A stretch of 64,000 nt of DNA, taken from assembly GCA_037892935.1 (NCBI GenBank), contig JAYXKI010000001.1:3410001-3474000 (forward strand), read 5' to 3'. The position numbers and the translations under genes are program-made. The notes beneath the pieces are model-generated. The model worked only from the letters and a program-made list of their open reading frames with translations. It searched no databases and was not told the origin of the DNA. The stretch comes from Phlebopus portentosus (Eukaryota; Basidiomycota; Agaricomycetes; Boletales; Boletinellaceae). This document shows positions 1-64,000 of the stretch, one piece after another (within the stretch, counting starts at the first letter, position 1; every line of letters starts with the position of its first letter).

Positions 1-93
1 GATTTCGTCAAACCGGTCGGCGTCCTTCAGCTTGTCGTATCTAACAACGGAGACTGTGCTGCCGTGTTAGAAAACCCGTCATCAGACAGATAG
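1..93 (+). CDS. Possible 3' end of a protein-coding gene, cut by the window edge
   Basis: Frame 1 is open from the first base to a TAG at 91-93 and encodes about 30 residues, starting DFVKPVGVLQL and ending ENPSSDR. The residue mix resembles a real C-terminus rather than random translation. No domain can be recognised from so short a piece. It could equally be chance; the upstream sequence would decide. Confidence 0.3.
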   Translation, partial: DFVKPVGVLQLVVSNNGDCAAVLENPSSDR

Positions 94-993
94 ATGCAAC
101 CACTAGTACTGTCTTGCTTCGAAGATACGAGAAACCGAATTGTGGTGCACTTGGACCCAATACAATAGGCATCCTTCATTGAGGCGCGCTTGAGGATTTC
201 GGAATCAAAGAAACGCCTAGTACTACTGTACTAGTACCCTGGCCAATGGAAACAAGAATCCGAAACCTGTATAGAATGAGCTGCGGTTAATCCCGATGCC
301 TTTGATTAGTAGAAAGGTCGCAGTCGCACAGGATATGCAGCATCTGATTACAGCACTTGAAGGCGCGCGTCGCTTGGCGGTTGAATACTGAACTTCAGCG
401 CGTCGAAAGCCCAGAACCGTCTGAGCAAGCCCCTGAGAGATACTTGGAAGAAGAGCATGATCCATAAAAAGCGAGCATACAGTAGTTCCAGCACGTTCCA
501 CATGTTGATATCATGTCAGAATGACTTTGCGAGAGGCCGTCTTATCCAGTTATTCCATACAGACGATTGCTCGAAGCAATCACGAAGAAGCGAAGCAAAA
601 GATAGATATCGGCGGAGATGAACTTGATCTAGTGCGACAAGAGGACTGTCAAGTTTGCAGTGACTTGAAGTATACATAATCCGACACGTAGCTGAGCCCG
701 TGGAGTGGAATAGAACTTATCTATGTGTACACCGAGCTGTCAGAGAAAGTGTTCTAGGCATCGATACTAGAGAAATTCAGGATGGTCTTCATTCTTGGTG
801 TTCCATTCCTTTGATAGTTACAGTGTACAATAAGATAATATAAAGAAATATATAGAACTTAGACTTGAGAAAGTGTAATCGTGAGAAGCTATACAGCACT
901 TACATAATCATTCACTCCAAATTCCATCCATGCGTCCAATTCACGGTCCACTCACGAAAACACCTAACCCTCTGAACTGGTGACGAATTTAAA
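94..993. other. Intergenic region upstream of RPL10A
   Basis: About 900 bp without a convincing gene. A 92-codon minus-strand frame at 223-501 has no recognisable domain and no matching splice structure. The last 150 bp should contain the RPL10A promoter; I see no clear TATA box. Confidence 0.6.
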
Positions 994-1880
994 ATGAGGT
1001 TTGTCGGTGCTGTTGAAGTCTCTCGACTCTCGTAGCTAAGTATCTGTTTACAGTGGCAGCAAAATCGCAGTGTCAAGCGTGCGGGGTTCCGTCAAGGAGA
1101 TGCTCGGCGAAGCCAATGGCGAGAAGAAGCGTAACTTCGTCGAGACCGTCGAGCTTCAAATTGGGTTGAAGAACTACGACCCGCAGCGCGACAAGCGTTT
1201 CTCTGGAACCGTGAAGCTTCCTAATATCCCGCGCCCGCGCATGTCCATTTGCATTCTTGCCGACCAGAATGATATCGACCGTGCGAAGATGATTGGGCTT
1301 GAGTATATGTCCGTGGATGACTTGAAAAAGTACGTTTGGTCTAGGCTGTGTTGCTTGGCGCGTGGTGCTTATGGGCTTTGCCAGGCTTAACAAAAACAAG
1401 AAGCTTGTTAAGAAGCTTGCGAAGAAGTACGATGCTTTCCTTGCCTCGGAAGCTCTCATCAAGCAGATTCCTCGTCTCCTCGGTCCGGGTCTCTCGAAAG
1501 GTTCGTCCAAGCAGTAACCATTACTCGCAAGTTAGATATTCATTTCTCTCGCAGCTGGAAAGTTCCCGACTCCTGTATCACACGGCGAGGACCTGAACAA
1601 CAAGCTGAACGAAGTCCGCTCGACCATCAAGTTCCAGCTGAAGAAGGTCCTTTGCTTGGGTGTCGCCGTTGGTCACGTCCAGATGACGGAGGATCAGATT
1701 CTCGCTAACGTCATGTTGGGTATGTGATCTCTCCTGCTTCTTTTTGTTCATAAGCCCGTACTCATATCTTGAACTCTTCCAGCTATTAATTTCCTTGTCT
1801 CGCTACTGAAGAAAAACTGGCAGAACGTGGGGTCGTTGCACATCAAGACAACGATGGGCAAGCCAATTCGTCTCTACTAG
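994..1880 (+). CDS. RPL10A: 60S ribosomal protein L10a (uL1 family)
   Basis: Component of the large cytosolic ribosomal subunit, forming the L1 stalk near the E site. Five exons can be traced: 994-998, 1054-1329, 1385-1500, 1555-1719 and 1783-1880. The first exon is only five bases (ATGAG) and joins exon 2 to give [12 protein letters not shown]. The protein then reads through [20 protein letters not shown] and [12 protein letters not shown], and ends [16 protein letters not shown], the usual uL1 C-terminus. Total length is about 218 residues, normal for the eukaryotic family. All introns are short with GT/AG borders. It converges on the minus-strand gene ending at 3139. Identification is secure; only the five-base first exon is inferred, because it restores the expected N-terminus. 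Confidence 0.96.
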
Positions 1881-3138
1881 ACTCTTCCTTCTCTCCGTTC
1901 TAGCGTTATGCAATTTATGCGCATGTGGTCGTATGTTTATGGTGAAAAGGGATACTGAAGAGGACTGACGAGGAGAGAAGGGTGGAAAACGTCTTCATGG
2001 GGCTGCAAGTTCCGAAAATAAGAGAGGAGAAAGAGGGATGACAAATTTCTGCGTTCGTTTATATACGCACCACACGAAGCACACCCCGCACGCTTTTTAC
2101 CAACGGCTTCTAAAGAGGGTTGGAGCCGATTGGGAGCTGTCGACGATGCGCAGAGATTACTCATTTCATTTTTTCCTTTCTCCATTTTGCTTTTGCTTTG
2201 CTTGCAACCTTATGGGATTTTTTTTTTCTTTTCTTTTCCTGTATCGTTAGAATACAAATTATAAGATGACGGTACATGAAATAACGTTTTGGTCTATTGT
2301 GTGCATGCACGCCGAAGATCGAAAGAATCCGGCCCTCAACAATCGAATATTTCACCAGGAAAACATTTCCTTTCCCTTTCTTTCTAGCCAGACACGATGA
2401 CCATCTACCCTGCGCGTATTACCCTGCGCGTATTCTACACTACTAGATTTCACTGTGCGCGCAGTGGTAGACGGTTACTTTCCTCCTCGTAAGAATGCAC
2501 AACTCTGCGTTGATTTTGTGCTCTAGGAACGACGGAGGTGGTTTGACGTGTCAGATTAAACTGATAAAATCCGATTTCGAGTGGAGCTTCGCGTGTCTAT
2601 TGCAGCTGGAGATAATGGTAATAGTAGGCGCGTTCAGGGCGAATCGGACAATTCGAAAGAACATCGGAAGTCCTTATACCTAACGGAGAAGATTTATCGT
2701 ATACCCTACGTAGGTCGGCCAAAATGAGAGAATTCATTTATTGAACAGAATATATATGTACGTATATAATGTACCTTGACGACATTTTATCGCTCTGCAT
2801 GTACATACGGATATTGAGTAAGTATGGATGGACGAATGGATGAGGAAAAACTATGAAGACAGGGCGGAAGACGAAAGAAAGAGAAAAGAGAAAGAAACAA
2901 TACAAAATAACTTTACTGGCCGGGAGACTGGTTGATCGATTGATTGACTTGACGACATCTAAAGGAACTAGTAACATTCACCCAAGGTTAGGCTCAAGAA
3001 GAGAAAGAAAGAAAGAAAACGGACAGGAGATTATAAAGTACGAACTGAGTAAGGAGGAACGTAACATATCGAACTAGGCGAATTCTAAGTAGGACAGTAA
3101 AAAGGAAATATGAAAGCTGAGTATATGCACGTCTTGAA
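1881..3138. other. Intergenic region between convergent genes
   Basis: About 1.26 kb holding the 3' ends of RPL10A and of the minus-strand gene. It includes T-rich stretches near 2217-2240 and a purine-rich GAAA-type stretch near 2850-3020. Small ORFs on both strands have no recognisable domains, and I see no gene. Confidence 0.6.
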
Positions 3139-5610
3139 TCAAGCGTTCGTAGAAGGTGCAGTGGTGGTGGTGGCGGCTTGATACCCAGATAGATAGTTCT
3201 GAGATGCCGCTGAAAGTACCGCTGCCGTTGGAAGTGGGCTCGAAGGAGCCGCCAGACCACTAGCTCGGAGGTGAAGCGGCAAAGTATACACATTAGCCAT
3301 AGGACTAGGAGTCCCAGGAGTAGCTGCTGTAGCCGACCATCCATTCGTCGCAGGTTTAGCCGAAACAGTATTCGCCACAGCTCTCGCTGGCGTCGCGCTG
3401 GTCGTAGCCGCCAATGCAGACGTGTAAGGCAGATAAGTCGGGTTAGTCAACGTGCTTGTGGCTGCCGCCGTCGACTGAGGGCCGGGAGTCCCTTTTCTTG
3501 AACCCGGAGTCGGCGTGCCCACTAGACTTCCCGCCGCTGCTTGATTCTGCAGCCACGAACTATACGAATATTGATTCGAGCCGCCATATTGTATCTGCGT
3601 CTGATACGGCGTTTGCACATTTTGCGCTTGTGGCGTCGCAGCAGTCTGTGAATAGGCGCTTCCGAGGTACCCTTGATTTTGAGTGGGCACGGTACGATAG
3701 TGCTGCTGGAACGCCGCATAAGTGTAATTTGTAGAAAATGGCGGCGCGGGCGTCTGCGTAGTTGGTGCAGTAGACGTCGCGGTTAGCGCTGTTGCCGTTA
3801 TTGAAGACTGCACATTTTCCAATGGACCCTTCACTCGAAGTGTCGTATCGTCACGGACAGAAAGCCCTCCTGATTCTGACAGGGTACCATGCCAACCTTG
3901 AGAAGCCTCTGAAGGAAGCGTCTGCTGGAGAACTCGCAACACCGGCACAGGTGGGAGTGTGGCAGACACTGTCCCACCCGGTTTCCTGGGTCTGAAGGAA
4001 GCAAGTAGCGTCAACGAGTCCATTATCATTTGAGCTAGAGTCTCAATCAGATCTGATATCCTATGCGAATAAGATGCAGCATCGACTTACCAAGATTCCA
4101 TTCTTCAGAACCAACTGCAACGTCCTTCGATGTGCCATTCTCACTCTGAAGGCGCTCTTTCTGCAGCTCCTGTAATTGTACAAGAGCCTTTGCATTGTGA
4201 AGCAGTAGTTCGCCCACATTTTCTTCACGCTCCAGAGCGTCTAGCACCTCTTGCAAAGCTTCAGATTCCTCTGTCGCGAACAGCTTCTCAAGAAGCTCCC
4301 GGCGCTTCCCCGCTTCTTTCCGCAGTTCAGCATCCGTCATCTCGGAAGGGACAGCTTCGACGACCTCATCAACTTCCATAGCGTCCGCGGCCTGCAACGC
4401 AAGCTTAGCACGAAGCCTTTCTCCCAATATCCGCGCCTTCTCACGAGCTTTCCCTTTTACATGTCGTCGCCACAGAACATCGCTCACGCCAATTCGCCCG
4501 ACATCTGCGCCATCACTGTCAAAAGCGGGCGCAAAGCTAGCGTACGGCCCGTAGTCTAGATAAGAACCACAGCTTACGTGCCGTGTGGTCGGCGGCTTGT
4601 ACTTAGCTAGGACCTTCTTGTCGGCATGGAGCTCCCCAAGTGTAGGTATTGGTTTCGAGGATGATGATGAGGGGATAACGGCAACGAGCTCCGCATGACC
4701 AGTGCCGAGCTGCGAAAGCGGCTTCGTATCTGACCCGGCAATATCTGAGTCCAATGACGTCCAGAGGTCCCCAGTTGGAAGTCTCTGAACAAGAGCGTAT
4801 TTTCGCCGCCTCGTGTCGACGTCCTTCTCTGTATCGCCTTCCTCGCCCTTGACTGGTAGGATATGTTCCGGCTTTAACGAGAGCACGTCAATAGTTCGAT
4901 GCGAAGCTTGCTCAACGAGTGATAAAGCAAGCTGGCAGAATCGCAGCTGATGGGCAGCAGGCGGAGATATTCGTGCTCGTGGCTGAGAAGAGATGGGATA
5001 CAGCTGTTTGATGACAGACTATACAAAGCAGTTTAGAACATGACATAGAATGGAAATTGAATGCGCATACCCGATATACTCGAAGAGGGTGATCTTTCGA
5101 TTCTTTCAGCAAGGTTCGTAGCGAGTACGAATCAGATGTTGTTTTTGAGCTTGATGGGGAAGAAGATGGTAGCTTAGGAAGCCGTGCATCCTGTACAGGG
5201 AAGACCCTGTCTAACAAGCCTTGCGTGTCAGCCCTATGCGGAGTGGATTAATGAGTCAAAGGTCAGATAAGGTGTTTATGCGGAGCCGAGGCGTACACTT
5301 CCAATATCTCCAATATTTTTTGGGCGTCCTCGTCTGCCATCGGCAGGTCGCCCGCAAAGGGAAGATGCGCAGGCTCCTCTTGTGGTAGTAAAGCGTCTTC
5401 GCCCTTTTCAGGAGTCTCTTCCTCCTCGTTGATTTTGTTCTGCTTTGCAGAAGGGAGGTCCTCGGAGTCAGCGCCTTGAGTACGCTTGCGCTTCTTGTTG
5501 ACGGTCTTGGATGGTTTGGCTACTACTGGGGGAGGTGTGCCACTTGGATCCTGGTTCTCATCTTCGTGCTTCTCCACGCTCGCCGTCGTGGACCGAGTTG
5601 CGCGAGCCAT
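3139..5610 (-). CDS. Conserved nuclear protein, tentative Rsc58-like chromatin-remodelling subunit
   Basis: Multi-exon gene. The start at 5610 gives MARATRSTTAS, a basic, charged N-terminus with KKRKR-type nuclear signals. Splicing at a GTACGC donor and a CATAG acceptor joins KILEILEV to ADTQGLLDRVFP. Further exons encode SLRTLLKESKDHPLRVYR, then ISSQPRARISPP, then a block with RRKYALVQRLPTGDLWTSL and GSYLDYGPYASFAPAFDSDG. An alpha-helical acidic segment follows, with repeated ERLR/ELLEKL patterns. A low-complexity tail of about 280 residues is rich in Ala, Thr, Ser, Gln and Tyr. The arrangement (short helical N-terminal module, a basic ALVQRLP block, coiled segment) reminds me of fungal Rsc58, a subunit of the RSC remodeler. 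That is recall, not alignment. It is head-to-head with mL43 across a shared 566-bp promoter region. Confidence 0.75.
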
Positions 5611-6176
5611 GGCCGATGTAGAGAGTCGAAGAGGTAGAAGAGAGAGCTGCGCTTTCTGCGGTGCACGGGGCTGTTTGTGGACAAAGTGAAAGTGAAAGTG
5701 CTGTTGTGTTGTTATCGCAAGGCGACGAGGGCGAGTCAGAAATATGACCAAGACCCAAAATGGCTGATAGAATAAAGAGTTGTGGATGAGATGAGTGACG
5801 AGTGCTGGAGACTTGTTGGAATGCGAGTCGCGTGTGAGGTTAACAGCAGGCGCGTCGCGGTGCGCGTCGTTCTAAATGACAAGAGACTGTAGGTACGTAT
5901 TCGACCCACAAGCAGCAGCCCTGGAAAGTCGTGACATAGCGTGACAGACCCGTGACACGCCGAGATCTGTTTTGTGTTTTGTTGTGCTCAACCCCATCCA
6001 AGGATGGACGGACGGCATGTATCTCTATAGATAAATTGTACCCGATTTGCTGCGATAACCGCAGTATATATAGGAAAAATTACATGTTGAAATGAATCAG
6101 TTTTCCGAGGCTGAAAAGGCGTTTCGTTTCCTGTCGATCCCTTCAGGCCTCAAGCATTTTGTTTCTTGCACTCACC
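5611..6176. promoter_or_regulatory. Divergent intergenic promoter region
   Basis: 566 bp separate the start codons of the Rsc58-like gene (minus) and mL43 (plus), so both promoters must lie here. An AT-rich TATATATAGG-like stretch at about 6064-6072 lies roughly 110 bp upstream of the mL43 start. The minus-strand reading frame stays open to 5751, so an upstream start there cannot be fully excluded. Confidence 0.5.
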
Positions 6177-6673
6177 ATGCCCCGCCTCCCTCCAGCAACT
6201 CCGATCATCAACAGACGCGCATTGAAAACAAGACAATCAAACGGACACGGTGCATTCATCCCAAGCATCCGGAAACTCGTATTTGAATACTGCGACGTCT
6301 GGCCTTCATCTGCCAACCTCAGAACATACATCTTCAACCACGCCGAGCAGCTCGCACGCGAGAATCCTCATGTCGAATTCGTAGTGAAGCAACGACCTTC
6401 GAAAGAACCTGTCATTCGAGGCTTTTACTGTACGTATCACTGAAGTCTAATAGGAAGAAGTGCTGACAACGTCTTACTGCAGTGAATGATCGCGACAAAG
6501 TCATCGGCCTTAAGGGCTACGAGGTCACCCAGATCCAGCAAAAAGTCCAATTGTTGCTCGACTCATCTGGGGCCAAGATTGTCCCGTTAAAACGGAAGAC
6601 GGTAGTCAGTACAACTGAAGCGGCGAGAGGTATTTGGAGTGGGCTGCACGTCCCAGAACCGTACAAGATATGA
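6177..6673 (+). CDS. MRPL51: Mitochondrial large-subunit ribosomal protein mL43 (yeast Mrpl51)
   Basis: Structural protein of the mitoribosomal large subunit. Two exons, 6177-6429 and 6483-6673, join TTTTACT to TGAATGAT to restore GFYLNDRDKVIGLKGYE. The protein is about 147 residues. It has the L51/S25/CI-B8 thioredoxin-like fold pattern: GAFIPSIRKLVFEYCDVWPS (paired Cys position and aromatic residues), then HVEFVVKQRPSKEPVIRGFY, then a basic C-terminal tail ending in VPEPYKI. The start at ATG 6177 gives MPRLPPATPI. It converges on the next minus-strand gene. Confidence 0.93.
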
Positions 6674-7033
6674 CCCAGTTCTACGACCGCTGCGACACGT
6701 TCCCTCTTCGTCGTTCGTGTCTCCGACCGATACGAATCGAGTTTCGAGTCTTGCTCGTCAATTGATTACATTTATGTTGCAATGACGGTTTGATGGGCAT
6801 CACATCTAGGGCAGCCGAGCTTTGGGACCAACATCGTGAGGGTATAGAAACTGTGTTCCTACACAACAAACCTACTTGTACTACGATCTATAATACGATA
6901 CTAGAAACCACGCTGCCTAGACTGAAATCATAGCATGTAACGATAATAAGTAATTGGACGCATGGAACGGGTCCTCAAGCTTTTACAGCCCAAACAATGG
7001 CTTGAAACCAGGAATCAACAGTTCGGAAGCAGT
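6674..7033. other. Intergenic region between convergent genes
   Basis: About 360 bp containing the 3' ends of mL43 and of the minus-strand gene ending at 7034. No gene or repeat is visible. Confidence 0.6.
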
Positions 7034-9451
7034 TCAGAGTCCCGCAACTGCTCTTTCTCGTAACTCCGCAAGACCTTTCCTAGTATTATATGATTCTGAG
7101 CGAGAAGCTCCAGAACTCGCAAGGTCTCTGTCTTCAAAAAGCATCGGTATCGGACTGACGAAATAAGGCTCAGATGTCCCAAAGAACTCTTGCTCTGGTT
7201 CTCGTTCCTTCTCTTTCTCCTTCCACGCGTCTGAGAAGACATTGAACCTCGGAGTTGGACCCGCGAAGCGTCGTGATGGCAGTGCAGACGCGATACCCAG
7301 GCGCACTCGAATATCACTGGTGTTTTCATCGTCCTCGTCATCGTCCGTGGCGTGTGAGAAGACACTGCGCGTCGTAGGAGCCAGATATTCTAATCTTGTG
7401 CGTAATACAGTTGAGGGGGATGAGGATGCATTTGTACTGCTACGCCACGCTACCCCTTGATTGGTTCGGATGCGCTGGGCGGTAAGAATCCGATCGATTT
7501 CCTCTTCCTCGTCGGTTGGTATCTCGTCTCCATTCGCATCAAGACGTGCTAAAGTAGAATAGATAAGAAATCTGTGCCAAAAGCAAAAGACTGAAAAAAG
7601 ACACGTACCCCAACCACGTCTCCTCCTGGTAGCCATATTAGTATTCAAAGAAGGCGAATCCGTTATAAGAGGTGGCAGATCCGTTTCACTTTGCTGGCTT
7701 TGTCTTACTATATTGAACGAGCGCCTCAGGCGATCCAACGAGGAAGGTATAGCGTTAGAATTAGTGCTATTCGTAGTACCACCATTCGTATTTGTGGCGT
7801 CGGCCTGAGCAGCTGATAGAAACTGGTGTTCTGTCTCACCGTTGACAGCACCGCGAAGTGCAGCGAGTGCAGTCGGCCCGAAAGGATCATCGGTCCATGG
7901 ATCAGAATTCAGCTGGTGCACTTGTTCGTCTCCGTCTGCATTAAGTCGCCGAAGAATACGATAGGACCGCCCTTCCTCTTCGTCAACGACTTCGTGGTAC
8001 AAGTCGTCCCCTTCTCGACGTCTCCCGGCCGTGCGCGAAAATAGAGCACCATCTAAGTCTCCTCCATCCGTTGAAGATGAGGAAGGGCCTAAACTGCTCG
8101 GCGCATCTGACAGAGCGCTTGAAAGACGATTTAAGTGGCCATATACATTTTGCATGCGAGAAGTCACAGCTGGTGGCCGTTCTTCTTCGGTCTGTTGTGG
8201 TGAAGCCTCTGAACTGGACGGGCCAGTTGATACTGTTCGTCCAACGGAGCTTGAAGGGCTAATTGTCACGAATCCCAGAGGATTTTGGGGCCGCCCGTCA
8301 CGACCTGGATCCATTTGCCTTTGAATACGTTCGCTACGGCCGTTATCATGAAGCAGTCTGCGAACGATTGGACGTCGGAAAACATAATGGTCAACTTCTG
8401 TTTCCGATCCATCACTATCTTCATGACGTTGACGTTCGCTTGCAGCTGATTCAAACTGCGCGATGCGTCGTGATACTCTTTCTGGCACGCGAGCAGGAAT
8501 GACAACTCGGGACATTCCTGCACGATGAGGTATTCCAACGAACGGATCATTCTGGCCCTGCCAATGACTTTGCCAAAAGACAGTTGATGGCGGTATTGCT
8601 CGGCGGCGCTGGTCAGAAGTAGAACTCCCTGAAGATCGAACCGCAGCGCGAGATGCAACACGTCTACCAAGCAAGGTGCTGGGGGAATCGTCATCACGAT
8701 GTGCAACACGCCAAGCGGGAAGCGTATGTGTAGGACGAACTTCTTGGATAGTTCGGGTTTCTGGGCGAAGTAGTCCATCGTTGCTTTCTGCGCTCCGATT
8801 AAACTCTCGTACGGGTCGAAGAGGCCCTGTCCGCCCTGATACAGCATCCGATGTCCGATTCCGAGGCGAAGTCACAGCTGCGCTCTCTGGCTGTCTAGAG
8901 CGGCTAGTTGATCCGTCTGACGGGCTCGAAGAGCTTCTGGTATCCTGAGTTCGACTAGCGTCCTGTCGCGTTCGCCCCAATATTTGTATCATGTCTGTCG
9001 TAGCATGCATTACTTCAGGGAGATTCCGTTCGATTTGTCGCAATCTCTCGCGCAGGCTCTCGAAAGGTGGCGTCGGATTGTCCTCTTCAGACAGAACAAT
9101 GGCGGAGTGAGTCGGTCCAATGCCAGTCTCCACATTTGAGGTGGAAATTTGTGGGGCAGTAGCAGTGACTTGTCCTTCGATCCTATCCGCACGGACTATA
9201 CTTTCTTCTAAATACGAAAGCGCGCTCCGAATCTGCTGAAGCCGGTTGAAAGTATCAGTCAAGTCTGGAGATGTGTTCTCGGACGTCACTTGTATGTCGT
9301 TCGATTCTGAGTCTTCTGTTGAGTCCTGCAAGAGACTGCGAGCTGGTGCCTGGTCTGAGCCTCTCGTGTTTGTAATGCTGCGGCGAAAGCGAGCCCTGGC
9401 AGGGGTCCACCGAGCGATTATTGATGCGAGGTCTTCATCTGAGTTTTGCAT
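7034..9451 (-). CDS. Large Ser/Arg-rich, mostly disordered protein of unknown function
   Basis: A continuous frame of 805 codons starts MQNSDEDLASIIARWTP. It contains one probable in-frame intron (about 7552-7609), because a GTACGT donor and a TTTAG acceptor join RRRRGW to ARLDANGDEIPTDEEEE. Removing it deletes a hydrophobic run (FSVFCFWHRFLIY) that is out of character, so I believe the intron is real. The protein is rich in Ser, Arg, Thr and Asp/Glu with few ordered stretches. A potential helical segment lies near residues 70-95 (LQQIRSALSYLEESIVRADR). Two similar DxDGDE-containing blocks (RRLNADGDEQVHQLNSDPWT and ARLDANGDEIPTDEEEE) may be internal relatives. I recognise no domain. It is divergent from the AIM18-like gene over 393 bp. 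Confidence 0.8.
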   Translation of the reverse strand: MQNSDEDLASIIARWTPARARFRRSITNTRGSDQAPARSLLQDSTEDSESNDIQVTSENTSPDLTDTFNRLQQIRSALSYLEESIVRADRIEGQVTATAPQISTSNVETGIGPTHSAIVLSEEDNPTPPFESLRERLRQIERNLPEVMHATTDMIQILGRTRQDASRTQDTRSSSSPSDGSTSRSRQPESAAVTSPRNRTSDAVSGRTGPLRPVREFNRSAESNDGLLRPETRTIQEVRPTHTLPAWRVAHRDDDSPSTLLGRRVASRAAVRSSGSSTSDQRRRAIPPSTVFWQSHWQGQNDPFVGIPHRAGMSRVVIPARVPERVSRRIAQFESAASERQRHEDSDGSETEVDHYVFRRPIVRRLLHDNGRSERIQRQMDPGRDGRPQNPLGFVTISPSSSVGRTVSTGPSSSEASPQQTEEERPPAVTSRMQNVYGHLNRLSSALSDAPSSLGPSSSSTDGGDLDGALFSRTAGRRREGDDLYHEVVDEEEGRSYRILRRLNADGDEQVHQLNSDPWTDDPFGPTALAALRGAVNGETEHQFLSAAQADATNTNGGTTNSTNSNAIPSSLDRLRRSFNIVRQSQQSETDLPPLITDSPSLNTNMATRRRRGWGTCLFSVFCFWHRFLIYSTLARLDANGDEIPTDEEEEIDRILTAQRIRTNQGVAWRSSTNASSSPSTVLRTRLEYLAPTTRSVFSHATDDDEDDENTSDIRVRLGIASALPSRRFAGPTPRFNVFSDAWKEKEKEREPEQEFFGTSEPYFVSPIPMLFEDRDLASSGASRSESYNTRKGLAELRERAVAGL

Positions 9452-9844
9452 GGCAGAAGTGAGGCGAAGGATGCTGGTGGGAAGAGAGGCGATAAATCTC
9501 TAGGTGAATCGACCCTCGTCGTCACGTCTTCACGCTGTGGCCGCTATGGCCAGCACGCGGGTTCCACTACTTTCGATTAGCACGATCCTCAAGAAATTCA
9601 CGCTCGAAATGCTCCGGTACGTCGAAGAACAAGATATTGGGTATAGAAAGGTGAATGAAAGTGTGTAAGCCTAAGCCTTCACGTTAGCACTAGTACTGTG
9701 GTCATATTGACTACATGCACGTGAGACAGGACGCGTCCGCGGCCGTCGCGTCTTCTCCGAGCTGACCCGTGCTCAGCGTGCTGGCACCAACCACGACTTA
9801 CTTGGTAGCTTGCTTATTAGTACTCACTCACATCGCAGAATACA
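9452..9844. promoter_or_regulatory. Divergent intergenic promoter region
   Basis: 393 bp between the starts of the disordered-protein gene (minus) and the AIM18-like gene (plus). Several CG-rich words are present (ACGCGTCCGCGGCCG around 9730), but I cannot assign a specific factor site. Confidence 0.45.
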
Positions 9845-10995
9845 ATGTTTCGACAGCTGCCACTAACATTACGAACCTTCGCTCGTGCGCGCTCAACTAG
9901 GCCTTGTTTCCGGCACTTTTCTTCCCATGCAGCGCCGAGGACCAATTGGAGTGCAGTCTGGAGACGCAGCGGCCTCCTCGCAGCGGTCTCCGCTACGGGT
10001 GCTTCTATCTTCTTACTCCAGAAACGCGACAAAATTCTTCTCGACGCGAAGCCGCCAGCTGCTTCTGAATTAGCAAAGTCAGGTACCGAAGCAGTACGCA
10101 GTTCGTAAGTTATACTTGATGGCGTGTTTCTCGCATTCATTCGTGTCTATTTCTTCAGAGGACCCTGCTACTGGAATCGAGTTTCCTGAGGCACTCGTCA
10201 TTCCATCTCGTGTCCGTTTACCGCCATTCCAGCTTGTGGGACTGGGAGTGCGGACAGTCTCGTTCGTCAATCTCAAAGTCTATTCAGTCGCATTTTATGC
10301 AGACCTCTCTAATCTGAAGGTCAATAGAATCACCATAACTCTTATGAGGTTGATGGAGTTGACATTTTTTTGATAGATCCCTGAGAACCTTACTCCGGAT
10401 GAAAAGATTGATTTTGTCATCTCAAATACTGCATGTGTTCTCCGAATGAGTACGTATTGTTTGTCGGTTTCTCGTTCTATCATGTTCAACTGACAGGTAT
10501 GGATTACAGTCCCGACGAGAAATACATCATACTCCCATCTTCGTGACGGTTTCATTCGATCAGTTCAGTCAAGATTGTCATCTCAGTTGAAAAGTGGAGA
10601 AATCTCCACACAAGAAGCTGAAGAAGCTCAATCTCCAATTCGGAAGCTCAAGTCCATGTTCCCTAACACTCCATTGAAGAAGGGTCGACCCCTAGACATC
10701 CTGCTGTTGGCCCCGCCAAAGAATCCTGATGAAAAGAGGATTCTAATAGTTCGAGACCTTGGCTCTGTAGAGAACAATTGGTTGGCAAAGTGAGTTGATA
10801 GCGAACTGCTAAGACGCGGCCGGAATCTGACAGGTTTATAGGGAATTCGTTAAGATTTATTTCGTCGGCAAGGGGATCAGCCCACCTGTAAGTCTTCCAG
10901 CTCTCTGTGACTCGAACACAGTAGCTAAACGGTATTAGATGAAAAACTCGGTAATCGAGTTTTTGGAATCACCGCGGCCTCAGATCACGCAATAA
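9845..10995 (+). CDS. AIM18: AIM18/AIM46-type mitochondrial chalcone-isomerase-like protein
   Basis: Chalcone-isomerase-fold protein of the fungal AIM18 family, found in mitochondria; members bind fatty-acid or heme-like ligands rather than flavonoids. The N-terminus is an Arg/Ser-rich presequence (MFRQLPLTLRTFARARS). A membrane-spanning segment follows (SGLLAAVSATGASIFLLQ). The CHI core then runs over several exons: GIEFPEALVIPSRVRLPP, LVGLGVRTVSFVNLKVYSVA, IPENLTPDEKIDFVISNTAC, HLRDGFIRSVQSRL and REFVKIYFVGKGISPPMKNS in spirit, ending PQITQ. A GTACGC donor at 10094 and an acceptor at 10160 join TEA to DPATG. It has at least four introns. Domain order and length fit the family. Confidence 0.88.
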
Positions 10996-11503
10996 GCACC
11001 GCTAGCTGGCTTGGATATCGGAGTCTGCTCTCTATCGCATGTTATCATAGTATCCCTACTCTGTATTCCAGCTCCCACCTCAATCTTACTTTGGAATCTT
11101 GCATGTCCCTTCTGATATATCGTCTAGTTCGAAGTGACTACCCAGTGACGTCGGCCAAGAGAAGGCTACAGATGTCTTTGTCCTTGGGTGTGGTGTTCAC
11201 TGTTCCGTTCGTTATTCTTGTTGAGCTATCGAAAGAGGGATGATAGACCTCGACGCGTTTCGGACTCCGATACACGTTTGAGATCGACGATTATGACCAA
11301 GCTTTCTGATCTGATCTTCAACCAGCTCCACTGTTGTTATCCACTCACTCACCTCTGAGTTCATACATGATAGACTGATGTTCTGATACTGATACTGAAT
11401 CGTCAACAAAACAAGTATTGTCGTCCAATTCTCACTCGATTCTGTATTCTACGAAAAGTCTTGCTTCGTCTTATCCTCGTTTGAATTTCTCACTCTGCCG
11501 AAC
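10996..11503. other. Intergenic region upstream of the transporter gene
   Basis: 508 bp with no gene visible. It holds the AIM18-like 3' end and the promoter of the plus-strand transporter gene. CT-rich sequence around 11440-11500 just before the ATG is typical of fungal core promoters. Confidence 0.5.
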
Positions 11504-13667
11504 ATGATCTCTAATTGGCGCAGTATTTTCGCCCTCATAGTCTTCCTACTTACCAGTCAGTAGTTCAATTGTTACCTGATGGTACAGTACCTTTCAATTT
11601 GATTTTTCTTTCTTTGTTTTCCGCAGACCTTGTTGGCGTCTTCCCACTTTATATGACAATCCCTCTACCCGCCTCCTTCGCTTCTCTCACAGCGAAACTC
11701 GCAGAAATCCTTCGGTTATGCATCCCTTCGCAGACATGCTGCCATCTTCATCCATCTCTTTGCAAGTCGGACGCAAGCACGCAGCACAAAAGGAAGATTC
11801 GTTGGTATAGGATTGCCATCAATTTCCAAACTGCCCCGCTTGCAGCCGTACTTCTTTTGCTGGCTACGCGAATTTTGGATGGACATGATGTGAAAGAAGG
11901 TATCGTTGGTAGCGACTCCAGTGGCATACAACCGCTTGATATAATGGCGCTCTTCGTGTCACTGGTAAGACAATTTGACCTGTAGACTGTGTCTGGTTGG
12001 TCCTGGTGTTAATACTTTACCTCAGGCGTATCTTTCTATTTCGTTGGACGCTACTGGACTGTTTCGCTTCTTAGCATTCTGGGTCGTCCGCAAGGGCGGC
12101 TCGTCTGGAAGACGCCTTTATCTGTATCTGTATATCTTCTTCTTCATTTCTGGAATTTTTGTCGGCAATGTGGGTTCTATATAGTTTCTGATACATAGAA
12201 TGAGCTGATAGTATGCATTCAGGATCCGGTCATCCTCTTCGGTACCCCTTTCTTGGCTTATTTCTCTCGCGTCTCCGGGTGAGTGGTCTTTCCAATGCTT
12301 TAGTATGTTCTTGTAACGACTGTCCCAGTATCGTACCTCCGACAGCTTGGATCTTTGCTCAGTTCGCCACAGCCAACATGTGTCAGTGTTTGTATAGTAT
12401 AAATCTCGCCCATTTGCTCACACTTCATCAATTATTTCTGTAGCTTCTGCTGTGCTTCCTTCTTCAAATCTTACAAACCTCGTACTGACAGGCGCATTTT
12501 CTTACTCATTCATCTCCTTCGCTGCCCATACAATTTTGCCTACCCTTTCCGCTGCGACGGCAGTATTCCCTCTTCTCGCATTCGTTCTGTTCACTTCGAC
12601 GGAGCTCGTTCCTCGAGAAATCGATGTTGTCGTACTTCAACACTCCGTCTCCGAGTCTGAATCCGCTTCGTCGAGAGACATGACTTCAAGACATGCACCG
12701 GGAGACCTTACAGATAAGCATGGAGCGATTTTCGGTTCCATTTTGCTGGGTATTACACTCAGCGTTCTCATCGGAACATCGCCTCTCAAAATTCCGGTGT
12801 GGCAAGTGACGGTTCCTCCTGCTTTGATCATGCTTGGAAGAGACATTTGGCATGATCGTAAGATGTGGACAAAGGGTTCTGAACCTGAAAGTCTTGAAGG
12901 TGGACGGTTAGAATCCAATAGTCCTCCGGATCCGATTGAGTTACAGCCTTTTCCGAAGTCTGGTGAAATGGATGCTCCGCAAAGTGACGCGACGGAACGG
13001 AAGGACCGCTCAACGCTGGCTTCGTACATCCAAAATATAAAGAGGGACACGCTACCTACAGTAATGGGCATCATTCCACGCCTGCCACTCTCGCTGGTTC
13101 TTTTCGCGTTCTGCATGTTCATCCTAGTCCAAGCTTTAACAACTTGGGGTTGGGTTGAGGTTTTCGCTGGTTGGTGGTCTGCGTGGATCCGGGTATGCAC
13201 CGATAACGGAACGGGCTCTGCTACTGTGGGTGCTATCGGGGGGATGCTGCTGATTAGCACCTTGCTATGCAATGTAAGCTTCTTCTGATCGTCAATTACG
13301 ATATTTAAGTTCACGTATTGACTGTATGTGGCTCGTATAGATATGCGGAACGAACATCGGAACAACGATCCTCCTCGCGAGAGTCCTGCAAGCCTGGCTC
13401 GACTCATCTGCCTCTTCAGGCACCACCGTCGACCCAAAAGTAAAACTCGGCTCGATCTTCGCGCTTGCCCTTGGGACGAATTTTGGTGCTTTCACATTCT
13501 CCTTCTCTGCGTCGCTCGCGGGTCTGCTCTGGCAAGACACCCTTCGGCAGAAGGGTATTGTGGTTCGACAGAGGCAATTTGCGATGTTTAATCTCCCCAT
13601 TGTTGGTGTCGCTATTGTTTCAGCGACTGCGGTGCTTGTCGCAGAAGTTTACGTTACTGCTCGGTAA
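11504..13667 (+). CDS. Membrane ion transporter of the ArsB/NhaD (IT) superfamily
   Basis: Polytopic membrane protein of the citrate/arsenite-type ion transporter superfamily. The ATG at 11504 gives MISNWRSIFALIVFLLT, which splices (donor 11556, acceptor ending 11626) to NLVGVFPLYMTIPLP. Later exons encode NFQTAPLAAVLLLLATRILD, PLDIMALFVSL joined to AYLSISLDATGLFRFLAFWV, and FVGNDPVILFGTPFLAYFSR. Next comes FATANMSSAVLPSSNLTNLV, the conserved hairpin-like signature of ArsB relatives. A long cytoplasmic loop of about 100 polar residues follows, then more membrane helices and LGTNFGAFTFSFSASLAGLL near the end. The substrate cannot be read from sequence: arsenite, Na+/H+ exchange or a carboxylate are all possible. 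It is tail-to-tail with the NRAMP gene. Confidence 0.85.
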
Positions 13668-14068
13668 ACTTTCGTCGAAGCAAATGAATGGCCTTGAAAG
13701 GAAGACATTTCCGAGATTCGACGCTAGGAGACTATCCGGTTTCTAGTTCGCGTTTTCTTGAAGAACTGACAAACCAAATAGAGAGATGTTCATCGCATGC
13801 TGGTGATCAGTGAACAATAGAATCCATCACATTTCGCACTAGAAAAAATCTGCTTTCATAGATACAAATGTATACACAGTTGCCGGTGTATGTATGTAAA
13901 AGTACAAATTGTGACTCAGTAATGAAACGGTCTGAGTTTCAAGGACAGCGAGAAGCACTTCCAATGAATTCGCACAGCGAAACGAGAGCAACAAAGCAAG
14001 ACAACATGCATAGAACAAAACAACAAACACACAATTAACACTACTGAATGAATCCGGAGAAAGGAAGA
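13668..14068. other. Intergenic region between convergent transporter genes
   Basis: 401 bp between the stop codons of the ArsB-like and NRAMP genes. It should contain both polyadenylation regions. No gene is visible. Confidence 0.6.
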
Positions 14069-16340
14069 TTAACCGATGGCAAAGGTGACAATTAGGTACC
14101 CATTCGCAATGAGGATGACGACCCAAATGGCATACGACAGGATCGTCAATGGCCATCCGTTACTGTAGTCGATAAACTCGGTCGTCTCGTCCCCGACATT
14201 CAAGGGAGTCGCAATGGTCTCGGTGTACACCTTGTCTGCTCGGGCTTTGACTTTCCTCATCTTCGTTTTTGTTTCCGGTTCTTCATCTTCAACCGATTCC
14301 GCCTCTCCTGATTCGAGTATAACGGCCCCCGCGTATTCTTCGTTATCAGCAGCTTCTTCCTCGGAAGGAGACGATGGTTCTCTTCTCTTCTCGTCATCGT
14401 TCATTTCCAGTTCGACGGACAACTTCCGCGGGCGTGGCACTCGCATGACAACGGAGGAAGACGTGAGCCAGATAAGGGGGAACATGACGAATGGAAGAAC
14501 GATGCTAAGGACGACTTGGGAGATCACTAGAAGAGTGTCTATGCCTTTCCGGCCAACGATAATGGCAACGAGCATGGACGGAATGAGACCGAGGAGACGA
14601 GTAACGAGGCGACGGAGGAATGGCTACGAATCGTCATCAATACCGCCATTCAATCATCACAGAGACTGAACTTACGGAGATACTCCATTGGATGAAACCT
14701 TCAGAAACAATTTGGCCAGCTAGAGTCGCGGTTATACTCGCACTTTGTCCCGAGCAAATCAATGCTATTGCAAATACGACCGCGGCAGCTGTCATTTATG
14801 GTTAGCATGACGGACGAGGAGTCAAAATTGAAGAACTGACGTCTCCCGATATAGTCTTGAATTAACCTGAACGCATCAAATAGACCTGCAGGAGTCCCGT
14901 CCGCCGCTTTCCCTGGTCCAAAGAAAAACACAGCGGAGGACAGGATTAAAATTCTAGATGGACATTACAGCGTGTTAGCACAGAAAGATCAACAAATATC
15001 ATTATAACTTACGCTGAGTTGATAAGCACTGCAAAGCCCAATAGGCTTAATACAAGATCCCAAAGGCCGTGCTTGTAATGGGCTTGAACGAACTCGATCG
15101 TGTTGTTTTTCCGTTCTCCGTACGGGGTCCATGTATCTGGCTGGTCTTCGTCACCCCGTTGCCGCACACGTCTTGCCGAGAAGAGATCTTTCAACGTCTT
15201 CTTGAAGGAAGAGAGTTTCGTCGAGCGCTGTGCCGACGAAGGCGTAGGAAGACTAGATGAATCTCCATTGCCGAAGGAGAGACGATCTTGAGTTGCAAGA
15301 CGAGAACCTAAGAATAGTCCGTGCGGCATGACGGTAGCGCCAATTATTCCTACGGCTAAATGACATATGAGGGTCAGCACAATGCGCTGAGTAATTATGA
15401 GATGTACATACCGGCATAGAGGGCAGATGGGTCCACGAGGTCTTTTGAAGGCAAGTAACCTTCAAATACATCAGGCCAGTGGGGAGAAACCCTAACTAAG
15501 AGAACAATGAAACAGGAAAAGACGACCAAAACCTAACCTCAACATATTAATAATAGGAATTAAGGGGATAATGCAACAGGCTTCTCACCAGGGAGATGAT
15601 TATAAATTCGAAGAGGCGGACGGGCCTTTTACCATTCCCTTTGGAGGGGTCGCCAATGGCAAGGATGAAGATAACATCGAGTGCTGTTAGGAGCACGGCA
15701 ATCGGAAGGGGTAATCGTGGTATTAGTAGGACAAGCCCGATTGCTGAACCTAGTAGTTCGGCGATGTCTGTGCTTATGATAGCCAGCTCCGATAGTACGT
15801 AGAGCGGGTACAGGAAGACATATCGAACGAGCATCGGGTATCGAGGATGGTCGTGAAGGAGCAAACGGCAATGAGACGCCAAATCTGCATTGTCCACGAA
15901 TATTGAGAATAAATTCGATTTTCAGCAGAGACAACTCACCTAATCCAGTCACGCATCCTAACTTGCTTGACAGAACCTAGCAGACGTGTTTACGGTTATA
16001 CTTTGTCAATATACAGGAGCACCGATCTTGCTTACTTGTAAAACTACAGCTCCCAGGCCTGCTAGAAGCACAACAAACAAAAGCTTGTAGCCAAACTCCG
16101 ATCCGGCTAGGAGATCGGTGCTCCAGTTTCCTCTGAGGCCAAAGCAGTCAACACAAGGAAATATCAACCAGAGAAAGAGACGTACGGGTCAAAGTAGGCG
16201 ACAGCACAGACGATGCCGATACCGAAATGGTGCTTCATATGATGTATAACAGTGCGAGACATTGACTTTAGGGTGCGAAAACGCTCCTGAGGCTGAATCT
16301 TGCTGCGCTCCGACATGTCGTTGGTGTCTTGGCGAGACAT
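14069..16340 (-). CDS. SMF1: NRAMP-family divalent metal transporter (Smf type)
   Basis: Proton-coupled Mn2+/Fe2+ transporter of a cellular membrane. The start at 16340 gives [16 protein letters not shown], followed by [20 protein letters not shown], which splices to [16 protein letters not shown]. This restores the TM1 DPGN metal-binding motif. TM6 reads [19 protein letters not shown], with the Ala and Met metal-ligand positions present. The usual Asn or Ser after MPH is Gly here. A long polar loop follows TM6. The last helices include [19 protein letters not shown] and the protein ends TFAIG. At least nine short introns are inferred. It shares a 238-bp divergent promoter with MED6. The exact yeast orthologue (SMF1, 2 or 3) is not resolvable by eye. 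Confidence 0.93.
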
Positions 16341-16578
16341 GGGAAGCTGAGAGGGCCTTGAAGAGGCGACGGAGGGGATGGAGAATGGGCTCTCATGGGG
16401 TCGGATTAAGAGGAGAGGACGGCACCCGACAGTATGGGACCCAGTATTCGGGATGGACAGAGAGATAGTGAGAGAAGCAGGCGAGGCGCGTCTTCATAAC
16501 AGTCACGGTACTGTACTACACTCCATCGTCACGTCCGCGTCCGCTCGTCGGACCTAGCCTTGGCCTTCACCACCAGGC
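16341..16578. promoter_or_regulatory. Compact divergent promoter between NRAMP and MED6
   Basis: Only 238 bp separate the two start codons. The GC-rich segment around 16480-16560 contains CGTCACG and CGTCCGCGTC words that could be bZIP/ATF-type sites. No TATA box is evident. Confidence 0.45.
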
Positions 16579-17853
16579 ATGGATCTCGACGATTTACATC
16601 CCGTCGACGATTATAGCCATCGCTTTTTTATTTGGCACGAATGGATCCAGGTGGTTATGAACAGCTTATTAATTGAATATTATGTGACTTGGAGCTCAGT
16701 CCCAATTCCTATTGGCTTTTCTCAAGGCAAATGGTCCGTTGACAACAGAGACCGTCTTCGATTACTTTGCTACTTCTATGTTCTATGACAAGCAGAGCAA
16801 TAACCAGGTCCTTCGTATGCAGACAATGCATACCGGTCAGCCAATCCTAAACGAAGCAGAGGAGCTCAAGTAAGAGTTGGAGCCAGCCACAATGATATTC
16901 AATCTCACGCGTTCGTTTGCCCAGACGCTTCACAGGCATCGAGTTCGCGATTGTCCATGCCCAGCCACCCTCTCTGTTTATTATTCACAAGCGTGAGCGC
17001 CTTTCGCCCGAAGAAGGTATAAGCTCGATATCCCTCTCATCGGCACATCAACGCTGATTTTTGTTTACTCTCACAGTCCGCCCGCAGGCGGCATATTTTA
17101 TCATTAACAACCGCATCTATCAGTCCCCTGACCTGTACACCGTGCTATCCAATCGTCTGGTTTGTCTTTCCGCCTTGCCAAGAGATCGGTTGACTTCTTA
17201 TCTCATTTCTTTTCGTCCCAGCTTACCAGTTTACATGCCCTGCAATCGTCATTGGATGTCCTTCGGATACACAGACCAGACTTTACCCCACGTACCGGTT
17301 TCGTCTGGCCGATCGTCGAGGCTCCTGCTGCGGATTCCCTTGTAAAGAAACGCACTACGGAAGACACCCTTGACGTTGCAAATGTGTCTTCTGACTCTCT
17401 CCTTGCGGCTGCCGTAAACTCGGACTTGAATAACCAGAAAGACGGTCCAGTTGCTTCCAATGCAGCAGCGAAGAAGCAAGAGAACATCATACCTCTTGTT
17501 AACGCTATGCGAACGACTGCAGCCCATACTACAGCGAATTTCACACCTCGAGAGTCATCACAAGCTCCTGGAACGGCCGTGTTTACTCAGGAGACTCCAC
17601 GGGCGTCGTCTACCCCTGGTCCAACCCAGTCAACGCGAGAAGAAACCCCTACCTCTTCTGCACGTGAGTTTTTCCCGCGTTCCTCCGCTAAACTTTGTCT
17701 CTTACCGGTCGCCAACAGCTGGGGTAAAGAAAAGGAAGAAACGTGAGTTTTCCTTCCCTATTTTTACCACCTAGATATTACAAGTTCTGATTTACGATTG
17801 TTACAGGTATGTCCAGTGCTGCAATCGGACCTGAACCCAGCACTGCCGGGTAA
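16579..17853 (+). CDS. MED6: Mediator complex head subunit 6
   Basis: RNA polymerase II Mediator head-module subunit. The N-terminus MDLDDLHPVDDYSHRFFIWH splices on to EWIQANGPLTTETVFDYFA and then SMFYDKQSNNQVLRMQT. These match the conserved Med6 opening, including the FF.W.EW motif and the YF..S.FYD..SNN..L motif. Next come GIEFAIVHAQPPSLFIIHKR, then RPQAAYFIINNRIYQSPDLY, then SSLDVLRIHRPDFTPRTGFV. After residue about 190 the protein becomes a Ser/Thr/Pro-rich tail ending KKRKKRMSSAAIG. About seven introns are used, some separating very short exons. Length and order agree with fungal Med6. Confidence 0.94.
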
Positions 17854-18472
17854 TGTCGCATCGCACGACTACTAACTTCACCCCGAGCCTAATATCTTCA
17901 GACCCCGCTTATTCTTGGGTCGCATCCACGTACGTAGCGGGAATGGGAAACACCTTTCTGGGGCAAGAAATTCCGTCAAACTGTACTCTCAAAACTCAGT
18001 CCATCGCGGTCTTCTCATCGGTTCCCAATGAAGACCCGACTATTCGTTTACTTCGCTTGCCTCCTGGAATAGTCTTCGCATTTGGTAGAAGGAATTTGCG
18101 CCCGTGTTTACTTATTTCGTGGCAATCCTGCGCAGCGAGGCATGTGGTAGAACCCTAATAGTGTATGCTCATCCAGAGCATATTCACTCAAACAGTATAG
18201 TAAAGAAGACTGATTAATCTCCGACAACATGTACCGCCCTTTTGGATTGTGTCCGTCAAGTAGATAATCTTGTCGTTTAGTATCCATGACACGGGTTCGG
18301 AAGCTGAACGAAATAGATTTCCACGAACCACATGAAAAACTTTCTCCGCACAAGCAACGTTGCTTTGTCTGGAAAACTGTTCATTCAAGCACGGCATCTA
18401 GTCATGTCCTAAGGTTGTTCACAAAAGAACGCCGATATCGCGCAAATAGCCGGAATCGGATGAAGTGCGGCG
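17854..18472. other. Intergenic region between convergent genes
   Basis: About 620 bp containing the 3' ends of MED6 and AP-3 sigma. A 101-codon plus-strand frame (17853-18158) overlaps the MED6 stop, has no recognised motif and is probably fortuitous. Confidence 0.55.
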
Positions 18473-19454
18473 CTACCGAGAACCGACACCAGTAAAGCGA
18501 TTGGTTAACCAGCCAATAGGGGCCTGTAAGCTCGATCCACGCGGTCCCGATCCTGAACCTAAGGCCAGTGGGTTGGCGGACTGGAAAGACTGCTTGCGGG
18601 CCTGCGAGGATGCATGAACTGTATGGAAGACACGATCAGTGGGTTATCAGCGGTAGCGACGGAAATTAAGACTCGGAGCGGAACTTGTAAGGAGTCGACA
18701 GAAGAATGGTCAATGTGAATGAGTTGGATTGAGGTGGAGAGGATAAAGAGGTCTGAGAAGACTCGAGAGGCACAGGCAGCGAAGGAAAAGGGATGTTGAG
18801 GTGGAAATAAAGACCAGGCAAAGAAATATGAAGGAGTACGTACCAGCTTCGGCAATTTCGTTAACATTTGTTTCCAAGACAAGGCCACCTTGAATGACCT
18901 CCGCGAGGATGTGATGCACCTGAGTCAGACAGTCAGACGACGTCTTGAAAGATGAATACTAGTTTTGCCGAGGGTACGAACATCGTCAAAGTGGAACACA
19001 AGGTCGAGCTCGCAAACGTTCTCAAATGATCTATCTAGAGACTCAACGAATACCTAATAACACAAGCTCTAGAACCTCGAGAGCTCCACAAACGAGTGGA
19101 GTATGCACACCTGAATCAAGTCCAGAATCCCCAGCTCGCTCTCCGATGTATCCACAACGAACACAAAGTACAGTGTCGCATAACACCGATATACCACGCG
19201 CACTTCATCTCCGATCCTGTCGCCCAGTAATGCGTTAAGTTCCGGTGTGTCAAGAAAGTTGCATAAAGTCGGAGAACGGGAAGACACGAGACTGAATATC
19301 TTGTTGATAAGCTGTTGAGAAGGTGTCCGTAAGGGCGTGTAGAACTTGGTGAGGCGTGGCACGCCGGACGTGTTGACTATAACGCATGTTCAGACGCTTT
19401 AGAAGTGGAGGGCTAGGTTATTGTTGGCGCACATATTAGTACAGCGTGTATCAT
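18473..19454 (-). CDS. APS3: AP-3 adaptor complex small subunit sigma
   Basis: Small (sigma) chain of the AP-3 coat, which sorts cargo from Golgi/endosome to the vacuole. The first exon is 22 bases; splicing at GTGCGC and TTATAG gives MIHAVLIFNTSGVPRLTKFY, the standard sigma opening. The body includes SSRSPTLCNFLD, DEVRVVYRCYATLYFVFVVD, ESELGILDLIQ, and HFDDVHHILAEVIQGGLVLE then TNVNEIAEA. These match the clathrin adaptor small-chain family. A C-terminal extension of about 40 residues (ARKQSFQSANP to TGVGSR) follows the conserved domain, as is common for fungal sigma-3. At least four introns. Confidence 0.94.
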
Positions 19455-19908
19455 CGTGCAGGTTTTATGGCGAGTGAAGTATCGTGGCTTCGTCACTCCG
19501 TTTTTGGAAGGTGATCAGCGCCTGCTTAATCCCACTCACTTACACCTCGGTGTTCTATGTTGTTTTTAGAGTACAAATGGAATTTATATGGCACTTTCTC
19601 GCAACTTGGAGATGTTGTATAGGCAGCAGCTGGCAAATCGAGTACGGACGATCAACGTGTAGTGGCTCCGTCTCCATTGGCAATACCCAAGCAATCAAGT
19701 AATGCAATACTATGGATTGTGCATGCTAAAAGTAGTACTAGAATATTACTATAATGCCGTACTTAAGCATTTTCCTAGTATATACGAGGCGCCTGTATGT
19801 CGAAGTATGTTATGTTAGTCAATCCCTCAAGTGTCCTTGCTTCGTCTCCGTTCCAGATCGCAGAAAATATCGATAGTCCAAAAGTACATTAACAAAATTT
19901 ATTCGCCG
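19455..19908. other. Intergenic region
   Basis: About 450 bp between the AP-3 sigma start and the stop of the F-box gene, both on the minus strand. It should contain the AP-3 sigma promoter. No gene is visible. Confidence 0.5.
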
Positions 19909-21693
19909 TCCTCATCTTCAGTCATTTCTTCTTCAGTCATATCCTCATCTTCGTTGCTGTCTCCCTCGTTTTCCTCACCTTCATTTCCGATGCCAATGAC
20001 AACGGGATGGTTCGCGTTCAAGTTGGCATTGATTTCGTTCCTTTCGGTATCGTCGCGTTCCGTCGGCTCGCAGAGATGCTAATCCAACCAATAGTAAACA
20101 TAGTCTCAAGGATTGAGAAAGAGATGCAAACGCTTACATTTAACTTCTTCGCGTGATCGGGCTTATGCGTTTGCGTCCGACAATTCCACCCATACCTAAT
20201 TACGCCTAAAGTCAGTCCACTGCAGCACAAGGTAGGGACCGCCGAGACTGACCAACAGTTTTCCTTGAATTGATGACCGTCTGACAGAGACGGCATTAAT
20301 ATCAGAATTGGGGATGATCAAGTCTCGGCTTACTTTTGACTAGTTCGCCCACGAACCATGAATAGATTCTTTGGGATAAGAAAACGTGAATGCAAGATAT
20401 ACATAACCAGTCTGTCCTCTTCCAGTCATTGTTTGGATCATTTTGACCGTCAAACATCTCGCTTAGGATCGAGGCAGGCGAAGTGCGCCGGACAAGAATC
20501 GCGTTCAAGTCCGACCTCACGTAAACGTTGGCATTCACCTTTCCAGGTAAAAAGCTCAAGAGAACGTCAAAAGTGACCATACGTCGTAATAAATGCCAGT
20601 CTAATTGCGCTATTCAGCGTAGCAAAGAATTGCGCGAGGCTCGCATACTCACTGTTCTCTCCGAAGAGATCCTGAGCTTGCGCAAGACACTTTTGACCTA
20701 GCGACAGTGAATTCACAAAATTATAGGGCAACATAAAGATGACTCACAAGCTTGGACCTCTTCGACTCTTGCATTTACTAGAATAGCTTGACTGTTGTAT
20801 TTCTTTTTGAGCAACTCGCTAGCTTGTCTGTCCCTGGCTAAAATCGTGTAGCTGTTCACGATTGCGGTTGCAGAACGATGCAACGCAATACCAAACGTCT
20901 GCGCATTGACGTTCCCGTCGAAGGCAGCTAGTAACTCGTCTACACGTAGCTCAAACGGCCTTCCGCTCCTGTCGAAGGGTCCTTGTAGTAAAGATAAGAA
21001 GATGGTTAGTGAAACTTAGAAATAGTTCTACCTTGGAAGGTGGCCATTAACATGTTGTAAACGACATCCAGGAATTGCATTGCTTCATGCATTTGAACAA
21101 GCTCTTCTTCGCTCGTATTCTTTAAGAAGCTGACGTCCAAGTCGAGAGGCCTTGAGTTATTATGTCTATCATTAGCCAACACACTGCATATCCATATCCG
21201 ATAAATGGCTCGATGAAATCTGTAGCTCTCCTCTTCAGAGAGCGTGCTGACTGCGGCCGTTCGATCCTTATGACTTGGACCCAGCTATGTTGAGAGAATC
21301 TATCCACATGTAGTATTGCTGCACTTACAGTATGCAGAAATATGATTCTAGTCTCTGTACTGCCGCCGATACACCTGACAGTGCACAAGCCTCAGCACCA
21401 GTGACATCGCACGTCCAGCAGTGCGAATCCGGGCTAGAATCATTCAATCCTTCCAATAACACCTGCATAGGCCCATCTCCGAGCTTATTCATCGTGCGTA
21501 CGAGAGCAGCAGCGAAAGACAATGCCGGTCCGACTTCGTTCGTCATCACAGCCCGCATTATTGAACGTTTTCGGGACGAGAATGTCTCAGAAATGAGTTT
21601 CGAGGCAAGCACAGCATGCTGCAGGGACAGGAAGTCGGGCAAGAATGTGAGTAGACGGTCGCAAACGTCGAAGGGAAGAGTGCAGAGAGACAT
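19909..21693 (-). CDS. F-box domain protein of unknown target
   Basis: The start at 21693 gives MSLCTLPFDVCDRLLTFLPD, followed by SLQHAVLASKLISETF. This is a clear F-box (LP.DV...LL.FLPD pattern) and indicates a substrate adaptor for an SCF ubiquitin ligase. Downstream exons have no recognisable repeats such as WD40 or LRR. They encode a mainly helical region (ELRVDELLAAFDGNVNAQTF, YTILARDRQASELLKKKYN, KCLAQAQDLFGENSYASLAQ) ending in a very acidic tail with runs of Glu and Asp. About eight introns. The upstream frame is open for another 29 codons, but the in-frame ATG at 21693 places the F-box at the N-terminus as expected. Confidence 0.75.
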
Positions 21694-21877
21694 AATGTGG
21701 ACATGGTCAACTCGTTGGTTCAGGTGGTTCGTTATATATTGTCGTTCGGAGCCGCAATATGTCACATTTGATGCGCCCACTACCTCGAGTCACGTTGTGT
21801 GACACGTTGACTCGAAGCACCCGCCGTCGCCGTATAGTGACTCAAAATAATTCAATTCACCCTGGCCTGCACTAATA

Positions 21878-25078
<3,201 letters not shown>

Positions 25079-25276
25079 TGTTGTCGAAGGTCAGTGAATT
25101 GTATAGAATTTTTGAAGAGACATGCAAGTTCAGTTCATGGATGAGGATCATGAGGATCTCAATCGCCGATCAATGATTTATCACGTGGTGTTCTTTCCTG
25201 CTGCGACTGAAATAATTCGCTGACTCCCGGGCTTGTGCCAGAGCCCCATGCAGGTTGCTCTCCTGAAACTCTGAGT
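25079..25276. promoter_or_regulatory. Compact divergent promoter between ECD and VMA7
   Basis: 198 bp between start codons on opposite strands, so the promoter is very likely shared. No specific element can be assigned. Confidence 0.45.
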
Positions 25277-26019
25277 ATGACGACGGCTCCGCCCTCCAAG
25301 GAACGCAACTTGCTCGCGGTTATAGGGGATGAAGTAAGCCGTTCATTACTTCTCTGAATTTGTTCGCTGACTGATGAATTCTGTCGGACTTCTCGCGTTT
25401 CGTTCTTTGGACCTTGTGGCGCTCCTTAACCTATTTTTCATTGATCATGGATTTCAATAACGATCGTCACTGTGTTCCAATGGGCATGTCACTATAGGAC
25501 AGCATTACGGGTCTTCTCTTAGCAGGAATTGGGCATGTGAATGAGCAAGGAAAGAAGAACTTCCTCATCGTTGATTCCAGTTCGAATCTTTCTCTCTTCC
25601 ACTGAGACCGTGCTTAACCTGTCTTGGTTGCCCTGCTTTCATGTCACTTCACACTTCGACTCGTGCATAGAAACGCAACCCTCCACAATAGAGTCCGCGT
25701 TTGAAGAGCTTACTGAACGCAAAGACATTGCCATCTTGCTAATCAACCAACATGTATGCCTTTCTTTCCAATGCCAGTAACAATCACCAACACTTACTTA
25801 CTTACTGTGCCCGGTTCGCCAAGGTTGCAGATAGGATCCGACCGACTGTGGATAGATACCAACAGGCTTTCCCTGCACTACTTGAAATCCCTTCGAAAGA
25901 ACACCCTTACGGTACGTACTTGCTCTTTTCTTTTCGTTGATACGGCAACTAATTCTTGTATGCCAGACCCAAGCAAAGACTCCGTGCTCAAACGTGTGCA
26001 GAAACTTTTCGGAGACTAA
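25277..26019 (+). CDS. VMA7: V-type proton ATPase subunit F
   Basis: Subunit of the rotor stalk in the V1 sector of the vacuolar ATPase. The protein is about 120 residues from five or six small exons. [20 protein letters not shown] splices to [20 protein letters not shown], then [20 protein letters not shown], then [33 protein letters not shown] and [20 protein letters not shown], ending QKLFGD. These are the standard subunit F motifs (GDEDT/S.TGFLLAGIG, AILLI.Q..A..IR, P..LEIPSK.HPYD..KDS). Confidence 0.95.
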
Positions 26020-26486
26020 CGTGTTGTCTGTTCTTGGGTCAATGTAAACTGAGTTTATATTCCATGCTTGCTTCCACTTCCCGCATATCAGAAGTATTCA
26101 TTTCCGCGAGCCCATGTCATCATAGAAGACATACTACCAGACTTCTGCCGAAGGCGATAGTTTAAGAGATACTGCTAGAGATATGATCGAGCTGAGTGGG
26201 GCTGCTTTCCAAGAGCCTATGATACAAGTACACCATCCGTAAACCTGCTGAGCAAGATGCACACACGAAAGTTATCCGCAACTATAGCTATAATGAGGGT
26301 CATAGGTGTGGGCTTGGACAAGCAATCAGGTTCGAGGGACTTTGGATTGAATGGAATGGAATGCACGATAGCGATAGCGCTGATAGCACACAAGGCAGAG
26401 TGAAAGGATGCGTTGAAAGTGAAAGCCAAATCGATTTTTCGAACATGCAGGAGGGTGTAAAATGAAGATATCGAGGAACGGATGCA
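26020..26486. other. Intergenic region between convergent genes
   Basis: About 470 bp between VMA7 and TIM21 stops. Minus-strand ORFs here have no recognisable content, and I see nothing further. Confidence 0.5.
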
Positions 26487-27809
26487 TCATGACCATCGCA
26501 GAACTGCTTCGTGTTCGCGCACATCTAGGGTGCGTACTACGAAAACGCGCTTCGGATAGTGGACTCGTGAATCTGAAGAAGTCGTTGATTTAATTGATTA
26601 GAGTAAATGAAAGAATATGACGTACGTGGCATATCTACAAGGATGTATCGCCAGACAAAGTCTCCGTCTTCGTTCTGTAAAAACACCGGAGAAATAGCGT
26701 TAACCACGAAAACCAGACGTGATAGAACTAAACCAGTTTATTCTGCTGACCTTTACAAGATCACAGTGTACCTCACCCTCTTCGAACACTTCCACGTGCT
26801 TCTCTGTGCCCGAACCCCTACTTCGGCTAGTAGCACCTATGCCCTTTCCGATACCAGAGAAAAGACCAGTGATAGTTGCCCAAATTCCGCCTTCCTCAGT
26901 AGTCCTTCCGATCCGCGTATCTCGACGTGATGACGATGTTGTCGTCGACGATGGAGAATCTGGCCCTGATCCTAAAGGATATGACGGACCAGGGGGTCCG
27001 GAATAGGCTTCTCCTGATAGGTAGAGAAAAAGCCGTCGTGCACTGTCCCGTGTGTTTCGCGCCGTTTCGCTCGCCCAAGACTGAATCTCTTCCCATGTCC
27101 AGGCCTCTTCCCCGACTCTCTCCACCGTCTTCTTGATTCGTTCGAGGTACCCTTCATCTCCGTGAGCGGACCGAGGCTCCGCACGAATGTAGAAATTAAG
27201 CAGTAGATGTTCCCGTCCAGCAGAGTCCTGCATGACTCGCGAAGACACGCGCCTGTTGCGATGACGTGGCCGGACAGCCGAAGGTGGGTTGTTGTGGAAA
27301 ATCAGTTTTCCCGGGAGGTGAGCGCGAAGGACGTCGGATTGTTCGATGAGCTTGCTTGCTTCGTTGAATTTAACCGTTGGAGAATTGCGCGCGAAAAGTT
27401 CGGAAAGGAGTGTGTAAACAAGGACTATGGTTAGACCTGCGCCGATGGCAATGACCGTGAAGTTTGATGTGCGTTCGGTCGAGCGGAGAACTAGCGCAAA
27501 GTTATCAAGACATCAAAAACTCTGCAGTAGGCAGCTTTGGACTCTGAACGTACCTTTGCCCTTCGTAGACAATTCACTCCATTTCTTCTGCTTCGGTCCA
27601 GTCCTTTCAATAGGGCCTAGCATGAAAGGCCCAGCAGTGTCAGCTTGTGAGTCACGGACAGCTTGTCTGCGCTGATCGAGTGCCTGAGAAAGCAGAGAGG
27701 ATGGAGGCGCATCACGATGAGTCGCGCTGACCGGGGAGGATGACGCGAACCCGCGTTTCGGACCTATAGGGGACACTTGCGGAACATTCAAACGGGCGCG
27801 TGGGCGCAT
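26487..27809 (-). CDS. TIM21: Mitochondrial inner-membrane translocase subunit Tim21
   Basis: TIM23-complex accessory subunit that links TOM and TIM23 and recruits respiratory-chain supercomplexes. The chosen start (27809) gives MRPRARLNVPQVSPIGPKR, a typical presequence; the frame is open further upstream to 27917. After KQKKWSELSTKGK an intron leads to a membrane segment (FTVIAIGAGLTIVLVYTLLS). The Tim21 signature follows: LFARNSPTVKFNEASKLI, KLIFHNNPPSAVRPRHRNRR and DSAGREHLLLNFYIRAE. The middle contains YLERIKKTVERVGEEAWTWE and a Gly/Ser-rich insert. The domain closes with EEGEVHCDLVK and EDGDFVWRYILVDMP. The last intron is inferred from a GTACGT donor; without it the tail differs but remains open. 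Confidence 0.9.
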
Positions 27810-27970
27810 CCGGGGGTGGAGTTGATGGATGCATGGTCGAAGAAAGGAGACAAACGAGCTACTGCCTCGATTAAACGCGTACACTTGGACGCCGTGCATG
27901 TCGGAGTCAAGGGGCAAAAGTCGAGTGTCGATCTGTGGATCATCATCAAATCATCACACGTGACTTTAAC

Positions 27971-28672
<702 letters not shown>

Positions 28673-29270
28673 GGATAGATACCTTTATTAGCAGATGCCG
28701 TTGGGTTGAGGAAGACTTGAAATGATGAAGATCTGTGATTAAGGAACGAAGCGCGAAACAATCCGTATTTATATTGTCTACAGGATGTGGACCGGCATTA
28801 TCCAAAAATAGACTCGGACGAGTGGACCAAGCCAACGCGTCGCGACGCGTCACGCCGATCTGTTTGTGACTGTTTACTTGTGGACTCGGATGATCTGTAT
28901 CTGTAACGCGGCGCCGATGACCTCAGTCACTCCCGTCTCGCCGCCACTTCTAATACAATAAGCAACGGGCCCAGAGTAGCGAACGTACTTTGGATGTTTG
29001 GATGTATGTATTTCTTTCGTGGGACCAATGCTCTGTGACTAGGCAATACTAGCCAATGGGTGCGAAGCAGTTTATAATGATGATTGGCTCAGGAGACATG
29101 TACTGTACGAGGCGCTGTCGATCGATCGGAGCACGGGTTCTGTTATTAATATTGGGGTAGTCTACACATCCTTCCAGATCCGTTCCCGGGGAATGAAGTC
29201 ATATCCTACGTCGCCTTCCGTTCCCTTATATACCTCCTCTGCCACACTTATTTCTATTTCACCCTCTCTC
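28673..29270. promoter_or_regulatory. Divergent promoter region between histone H3 and catalase
   Basis: 598 bp between start codons. It includes the H3 TATA box and a TTATATACC motif at about 29226-29233, some 40 bp before the catalase ATG. CG-rich words such as ACGCGTCGCGACGCG at about 28834-28848 could bind regulators but cannot be assigned. Confidence 0.5.
28766..28773 (-). promoter_or_regulatory. TATA box of the histone H3 gene
   Basis: The minus strand reads TATAAATA about 95 bp upstream of the H3 start codon, a position and sequence suitable for a core promoter TATA element. Confidence 0.55.
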
Positions 29271-31816
29271 ATGTCTTCCATTACATCCACTCTCAAGTCT
29301 GTCGTCCCGGGCATGGCTACCAACACCAAGCTCGATGATCTCAAGAGAGACACTGTTGACGTCCAGCATCATGAGCCGGGCATGACCACCGATCACGGCG
29401 TCCCCATCTCAGATACCGACAATTGGCTCAAAGCTTCTGACGGTGTCAAGACTGGTCCCTCTCTGCTTGAGGATCAGATCGCACGCGAGAAAATACACCG
29501 CTTTGACCACGAACGTATCCCTGAACGTGTCGTGCACGCCCGTGGCACAGGCGCCTTCGGTGAATTCAAGGTCTTTGATGACAGCGCCAGCAAATGGACT
29601 CATGCCAAGGTCCTTACGGATCCTTCGCGTACCACCCCCGTCTTTGTGCGCTTCAGTACCGTTCAGGGTCCTCGCGGTAGTGCTGTGAGTCATTCAAGGG
29701 TTTTTAAGGCGTACTTCGACCTGATTGTTAATTAGGATACTGTTCGCGACGTTCGAGGATTTGCCGTCAAACTCTATACCCAGGAAGGAAATTGGGACAT
29801 AGTTGGCAATGATATTCCTGTATTCTTCATTCAGGATGCTATCAAGTTCCCAGATTTTGTTCATGCCGTTAAGCCGGAGCCCCACAACGAGGTGCCGACT
29901 GGTCAATCAGCGCATAACAATTTCTGGGATTACTTCAATCTGCAGCCAGAGAGTGAGTTTTAGTACGACTTCAACGATACCTCCTCATTCATTTCTGGTT
30001 TAGCGTCACACATGGTTATGTGGGTCATGTCGGATCGTGGCGTCCCTCGCTCTTATCGCATGATGCAGGGTTTTGGCGTTAATACTTATACCTTGACCAA
30101 TGCTCAGAAAGAGCTTTTCTTTGTCAAATTCCACTGGATCCCTGAGCTCGGCGTCCATAGCTTCATGTGGGACGAAGCCCTAAAGCTTGCTGGTCAAGAC
30201 CCTGGTAAATAGATACTCTCATCCATACGTCCGATCGGAGATCTGATGGTTTTATATAGATTTCCACCGAAAGGACTTAAATGAAGCAATAGAGAATGGC
30301 GCACCGCCGAAGTGGACACTCGGTTTGCAGATTATTCCAGAGGCGGACGAAGACAAATTCGATTTTGACATTCTCGATGCAACTAAAATTTGGCCCGAGG
30401 ATCTCGTCCCGGTGCACCCGGTCGGCGAGCTGGTGCTAAACCGAACCGTCGATGAATTTTTCCCTCAGACTGAACAGTCTGCTTTCTGCACGAGTCATGT
30501 TGTTCCCGGCATTGGTTTTAGCAATGATCCACTACTTCAGGGAAGGAACTTCTCGTACTTTGATACTCAGATTACACGTCTCGGACCCAATTGGGAAGAG
30601 GTCAGTTGAATTGTGGTGTCCAGGCAATCAACCTTACGCTCTTTGATAGCTCCCGATCAATCGACCGATCTGCCCGTATATGAATTTCAACAGAGATGGA
30701 GCAATGAGGCACCGAATCACAAAAGGTACGGTCAACTACTGGCCGAACCGATTTGAGGTCGTGCCGCCTGTTCAACCTGATAATGGAGGATACAAGGAGT
30801 GAGTTAAATTTTTTACTCATGCTTGAACACTACCTAATCCATATGTCAGGCACCCTCAGAAAGTACACGGAATCAAGCAGCGCATGCGTGGAGCCAAATT
30901 TTCGGAGCATTGGAATCAGGCACAGCTCTTTTATAATTCTCTCTCTGACGTCGAAAAGATGCATTTGATCAGCGCAATTTCATTCGAATTGGATCATTGC
31001 GACGACCCAACCGTCTATAATACGGCGATTTTGCGTTTAAACGACATCCATGTCGATCTAGCGAAGCAAGTTGCAACTAACGTCGGTGGTCCTATGCCTG
31101 ACAAACCAGGCCGTCCTAATCACGGTCATAAAGCACCACGGCTGTCGCAATTCGATTTCATGCCTAAGTCTCCGACCATCAAATCACGCCGCATCGCGAT
31201 ATTGGTTGCGGATGGGTTTGATCTACCCGTCGTGGAAGCCATGAAGACCGCACTTTCTGCAGCAGGTGCTTTGCCCTTCGTTATTGGTCCACGCAGAGGC
31301 GAGATCTATCCTGAGGACACTACGTTTGGCAAGGGCGGAAGAATCGTGGCGGACCACCATCTCGAGGGTCAGCGTTCAACAATGTTCGATGCACTTTTCA
31401 TTCCGGGCGGTGCAGAATCTGTCAAGACACTTGCAGGGAATGGACGTGCAATACACTGGGTGCTCGAAGCATTTGGTCACCTGAAGGCTATAGGTGCAGT
31501 CGGTGAAGGTAAGTCAAGCCATCTCGTCTAGGCTCTGAACCACCTTTGAACCTAGCCTTTGTTCGCAGGTGTTGATTTCCTCCGCGATGCTGTCCGTTTA
31601 CCTGGGGTCCAGTTTGCCGAGCCATCGGGTGACTCGGTTACAGTGGACTTCGGCATTGTAACTGCACCAAAAATGGGATCACCTGCTTCTTTCTCAGAAG
31701 GATTAAAGATTGTTAAGAATGCGACGGACTTTATCGGCGCTTTCGCATATCAGATCAGCCAGCACAAGTGCTTCGAACGCGAGGTCGCTGGTTTATCTAG
31801 CAAAGTCGCATACTAA
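29271..31816 (+). CDS. Large-subunit monofunctional heme catalase with C-terminal DJ-1/PfpI-like domain
   Basis: Decomposes hydrogen peroxide; belongs to the clade-2 large-subunit catalases. The start [20 protein letters not shown] was chosen because it precedes the conserved [10 protein letters not shown]. The frame is open upstream to 29193. Catalytic His lies in [15 protein letters not shown] and catalytic Asn in [17 protein letters not shown]. The heme-binding Tyr is in [12 protein letters not shown]. Exons cover [28 protein letters not shown] and [16 protein letters not shown]. The C-terminal 150 residues ([34 protein letters not shown] in spirit, [19 protein letters not shown]) form the flavodoxin/DJ-1-like domain typical of this clade. 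About seven short introns. No secretion signal is evident, suggesting an intracellular or peroxisomal enzyme. Confidence 0.95.
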
Positions 31817-33483
31817 AAGATTCCACCGTTCTGCTGACAAAACAATAATGAGTGTACAACATCCTTTCTGTGCTCTTTATGTATAAACTATGAAGTGTTT
31901 TTTCTCGTTGATGCAACATTTGTGGTGATTCGATGAAGCGCCCAGACAGTATATTTAGATAATCGACGAATAACCGTAGACCTACCTCAGCGATTTCCTG
32001 GGGGGTCCAAGTCGCTACGGCTGCGCAGTCTTAGGTCCCAGGATGACTAGTTCCAAGCGACCCGAGCTGACGTGGACTACTCCGATACTATATTCCTATC
32101 ACAGTACTATGCCAGAAGAGACGGGGATGTCATCTGTGGGTGACTTCAATGAACTATGTCAATGAACTGCGCTTAGTACAGAAGACGAATCAAGCGATGG
32201 TGCTAAATCTTGTCGACGTGGATTTGCAATTATCAACACTATCAGACTGCGAGTGCTCGCCGTGATCATCAGGTGAATGGTGTCTTCTGCGGAGCGCAGT
32301 CAGGATATACGAACGAAACAATTATCTCGGAACGAAATTGAGCTCCAGTAGAAAAACGCACAAATACGAGGATTACTGCGCGATAATTAATACAGAATCC
32401 GTCAATGATCCCAGTCATGGGAGACGTTAAGTTAGTAGAACTTCCATAGCTTTCGACAAACAACGCAGGAGGACCGATGAGTCATTGCTGGTCCCTGCGG
32501 AGCGCAGCTAAGTTCTTCCCCCAAGCAGTTGTTTGTCCGGACTTGCAAGTCATAGTTGTCGCAAACTTCAATCCTGTAGGAATTCCGCAGTTTGCGCCAG
32601 ATTTGTTCCATATGCTACATTCTTTCTGTGTCAGAATAATTTCGTATTTGTCCGCAGCCACATGTGGCAGTTGATGTCGAGAACTTCACACTCGACGTGA
32701 CAAGTACGAAACCATGCCTATAGAACGGCTCGGTGATGTCGGTGAAGGGGAGACCAAAAATATTGCGAGCTCAGATTGAACCGATGATGGATCACAAATA
32801 TGATATAGCTGTATGGCGCGCTAGCCGCCCATAGACCCAAGTACACAAGAAGAATCTAGTCATGTCTAACGCTTCAGATCAGATGTACGCAGAGACGGCC
32901 CAAATATTAGTCCGCAGCTATCATCGATGGTGTAGTCCGAAGGGTGGATTGCTGCCCTGCGGAGCGCAGCATTGTCTAGCACATTCTTTGTGACCGGAAA
33001 ATCAATCTGAATTATCGAGCGCCAGTAAAAAGACGCAATCTAGGTAAAAAGACGTCAAGTCTTTGACCATAGATTGAAAAGCTTCGTCCGCAGCGAACCT
33101 TGCGAAGGGTTCAATAAGCCGATTGGGACACGCACCGGTTCCGTCAATTCAATCATGGGACGGAAGTACGGGGAGCTACAAGGATCATGCATGTCAGCAA
33201 GCTCGGTCAGGTCCCTCAACTAACCTCCATGCTCGTGGCTGCGCACAATAAAGTCAGGACGCGTTGTTTACATTTGTTTATACTCCGAAGCGCAGTTTAG
33301 CTTGCGACCGCAGCGCATCAATAGCGCCTGAGTCTGGGCAGGAGAGACGATCGTATAGTCCAAGCGGAACGGAGCTGTCTTCTGAACATCCACAAGATTC
33401 GTCAGTGGACGGACCGGACAAAAGTGCGAGTGCTTGGCATAGAAGGATAAAAGAAGTGAAACGAACGCGGCGCGAGCTGCGCT
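31817..33483. other. Gene-poor region with degenerate dispersed repeats
   Basis: About 1.7 kb downstream of catalase without a convincing gene. Short related blocks recur. These include a 13-bp GC-rich word found three times, a segment resembling GCNCCAGTAGAAAAACGC at about 32340 and again near 33020, and CCGTCAATNATCNCAGTCATGGGA-like sequence near 32400 and 33145. This suggests decayed copies of a repeat unit. A 92-codon frame at 33264-33539 lies inside and is not convincing. Confidence 0.5.
32287..32969. repeat. Three exact copies of a 13-bp near-palindromic word CTGCGGAGCGCAG
   Basis: Copies lie at 32287-32299, 32495-32507 and 32957-32969. The word is nearly self-complementary (CTGCG...CGCAG) and could form a short hairpin. 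Related but shorter GCGCAG/CCGCAG words occur at about 32018, 33069 and 33283. Spacing is irregular (about 208 and 462 bp), so this is not a simple tandem array. Confidence 0.75.
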
Positions 33484-33957
33484 TTGTCGAGTTTCGTAAC
33501 TTTTGTCCCTACGAGTCTGGCGCGCAGTCGTCGGAGTAGTTCTCGTTGGAAGATTTGGAAATATGAGCGGGATCTGAAGTCGGAGCGCCCGGTGTCACGC
33601 TTCCATGCCGAAGTGAGCCTTTGGTGCGTACCATATGGCTTTGTGAACGGTGAAGTGCTGCGCAACTCTCTGAGTGATTGTCCTTTCCCCTTGAATGAAG
33701 TAACACTTTGCTTCTTCGACGAGAACAAGGCAGACAAAATACATAGTTTGCCAACGTTGTCCGCCCGGATCCGTGATCTGATCATCAGCGAACACATCGT
33801 CGTACCGACAACCCATGTGCCGCCCCTGTTCGACAATCAATCACTACTGCGCAGAGCAGCGTGGCCTGAGGTCAATCTCGCAACGCTGCTGGTCCTAGTT
33901 GTGAATTCGAATTCTCAAAGATTGAAATTTCCCATTTTAGACTGCTCTTTATTCTAA
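33484..33957 (+). CDS. Hypothetical ORF, 157 codons
   Basis: Single open frame starting MSSFVTFVPTSLARSRRSSS. The middle part (VSLWCVPYGFVNGEVLRN, LPTLSARIRDLIISEHIVVP) has a plausible protein-like composition. I recognise no domain, and it overlaps another frame on the same strand. No clear promoter or intron pattern supports it. It may be a remnant of something larger or a chance frame. Confidence 0.2.
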   Translation: MSSFVTFVPTSLARSRRSSSRWKIWKYERDLKSERPVSRFHAEVSLWCVPYGFVNGEVLRNSLSDCPFPLNEVTLCFFDENKADKIHSLPTLSARIRDLIISEHIVVPTTHVPPLFDNQSLLRRAAWPEVNLATLLVLVVNSNSQRLKFPILDCSLF

Positions 33958-34562
33958 GTAGTCCACAATAGGATAAAAGAAGAACTCCTATAAAAGTGCA
34001 TGACGCAGAACTTGAACCCATAAAGGGCAGAACGTCGTTGGGAATGACCATAACAGAAGACAGTACTACAGTTACCTTCTTCAAAAGAAGATTAGTATTA
34101 TTTTATTACTAAGTGGTATCGTCCGAAATTTCTCTTTAAAGATCAGAAATAAACTTTAACGGAAATTGTATACATGTAGGCAGTGCCTGGCCGGTAAAGT
34201 CTAGAGCGCTGACGTGGTGACCATTACGACAATCGCCACAGGCGAATTCATAGGATAGGCTTTCAACTCTGCCCTTGAAAGCATCGAGTTTCTTTTTTTC
34301 TGCTTTACGAAGACCCAAATAGTCGTGGAAGGAATCAAGGCGCAGCATCTGAATGATTCAGTAAAAAGAAACTAAAGATGTGACTGTGTGACAGCGCAGC
34401 CACCGGCAAAACGGTAAGTGCCGTGGGTGGGAGAATGCAACGAGCAGCGCCGCAGTCGTGCCCCTCTTCAGTCTTGTCCTCTCACTCTCATTCCTACTAC
34501 TGCGATCAGCCCTCTCTTCGTCAACTACTTCAGCGTAACTCATCCTCCTAAATATCCCAGCA
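33958..34562. other. Intergenic region upstream of the C2H2 factor gene
   Basis: About 600 bp. A 70-codon minus-strand frame (34136-34348) contains CGDCRNGHH, but nothing else supports a gene. The CT-rich sequence at 34460-34550 just before the ATG at 34563 fits a promoter and 5' UTR. Confidence 0.4.
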
Positions 34563-34624
34563 ATGGAACAGTATATCTCTCCAGAGCTGCTCACAAGCAG
34601 CAATACGAAGCAGTCGCAGCACGC

Positions 34625-34655
<31 letters not shown>

Positions 34656-35834
34656 TTGCAGTTACAGCAGCTCCAGCAGACAGCGGCCAACCTCGACTTC
34701 CTATCCTTCACTAACCCGACCGACATCTTAGCGCCGCATCCTGACCTGTTCGAGTCTGAATTAGACTCATCTCTTGCAGGCTTCGATCCTCTCCAGCTGC
34801 AGTCGCTCATCATCGATCAACCGGACGCGTTCAATTTCCTACGCTCCGACACGCCGACCTGTGGCCCTCCCTCAACGATTACTGTTAGTTCTGAGTCTGC
34901 ATCGGCGTATGAGACTCTTTCGTCGTACTCAGAGTCGTTCTACAATCACAATCAAGCATCGTCGAACTATTCGTTCCCTTTCGACCTTGATATGGATTTC
35001 GCACGTGCATCCCTCAGCGCCCATAGTGATTACGGATCGGCATCTGCCGCTCAGAACACCGCCTCCGGCCTGGCTGCCGACGCCACGTCGGACGCGTCAA
35101 GACATTCGCCCGCCAGTAGTGGTTCTGGGTCGGGCAGCATCTCGCTTGAGGAGTTCGCTCAACCATCTCCGAGGCCTGCGAATCAGAATTCTACCGTCTA
35201 CTCAGGCTACGATACACGGTCGGACTACTACCCAGTTAGCTCCAGCCATCCGTCGTTGGCATACTCTTCATCAATCACCCCGTCTGCGATTTCAGCTCGC
35301 GCGCAGACTGCCCAAGTGCAACCTCCTCAGGCGCGCGCACCGAGTCCAGTGGGCGCGAATCTCGCAATGTCGTTGTTACCTCGAATTTCGTCTCGTAATG
35401 GCAATCACTCGGTGTCGCGCCTCCATCCGGTAGCGCAGATGCCAGCACATCAGAGTAGCTCGCGGCATCTTCGGAATGAATCTTTTGAAGATCCACGCAA
35501 GAAGTATCAATGCAATCAATGCTCACGCGCCTTTGCCAGAGCGTATAATCTCAAGACCCACATGGCAACGCATGATCCTCTGCGCCCCAAACCATTCGTC
35601 TGCTCTCATACTGGATGCGGTCGTTCGTTCTCCCGCAAGCATGATTTGGGCCGTCACTTAGTGTCAATCCATCGAGATGAATCCGCTGCGACTGGCTCCA
35701 TGTATGATGGTGGTAGCGATAGTGGTAGCTCTAATGGAGAGCCGCGCATCGGTGTCAAGGACGGCATGCATAGATGCGATGTCTGCGGTAAGAGCGGTCC
35801 AAAGAAGTGCTCCTGCAAGCATGACGGCAAATAA
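34563..35834 (+). CDS. C2H2 zinc-finger transcription factor with polyglutamine tract
   Basis: Single-exon gene of 423 codons. The N-terminus carries a run of ten Gln followed by a Leu/Gln-rich stretch, a likely activation segment. Residues about 40-300 are Ser/Ala/Thr-rich and disordered. Two adjacent C2H2 fingers lie at about 315-375: YQCNQCSRAFARAYNLKTHM (first, ending with a second His) and PFVCSHTGCGRSFSRKHDLG (second, ending HLVSIH). The finger pair, with R/A-Y-NLK.H and RKHDL.RH recognition helices, resembles Crz1-type calcium/calcineurin-responsive factors. A Cys-rich tail (HRCDVCGKSGPKKCSCKH) could bind another zinc. Assignment to Crz1 specifically is a guess; the transcription-factor call is firm. 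Confidence 0.9.
34626..34680 (+). repeat. CAG/CAA trinucleotide repeat encoding polyglutamine
   Basis: Ten consecutive Gln codons, mixing CAG and CAA, followed by Leu/Gln alternation within the C2H2 factor. Interruption of CAG by CAA would limit length instability. Confidence 0.85.
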
Positions 35835-36677
35835 TTGTTCGGTCGAGTGGCGCTTCGTTAAACTACTTGTGAGTCTCATTCTCTCAAATATAACTGTATT
35901 CTTCTAATTTAGCTTCGCAATAGGATGATTGTCCCAATTTCTGTCCGTCGTTAGAAGAACGACGTCGGACGGCGGGTCGTGGTTCGATCTGTACCCTCAT
36001 TCCAGGCTTCCGTTTTTGTGTCACGTATCGTACCGTTCAGACACCAGGCTGGGCCCAGCGACGAACGTGATCAAACGGCCCTGGAGAAGGCGGCCTTATT
36101 CCCGTCTTCATTCGCGTTTGTCATCTGCGAAACAACATGCGTCTTTCCTTTCCTCCCTTGCTCTCAATCACCTTGGTTACCATTCTTCGTTTTTCTTCCT
36201 CTTTTAAACGAATTGCTTCGCTTTCTTGGTTACTGCTAATATTTTCACTCCTTCTCATTTATGGTATCTCAACTCTCTTGATTAATTATATCTGCCTTTG
36301 TAACTTAATCTCTTGAACTGAAGCTATTGTGGATTTTTGCAACTAAACAAAACCTACCAACATATACGAGAAATACTATTTATGTGAAGTGTATTGATCG
36401 CCAAAGTTTGACCGTTGTGGAAGAGATCGAGTACTAAAGTAAGGATCATCCCTCTCTCGGAGTGACGTGTATGACAAATTCACTTCCGGTTGGTTGAGAC
36501 GTCTCAAATACGTTACTTCAGACAGCATTTTCTCAATTGTACATTGGTCTGCAGTGGTACATTAAAACTCGTATGATATATATATGGTAGGAAAGCGAAT
36601 AAGGCGAGACAACTAAACACCGACCCTGAATTAAAGAAAATCACTATACTGATTTCAAGGGATGTATTGTACTATGC
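35835..36677. other. Intergenic region between convergent genes
   Basis: About 840 bp between the C2H2 factor and MCM5. It is T-rich with ATATATATGG at about 36578. Small frames exist, but no gene is recognisable. It contains the 3' UTRs of both genes. Confidence 0.5.
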
Positions 36678-39501
<2,824 letters not shown>

Positions 39502-40022
39502 TGTAATGAGAATGAAATACGCGGCGTGTAAGTAGGAAGAGATGAGAGAGAAAAGCGTGTCGTGTCGTTCTGACCACGAAACGCCATCTGACCTACCCTG
39601 AACACTCGTGTCTGGCTTTCCCACGATCGGTAACAACTACATCATATGAGCTGTGTCACCCTTACGCTCTATTATCTACTGATTACTAGTAAACCTAGGA
39701 TGATGTCGAAGAGGCAATGCAAGGCTCTAGCGTACTTGGGTCCAGCGGCTACCTGTCCTAGGGACTGCGTTCCGAGTCAGGGGGGGGGCTCGCGCAGCTT
39801 CTGTTCACGCTTCCCGTGTAAGTTCACATCATGTAGAACAAGCGCTGTTTCAGGGTTCTTCTGCCTATACTCGCGCTTGACTCATACTCCCTGGCCCCGG
39901 AAAGTTATAAAGATCGGCCACTCTGCTATCATGCCTATACAGTCGACTACAGGACACTAGACTTGTGAGCAATCTACTAGTGTCACTTCGAAATCAACCA
40001 CTGATCAAATTCAGAATTTCGT
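39502..40022. other. Intergenic region between MCM5 and the reverse-transcriptase ORF
   Basis: 521 bp with the MCM5 promoter on the minus strand and the upstream flank of the RT ORF. It includes a run of about ten G at 39781-39789. I found no copy of this sequence downstream of the RT ORF that would mark a terminal repeat. Confidence 0.45.
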
Positions 40023-42323
40023 ATGCGGCCATCTATTGACGACGATAGACTAGATTATAAGCCAACATGGGCTCGAGAATGTGCGGAAGACCCAGAAGTT
40101 GACCTTAACTTGGCTGAAATAAGCGTCTTGCACTTCTCCGATGTCGAGGAACCAGCCGAGCTACGGCCTCCATGCGCGAAATTCAACCAGAGCATCTGTC
40201 TATCCCAAGCTACCTGCCCCAGCCCCCACGTTTGTAGTAGATGCTTCTCGGCAGAACACCCCGCCTTCCTGTGTGCCGACAAATCCGATCGTACGCGTTC
40301 CCGCACAAGAAAGGAGAAAATTTGGTGTGAAAATGTATCGTATACTCCTTGTGCAAGGATCTCGCTTTACGCGGAACCGCTTCCCAGACCACCACCCCGC
40401 AGCAAGCTACCGCCTGATCTTGTTCGAGTCGTAGATGAGCATCCGGAGCTTTTCAAGATCGTCACTTCGATAGATGTGGATACCCTCGAGGCCCTTTTAT
40501 CAACTCATCCGAATCGGCCGCACGTTGAATCGGTCATATTTTCGTTGAGAGAAGGATTTTGGCCGTATGCAGGCCTTCCAAAGCAGTTGCCGGATGAATC
40601 CTGGAGACAACGGCGCTATTATGGACCGAAGCAGGACTTTCTAGTAAAATACGTCGAAAAGGAGATTGGATCGCAGAGATTCTCTCGTCCTTTCGGAAGG
40701 AGGCTTTTGAAAGGTATGGCGGCCATGCCGATCCACGTAGCACGAGGACAAAGCGGAAAACTCCGTTTGATTTACGACCACAGTTCTGGCGAGAACTCGT
40801 TGAATTCGCTTATCCCGAAGTCCGAAAGGAGCGCTGCGATAGACAGGATTGATGCTCTTATTCGCATTTTGCGTAATCGCGAACTCGACCCGACCAAGGT
40901 GACGCTCTTCAAGTCTGACGTATCACACGCCTTCCGTATCCTACCCATGTCGCCATATTGGCAAGCATTGCAAGCAGTCAAAATCAATGACCAGTATTAC
41001 ATAGATAGATGCAATACTTTCGGAAACGCGGCTTCTCAGCGACTCTTTTGTGCATTCTATTCGCTCGTCCTATGGATTGCTGAGAACGTCTGGCGGCTGC
41101 CTGACATCTGTTGCTACGTAGATGACAATTTTTCCTGGGACTTTGCCTCGCGTATGAAGGATTACAATGGAAAACGATATTCGAAAGGACTACCGGAAAA
41201 ACAGGCGCGTTTGCTCGAGCTTTGGGACTTGGTTGGTATTCCACATGCTCCGAAGAAGCAGGAGTTTGGTTCAATTCTGTCTATTGTTGGCTTTCGAGTG
41301 GACCTAAAGCGTATGCGCGTCGCTGCGTCCGAGGATCGTCTGAAAAGAATCATCGGGACCATATCCGAATTCCGTTCCTCATCGGCCATGACATTACACG
41401 AATGTCAAAAATTTGCAGGCTCTATAAACTGGATTTTCGAGGTCAATCCCCTCCTCCGTCCGGGAATTGATTCGTTACATAGGGAGATGGCGAATGCCGA
41501 TCAGTCGAATGGCAGTGCACAGGTAGAAATGACGAAGCGGATCGTCTTCGACTTACAATGGCTCTCGGATTTACTCCAGGAATCGAAAGGGATACATTTT
41601 ACCAGTACCATCTCTTGGGGACCAGATCAGGCTTCCCAGACTGCTTACGTTTGCGCGTCCAGTGAAGGTTTTGGCATTTGGTTTCCTTCCAACAAGCAAG
41701 CCTTTTATCACAGGTATCAACGTCCAGTGTCAGCATCCTTCGTTTCAGACATACACATATTCGCTATTGTCTGCGCAATTGATAGGGCCGTGAAGTCGTG
41801 GAATATAAATTTGGAAGGGCGGCCAGGAAGGCTCTGCATGTTAACTCTCGACAAACCGACCGTCGCTGTGTTTGGTCAGCTACGCGCACGGGATGAACTG
41901 CGGGACACTTTGCTTCTCGCTTTGGAGTTGTTAGTCGGAGCAGACATCGACTTCCTCGTGTCGCAGTCAGGGAAGCAAGGCGACTTTGCTTTCGTTTCCC
42001 GCCTTTCGCACGAGTCCAAGGATGTCCTCGACACTCTGTATTCAGACATGAGCATCACCATTAGAGAACTCAATATCCCTACGGAACTTGCGAGACGAGC
42101 TGGATGGAAGACATACCCACGCAAACGCCGCATTTCATCCCGCTCCAAGTCAATTAGCGCTGTCTCGCGTGAGTCGGACATTTTATGCAGTAAGGAGTCC
42201 AGAGCACGCGCATCTGAACACGGAGGAATGACTTCGAAAAAGGGGGAGTCTGGGTTTATCAAATCGTTTCTAGGGGTCATAGGCCAAGATTTAGCTGAAC
42301 GGCTTACATACAGTTTCAGATGA
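40023..42323 (+). CDS. DIRS/Ngaro-like reverse transcriptase ORF with N-terminal Cys/His knuckle
   Basis: Intact frame of 766 codons. Near residue 50-85 is a compact Cys/His array (CAKFNQSIC, then CLSQATCPSPHVCSRC and HPAFLC-like spacing) typical of basidiomycete tyrosine-recombinase retroelements. The RT domain follows: KLRLIYDHSSGENSLN, motif A LFKSDVSHAFR, and motif C CYVDDNFSWDF with both Asp present. After a thumb-like region comes an RNase H-like segment, AYVCASSEGFGIWF, where the usual first Asp (VDAS) is Cys. The C-terminus is Lys/Ser-rich. No recombinase, methyltransferase or terminal repeat was found nearby. An in-frame TGA lies about 20 bases upstream of the ATG, so the start is well placed. 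Either a solo or truncated element or a host-adopted RT gene. Confidence 0.85.
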   Translation: MRPSIDDDRLDYKPTWARECAEDPEVDLNLAEISVLHFSDVEEPAELRPPCAKFNQSICLSQATCPSPHVCSRCFSAEHPAFLCADKSDRTRSRTRKEKIWCENVSYTPCARISLYAEPLPRPPPRSKLPPDLVRVVDEHPELFKIVTSIDVDTLEALLSTHPNRPHVESVIFSLREGFWPYAGLPKQLPDESWRQRRYYGPKQDFLVKYVEKEIGSQRFSRPFGRRLLKGMAAMPIHVARGQSGKLRLIYDHSSGENSLNSLIPKSERSAAIDRIDALIRILRNRELDPTKVTLFKSDVSHAFRILPMSPYWQALQAVKINDQYYIDRCNTFGNAASQRLFCAFYSLVLWIAENVWRLPDICCYVDDNFSWDFASRMKDYNGKRYSKGLPEKQARLLELWDLVGIPHAPKKQEFGSILSIVGFRVDLKRMRVAASEDRLKRIIGTISEFRSSSAMTLHECQKFAGSINWIFEVNPLLRPGIDSLHREMANADQSNGSAQVEMTKRIVFDLQWLSDLLQESKGIHFTSTISWGPDQASQTAYVCASSEGFGIWFPSNKQAFYHRYQRPVSASFVSDIHIFAIVCAIDRAVKSWNINLEGRPGRLCMLTLDKPTVAVFGQLRARDELRDTLLLALELLVGADIDFLVSQSGKQGDFAFVSRLSHESKDVLDTLYSDMSITIRELNIPTELARRAGWKTYPRKRRISSRSKSISAVSRESDILCSKESRARASEHGGMTSKKGESGFIKSFLGVIGQDLAERLTYSFR

Positions 42324-42494
42324 ACATAGTAATACATATACATACAGTAGAATACATGTGTAATAACTTTGCCTTGATCTGTCTGTCTTTCCTTACCCCT
42401 GACCGAGCATGATCGACATAGTCTATTTTGGGGCATCGCTAATCCTCGTTGTTCGTTGCATAACATAACACGTTGCTTTCTTGGTTTTCGACAA

Positions 42495-43440
42495 ATGCCA
42501 CTGAACGTGCCAGGCCTTCTTGCTCCCTTCCAGCTTCTCTTTCGCCCTTACCTTCTACTTCCATCTTTGGTAATAAAAGGTGCGGAAAGCATCGCATAGA
42601 GTTTTGCCATATACTGAGTATGCATCCTTGAAGTCAAGACTTACGATGTCTTGACTTCCACGTACTTTACAAGGCTGGGTACCGTGGAGCAGTGATTGAC
42701 AAAGATAACTGTCTAGTGCGTATGCTACTTCTGGCTGTCGGTCCTAGCTGGAAAGTAACTGTACATTAGACTATACCATACGAAGATTCTCTTGTGCCAG
42801 AGCTCAAGGTGCGCAAAGACTTGCTGTATTACCTATCTTTTACGATGCAGAGCCTCTAGGAAGCTTGGGAGGAATGTAAGACCGTCTTCGGTGCTGAGAA
42901 CATACTCGTTGTAAGCAACTCTGCTGGCACTCATCTGGATCCTGGGGGTATTGAGGCGAGATACGCAACTACAATATCAAACTAACGTTTCTGACGAAGA
43001 AAAACCAGGCCGAATCCGTGTCGCACCATCTAGGTGTCCCTGTTTTACGCCACGGTACCATGAAGCCAGGCTACGCCTGTATCAGCGCCATAAGAACATA
43101 CTTCGCATCGCTCCCACAACCCATCCCCGATTCCGCTTTATTCATTGCTGGTGACCGAATATTCACAGACGTTATACTCGCAAATCGAATGTGCCGTTAC
43201 ACACGATATTTTCCTCGGAGACCTGCTGTAGATTCGGTACAACAGGACAAAATGAACGGAGCTTCTTGGGAAACACTATCTGAAAATGGCCGCCAAGGCC
43301 CTTTATCCATACATGTAGAGCGGATCTGGCAGAAGGACTCGACTGCGATGCGGTACTTGGAAAGCAAACTTGTTGGTCTGGTCCGTCAGTGGAATAGCGT
43401 GGAAGTCGAGGACGCCCATAAATTATTCGTCCGAAGTTGA
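42495..43440 (+). CDS. GEP4: Mitochondrial phosphatidylglycerophosphate phosphatase (HAD family)
   Basis: Dephosphorylates phosphatidylglycerophosphate in cardiolipin synthesis at the matrix face of the inner membrane. Exon 1 gives MPLNVPGLLAPFQLLFRP and ends SLVIK; a GTGCGG donor and CAAG acceptor join it to DLRCLDFHVLYKAGYRG and AVIDKDNCL. This includes the HAD motif I DKDN. Later exons give IPYEDSLVPELK, VVSNSAGTHLDPGGIEA (motif II), HHLGVPVLRHGTMKPGY (motif III Lys) and FIAGDRIFTDVILANRM (motif IV GDRxxTD). The C-terminus contains RYLESKLVGLVRQWNSVEVE. The order of motifs is exactly that of Gep4. Its 3' end lies 158 bp from the convergent next gene. Confidence 0.94.
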
Positions 43441-43598
43441 TTATATTATGCTGTGTATGCCTACATGCAGATAAAAGTGAACGTTTGCGAGGTCTACGGT
43501 CTTCATTCTGGGATCCACATCCGGATAGCAACACCACCTTTTTGAGAGACGGAGAAAATGCAGGAAACACAAGAAATGGATAAACACGAGGAGTCATT

Positions 43599-46506
43599 TT
43601 ATACTAAACATCCATGCAATAAGTCCTGAAGATTGGTTGCCGCTAAACTCGCGGGATCCTGATCATCGCATGTTCCAGGAATTGGTTCGGCTGTTTCAGC
43701 CTTCGAACCGAAGACATGATCTGCATCGTAGTTCAAGTCGAGAGCTTGGTCAGAGGTCACTGAAAGCCAGCTCTGATGCTGGTCTTCGGGCGTCCTATTG
43801 TTGGTCGAATTCCCGTCCATGCGCAGATCCGGAGGGATGTTATTGAAGAGAGAATTTAAAAAGTTCCATCCTTCAGAAAAGTCCTCTTGCCCAAGTCCAT
43901 TTTGTAGCGCCTCGAACGCTGCGGTTTGTGATGGACCTTCCTCCCCGGTAAGACTGAATAAAGAGGCGAACGGGTCATCTAGATTTGGGACATTCATGTA
44001 CTCAGAGTTGTCGTCCATATTCATTCCAAACTGTACGGCGTTACCAAAGGGGGTCAGGAAGTTCGACTGCCCATCATTTCCGGCAGGTGAAGGGTGATTC
44101 GAATTCTCAATTTCCGAAGCAACTGCTGGCGAGTCAACTTCTGATAAATCGGACGATGGTATATCCGAGCTAGGCAGATCGCTCTCATCCACGGGAACGA
44201 TGGGTGGACTAGAAGGAGGTGGAGGCGAAGATGGCGGTAGATCAAGAGACGACCAATCATGTATCTTGCCAAAATTCATTACCGAAGAATCCGACCGTAT
44301 CGAGGGCGTCTGAATGGAAATACTGCTGGCCAGAACATCATCGCTACTTGCGATAGGAAGTGAACTAGGAAGTTCGCTTTCTCCCTCGAGAGATCCGCAT
44401 TGGGGCCCCGTGTCTATACCAAGCGATGTCTTTTTGATTGCGGTCGGAATACCTGAAGTTTTGGTATTTCTCTTTGTTGGAGTGGGTGACGGAGGCATAT
44501 CCTCTTCCTCATCTTCTGCGAATAGTTGCCGCGGCTTGACACCAGATGCCGTCCTTGTATTGGATGGCGTTGGTGTGAAAAGAGACGAGAAAGTCGCAGA
44601 ATCACTCGGAGTTCTCTTTGCCGACTTCAGCGGAGTCGATGGCGGAGTCTTGCGAACAGAAGGTCGAAGAGGTGAAGTTCGAAAGGCCTGAAATAAGGTC
44701 GCTAGTCGGGACTTTCCTATAGGGGATGTATACGCGAAAATTGGAGCTTTTCCGGGAGAGCTACGAGGGGAACTGTGCGTATTCTCTGCGATCGATAATG
44801 CATTACGCGAACTGGATACAGGCAAGGTTGACTGATCCAGCGGACGACCATCGTTTGGCATGCTGACAGTACGTCTCATTGTGCCTTTCCCTCCAAGCCG
44901 ACTCAAACTTTTCGATTTGCTCTGCTTTTTTGACCGCGTTCTGTTCCCACCACCATTGCCTTCATCCGGGATTACGGGTTTGGGAGGTGGCGCTGGAGGT
45001 GGTACACCTTTAGCCCAGTCGGGAAGGACATAAGGTCCCTTTCGAACACTGTCAATTGAAGGATCTTGTCGCGAAGAACGGAAGACAAATGGCTGTTCAT
45101 TACGCTTGATGAAAGACGATGAAGCCGCTTTTGAGGAAGCAACGGGCGTTTTTTCACCCCAGAGCGTGCCATCAGAACGTACGCGAAGACCACCCCAGCC
45201 CCTATTGAGACGTATACCACTGACATCTTCGGCTAAAGGTTTCGTTTGAGACACACTCGGTGCAACCCTTCTGTTCTGAGAAGTTTCCTCGGCAAGAGTC
45301 GCATCACTGAGTTTTCTCTTTCTTGAGTGGTTGCCAGATGCGGAGGCTCTTTTCGTATCTCCCTGATCCGAGATTATTTTCGATTGGTCACCAGTAACTC
45401 CTACGTTGATTCGAGCTGATCCTAATGGCGACAAGCGTCCGGCCGACTTCGGTTTCGAGTCCTTTGCATTCTGTATAGGAGGCTCGGGCCGTGGTTTGTG
45501 GTTCTCCTTGTCTTCTAAAGGGTCTGATTCATTATCGGGTCTTACGGTGTTTACTATAGCTTGCTCTGAGCTCTCGGGTGGAGGAGGGTCCGTGTTTGAT
45601 ACGGGATTCGGGGCAGAACTGGGCTGCTTTTGTTGAGCCTCTGCGTACGCCAGATACGCTCGAAGAAAGGAGACCAATTCGGGACTAGGTGCCAAGCTTC
45701 CCTGAGGGGAAGAAATGCTTGTGTTGGTCGGATCAGAGGATACAGAAGACAATGCCGCCAACATGACAGCGGATTCCGGAATATCGGGTGCCTCAGTCGT
45801 ACCGTATGGTCGAATTGTACTTGAAGAAGCGATACTCTCAGCATCAGAGCTTGGTAGCGTATCAGAGCTAGTAGGCTCTGAAGATCCATCATAGTTAATA
45901 TCCTCGGAGCTCTGACTGGATGGTAGTTCCGATGGCTCAGCCGTAGAATCCCGGCTCGAAATATTTTCCTTCTCCGCACCCGTATTTCTCTCTGGAGCTC
46001 GCAAGTATCGGCGTTTTGGTGGTCCGATGTATGGTGTTGGCAGCTGGTGCGCTCGCGTTGCATGGGCGGGATTCGGTTTTCGCGGTTCTTTCGTGCCCCT
46101 AAGAACCTCATGAGGGCGTGGCTGAGCGTGAGAAACGGATATACGTTCGTTGAACGACGGCAAAGGCAACGGATTAAAGGTGAGATATGGTTGATTTTCC
46201 GTGGTACGCTTTGAGTTGATTTTCGTCCTTTCTGAACGCGAAACATTGTGAGGCTGGTCAGGCACCGCGTGCATGGCTGCCGGAGCCACCTTCGTTATCG
46301 ATTAGAGTTAGTTCATTTATATCAGTGCAAAGCCAGCGCACCTGTCGCAAAGACACGACAACTTCGAGAGCATCTTCATTCTGACCACAGTCAACTAAAG
46401 TGCCCGTGACCATGTTTGTATCCAGTGCGTAAGGCGAGAGAATATTAGAAAGCAGTCCCATGCCCACTGCCACTCCCCCTGATTGGCCATGTCGATTCTT
46501 TGACAT
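43599..46506 (-). CDS. Large Ser/Pro-rich disordered protein of unknown function
   Basis: Two exons. The short first exon (start 46506) gives MSKNRHGQSGGVAVGMGLLS and ends VVVSLRQ; a GTGCGC donor and an AACGAAG acceptor join it to VAPAAMHAVPDQPHNVSR. The combined protein is close to 950 residues. It is dominated by Ser, Pro, Thr, Asp and Glu, with patches of charge. The most conserved-looking block is FVFRSSRQDPSIDSVRKG then YVLPDWAKGVPPPAPPPK. Several SP/TP motifs (SPLGSA, TPPSTPLK, SPTPTKR) suggest phosphorylation by cyclin- or MAP-kinases. Basic stretches such as RSKKQSKSKSLSR could be nuclear signals. No catalytic domain is visible. Function unknown. Confidence 0.82.
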
Positions 46507-47275
46507 AAGATCTTCTAGAGGATCGAGGATATAGAATGAGAAGTCTTTCGTCGCATCGGGGCTAAGTTCAGGACTGCCAAGGACAGAGAATCAGATCGGG
46601 TAGTTTAGGGATAAGCATCACAACAGATCATAACTCACCTTGAGCGACATATTGCAAGAGCGCATGCTTTGAGTGAGGCGCGGCCATGCTTCACAGGCAG
46701 GCATAATGACGACGAACTATCTACAGAAAGAAGTGGTACTTTCTGAGGTGCTTTGGCCAGGATGTACTGAGGAGATGTGTTGACTGTATACAAAACTCGC
46801 ACTGCCCCATGGTATTCGCGGTTAGATGGCCGGCACAGGCATACCATAATCTGGACATAACTTACACGAGACTTCAGGCATCTCTCAGCACGCATTGGCT
46901 GGTGGTGTGTGGTTGCATTCAAGGCCGAGAACTCCGTGCGGCACAAATAACATAACGCGCACGTGATAGACAAGACGCGTTCCTGGTCCCGTGAGCGCGA
47001 CAACTTTTATACAATTTGTATATCGTGTCTTCAATCCATCTAGTATCCTGAGAAAAAAATGGTATATCCATTCGTACGTCATAGCCTAATTTACATGACA
47101 TGATCATCTCGAACAAACGCATGAATGAATATCTACATCGGCGAAGTAAAAAGTGAATAGGGACTCGTCCAGTTCCCAAAGATGAGTAGTACAACATGAA
47201 CCGAGCGACAATTGCGTATATAAGTTTAATAGATAGGATGATAAAAGAGATGGATGGAAAACGTAGATAAAATCG
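46507..47275. other. Intergenic region upstream of the disordered-protein gene
   Basis: About 770 bp. It holds the promoter of the disordered-protein gene and the 3' flank of the OPT transporter, both on the minus strand. A 122-codon minus-strand frame (46635-47003) shows no motif and is judged fortuitous. Confidence 0.45.
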
Positions 47276-50065
47276 TCAAGACCAGCTACTAGGGCCAAAT
47301 GTCTGGCCTTCCGCTAGTGTCACTAACGGCGTCCCGTTGGTATCAGCAGTGTTCTGCCAAACCGTGTTTCCCCACCAATTTAACTCGATGCCATTTTTCG
47401 GGTACTGCAAGCAGAAGAATATGAGAATGAGCGCGAATGCAACTCCTGCATCAAGTGCAGCGGAAAGAATATAGTTGAAACGCGACCACCACTAGAAACC
47501 AATTCAGTACGGAGCAGATAATCTAGCCAAGATGACAGACTTACGCGGAGATGGCGGCGTCGCATGAAATACTGGAAGACTGCGCCAAACATGAACCAGG
47601 ACGAGAAGTTGATACCACTTGCTGGCGGCATCATTCCTAGTCCGGACAGCATGACAGGTACGTTGACATATCGCCAAAGGGAGAGGGGATATCGTTTCGC
47701 GAGGTAATAGGCTGGGATAGGGAGGATGGCTCCGATCAAGAAGAAGTACACAATGGGATAGTAAAGAGCGCCAGGGCTGAACGTGCGGGCAGGACCAACC
47801 ATACCCCAGATCAGCGCATTAGATCCAAATGTCCTTGTGCTTGGACAAATGAACATATGCTTCTGCGTAGGACTACACATGTCGGTGATGTTGGAGAACA
47901 TCCACTCCTGCACAAAGATGACGACGACAACGCATTCTATGGTCGCTACCAACTGAGCGACGAACATCATGCGGGGAGGAACCTTCATGTAATGCCCAAG
48001 TTTGAGATCCGAGATGAAGTTAATAGCCTGATACATAGTCATCAGAGAGAAAGTCTTGAAGATCATCATTGCGACAGGTCGTCCAGGAAGGATGTAGCCC
48101 ACGACAAGCTCCCCGAGAACTTGTAGTGCTATGGTCTGATTTGTCATTGCGCGAATGATTCCGGCCGGAATGACAAATACGAGCGCCAAAAGGACGGCAA
48201 CGATTAGAGCCCATACAGGCAACTTAGTGTCCCACGCTCGGACTGATGCAACTGCCATGCCAAATGCGCCGAGCCCAAGAAGCGCGTACCAATAATGCGG
48301 GACCTCCGGGTAAATTGCCATGAGGCGGCTATGAACATCGCGGTTGTCTCTCAAAGAACTGCGTGTTTGAACGACAATGTCGCGACGATACCAGACTGAG
48401 AAGCATATTTAATCGGTACATTTCGGCTGACAAGCTAGCAAAGTACTTACGATACGTGTGCACAATAACGGAAGTGAACGAGGCGAATGTCACCGCATAC
48501 GAAAGAACGTAAGTGATCGGCATGAACAAGGGTGAGTATGCCTTGTAAAGTTCTTCGTTGAATACATCGTCTTGGAGCACCGCGGTCACGTCGTACGACA
48601 TACCCGTATTGTCGAATGTCGATCGGGACGACATCGGTAGATACTTGGCGTAGAACGTGTTCGTGTCTGGAGGCAGATAAGAAAGACAGCACATTTTCAA
48701 GAATGGAAAACGTACAATACAAAATTGGCGCAATCAGCCACACAAACACAAGGAAGACACCAAATATGTTGACTTGAGCCCACCACTACTCAATACATCA
48801 ACAAGTTGGATCTGATACGTGAGTGAGATGAACGTACCGGAACGACGAGCGGACTACCAATGTATGAAACCATTGCCCAGTCAAAAGTCAAAAAGCCCAT
48901 GCCCAACCCACTCGAATAGCCAAATAATTGATTGACGATGACATTATTCGGCGCAATCCAACACACCCAATTGAAGATGGATAAGGCGGTAAAAATGTAT
49001 CCAGGGAACCAATACCAGACGAAACTGGCAATCATGGCATATAAGAAGAAGCGTTGCCGAGACATGTGCGAACCATCCCTTTTCCCGTAGCTGCCGTGAA
49101 GTGTGTTGAACAAAGCGCAATTTACAAGCACACCAGGATAAATCATAGCAGCTGGCCAGACCAGGAACTGTCGAACGACGCCTGCGCAAGCATACCCAAG
49201 CAGCTGCGACGAGAAGCAAAGTAGCAACTGGTACCCTACATCCCAGTTCTGGTTGAAGTATAAGCGTTGAGCGGCGACGACGTCCGTTGCATATACACCG
49301 TTCGCGATAACACTGGCCATGACTGTTATTAGCGTATGCTCTTTGATGTTGAATGGCCCAGGGTTGAATGACCAGACATATCCAAAGGTCCTGAATCTGG
49401 TCGAAGGAAGCACCCGCTCAAGGAACTTGCCACAGGGAAGGGCAACAAGCTGCGCTACGATCCCTGAGACATATACGGTCGGATCTGTTGAAATCCATGG
49501 TAAACATGCCAAGAAAGTAGTAAAAGTGGTGGAGCCAACGTACATCGCATCGAGAAGAATTGGTTGACACCCGACACAACCAACGTGATGAGGATACCAA
49601 GGAACCACATTCGGAACGTATTTACAGGCATATTTGGGTCGTCTGTGTTTGAGACCGCTGCTCGCACTTCCGCATACGGTGACTCACTATAAGTGCGATT
49701 AGTTATCGTCAACAAAGTAAAGAGGTATGTACGCACTCTTCGTAGTCGACTGCTTCCGTCGACTGGAAACGCAGTTTCGAAGTCGTCTGGGATTCCGTAT
49801 CGTAGTCGGACGACGCTCCTTTGGAAATCCGGGGCATATCGAAGCTGCTTGAAAACTTCGGTGGAGGGCCAGACCTCTCATCGTCGAAGACGAAGCTACT
49901 CGTCTCAAACGACGCTGCATCTGAGGCATCAAAGCCCCAGTTGGGGTCGTTCAAGTGCAGCAACGCAACTGCTACGTCCTCTGGTACATCGGCGTGCAGG
50001 CGTCCATGATGCCTTTGTCTGAGGTGAGGAGCATGGTAGTCTGGCGCCGCTTCTTTGTTCTCCAT
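47276..50065 (-). CDS. OPT-family oligopeptide transporter
   Basis: Proton-coupled transporter of tetra- or pentapeptides, and possibly glutathione, in the plasma membrane. The start [18 protein letters not shown] begins a soluble N-terminus of about 100 residues. Conserved family motifs are present: [18 protein letters not shown] (NPG...KEH motif), [15 protein letters not shown] (KxGxYxKxPPR motif) and many membrane helices. The C-terminus is [18 protein letters not shown] then [20 protein letters not shown]. About ten introns, some very close to one another. No peptidase or PTR-type motifs, so not a di/tripeptide (PTR2) carrier. Confidence 0.94.
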
Positions 50066-51717
50066 TGTACAGCCCCACAGACCAGTATCAAGTATACGGA
50101 GGGAACTAGGCGGGACAGCGGGGACGAGGGAATGGATGGGCAGCAAACAATCAGCTCAGACTGTTCTTTACATAGTGTGCGGGAGTCAGGTCCAATTCAA
50201 GTGCAGAGACAATACACTGTATGGAATCATAGGCCTTCGCTGGGCGATGAAATGGAGAGGCTTCGAGAGCGGACTTCGCGAACACGATAAGACAAAGAAC
50301 AATAAGACACGAGATCACTCACACCAAATTCGATGATGGGACCGGATCAAGAGCCGGAAGAAATTCTCAACTCCATCAATCATCCCGTGCACTCCGTGGT
50401 TGTCTCAGACCCACAGACAATATACAGATACTGCACCTGCACAGAACAGGGATTGTGTCGCATTTCAGCTGGCAGAAAGAAAGGTGATGAGTCGTTCCAG
50501 ACAGACTGTAGCACCTGGAAGGCGATAAGAAGAATGATTTAGAGACAAAAGCACATCTATACCAGAAGCAGAACCGGTGGATATTCGTCGGCGAACGGAA
50601 ATTAATTGTGTGCCTAATTCGTCAGTTCGTGTCGTCTTTATTGTCGTCGCTCAAAGTAGAAGGCACTCTCTGTGTGAATTGTGATCGACACTTCCTCTTT
50701 TGTCAATCAATCTACCTTTTCACTCACTATATGTATTTCCTGTACTGTACTGTACTGTACATAGGATGTTTTTTGTTTGCGTTTTTGAGTGTCCCCTTAG
50801 CAACGGAATACTGTCCTAAGCACAAAGACATTTTATAACCATTCTTTGATATTGGTTCAAGTGTCCGAACAATAGATGGCCGACTTGCCTTCAAGTTGTA
50901 CGTTCAAGTTGACTGACTCTAAACTTCGTATGGAAGACGAACGAGTTATCACTGCAAATTCTTTGAGAACAATGATAGAAAGCATCATTCTCCTTGCCTT
51001 TCTTCATGGCTAACAAGTTTAGTATGCCAACTGGGAGATACTGGTGGTCACTACGCCGAGTTCTGATCAATAGGGTTCGTCAGCCTGGCCGACGTTGTCT
51101 ACTTAACAGAACTTCAGATGATCGAATCTGTTTTGATGAGCCCTCTACGGGTCCACCAGAACTATTCCAAAGTTCGCGTGTATCAGTGCTTTCACGGGTG
51201 GATTTGATGCTTCTCAACTGGCATGAAGAGCAGGTTGAAGAACCATTGTTCTTGAAAAGACGTTCTCAGACACGATATCGATGTTTCCGACATCTCTACG
51301 ACGCGACGGTAAATGAAACAATCCATCTGTCACTATCTCTGGATCCCACTGCTCCTGCCGTTGACTTTGGTTCCGCAACATGTACTTATATTGCATAGCC
51401 GTAGACAAAAATCGTATTTCTATATCAAGACTTGGATTGACCTGTCTAGTCGAATATTACATAAAAATGGAATACATTATGTATCATTCCATTTTGCGTA
51501 ATATTAGGACGTATTCGTGAGAACTTCCGAGTAAAACTGTGCAGTATATATCACATGACTCAAATCTGTTCCTTACCTTGCACATTGAACTACCTTGCAC
51601 ATTGAACGACCTCAACCCTCGACTTGACGGTGTTTGTCAGTACTGGTAGGCATCTTCCTAGTGTTTAGAAGGATATTCTTTGACGCCGTTCTCTCGTTGT
51701 TGGACAGAAAATTAAGA
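50066..51717. other. Intergenic region between OPT and RPS29 genes
   Basis: About 1.65 kb between divergent genes, the longest gene-free stretch in the housekeeping part apart from the 31.8-33.5 kb repeat region. A 134-codon plus-strand frame (50994-51398) has no recognisable domain. The region contains a short pentanucleotide repeat and the promoters of both genes. Confidence 0.5.
50738..50760. repeat. Short tandem repeat of TACTG (about four units)
   Basis: CTGTACTGTACTGTACTGTAC-type sequence forms a small microsatellite that is also a set of overlapping palindromes (GTAC). No functional meaning can be assigned. Confidence 0.7.
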
Positions 51718-52046
51718 ATGACGCACGACGCGGTATGGTTCTCTCGTCCTCGCAAGTTTGGTAAGGGTAGTCGTCAATGGTGCGTTTCTCGAATCAGTTA
51801 TTGGGCTTCTGGGATTACTCTGGCAGCGACTCATCCTAGAAGAACTAAGAGTTCTGACACCGTTCTGTATCTTATAGCCGTCTCTGCGCCCATCAGGCGG
51901 GTCTCATCCGCAAGTACGGTCTTGATCTGTGCCGTCAGTGTTTCCGGGAGAAGGCAAATGCCATTGGTTTTGTTAAGGTACGATTATCCAGCTGCCATCC
52001 ACAGCCCACCTCGCTTATTCATCGTCTCCGTTGCCAGAATCGATGA
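51718..52046 (+). CDS. RPS29: 40S ribosomal protein S29 (uS14)
   Basis: Small zinc-binding protein of the 40S head. Three exons: 51718-51779, 51878-51977 and 52038-52046. They encode exactly 56 residues, the normal length in eukaryotes. The protein runs [20 protein letters not shown], then [20 protein letters not shown], then [16 protein letters not shown]. The four zinc-ligand cysteines (C..C and C..C) are present; the first Cys codon is split by intron 1. The last exon is only AAT CGA TGA. It is missed by simple ORF scanning because no exon is long enough. Confidence 0.95.
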
Positions 52047-52549
52047 AGACATCGTGACTTCTGCATCCGCCTCGTTCTAGTCTATTTTCGCATTCATTGC
52101 GATATACTCAAAGGACAGAGGCAATCTACGAGTCTTCGTCACTCAACTTATGACTGGATATCGGCGTATTTTATGTGAAATGATGATGTAGCCGTCGGCG
52201 TGCTCCTACACGATCATGTCCTCCCATATGCATGAGATGTTATTCAATCGAGATTGCAACTCCTACAAGATCGAGAGTTTTGTGATTGTTATGAGGTGGA
52301 ACGAAAAGACTAAGTTAACCGAGAATGTTCGTTTCATTCAAGACTCGCCGCTCTTTTCCCGTATCAACACTGGCATAGATGTAGTGGCAAGATAAAGTGA
52401 AGATCTCAGTTAAGAACATGTAGTATATAATTATACACAGACAATCGCATAGCGGCCAAAATGATGTCCTTTTCGTGAACTAATAAGCCTTTGAGATTAC
52501 CGGGTGTTTCTGGATGAGCAGGCTTTTTCAAAGAAAAAAAAAGACTATT
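52047..52549. other. Spacer between RPS29 and tRNA-Lys
   Basis: About 500 bp with the RPS29 3' UTR and the downstream flank of the minus-strand tRNA. A run of T on the tRNA strand (A-rich on plus at 52531-52542) just beyond the tRNA 3' end fits a Pol III terminator. Confidence 0.5.
52531..52542 (-). terminator. Probable Pol III terminator of tRNA-Lys
   Basis: The plus strand reads AAGAAAAAAAAAG, which is a long T run on the tRNA-coding strand, starting about ten bases past the tRNA 3' end. This is the expected RNA polymerase III stop signal. Confidence 0.6.
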
Positions 52550-52643
52550 AGCCCACGGCGAGGGTCGAACTCGCAGCCTTCAGATTTGTAACAGTTATGT
52601 ATCTGTAAGAGTCTGACGCTCTATCCGATTGAGCTACGCAGGC
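52550..52643 (-). tRNA. tRNA-Lys (anticodon CUU) with an intron
   Basis: On the minus strand the acceptor stem is GCCTGCG, pairing with CGTGGGC at the 3' end through two G-U pairs. The D-arm region is TAGCTCAATCGGATAGAGC (box A). The anticodon arm is TCAGA, loop CTCTTA..A, TCTGA, giving anticodon CTT. About 20 bases (CAGATACATAACTGTTACAA) interrupt the loop after position 37, the standard nuclear tRNA intron site. The T-arm is GCGAG TTCGACC CTCGC (box B). The base at discriminator position 73 is T, which is unusual for Lys. The LINE begins immediately upstream of its 5' end. Confidence 0.9.
52635..52643. repeat. Left copy of 9-bp direct repeat flanking the LINE (target-site duplication)
   Basis: TACGCAGGC here is the complement of the first nine bases of the tRNA-Lys gene. 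The same nine bases recur at 58301-58309, just after the LINE 3' UTR. A perfect short direct repeat at both ends of a complete LINE is the expected footprint of target-primed insertion. Confidence 0.75.
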
Positions 52644-52756
52644 TTTTCTTCTCTAACCACCACCATCTTTGTGGGAAAAAGTTACTAAGAACGGCAAATC
52701 GAAGTAGAACGACGAGAGCGAGAAAGACACAACCCCCTCCGGTTACGGAGGAGGTC

Positions 52757-54631
52757 GTGTCCTTCGACAAGGATGACCCCAGAATACAAGAGGCCATCCT
52801 TCGAGTGGTCGCCGAAGCGAAAACGGCGGCAGAAATCAGTTATAAGCCAATTTACATACCGGGCATGGCAAGCCTGTCTTTCCCCCCCGGTCATGCCATC
52901 TACGAGGAGGCGAAGCGTGTATGGAACGAGAAACATCGCGTCGCCATCCCCAGCCGGGATCCGAGGCCCACATCGGCCACCGCAGCAGTAGGCAGCAAGA
53001 GACGAGCCCCTACTCCAGACCAGCCGGTGCGTCCAACGCCGGTGCGCTGGGATGAAGAGGACGAGTCCATGGAGGACTTTGCAGCGGAAGATGCGACGGA
53101 AGTCGATAATTCAGCGCTTATCGCCTTCATGCAGGACGTTAAGAATAAGGTGATGGACTCACTGAACGACCTGGCAAGCCAGGATCCCCCTCGGGAGGCG
53201 TTCGAGTCAGCCCCTACGTGTTCCCCAGGCCTCGTTACGGCTCGCGCCGATGTTTATGCACTTGGATACGTTTTCGGTCAGATAGCAAATTTCTTGGATG
53301 ATTTGGAACATTCGTTACCCGGAGCAAACGGATCATTCAGCGTTATAGCGGAGCACGCATTCGGTGCCGGCTTTCGTAGCGGGCACGCACGTAACTGCGC
53401 AGTCCAGGAATGGGTTGAGGCAAGACGTGATGGTCCGCAGAAGGGACCGGAGGAAGCAGATGACGTCAAGGCACTACGGGATATGATCCGTTCGGAATTT
53501 CATGAGCTCAAGTCACGCATTACTAACCTGGAAGGGCACGTGCCGCGTGAGCAAATGCCAGCAGCCGCTATCAGAGATAGGGGCTTGTACGCATCCATTC
53601 ACGCTCCCAACCCTACCCAAGGTCGGCCTTCGTATGCCGCAACAGCGGCCACAGCACCACCAAGGGTGCAGCAGCCATCCATCCGTATAACGGAAGCCCG
53701 CCAGACGCAGCCGCCTCCCAGCAAGAAGTTCAAACGGGGAATAACCGCAAATACGCAGATTGCGGCTAGATCGAAGAATGGCCATACGTTGTCATTCTCG
53801 GTTGACCCTCTCCCGGTGGAACGGTCGGCAATAGACACATTTGCAACGGTGAAGAAACTGTTCAATAAGCTTGATCTGAAGTCTGACCGTTTGATTCGTG
53901 CAACATGGTCGGATAGACCCCGTCTTCTCATCCACGTTGGAAAGGAGTCCAAGCCAGCAGAACTCGGCCCACGCTTGAGCAGCGCATTACAGGACCTATA
54001 TCGGCAAACGACCCCGACGGCAGAGGTGATATACCATCCCTTCTCCGAAGGTTTTCAGATTTGGGTCCCGAACGTACCGATTCGAAATCCCGAGACGGAC
54101 GCCTTGTTCACCCCGGACGAATTGCAGCAGCAGTTCGCGGATGCGAACACGGTGTTTGACGAGCATCCGATAATCGCTCCCCCACGCTATTTGGCCACTC
54201 AGGAGACATTGCAGCTGCGCCTTCAGGAAGATAGACATGCAACGCTTCCGGTTATCCTGACGGTCGACAAGCCAGTGTCGGCGTACAACACGTTCTTTAA
54301 CCGACACCGAGGAGTATTGTACTTTTTCGGCTATCGGCACATTATCAAGGAACCGCGAGCACGGTTCAAGCGCATACAGTGCGCACGCTGCTGGATGTAC
54401 ACTCACTCGACGTTGGACTGCCCGCATGCGCAAGTATGCAGACGCTGTGGGCAACGACATTCTGAGCTGCGCTGTGACAGCAAATGCGATCAATGCATGA
54501 CGGTCGACGACTGCACGCATACCCTCAAATGCGCCCTTTGTCAAGGGCCGCATTGTGCCGACTCGGAAGTATGCCCTAAACGCCCGCAATCGTCATGGAT
54601 AACCGTAAGCCAGCGCACGTCGTCTCGCTGA
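52757..54631 (+). CDS. LINE ORF1: nucleic-acid-binding protein with zinc knuckles
   Basis: Open frame of 624 codons counted from a GTG at 52757. The first in-frame ATG is at 52865, while the frame stays open upstream to the element boundary without an ATG. The true start is therefore uncertain and could be non-AUG. Residues 60-120 are Pro/Asp/Glu-rich, and a helical segment lies around 225-260 (EADDVKALRDMIRSEFHELK). A region around 340-520 resembles the RRM-like part of other ORF1 proteins. The C-terminus has three Cys/His knuckles: CARCWMYTHSTLDCPH, CRRCGQRHSELRC and CALCQGPHCADSEVC, with CDQCMTVDDCTH between them. It binds element RNA during retrotransposition. It overlaps ORF2 by 37 bases in another frame. 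Confidence 0.88.
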   Translation: MSFDKDDPRIQEAILRVVAEAKTAAEISYKPIYIPGMASLSFPPGHAIYEEAKRVWNEKHRVAIPSRDPRPTSATAAVGSKRRAPTPDQPVRPTPVRWDEEDESMEDFAAEDATEVDNSALIAFMQDVKNKVMDSLNDLASQDPPREAFESAPTCSPGLVTARADVYALGYVFGQIANFLDDLEHSLPGANGSFSVIAEHAFGAGFRSGHARNCAVQEWVEARRDGPQKGPEEADDVKALRDMIRSEFHELKSRITNLEGHVPREQMPAAAIRDRGLYASIHAPNPTQGRPSYAATAATAPPRVQQPSIRITEARQTQPPPSKKFKRGITANTQIAARSKNGHTLSFSVDPLPVERSAIDTFATVKKLFNKLDLKSDRLIRATWSDRPRLLIHVGKESKPAELGPRLSSALQDLYRQTTPTAEVIYHPFSEGFQIWVPNVPIRNPETDALFTPDELQQQFADANTVFDEHPIIAPPRYLATQETLQLRLQEDRHATLPVILTVDKPVSAYNTFFNRHRGVLYFFGYRHIIKEPRARFKRIQCARCWMYTHSTLDCPHAQVCRRCGQRHSELRCDSKCDQCMTVDDCTHTLKCALCQGPHCADSEVCPKRPQSSWITVSQRTSSR

Positions 54632-57600
54632 ATTGCGGGGGGAGTTGGGCCACCTTATCGGCAGCCCTTCGGATGGTTGAATTACGGCACTCTGGTCACC
54701 TCGAATCGGTTATTTTTGCTTTTCAAGAAGTTCCTTTTGGCGTAGTGGGCCGTGCACGCTCCACCACGCGAAAAGAAGGGGTCGAACAATATGGTTCCGT
54801 TCTCATCAAGCGTTTTCAATGGTTTTTTCCGACCGATGATGATCCAAAGGTGGCATGGTGCGTCCCTAAGCATTTTCGCACCACACACCACCTCGAGGAC
54901 AACGTAGGTCGCTGTGGCATACATATCTCGATAGCTGGGAGGTCAACAGTCCACTTATACAACTGGTACTGTCCCCCAGGGCCTGGCACGCATGCGCAGG
55001 CATGGCCGGCGATAAGCCATTTCTGGCAGCAACATCGGCTCCCAGACAACAGCATCATATGTGGGGACTTCAATGCGCACCCTATACAATGGGATACAGA
55101 CTCGGTCTTCAGACGGGGCGGACAGACTACGCAGACTCGTACCGTTTTCTTCCAGCGATGGCTGGAAAGTCACCCGGAGATCCGGGTAGCGGATGACCCG
55201 ACAGCGCATACCTTTCATGCACACAACACGGAGGGAACTCACCCAGACGCCATCATGTACAAGGGGCCTGACCTCCCGCCGCTCGAAATCACCTGGACGG
55301 CGGTCCCGATCAGGGGTATAAGGAGTGGCCACACAATTAATTCAGTATCGACACATTGCAGTTTATCAGTCATACCTCGAGAGACGCTTCTCCTTCCGAA
55401 CTCACTCATCAACAGATGGACAGAGGCGCTCGGAAAAAGGATACCCGACGAGTTCTGGCACGAAACGTGGGAAGGAGCAGGAGACCTGGATAGATGGGCG
55501 CAGAGACTCTTTGACTACAGCAAGCAAGCTACAGAAGATGCCACGAAGCCGGCGAGCCTCAAAACTTTTGTCTGGTGGTGGAACGATCAGACGGACGAGC
55601 TTATGAACTCAGACCAACCAGACAAGCTATACAAGTTGATGCAGCAGCGAAGAGACGCGTACGCAGATGTGCGAGAACAGGCGACGGCCGGGGACATTTG
55701 GAAATTTCATTTGGCAGGCAGGCCGCGCAAGGCGATGTATATTCCGCCTTTGAAAGAGCCATTTCAAGCAACCTATCACGTCGAGATAAGTGAGGCCTTT
55801 AGAAGGCACTACTTCCCAGACGCACGAGACGGGTTAGAGGAGCCGCTACCAGAGCACCGAAAACCCAATAACTTGTTTACGGAAGAGGATCTGTGGGAGG
55901 CATTTCGGGGCATGCCTTCGAATGTATCCCCAGGGATATCGGGCATGTCGACCCAAATGCTGGGCGCCCTCATGGAGCATCATACCCTCACCCTTACAAG
56001 ACTATTAAACAGGTGCATCAGTTTAGGGCACTACCCGGCTGCTTTAAAGCGAACGGTCGTTGCGATGGTCAAAAAGCCGAAACCATATGACCCATCGACA
56101 CCGCGGGCGTACCGGCCTATTTGCGTTGAAGAGTCGTTAGCAAAGCTCCTTGAGCGAGCCGTCACACTGCGGTTACAGACATACATAATGCCAGGAATGT
56201 ATTTCTTGCCAATACAACACGGAGGTCGACCGGGCGCATCAGTGTACGGTGCATGGCATGACCTATATAATCGCCTCCTCACGACGGAGGACTCCTGCGT
56301 TGGGCTTGTTACGTTTGATGTGAAGGGATATTTCGATAATGTGGATCTTGGGCAATTACGGCACGCCCTACGGCTACACGGAGTCCCCCTCTACTTGATA
56401 CAGCTAATAGAGGCTTTCGCTTGCGATCGATCCATACAGTTTGCATTTAATGGGGATCATTCACAATGGTTCGTTAAGCCAAATCGTGGAGTACCACAGG
56501 GGTCCCCTATATCCCCAATTCTCGCGAACATGGCAGCCATGCCGGTCCTACACAGATTGCAAGATTTACCATGGCTACGGTTCTACATGGATGACGGTGG
56601 CCTTGTCACATCAGGCTCAACACCGGGGCGGCTCGTAGGCCGCATAAGTGAAGGTTTGCGGAGAATTGGCGACGAGTTCGCAGACACGACGCTTACGATA
56701 GACCCGGGCTCAGTTCAGTTCATAGCTTTCCGCCGCATTTGGGGCTCACAGGGAAGGTTCACCCCACTAATAAACCAGCCGCTCACGTATCAAAACCGAC
56801 GAATATACTCATCGCCATCGGTCACATGGCTGGGCATTCGTATAGACAAGAATCTGTCTTTTGCCCCTTTTGTTAAGTCCCGGGTCACGGCTGGACACTC
56901 AACATGGTCCAGCCTGGAGTGGTTGACGTCCCGGTCCCGCGGCCTGAAGGCGCGTCACATGCGGACCTACTATTTGCAAATATTGCGGCCAGTATTATAC
57001 TGGGGGGTGCCTATCTGGTATATGCACGCACCACACCTGGCAGAGCTGTTCCAGCCTGTCCATAGACGCGCATTGCTGAGATGCGGAGGTTTTCTCAATT
57101 TTACGCCAACAGCAACTATGGAGGCTCTGCTTTCCATCCCGCCAATCTGGCAGTACGCAGCGGTAGAGGCAACGTGCAGAAATGTTGCAATTGTAGCCCA
57201 TGCAGCATCGAACCCGGCCTTACACCCGAGATACTATGAAGGAATGTGGCCAAATGGCCAGGTAAGCCCGGCCGCCTGTGCCATCCACCCTGAGCTGGAA
57301 GGGCGAGCCAATACCATCATCCGCGACTACCGACAAGCCCTCTCCCTCCGCGGGATGCGGTATGAGATGCGGCATGACGAGAATGGTAGATGGATAATGG
57401 TTTATTTGGTAGAAAACCCATTCCCACCAGTCGTCATTTTCACTCTTCAATTTACTGTTTACTCGGACTTACACTCTCAATATCTCATTGCTTTCCTACG
57501 CATACTTCGTCATATCAAAGATACCGTCCCAGCTCATTATTGTTATCCAGTATATATTGTATCTAGCTATCTTCCTCCTTTGTTCTCTCTTGAACGTACG

Positions 57601-58194
57601 AAAGACCCCTACACCCGCCATTTCACATACTTGATTTCCCGTTTTCTCCCAAGTTTGCGTCCTATGCACGTCGTCTTTATTTACACCCCACTTCGTTTCT
57701 TTGAATCACCTCGGGAGCAGCCAGAGGACTTCCTAGACATCACACTCGCGACGGTGCCGGGCAGCATAGCCTACCTGAAGGATTACTTCCTTAAGGGGTG
57801 GCAGCGAGCAAACCAGCGGTGGGTGCAGTTAGGACATCACACGGTGACGACCCCGTGGCGACGCGGGCTTCTGAGAAAGCCTAGTTATGATTTGTTGCCG
57901 CCTCTCAAGTGGCCATGGAAGCGCAAACAGGAAGTACGATATCTCCAGACCATAGCAAATGTGTCCAGTACGGGTACAACTCGCTCTCGCATCGCACACA
58001 ATTATTCACCACTCTGTCCGGTGGACCGTCAGCGGGATACCGTAGACCATCGCCTCACGACATGCGTGCGCTATGCAGCGCTACGTTATCAATATTTTTA
58101 CCATCGAAATCTGGAATCCCCGGATTGCTCCCTGTCTTTCGATCATGCAATTAATAATGCGCAATTCTTCTTTGATTTGTATAGACCACCCTAG
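54595..58194 (+). CDS. LINE ORF2: APE endonuclease and reverse transcriptase
   Basis: 1199 codons from ATG 54595, inside the end of ORF1, implying translation by reinitiation or stop-start coupling. The endonuclease domain (residues 1-260) has LNCGG, FQEVPF, CGDFNAHPIQWD and STHCSLS, matching AP-endonuclease-type catalytic positions. The RT (about 420-800) has RAYRPICVEESLAKLLE, motif A VTFDVKGYFDNVD, motif B NRGVPQGSPISPILANM and motif C FYMDDGGLV. Motif C is YMDD rather than the common (F/Y)ADD. After the RT is a region of about 100 residues where many fungal LINEs carry RNase H; here it lacks recognisable Asp/Glu catalytic positions. A CPVDRQRDTVDHRLTTC block near residue 1140 is a Cys/His tail motif typical of LINE C-termini. 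Confidence 0.93.
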   Translation: MDNRKPAHVVSLNCGGSWATLSAALRMVELRHSGHLESVIFAFQEVPFGVVGRARSTTRKEGVEQYGSVLIKRFQWFFPTDDDPKVAWCVPKHFRTTHHLEDNVGRCGIHISIAGRSTVHLYNWYCPPGPGTHAQAWPAISHFWQQHRLPDNSIICGDFNAHPIQWDTDSVFRRGGQTTQTRTVFFQRWLESHPEIRVADDPTAHTFHAHNTEGTHPDAIMYKGPDLPPLEITWTAVPIRGIRSGHTINSVSTHCSLSVIPRETLLLPNSLINRWTEALGKRIPDEFWHETWEGAGDLDRWAQRLFDYSKQATEDATKPASLKTFVWWWNDQTDELMNSDQPDKLYKLMQQRRDAYADVREQATAGDIWKFHLAGRPRKAMYIPPLKEPFQATYHVEISEAFRRHYFPDARDGLEEPLPEHRKPNNLFTEEDLWEAFRGMPSNVSPGISGMSTQMLGALMEHHTLTLTRLLNRCISLGHYPAALKRTVVAMVKKPKPYDPSTPRAYRPICVEESLAKLLERAVTLRLQTYIMPGMYFLPIQHGGRPGASVYGAWHDLYNRLLTTEDSCVGLVTFDVKGYFDNVDLGQLRHALRLHGVPLYLIQLIEAFACDRSIQFAFNGDHSQWFVKPNRGVPQGSPISPILANMAAMPVLHRLQDLPWLRFYMDDGGLVTSGSTPGRLVGRISEGLRRIGDEFADTTLTIDPGSVQFIAFRRIWGSQGRFTPLINQPLTYQNRRIYSSPSVTWLGIRIDKNLSFAPFVKSRVTAGHSTWSSLEWLTSRSRGLKARHMRTYYLQILRPVLYWGVPIWYMHAPHLAELFQPVHRRALLRCGGFLNFTPTATMEALLSIPPIWQYAAVEATCRNVAIVAHAASNPALHPRYYEGMWPNGQVSPAACAIHPELEGRANTIIRDYRQALSLRGMRYEMRHDENGRWIMVYLVENPFPPVVIFTLQFTVYSDLHSQYLIAFLRILRHIKDTVPAHYCYPVYIVSSYLPPLFSLERTKDPYTRHFTYLISRFLPSLRPMHVVFIYTPLRFFESPREQPEDFLDITLATVPGSIAYLKDYFLKGWQRANQRWVQLGHHTVTTPWRRGLLRKPSYDLLPPLKWPWKRKQEVRYLQTIANVSSTGTTRSRIAHNYSPLCPVDRQRDTVDHRLTTCVRYAALRYQYFYHRNLESPDCSLSFDHAINNAQFFFDLYRPP

Positions 58195-58300
58195 GGTTTT
58201 CAGGGCGCGATGCCCTTTTTTCTCCCTCTCGCGCCGTCATCTTAGCTAAGTAATAAAGCATGCATGTACTATTTCACCTATATTCTCTAATATACATTGT
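58195..58300 (+). promoter_or_regulatory. LINE 3' UTR with small hairpin and AATAAA
   Basis: Just after the TAG, GGGCGCGATGCCC can fold into a four-base-pair stem with a five-base loop, followed by TTTTTT. AATAAA occurs at 58251-58256. The 3' UTR is the usual recognition site for LINE RT, so the hairpin is a candidate, but this is inference. Confidence 0.45.
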
Positions 58301-58309
58301 TACGCAGGC
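58301..58309. repeat. Right copy of 9-bp direct repeat TACGCAGGC
   Basis: Identical to the start of the tRNA-Lys gene at 52635-52643. It forms both the right flank of the intact LINE and the left flank of the older LINE fragment that follows. Confidence 0.75.
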
Positions 58310-58533
58310 CCTTTCTTTCTAGCTGCCACCATCTGGATCTCAGAATCTTACTAAAGACAGCAAATTGCAGCAGAATGATGAGAGCAAAGAAGACACAACC
58401 CCCTCTGGTGGTAGAGGAGGTTGTGTCCTTTGATAAGAATGACCCCAGGATATAAGAGGCCATCTTTCAAGTTGTCATTAAGATAAGAATAGTAGTAAAC
58501 ATCAGTTACAAGCCAATCTACATACTGAGCATG
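58310..58533 (+). mobile_element. Decayed 5' fragment of a second copy of the same LINE
   Basis: The sequence aligns by eye, with few gaps, to the first about 225 bp of the intact LINE. Shared blocks include GAAGACACAACCCCCTCT/C, GAGGAGGTTGTGTCCTTTGA and AAGAGGCCATC. Similarity stops at about 58533. The ORF1 frame is broken by TAA after AGGATA. It contains no CpG, whereas the matching part of the intact copy has about 16 by my count. It begins after the same TACGCAGGC word, so it probably used the same target site earlier. Confidence 0.82.
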
Positions 58534-59238
58534 CATCACAAAATCCGGAACAAAATTATATTTCCTTATAATAAATTATAATAAACATAACTGATATAGT
58601 ATACATAATTTATTGAGCAAATATTACAATTACATATACCAGTTAGTTCTTTATTGACAAGTACCGTAATACTTATTAAACTGTGTAGTAATTTCTTTAT
58701 TCTTTTAATTCATGCATAATAGCTTCTAAATTATTGTAATTACAGGCTGATAATTTTTAGAAACAAATAATATTGACATAATTATTATGCACATATTGTG
58801 AAGTACATAAAATTATAACTCAATAGTTGTTGAATCTTTGCGATTAAAATATAATATCTTTAAAACTCTATTGAATTTATATAGTATCTATGCTCTTATT
58901 GTGGGAGAAGTAAAACTGTTGCAAGTTTATTGCGAGAGAAGATGATAATTTTAATTTAGTTGTAGAATGACATAATAGTTGGTCAAGTATTTGAGAGAGC
59001 ATAGTAGTTTCTAAACACATACATTGGCTTATATGTATTAGCAAACTTGATAACAATAGTGCAATGAATGAGTAATTATTCTGAGGTGAAATAACTACAG
59101 ACTCAGTATATAACCACTTGCAACACACAATTAATAGAGGATTCAGCAGCACAAAAAGGGATATATGTTAATGACAGCCATTAAATGAGTTGTCAAGAAA
59201 TCAGCCAGTTATAGCAGAATAAAGAAATGAGTAAAGAA
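58534..59238. other. AT-rich, CpG-poor spacer
   Basis: About 700 bp with strong A/T bias and only a handful of CG dinucleotides. Small frames are not convincing. It marks the start of a compositionally distinct segment that continues to the window end. Confidence 0.6.
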
Positions 59239-61868
59239 TTAGTTTCCATCCTCCAAGTCAACATCCGAGTCCCTACTTTTATAGCCAGGCTGCTGGCAAC
59301 GGTGGTGGTAGAAATCCTCGATGTCACTCAATACACCACTGTCATCATAGTCTTTCTGTGCAGGACAATCCAGAAATATCACACTTGAAAACATTAGACC
59401 AAAATAAGATGACAGTGAAAAAGAGAACGAGGGGAGTATCTGTTCCACCAAGCTAACAGTTCTTGATTGCACTCCTTTACTGAAGACTCCTTTGAACAGA
59501 ACATTTTGCATACATGATGGTATATATCGTACACTTCAGGGCAGCCCCGGGGCATGAACTCCCTTGCTGTGCTAAGTCCGTAGAAGGTCTGGCAAATCAA
59601 TGGTCTCAATGATCCGAATGCTAGGATTGATAAAACTGACCTGAGCAGTGGCGTACGCAATTGAAGCTGGAGTGACCTCCATCATGCCTGCAATTTTGGC
59701 AGCTCCGGCCTTTCCACGCATGCTGACATCAACAATGCCATCAATGGGATTGGCAGACCCTGGGCCAAAAAAGACTGCTGCAAAGCTCTTCATATAATTT
59801 GTCAGTATCGAGCCTCAAGGAGAAACATTCTGACGCCTGCCTTGACAATTATAAGACCTTAGAGGTATCCTTTCAGCAGATTATTTCAATAGTATTTGCC
59901 TTCCAGAAAGGCAAAGGAGTGTGGGTGTCCACCATTGAGATGAACTTCGATACCATTCCTGTGTTTGATCAGGGCGGCGCCTCTTCGAAGTTTATCCATA
60001 AAACTTGCAAATGTAGTTCATATCAGCATTAAGTCAATGTTATGAAGAGCAACCTACTCATTTGTAATCTCCTCAGGCTTTACTTCAATGGGCATGAGAA
60101 GCTGCCCAATGACATCATTTTCAAATCCTTGTAAGTCTTTTCTGCCTGTAGGCAGGCGTGTCGACACTATTGTGCCATTAATATCCTTGTAAGATGAGAA
60201 TGTAATGTAATCGAGAATATTTGTCTTGATTCTCAGCGTGTCTATTGACCTCACACTGCATTGGCCACCCTTCATCTAAAAGAAAAGAGTGAGACTATAG
60301 CAGAGGAGATAAATAATAAGGCAAAAACAAACAGCTGCGACTATACGTTCAAAGTCATCTGCTCCAGCACCCATGAGATGATTGTAGATAGGACTGTCAG
60401 TCTCAAACATTGCTCGGAAAACCCTGGCACTTTTGACAGCACTAGAATGATAATACAATCAGCTGGAGGTGAAGTGTACAATAAAGAGACATGTTCCTAG
60501 CATCCGACAGCTGGTCAAGCTCCGCATCATTGAGCTCCTTATATTTGAAGCTATTCAGGAGCATGTTACGTGGAGACTTCCAGCATTCATACGCTCTGGT
60601 GAAATGTTGACCTTTCCCTTTAAATAGAGAGTATATATCACTAAACAATCCATTATGAGCCATAATATCAACTCGGAGCAAAATATTTACTGCTCGACTT
60701 CCACTTCGCTCACCTCTCATTGTCTTTCTCTGAGTCCATCTCAGGATTAGAATCGCTTTCTCGATCTGTCATCTTTGATCTCTTTGACTTCAACTTCGAG
60801 GTCGATCTCGACTGCCAGCTTCCCAGATGGGACATTGACTGCAGATCCGAGGCAAGGTTTATACCTTCGTCTGGCATACTGCCACTTTCTAGCACCGACT
60901 CGCACTTGGACCTCTCCTCATCTTGTGGAGGCGATGACTCCACATCTACATGATATTTTGGGTGCTTGCAGGATGACGATGTGTTAGACGAAGCAGGCCT
61001 GGTCGACGACTTGTGGGAGGATGACTTGGACATCTCCCACCGGCATGGCATGACAAGACTCAAGAGCACAAGGAGAGGAATGAAAAGGGAGGAGGGGGGA
61101 CTCGAAGGTGACTTCAATTTAAATACCACGGCCTGGGATTCGTCTTCCACCAGGCAGTCAGATAAAAAACTTCCATTTGACAGGTTGAGTCTAATCTTGA
61201 CTTGGGCAGCAATTATGGTATGGAACACTGACCAATCAGGCAGACAAGATTATGCCAGCCGGCAATATAAGCATTCTAAATTATATCTCACAGTTGATTA
61301 TTACCACCATTTTCAGAATTGTTTAGAAAAGCAGATCATGTGAAAAATCACCGCATTGCATCAGAAAACCTTGAAAACCCAACAAACCTCGATTTTTCTC
61401 CACAATGAAGCCATACCATGTCTTCCTGTAATGTCGGAAATTATGCCATACTGTATATGCATAGATGCATGTAAAAATACTGGGACTTGGGTGTTACTAT
61501 GTATTGTGAATAGAAAAAGAAGGTGCAGCTCCTGCGACTGCAGCCTTCTGCAGCGTACCAATTTAGTTGTGTTGTTCGAAGAACTGAAGAAGTCTCACCT
61601 GGACAGTAACATCCCTTGCCTTAGAGTCCTTGCGTGACCGACAAGGGCCTTGCTTTGGCTCAGCAGACACAGGAGCAGTCTGCTTCTCGATTTCGCTGAC
61701 ATCTCTGAGTTTTCTGGATGGATTCACCTGCCATGATGACCTTGTCACAACAGGCACATTGTCCAATTGCAACATGAGGGGAGATAGGGAAGGACGGAAG
61801 GTAAATGTTCCATCTTTTATTATATTATGAGTCAGGTCACTGTATGAATAGAGTTGTGGTATTGGCAA
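59239..61868 (-). CDS. DUF6698-like multi-exon protein
   Basis: Minus-strand exons can be strung together that match the layout of the Agaricomycete DUF6698 family (family name from memory). A variable Ser/Lys/Asp-rich N-terminus (exons near 61563-61868 and 60710-61050) comes first. Then come FSDIYSLFKGKGQHFTRAY, SPIYNHLMGAGADDFERI, RSIDTLRIKTNILDYITF and RKDLQGFENDVIGQLLMPIE, followed by LRRGALIKHRNGIEVHLN. The strongest match is SFAAVFFGPGSAN followed by KIAGMMEVTPASIAYATAQ, then PEVYDIYHHVCKMF and NQELLAWWNR, and an acidic C-terminus ending DSDVDLEDGN. The family is greatly expanded in mushrooms and of unknown function. Exon borders are not all resolved, so gene versus pseudogene is undecided. 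Confidence 0.6.
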
Positions 61869-63545
61869 TGGTGACTGGCAATCTCTATGTAAAAATGTTT
61901 ATTCCCACAGGCTCTGGTATCACATGCCGATGAGATATCGCAACTCGCTTATTCTCCACTTTTTGAATCTGACTTACTATGCATACAAAGACCTATACCA
62001 CACATAGTTATGGCTAGAAAATTTCTAATTTGTGCATTTCTGAGCTGGTGGTGTATATTGTATTGAAAATATCAAAAATTTTCTGAAAAATGAGCAAGAT
62101 ACAGCATAGTCACAAGCAATATTGAAAGAACCAAGCAAATCCTTGAAAATTTTTTTTCAACAATTTAAAGATTAGGACCATAAAATACCAATGAAGCATT
62201 TTTAGTGATGATTCTTGGTTGCAATTGAGCGAAGGACAATTATCTTCTTGAGGGATGAAAAGTTAGAAAAGGAAATTATTGGTCATATGACTTGAACTTT
62301 CATAGTGAAAGTACTTGAATTGACATATACCGGACAAGAAACAATTTCTTCTGACATAAATATAGTACATATATACATACAATAAGGTTTCTGGGAAAGA
62401 TGAAACTGCTTCTAGGTACTTTTTGCAATGAAATATTGAGTTTTGGAAAGACAAAAAGCCGACTCTCTCTACAATTTTTTGATGCTGCAAAAGTCTTCCA
62501 GAACCATTTCATGTGCTCATATTGAGGCATAAGAGTCCTAATTTTTCTCCTAAAGGTCTGACCATTTAAATTCAGGAAAATATAGCTTCAGTATGATCAC
62601 TAGTCATAATATCTTTTATATTGGTCATGTATTTTAATGAGATAGACTGGCAAATGCCATATTATACTATTTCCATATCATTATGAACTCAAAGATCCCA
62701 CTTCTTGATGTTTGGGAGCATTGAGCACTGTGCATCCATCATTCAAGAAAGTGGACAACTGAGATCAACATTTTGCACCTTATATAGAAAATATAAAAGC
62801 TCCGACACAAATTTCTCAGTGCACATGTGATATAGAGAATGCCAGTCACTATTGGCAATAAACTCAAAACATGACTCATGGGACCATAAGTGTGCCATCA
62901 ATCTCCTGAGAGCTGAAAGTCATCCTTTGCCCTCGCTCCTCATCCTCCTCACCCATGTCGATCCCTCCGCCCTACTTGATCAAACATATGGAAACCTCAC
63001 ACAATTCAAATGAAAAAGTGCATACTTGTCTCAGTTTATCTTCTGGCAGCTAATGCACTTTGTAGATGGGAAGAGGAACTGCTATCCCTCCGATGATGAG
63101 AAGTGCCATCGTTTACATAAATAGTACATGTCGTTGTGAAGGAAGGAAGAAAGGAAGAGTGCACAACAGACACCAAATGCAGAGAGAAAAAGGACAAGCT
63201 AAAAACTCACAACAGATACACATGGGAAGGGAGAACAAATGAATGTCTGATGCATAATGAAAGGAGGGACAAAGGAATGGCCTATGCACAAGAAAAGAAA
63301 GAGAGAGGTAGGGAGAGAGATAAAATAAATAAATAAGGTGGACCATCTTGGTTGATGAAGGGGAACTAGATGATGATGAGAGGAGAATTAGAAGATGTGA
63401 CAAAACAAGTAAGGAGAGCTGACTGACAGGGTAGCTACTAACACCACTTCTTTGTCCTCTTTCGACTACCTTCACCTTCATCGAAGTCACCTTCTCTCTT
63501 TGGTGGGCATTTGGATTCATAAGGATAAAAGTTGGAGGTAGAGAT
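61869..63545. other. AT-rich intergenic region without recognisable gene
   Basis: About 1.7 kb with low GC, few CpG and many short frames without motifs. A 135-codon minus-strand frame at 63113-63520 is Ser/Leu-rich low complexity and not convincing. I see no terminal repeats or tRNAs. Confidence 0.45.
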
Positions 63546-64000
63546 TCTCAGGAAAACTCGAGACAACAGGAAGCATTGATGTCTGACCTGGGGGATTTTC
63601 TCGACTTCGTCTTCACTAATGGAGGCTCCGATTTGGCTGATGTCAGTACCTTTGCCTTTGCCTTTGCCTTTGATTTCACCAATATGATCTGCGAGACTGA
63701 GGCTTGTTTGAGATTGGCCGACTGGGTTAACACGATCTCTGAGACCATGGGATATTTTGGTGTCAGTTATTTTTTGACGTGAGTGCTTTGTGATGAAAAA
63801 ACCTGCTTCATTGAAGGTAGGTGCAGCTCCACTTGTTGGAAAAGAATATGCGAGGGGATTACCCTCAGCAGTCTCCTACAATGCGATTTGTTGTACTAAA
63901 ATTTTTCACTTTTCCATGTCGAGCTTATAGAAGGCTTTGACGGCATGCCCCTCTTCAAGAATCTCATCATTCCAGTTTGATTCCACCTCTCGTTGCGTAT
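63546..64000 (-). CDS. Partial hypothetical gene at right window edge
   Basis: Reading the minus strand inward from 64000, one frame gives EVESNWNDEILEEGHAVKAF and KLDMEK. After a possible short intron it continues ETAEGNPLAYSFPTSGAAPT, then VGQSQTSLSLADHIGEIKGK and DISQIGASISEDEVEKIPQ. The GKGKGKG run is also open in a second frame (KAKAKAK), so the correct frame is uncertain. It could be the interior of another accessory or element-derived gene. No domain is recognised. Confidence 0.35.

Follow-up and report, generated by a model that had tools for sequence, protein, structure and literature searches.

An APE-type LINE lineage at the starts of tRNA genes across several isotypes in a basidiomycete fungus

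Background

Target choice by mobile elements is usually split in two: some elements read DNA sequence and keep to one exact site in one gene, whereas others are tethered by proteins and land at a looser distance from genes transcribed by RNA polymerase III (Pol III). Sequence readers, R1 or R2 for example, typically occupy exact sites within genes. The NeSL clade of LINEs, near which LIN15_SM, LIN25_SM and NeSL-1_TV are placed, carries a restriction-like endonuclease. These three elements are reported to be specific for the genes of tRNA-Arg, tRNA-Glu and tRNA-Pro, respectively, in a paper whose abstract mentions restriction-like endonucleases (PMC4640811). TRE5-A and TRE3-A of Dictyostelium discoideum are also described as LINEs with tRNA genes as landing sites, TRE5 lying 40-54 bp upstream of the genes in opposite transcriptional orientation and TRE3 40-150 bp downstream (PMC5911963). 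The tRNA-linked target described for Dewa, a LINE of zebrafish, is the spacer of tRNA-Leu genes (PMC3706591), and position-exact insertion at tRNA genes is described for Ty3, through TFIIIB (PMC5911963). A literature search over titles and the starts of abstracts, with few subscription journals and with Repbase reports outside its scope, returned no basidiomycete LINE aimed at tRNA genes.

Here we describe such a LINE in a 64,000-nt stretch of DNA (the window) from Phlebopus portentosus. It resembles NLTR-A of Dictyostelium purpureum, which is an APE-type LINE as well, and differs from it in having a fungal host, in site (-1/+1, or +1/+2 at a tRNA-Asn gene, whereas NLTR-A inserts 2-6 bp upstream of the mature tRNA start), in a duplication made of tRNA nucleotides 1 to 7-11 with the priming nick inside the gene, and possibly in domains, as NLTR-A has an RNase H domain whereas ORF2 of the fungal LINE gives no Pfam match to one. 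With TRE5, as described, it shares the orientation opposite to the tRNA and the use of more than one isotype. Binding of TFIIIB by ORF1 is a further trait of TRE5-type elements. The likeness to TRE elements proposed in a preliminary description of the locus stands as an analogy and fails in geometry: TRE5 and TRE3 sit outside the tRNA, TRE5 at ~40-54 bp upstream, whereas the fungal site lies at +1, within the first 7-11 bases; the oligo(A) tail of TRE elements is also lacking here. An APE-type domain N-terminal to the reverse transcriptase and the use of six isotypes separate the element from NeSL/R2-type LINEs, which have a restriction-like endonuclease and a single target, LIN15_SM, LIN25_SM and NeSL-1_TV being described with one isotype each. 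Dewa, as reported, aims at a spacer and not at the tRNA start. Ty3 and its yeast relatives are described as position-exact at tRNA genes too, but are LTR retrotransposons with an integrase, inserting a few bp upstream of where transcription begins.

Results and discussion

The tRNA-Lys junction and the intact element

The preliminary description had read a LINE starting at the first base of a functional-looking tRNA-Lys(CUU) gene, a perfect nine-base repeat of the tRNA start at its far end and, behind that repeat, an older fragment of the same family with the same starting point; all three readings hold. The tRNA gene (52549..52643, minus strand, with an intron of ~20 nt in the anticodon loop) scores 54.5 bits against Rfam RF00005, and ARAGORN names it Lys(CUU) when allowed an intron of 15-25 nt, misnaming it Arg or Cys under other settings. 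Its first mature base is 52643, and the LINE (52644..58300, plus strand), which is divergent to it, begins one base outside the gene. The word TACGCAGGC, which forms tRNA nucleotides 1-9 (52635..52643), recurs exactly at 58301..58309; the window holds one further copy, at 28059, and none lies on either strand of the intact element. The tRNA as part of the element was considered and rejected. With 58 to 500 tRNA genes, the probability that a random insertion would land no more than 15 bp from a tRNA start, and in the right orientation, is about 2e-5 to 2e-4.

The element comprises a 5' untranslated region (52644..52756), placed ahead of ORF1 (52757..54631; 624 aa), and ORF2 (54595..58194; 1199 aa), which overlaps ORF1 by 37 bases and has no internal stops. 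ORF1 matches no Pfam family, and its C-terminus is cysteine-rich and, by eye, knuckle-like. A relative of ORF1 in Sanghuangporus weigelae shows 71% identity over 42% of the query, and a relative of ORF2 shows 64% identity. ORF2 holds an APE-type endonuclease/exonuclease/phosphatase domain at aa 12-221 (54628..55257; PF03372 at 25.1 bits with a cut-off of 24.5, PF14529 at 30.9 bits with a cut-off of 27.4) and a reverse transcriptase domain at aa 495-750 (56077..56844; PF00078, E 2.5e-19). Its C-terminal knuckle (58015..58065) reads CPVD where relatives away from tRNA genes have CxxC in a query-anchored alignment. Two ORFs, an endonuclease before the reverse transcriptase, variable 5' truncation and a target-site duplication place the element among LINEs with an APE endonuclease, and no LTRs were seen by eye. 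In a low-confidence predicted structure of ORF2 (mean pLDDT 55.8), human LINE-1 ORF2p and R2 proteins rank first. The order of strands and helices in that model, beta/alpha at aa 921-1030, suggests a degenerate RNase H between the reverse transcriptase and the C-terminal knuckle, but the profile comparison (hhalign) gave a probability of 0.5%, and this candidate was set aside. The 3' UTR carries a lineage motif, GGGTTTT...GCGATGCCC..TTTT (58194..58220), defined by genome pattern search. A conserved RNA fold of the 3' UTR was rejected: RNAalifold draws helices, yet pair counts and covariation do not rise above shuffles and the single-sequence z-score is -0.5. A search of viral contigs gave no match.

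Nine loci of the lineage in one genome

Whole-genome searches (one genome, 38.4 Mb) brought up nine loci of this lineage on eight contigs; all nine lie at tRNA genes or remnants, with the LINE divergent to the tRNA. The targets are Lys (two), Thr, Glu (two), Asn, Ile and Ala (two), that is six isotypes, with Ala by our own reading. The second Lys locus (contig 1, 3.526 Mb) and an Ala-like locus (contig 12) are identified by sequence likeness, the tRNA being called in place by neither ARAGORN nor Rfam, nor by ARAGORN after the flanks were joined; the Glu tRNA on contig 8 is an ARAGORN call below the Rfam cut-off; and the other Ala locus, on contig 9, is counted on a weak ORF1 match (E 0.0015), its junctions unread. 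Scattered copies at non-tRNA sites, set beforehand as evidence against targeting, were not found for the lineage in this genome. None of the LINE matches from the genome searches lies beside the other 55 predicted tRNA genes.

The 17-mer tail pattern with up to two mismatches gave 51 matches against 63 in the reversed control, which is background; all six exact matches lie in known copies, two of the four one-mismatch matches are copies (contigs 12 and 16) while the other two (contigs 10 and 15) look unrelated, and of the 41 two-mismatch matches the one at contig 7:357083 alone was read. The 3' UTR motif gave nine matches, as did its control; six are known copies at tRNAs, and contig 1:1245810, contig 8:158942 and contig 11:1230169 are unread. 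A genome search with the 5' UTR returned the two window copies only, and not the contig 9 copy.

At every locus whose junctions were read, the copy adjoins a tRNA gene or remnant back-to-back, and its far end bears about the first 7-11 nt of that tRNA. The proposed targeting of tRNA 5' ends, in which the start of the tRNA itself is duplicated, extends to eight further loci. Among the eight loci left when contig 9 is set aside, this far-end repeat equals the start of the local tRNA exactly at four (Lys 9/9, Thr 7/7, Glu 12/12 and 11/11) and in 6/7 bases at Asn, and is inferred at three; at Ile, the outer word TAAACAGGCC gives a full acceptor stem once the flanks are joined. The duplicated words change with the tRNA and are not words of the element, as the opposite reading of the repeat would have it, the sole exception being TGAGGGC, found once on the opposite strand. 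Regardless of isotype, one nick is at +1 and the other follows about nucleotide 7-11. On the +1 side, the Lys, Thr and two Glu loci, like the outer word at Ile, show a cut at -1/+1, and Asn shows one at +1/+2; the priming nick comes after nucleotide 11 in TGGT^GTA tRNAs (both Glu and the Ala-like locus) and after nucleotide 7-10 elsewhere. The claim that the tRNA stays intact survives in part: it does so at six of the nine loci, whereas at three (contig 1:3.526 Mb, contig 3 and contig 12) roughly its first 7-12 bases are gone.

These junctions bear on two rival explanations. Joint spread of tRNA and LINE as a duplicated unit, with the association inherited, finds some encouragement in the two Glu loci, which are 74% alike over 446 columns across both tRNA and LINE (the fragment beyond the contig 8 copy resembles the start of the contig 16 copy), so that one Glu event may be common to both; six isotypes, differing 5' truncation points, differing outer flanks and tRNA-specific duplications make it very improbable as a general account, and it was rejected. 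Insertion at breaks in tRNA genes (stalled forks, R-loops), independent of the endonuclease and with its precision lent by the break, is unlikely: the inner duplication is missing at three of nine loci, and where the LINE-1 endonuclease has SDH as its last catalytic triplet this ORF2 has SGH, but five loci carry duplications of 7-12 bp, four of them exact, which point to two defined nicks, and the endonuclease domain exceeds the Pfam cut-offs in an intact frame.

Relatives outside the lineage

At 12 loci of relatives outside the lineage in the same genome, neither ARAGORN nor Rfam found a tRNA; contig 11:800562, contig 11:816138 and contig 10:1045 kb were left out of this set. The programs overlooked tRNA remnants in the lineage itself, at three loci, and could likewise have overlooked one next to a relative. 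A rough C-terminal tree, built on 21 of 23 rows, separates the tRNA-sited copies from the non-tRNA families with a branch support of 0.96. Insertions adjoining tRNAs are thought to be mild, which would favour random insertion with survival only beside tRNAs; selection could hardly place copies at one and the same base of the gene, however, and the related families persist at those 12 loci, so that this explanation is barely credible, and random insertion was rejected.

Tandem copies

Repeated insertion at a restored site, also proposed beforehand, is borne out by two copies in tandem at three loci and probably at a fourth. In the window the older copy (58310..58533, plus strand) consists of the 5' UTR and the ORF1 start only and is 77% identical to the intact element over 220 aligned bases; the part at 58312..58533 is 75% identical to the first 225 bases of the element. 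No outer duplication belonging to the older copy was found. The CpG observed/expected ratio is 0.00 in this outer copy and 1.03 in the inner, intact element, breaking near 58310. Because the outer copy is devoid of CpG while the inner one has a normal share, new copies land between the tRNA and the old copy.

A proposed insertion mechanism

On this evidence we hold with good confidence that the element is a LINE with an APE endonuclease and a fungal host, and that its lineage goes into the first bases of tRNA genes across many isotypes; docking would be guided by Pol III. Pol III machinery bound to the internal promoter, either TFIIIC on the A box or TFIIIB, may bring the ORF2 particle to the gene, and the endonuclease of ORF2 would nick the tRNA-sense strand after nucleotide 7-11, at the border of acceptor and A box. 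The freed 3' end could then act as primer for reverse transcription from the 3' end of the element (...TTGTTA), perhaps aided by a match of one or two bases, and a second-strand cut at +1 would duplicate the tRNA start and usually regenerate both gene and docking site; a 5' join made without duplication would lose the acceptor strand, and the tRNA gene would die.

The ORF2 endonuclease or a DNA-binding part of ORF2 might instead read conserved tRNA-gene DNA directly (for example the A-box word TRGCNNA) with no host factor. This is a tenable but less probable reading: the priming nick does shift with local sequence, and exact in-gene sites are the habit of R1 and R2, but the +1 cut shows no evident common motif among Lys, Thr, Glu, Asn and Ile, and short A-box-like words must be widespread by chance, yet no lineage copy was found at one outside tRNA genes. 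We lean, with some reserve, towards a reading in which tRNA genes serve this lineage as structural landmarks. They would be recognised by contact with the promoter complex of Pol III, irrespective of isotype yet exactly to the base inside the gene, and nicked twice between +1 and the A box; the docking site would be rebuilt between the tRNA and earlier copies, so that insertions would be age-ordered with the innermost youngest.

Conclusions

Gene delivery to safe sites might start from a LINE of this kind, which is blind to isotype and usually leaves its target whole. As the related families of this genome seem to be without the tRNA habit, the protein change behind the targeting can be sought by comparing a few ORFs. 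This fungal lineage joins the exactness of sequence readers with the breadth of tethered elements.

The tRNA-Lys locus

The tRNA-Lys(CUU) gene (52549-52643, minus strand; Rfam, 54.5 bits) is given its correct isotype by ARAGORN with the permitted intron length set to 15-25 nt, other settings giving a wrong isotype name. The intact, divergently oriented LINE (52644-58300) encodes ORF1 (624 aa) and ORF2 (1199 aa), both open throughout, with endonuclease and reverse transcriptase domains detected; on inspection of the sequence, it has no poly(A) at its end. Directly after 58300 lies TACGCAGGC, an exact copy of nt 1-9 of the tRNA-Lys, and behind it an older copy of the LINE 5' end (58310-58533; 75-77% identity to the intact element). 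The coordinates and reading of this locus in the preliminary description are correct. The best database match to ORF2 is a protein of the Hymenochaetales basidiomycete Sanghuangporus sanghuang (99% identity over 89% of ORF2); P0001, a database entry from that species, is annotated as a single "hypothetical protein" of 1631 aa and joins most of ORF1 and ORF2 of this LINE.

The intact copy has a CpG observed/expected ratio of 1.03, the older one of 0.00. CpG decay has long been at work in the older copy and its flank and not in the inner copy; the latter was therefore inserted later, between the tRNA and the old copy, which bears out in the window (the scope of the age-order test) the proposed second insertion at the restored target. 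Measured across the window in 500-base bins, the ratio lies between 0.73 and 1.28 as far as 58500 and, beyond that point, between 0.22 and 0.74 for the rest of the window, as though the tRNA and LINE marked the limit of a domain that is methylated and decaying. The drop falls at about the end of the intact LINE (58310-64000 being low). Elsewhere in the lineage, the copy at a second locus on the same contig (C1:3.526 Mb) is likewise CpG-poor (0.04), and values of 0.76 to 1.94 are seen in the remaining copies, of which some are very short.

A lineage at tRNA 5' ends

The genome (38.37 Mb, 23 contigs), in which the window spans C1:3410001-3474000, was searched with ORF2, the 3' UTR, a 17-mer of the 3' tail, a 3' UTR motif and ORF1, the ORF2 search giving 21 matches at 17 loci. 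Together the searches gave nine loci, the window included, that belong to the lineage of the window LINE; every one of them adjoins a tRNA gene or what remains of one, and the divergent orientation is the same throughout. Beside the window Lys, the targets are Thr(CGU) on C13 (Rfam, 47.9 bits), Glu(CUC) on C16 (47.8 bits), Asn(GUU) on C7 (57.0 bits), and a second Glu(CUC) on C8, called by ARAGORN only (no Rfam match at the gathering score). Ile(AAU) on C3 is called only by ARAGORN after its flanks are joined, and scores 26 bits in place with Rfam, under the cut-off of 29. Two remnants are called by no program: that at C1:3.526 Mb was recognised by its likeness to tRNA-Lys, and an Ala-like one on C12 via the tRNA-Ala of C9. 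The latter (46.6 bits, Rfam) is Ala from its anticodon AGC by our reading (ARAGORN prints Phe), and was reached both by a tRNA pattern and by an ORF1 match starting 212 bp from the first base of the tRNA; of the nine, C9 is the least secure, because its junction is unread and the 5' UTR search of the genome did not return it.

If the genome has between 58 tRNA genes (a minimum, since 63 of the 1077 candidates were scored) and 500, the probability that a random insertion lands, correctly oriented, no more than 15 bp from a tRNA start is 2e-5 to 2e-4. Chance association is ruled out by nine of nine, and still so without the two remnants and C9, or with the two Glu loci counted once.

Two copies stand head-to-tail at the window, C7 and C3, and probably also at C8, whose outer fragment resembles the C16 copy over 35 bp only (86%) and may stem from the same old event. 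At C3:333334-333447 (fetched stretch L045), two truncated LINE tails are joined with no target duplication between them, which would fit end-to-end template jumping, with the reverse transcriptase passing directly between RNAs, rather than two events.

Junctions and target-site duplications

At five loci the outer repeat can be compared directly with the tRNA side: it matches at 9/9 positions for Lys in the window, 7/7 for Thr (TGAGGGC), 12/12 for Glu on C8 (ACCATATCCGAG), 11/11 for Glu on C16 (ACCATATCCGA) and 6/7 for Asn (ATGGAGC vs ATGGGGC). At three loci with a broken tRNA side the match is inferred. The Ile tRNA lacks nt 1-7 or more, its join blurred by a common word AGCTAA, and putting back the outer word TAAACAGGCC yields a complete acceptor stem (GGCCTGT/ACAGGCC); at C1:3.526 Mb the outer word gives GCCTGCC, able to pair with GGTGGGC on the 3' strand of that remnant itself (by eye, with G-U at two of the seven pairs); and on C12 the outer word ACCAGCAGCCC agrees by eye with the start of the C9 tRNA-Ala in 9 positions out of 11. 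Five of six outer words tested were not found on either strand of the element, and TGAGGGC occurs there once, on the other strand; the repeated word changes with the tRNA and, that one case aside, is no element sequence. Downstream of the C8 copy, TACGCAGGC followed by TTTC recurs (L030:3888-3896), either by chance or as what is left of a tRNA-Lys start.

Relatives outside the lineage

Twelve other ORF2-matched loci (28-48% identity to the window ORF2, by matched stretch) showed no tRNA in about 10 kb fetched for each (ARAGORN; Rfam at cut-off), and no remnant was seen by eye at their 3' ends; a remnant there may have gone unrecognised, because the same programs missed those at three lineage loci. 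A rough tree of the ORF2 C-terminus, built from 21 of 23 stitched rows (P0001 and P0004 excluded; rows short and query-anchored), sets the tRNA-sited copies and a metagenomic protein, P0002, apart from the other families and database protein P0003 (support 0.96). The C-terminal knuckle reads CPxD or CPxH in five rows (window, Asn, Thr, Glu on C8 and P0002) and CxxC in the relatives and P0003; YLVD stands there in the Lys remnant, and damage makes the C16 row unreadable.

One related family forms three head-to-tail copies at C1:1140521-1153150 (L022, L023), with the 16-base CTCTTTACCACTCGCT preceding the first copy and recurring behind both the first and the second. Between the two complete ORF2s identity is 96%; the last of the three copies breaks off near L023:8650. 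The array suggests that stacking can occur independently of tRNA targeting. Separately, an AT-rich near-perfect inverted repeat (L027:7193-7321), which on either strand scores under the cut-off for several microRNA families, is possibly a small inverted-repeat transposon.

Guidance to the tRNA gene

The priming nick follows nt 7-11 of the tRNA-sense strand, and the other cut falls at -1/+1 (+1/+2 at Asn); 5' truncation of the copies is variable. The nicked strand would prime reverse transcription, perhaps assisted by the element's ...TTGTTA end, and Pol III factors may recruit the element. That the +1 cut is fixed whatever the isotype speaks for a protein landmark, and a tether to Pol III factors, which we place first, has roughly an even chance of being correct. 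That the nick moves with local sequence, lying after nt 11 in TGGT^GTA tRNAs, suggests that the endonuclease reads DNA to some extent; guidance by DNA reading alone comes second, as a tentative alternative to the tether. An AlphaFold model of ORF2 (mean pLDDT 55.8), best matching human LINE-1 ORF2p and R2 proteins, is uninformative on guidance; at aa 921-1030 (57355-57684), where the model is poor, the strand and helix order recalls RNase H, for which profile comparison gives no support. The last catalytic triplet of the LINE-1 endonuclease is SDH; by eye, its position reads SGH here (ORF2 aa 242-247; 55318-55335), MGH in P0002, AGH in P0003 and ARH in fetched stretch L002.

Among known systems, TRE5 inserts 40-54 bp and NLTR-A of D. 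purpureum 2-6 bp upstream of tRNA genes (PMC5911963, PMC5006619); NeSL-1_TV and planarian LIN15/LIN25 are each reported as specific for one tRNA (PMC4640811), and Dewa targets a tRNA-Leu spacer (PMC3706591). The last source contrasts DNA-reading LINEs, at a specific position, with host-protein-guided LINEs (TRE5-A), landing nearby; the present lineage differs in combining an exact position with isotype-blindness. A literature search, with subscription papers and Repbase reports outside its scope, listed no fungal LINE with this tRNA-start habit.

Effect on the tRNA gene

The preliminary description held that the tRNA stays intact. It is whole on its own side at six of the nine loci (window Lys, Thr, both Glu, Asn and the Ala of C9), but at C1:3.526 Mb, C3 and C12 roughly the first 7-12 bases are gone, and these three tRNAs should be dead. 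Preservation of the tRNA usually comes with the duplication as a by-product, and is not guaranteed.
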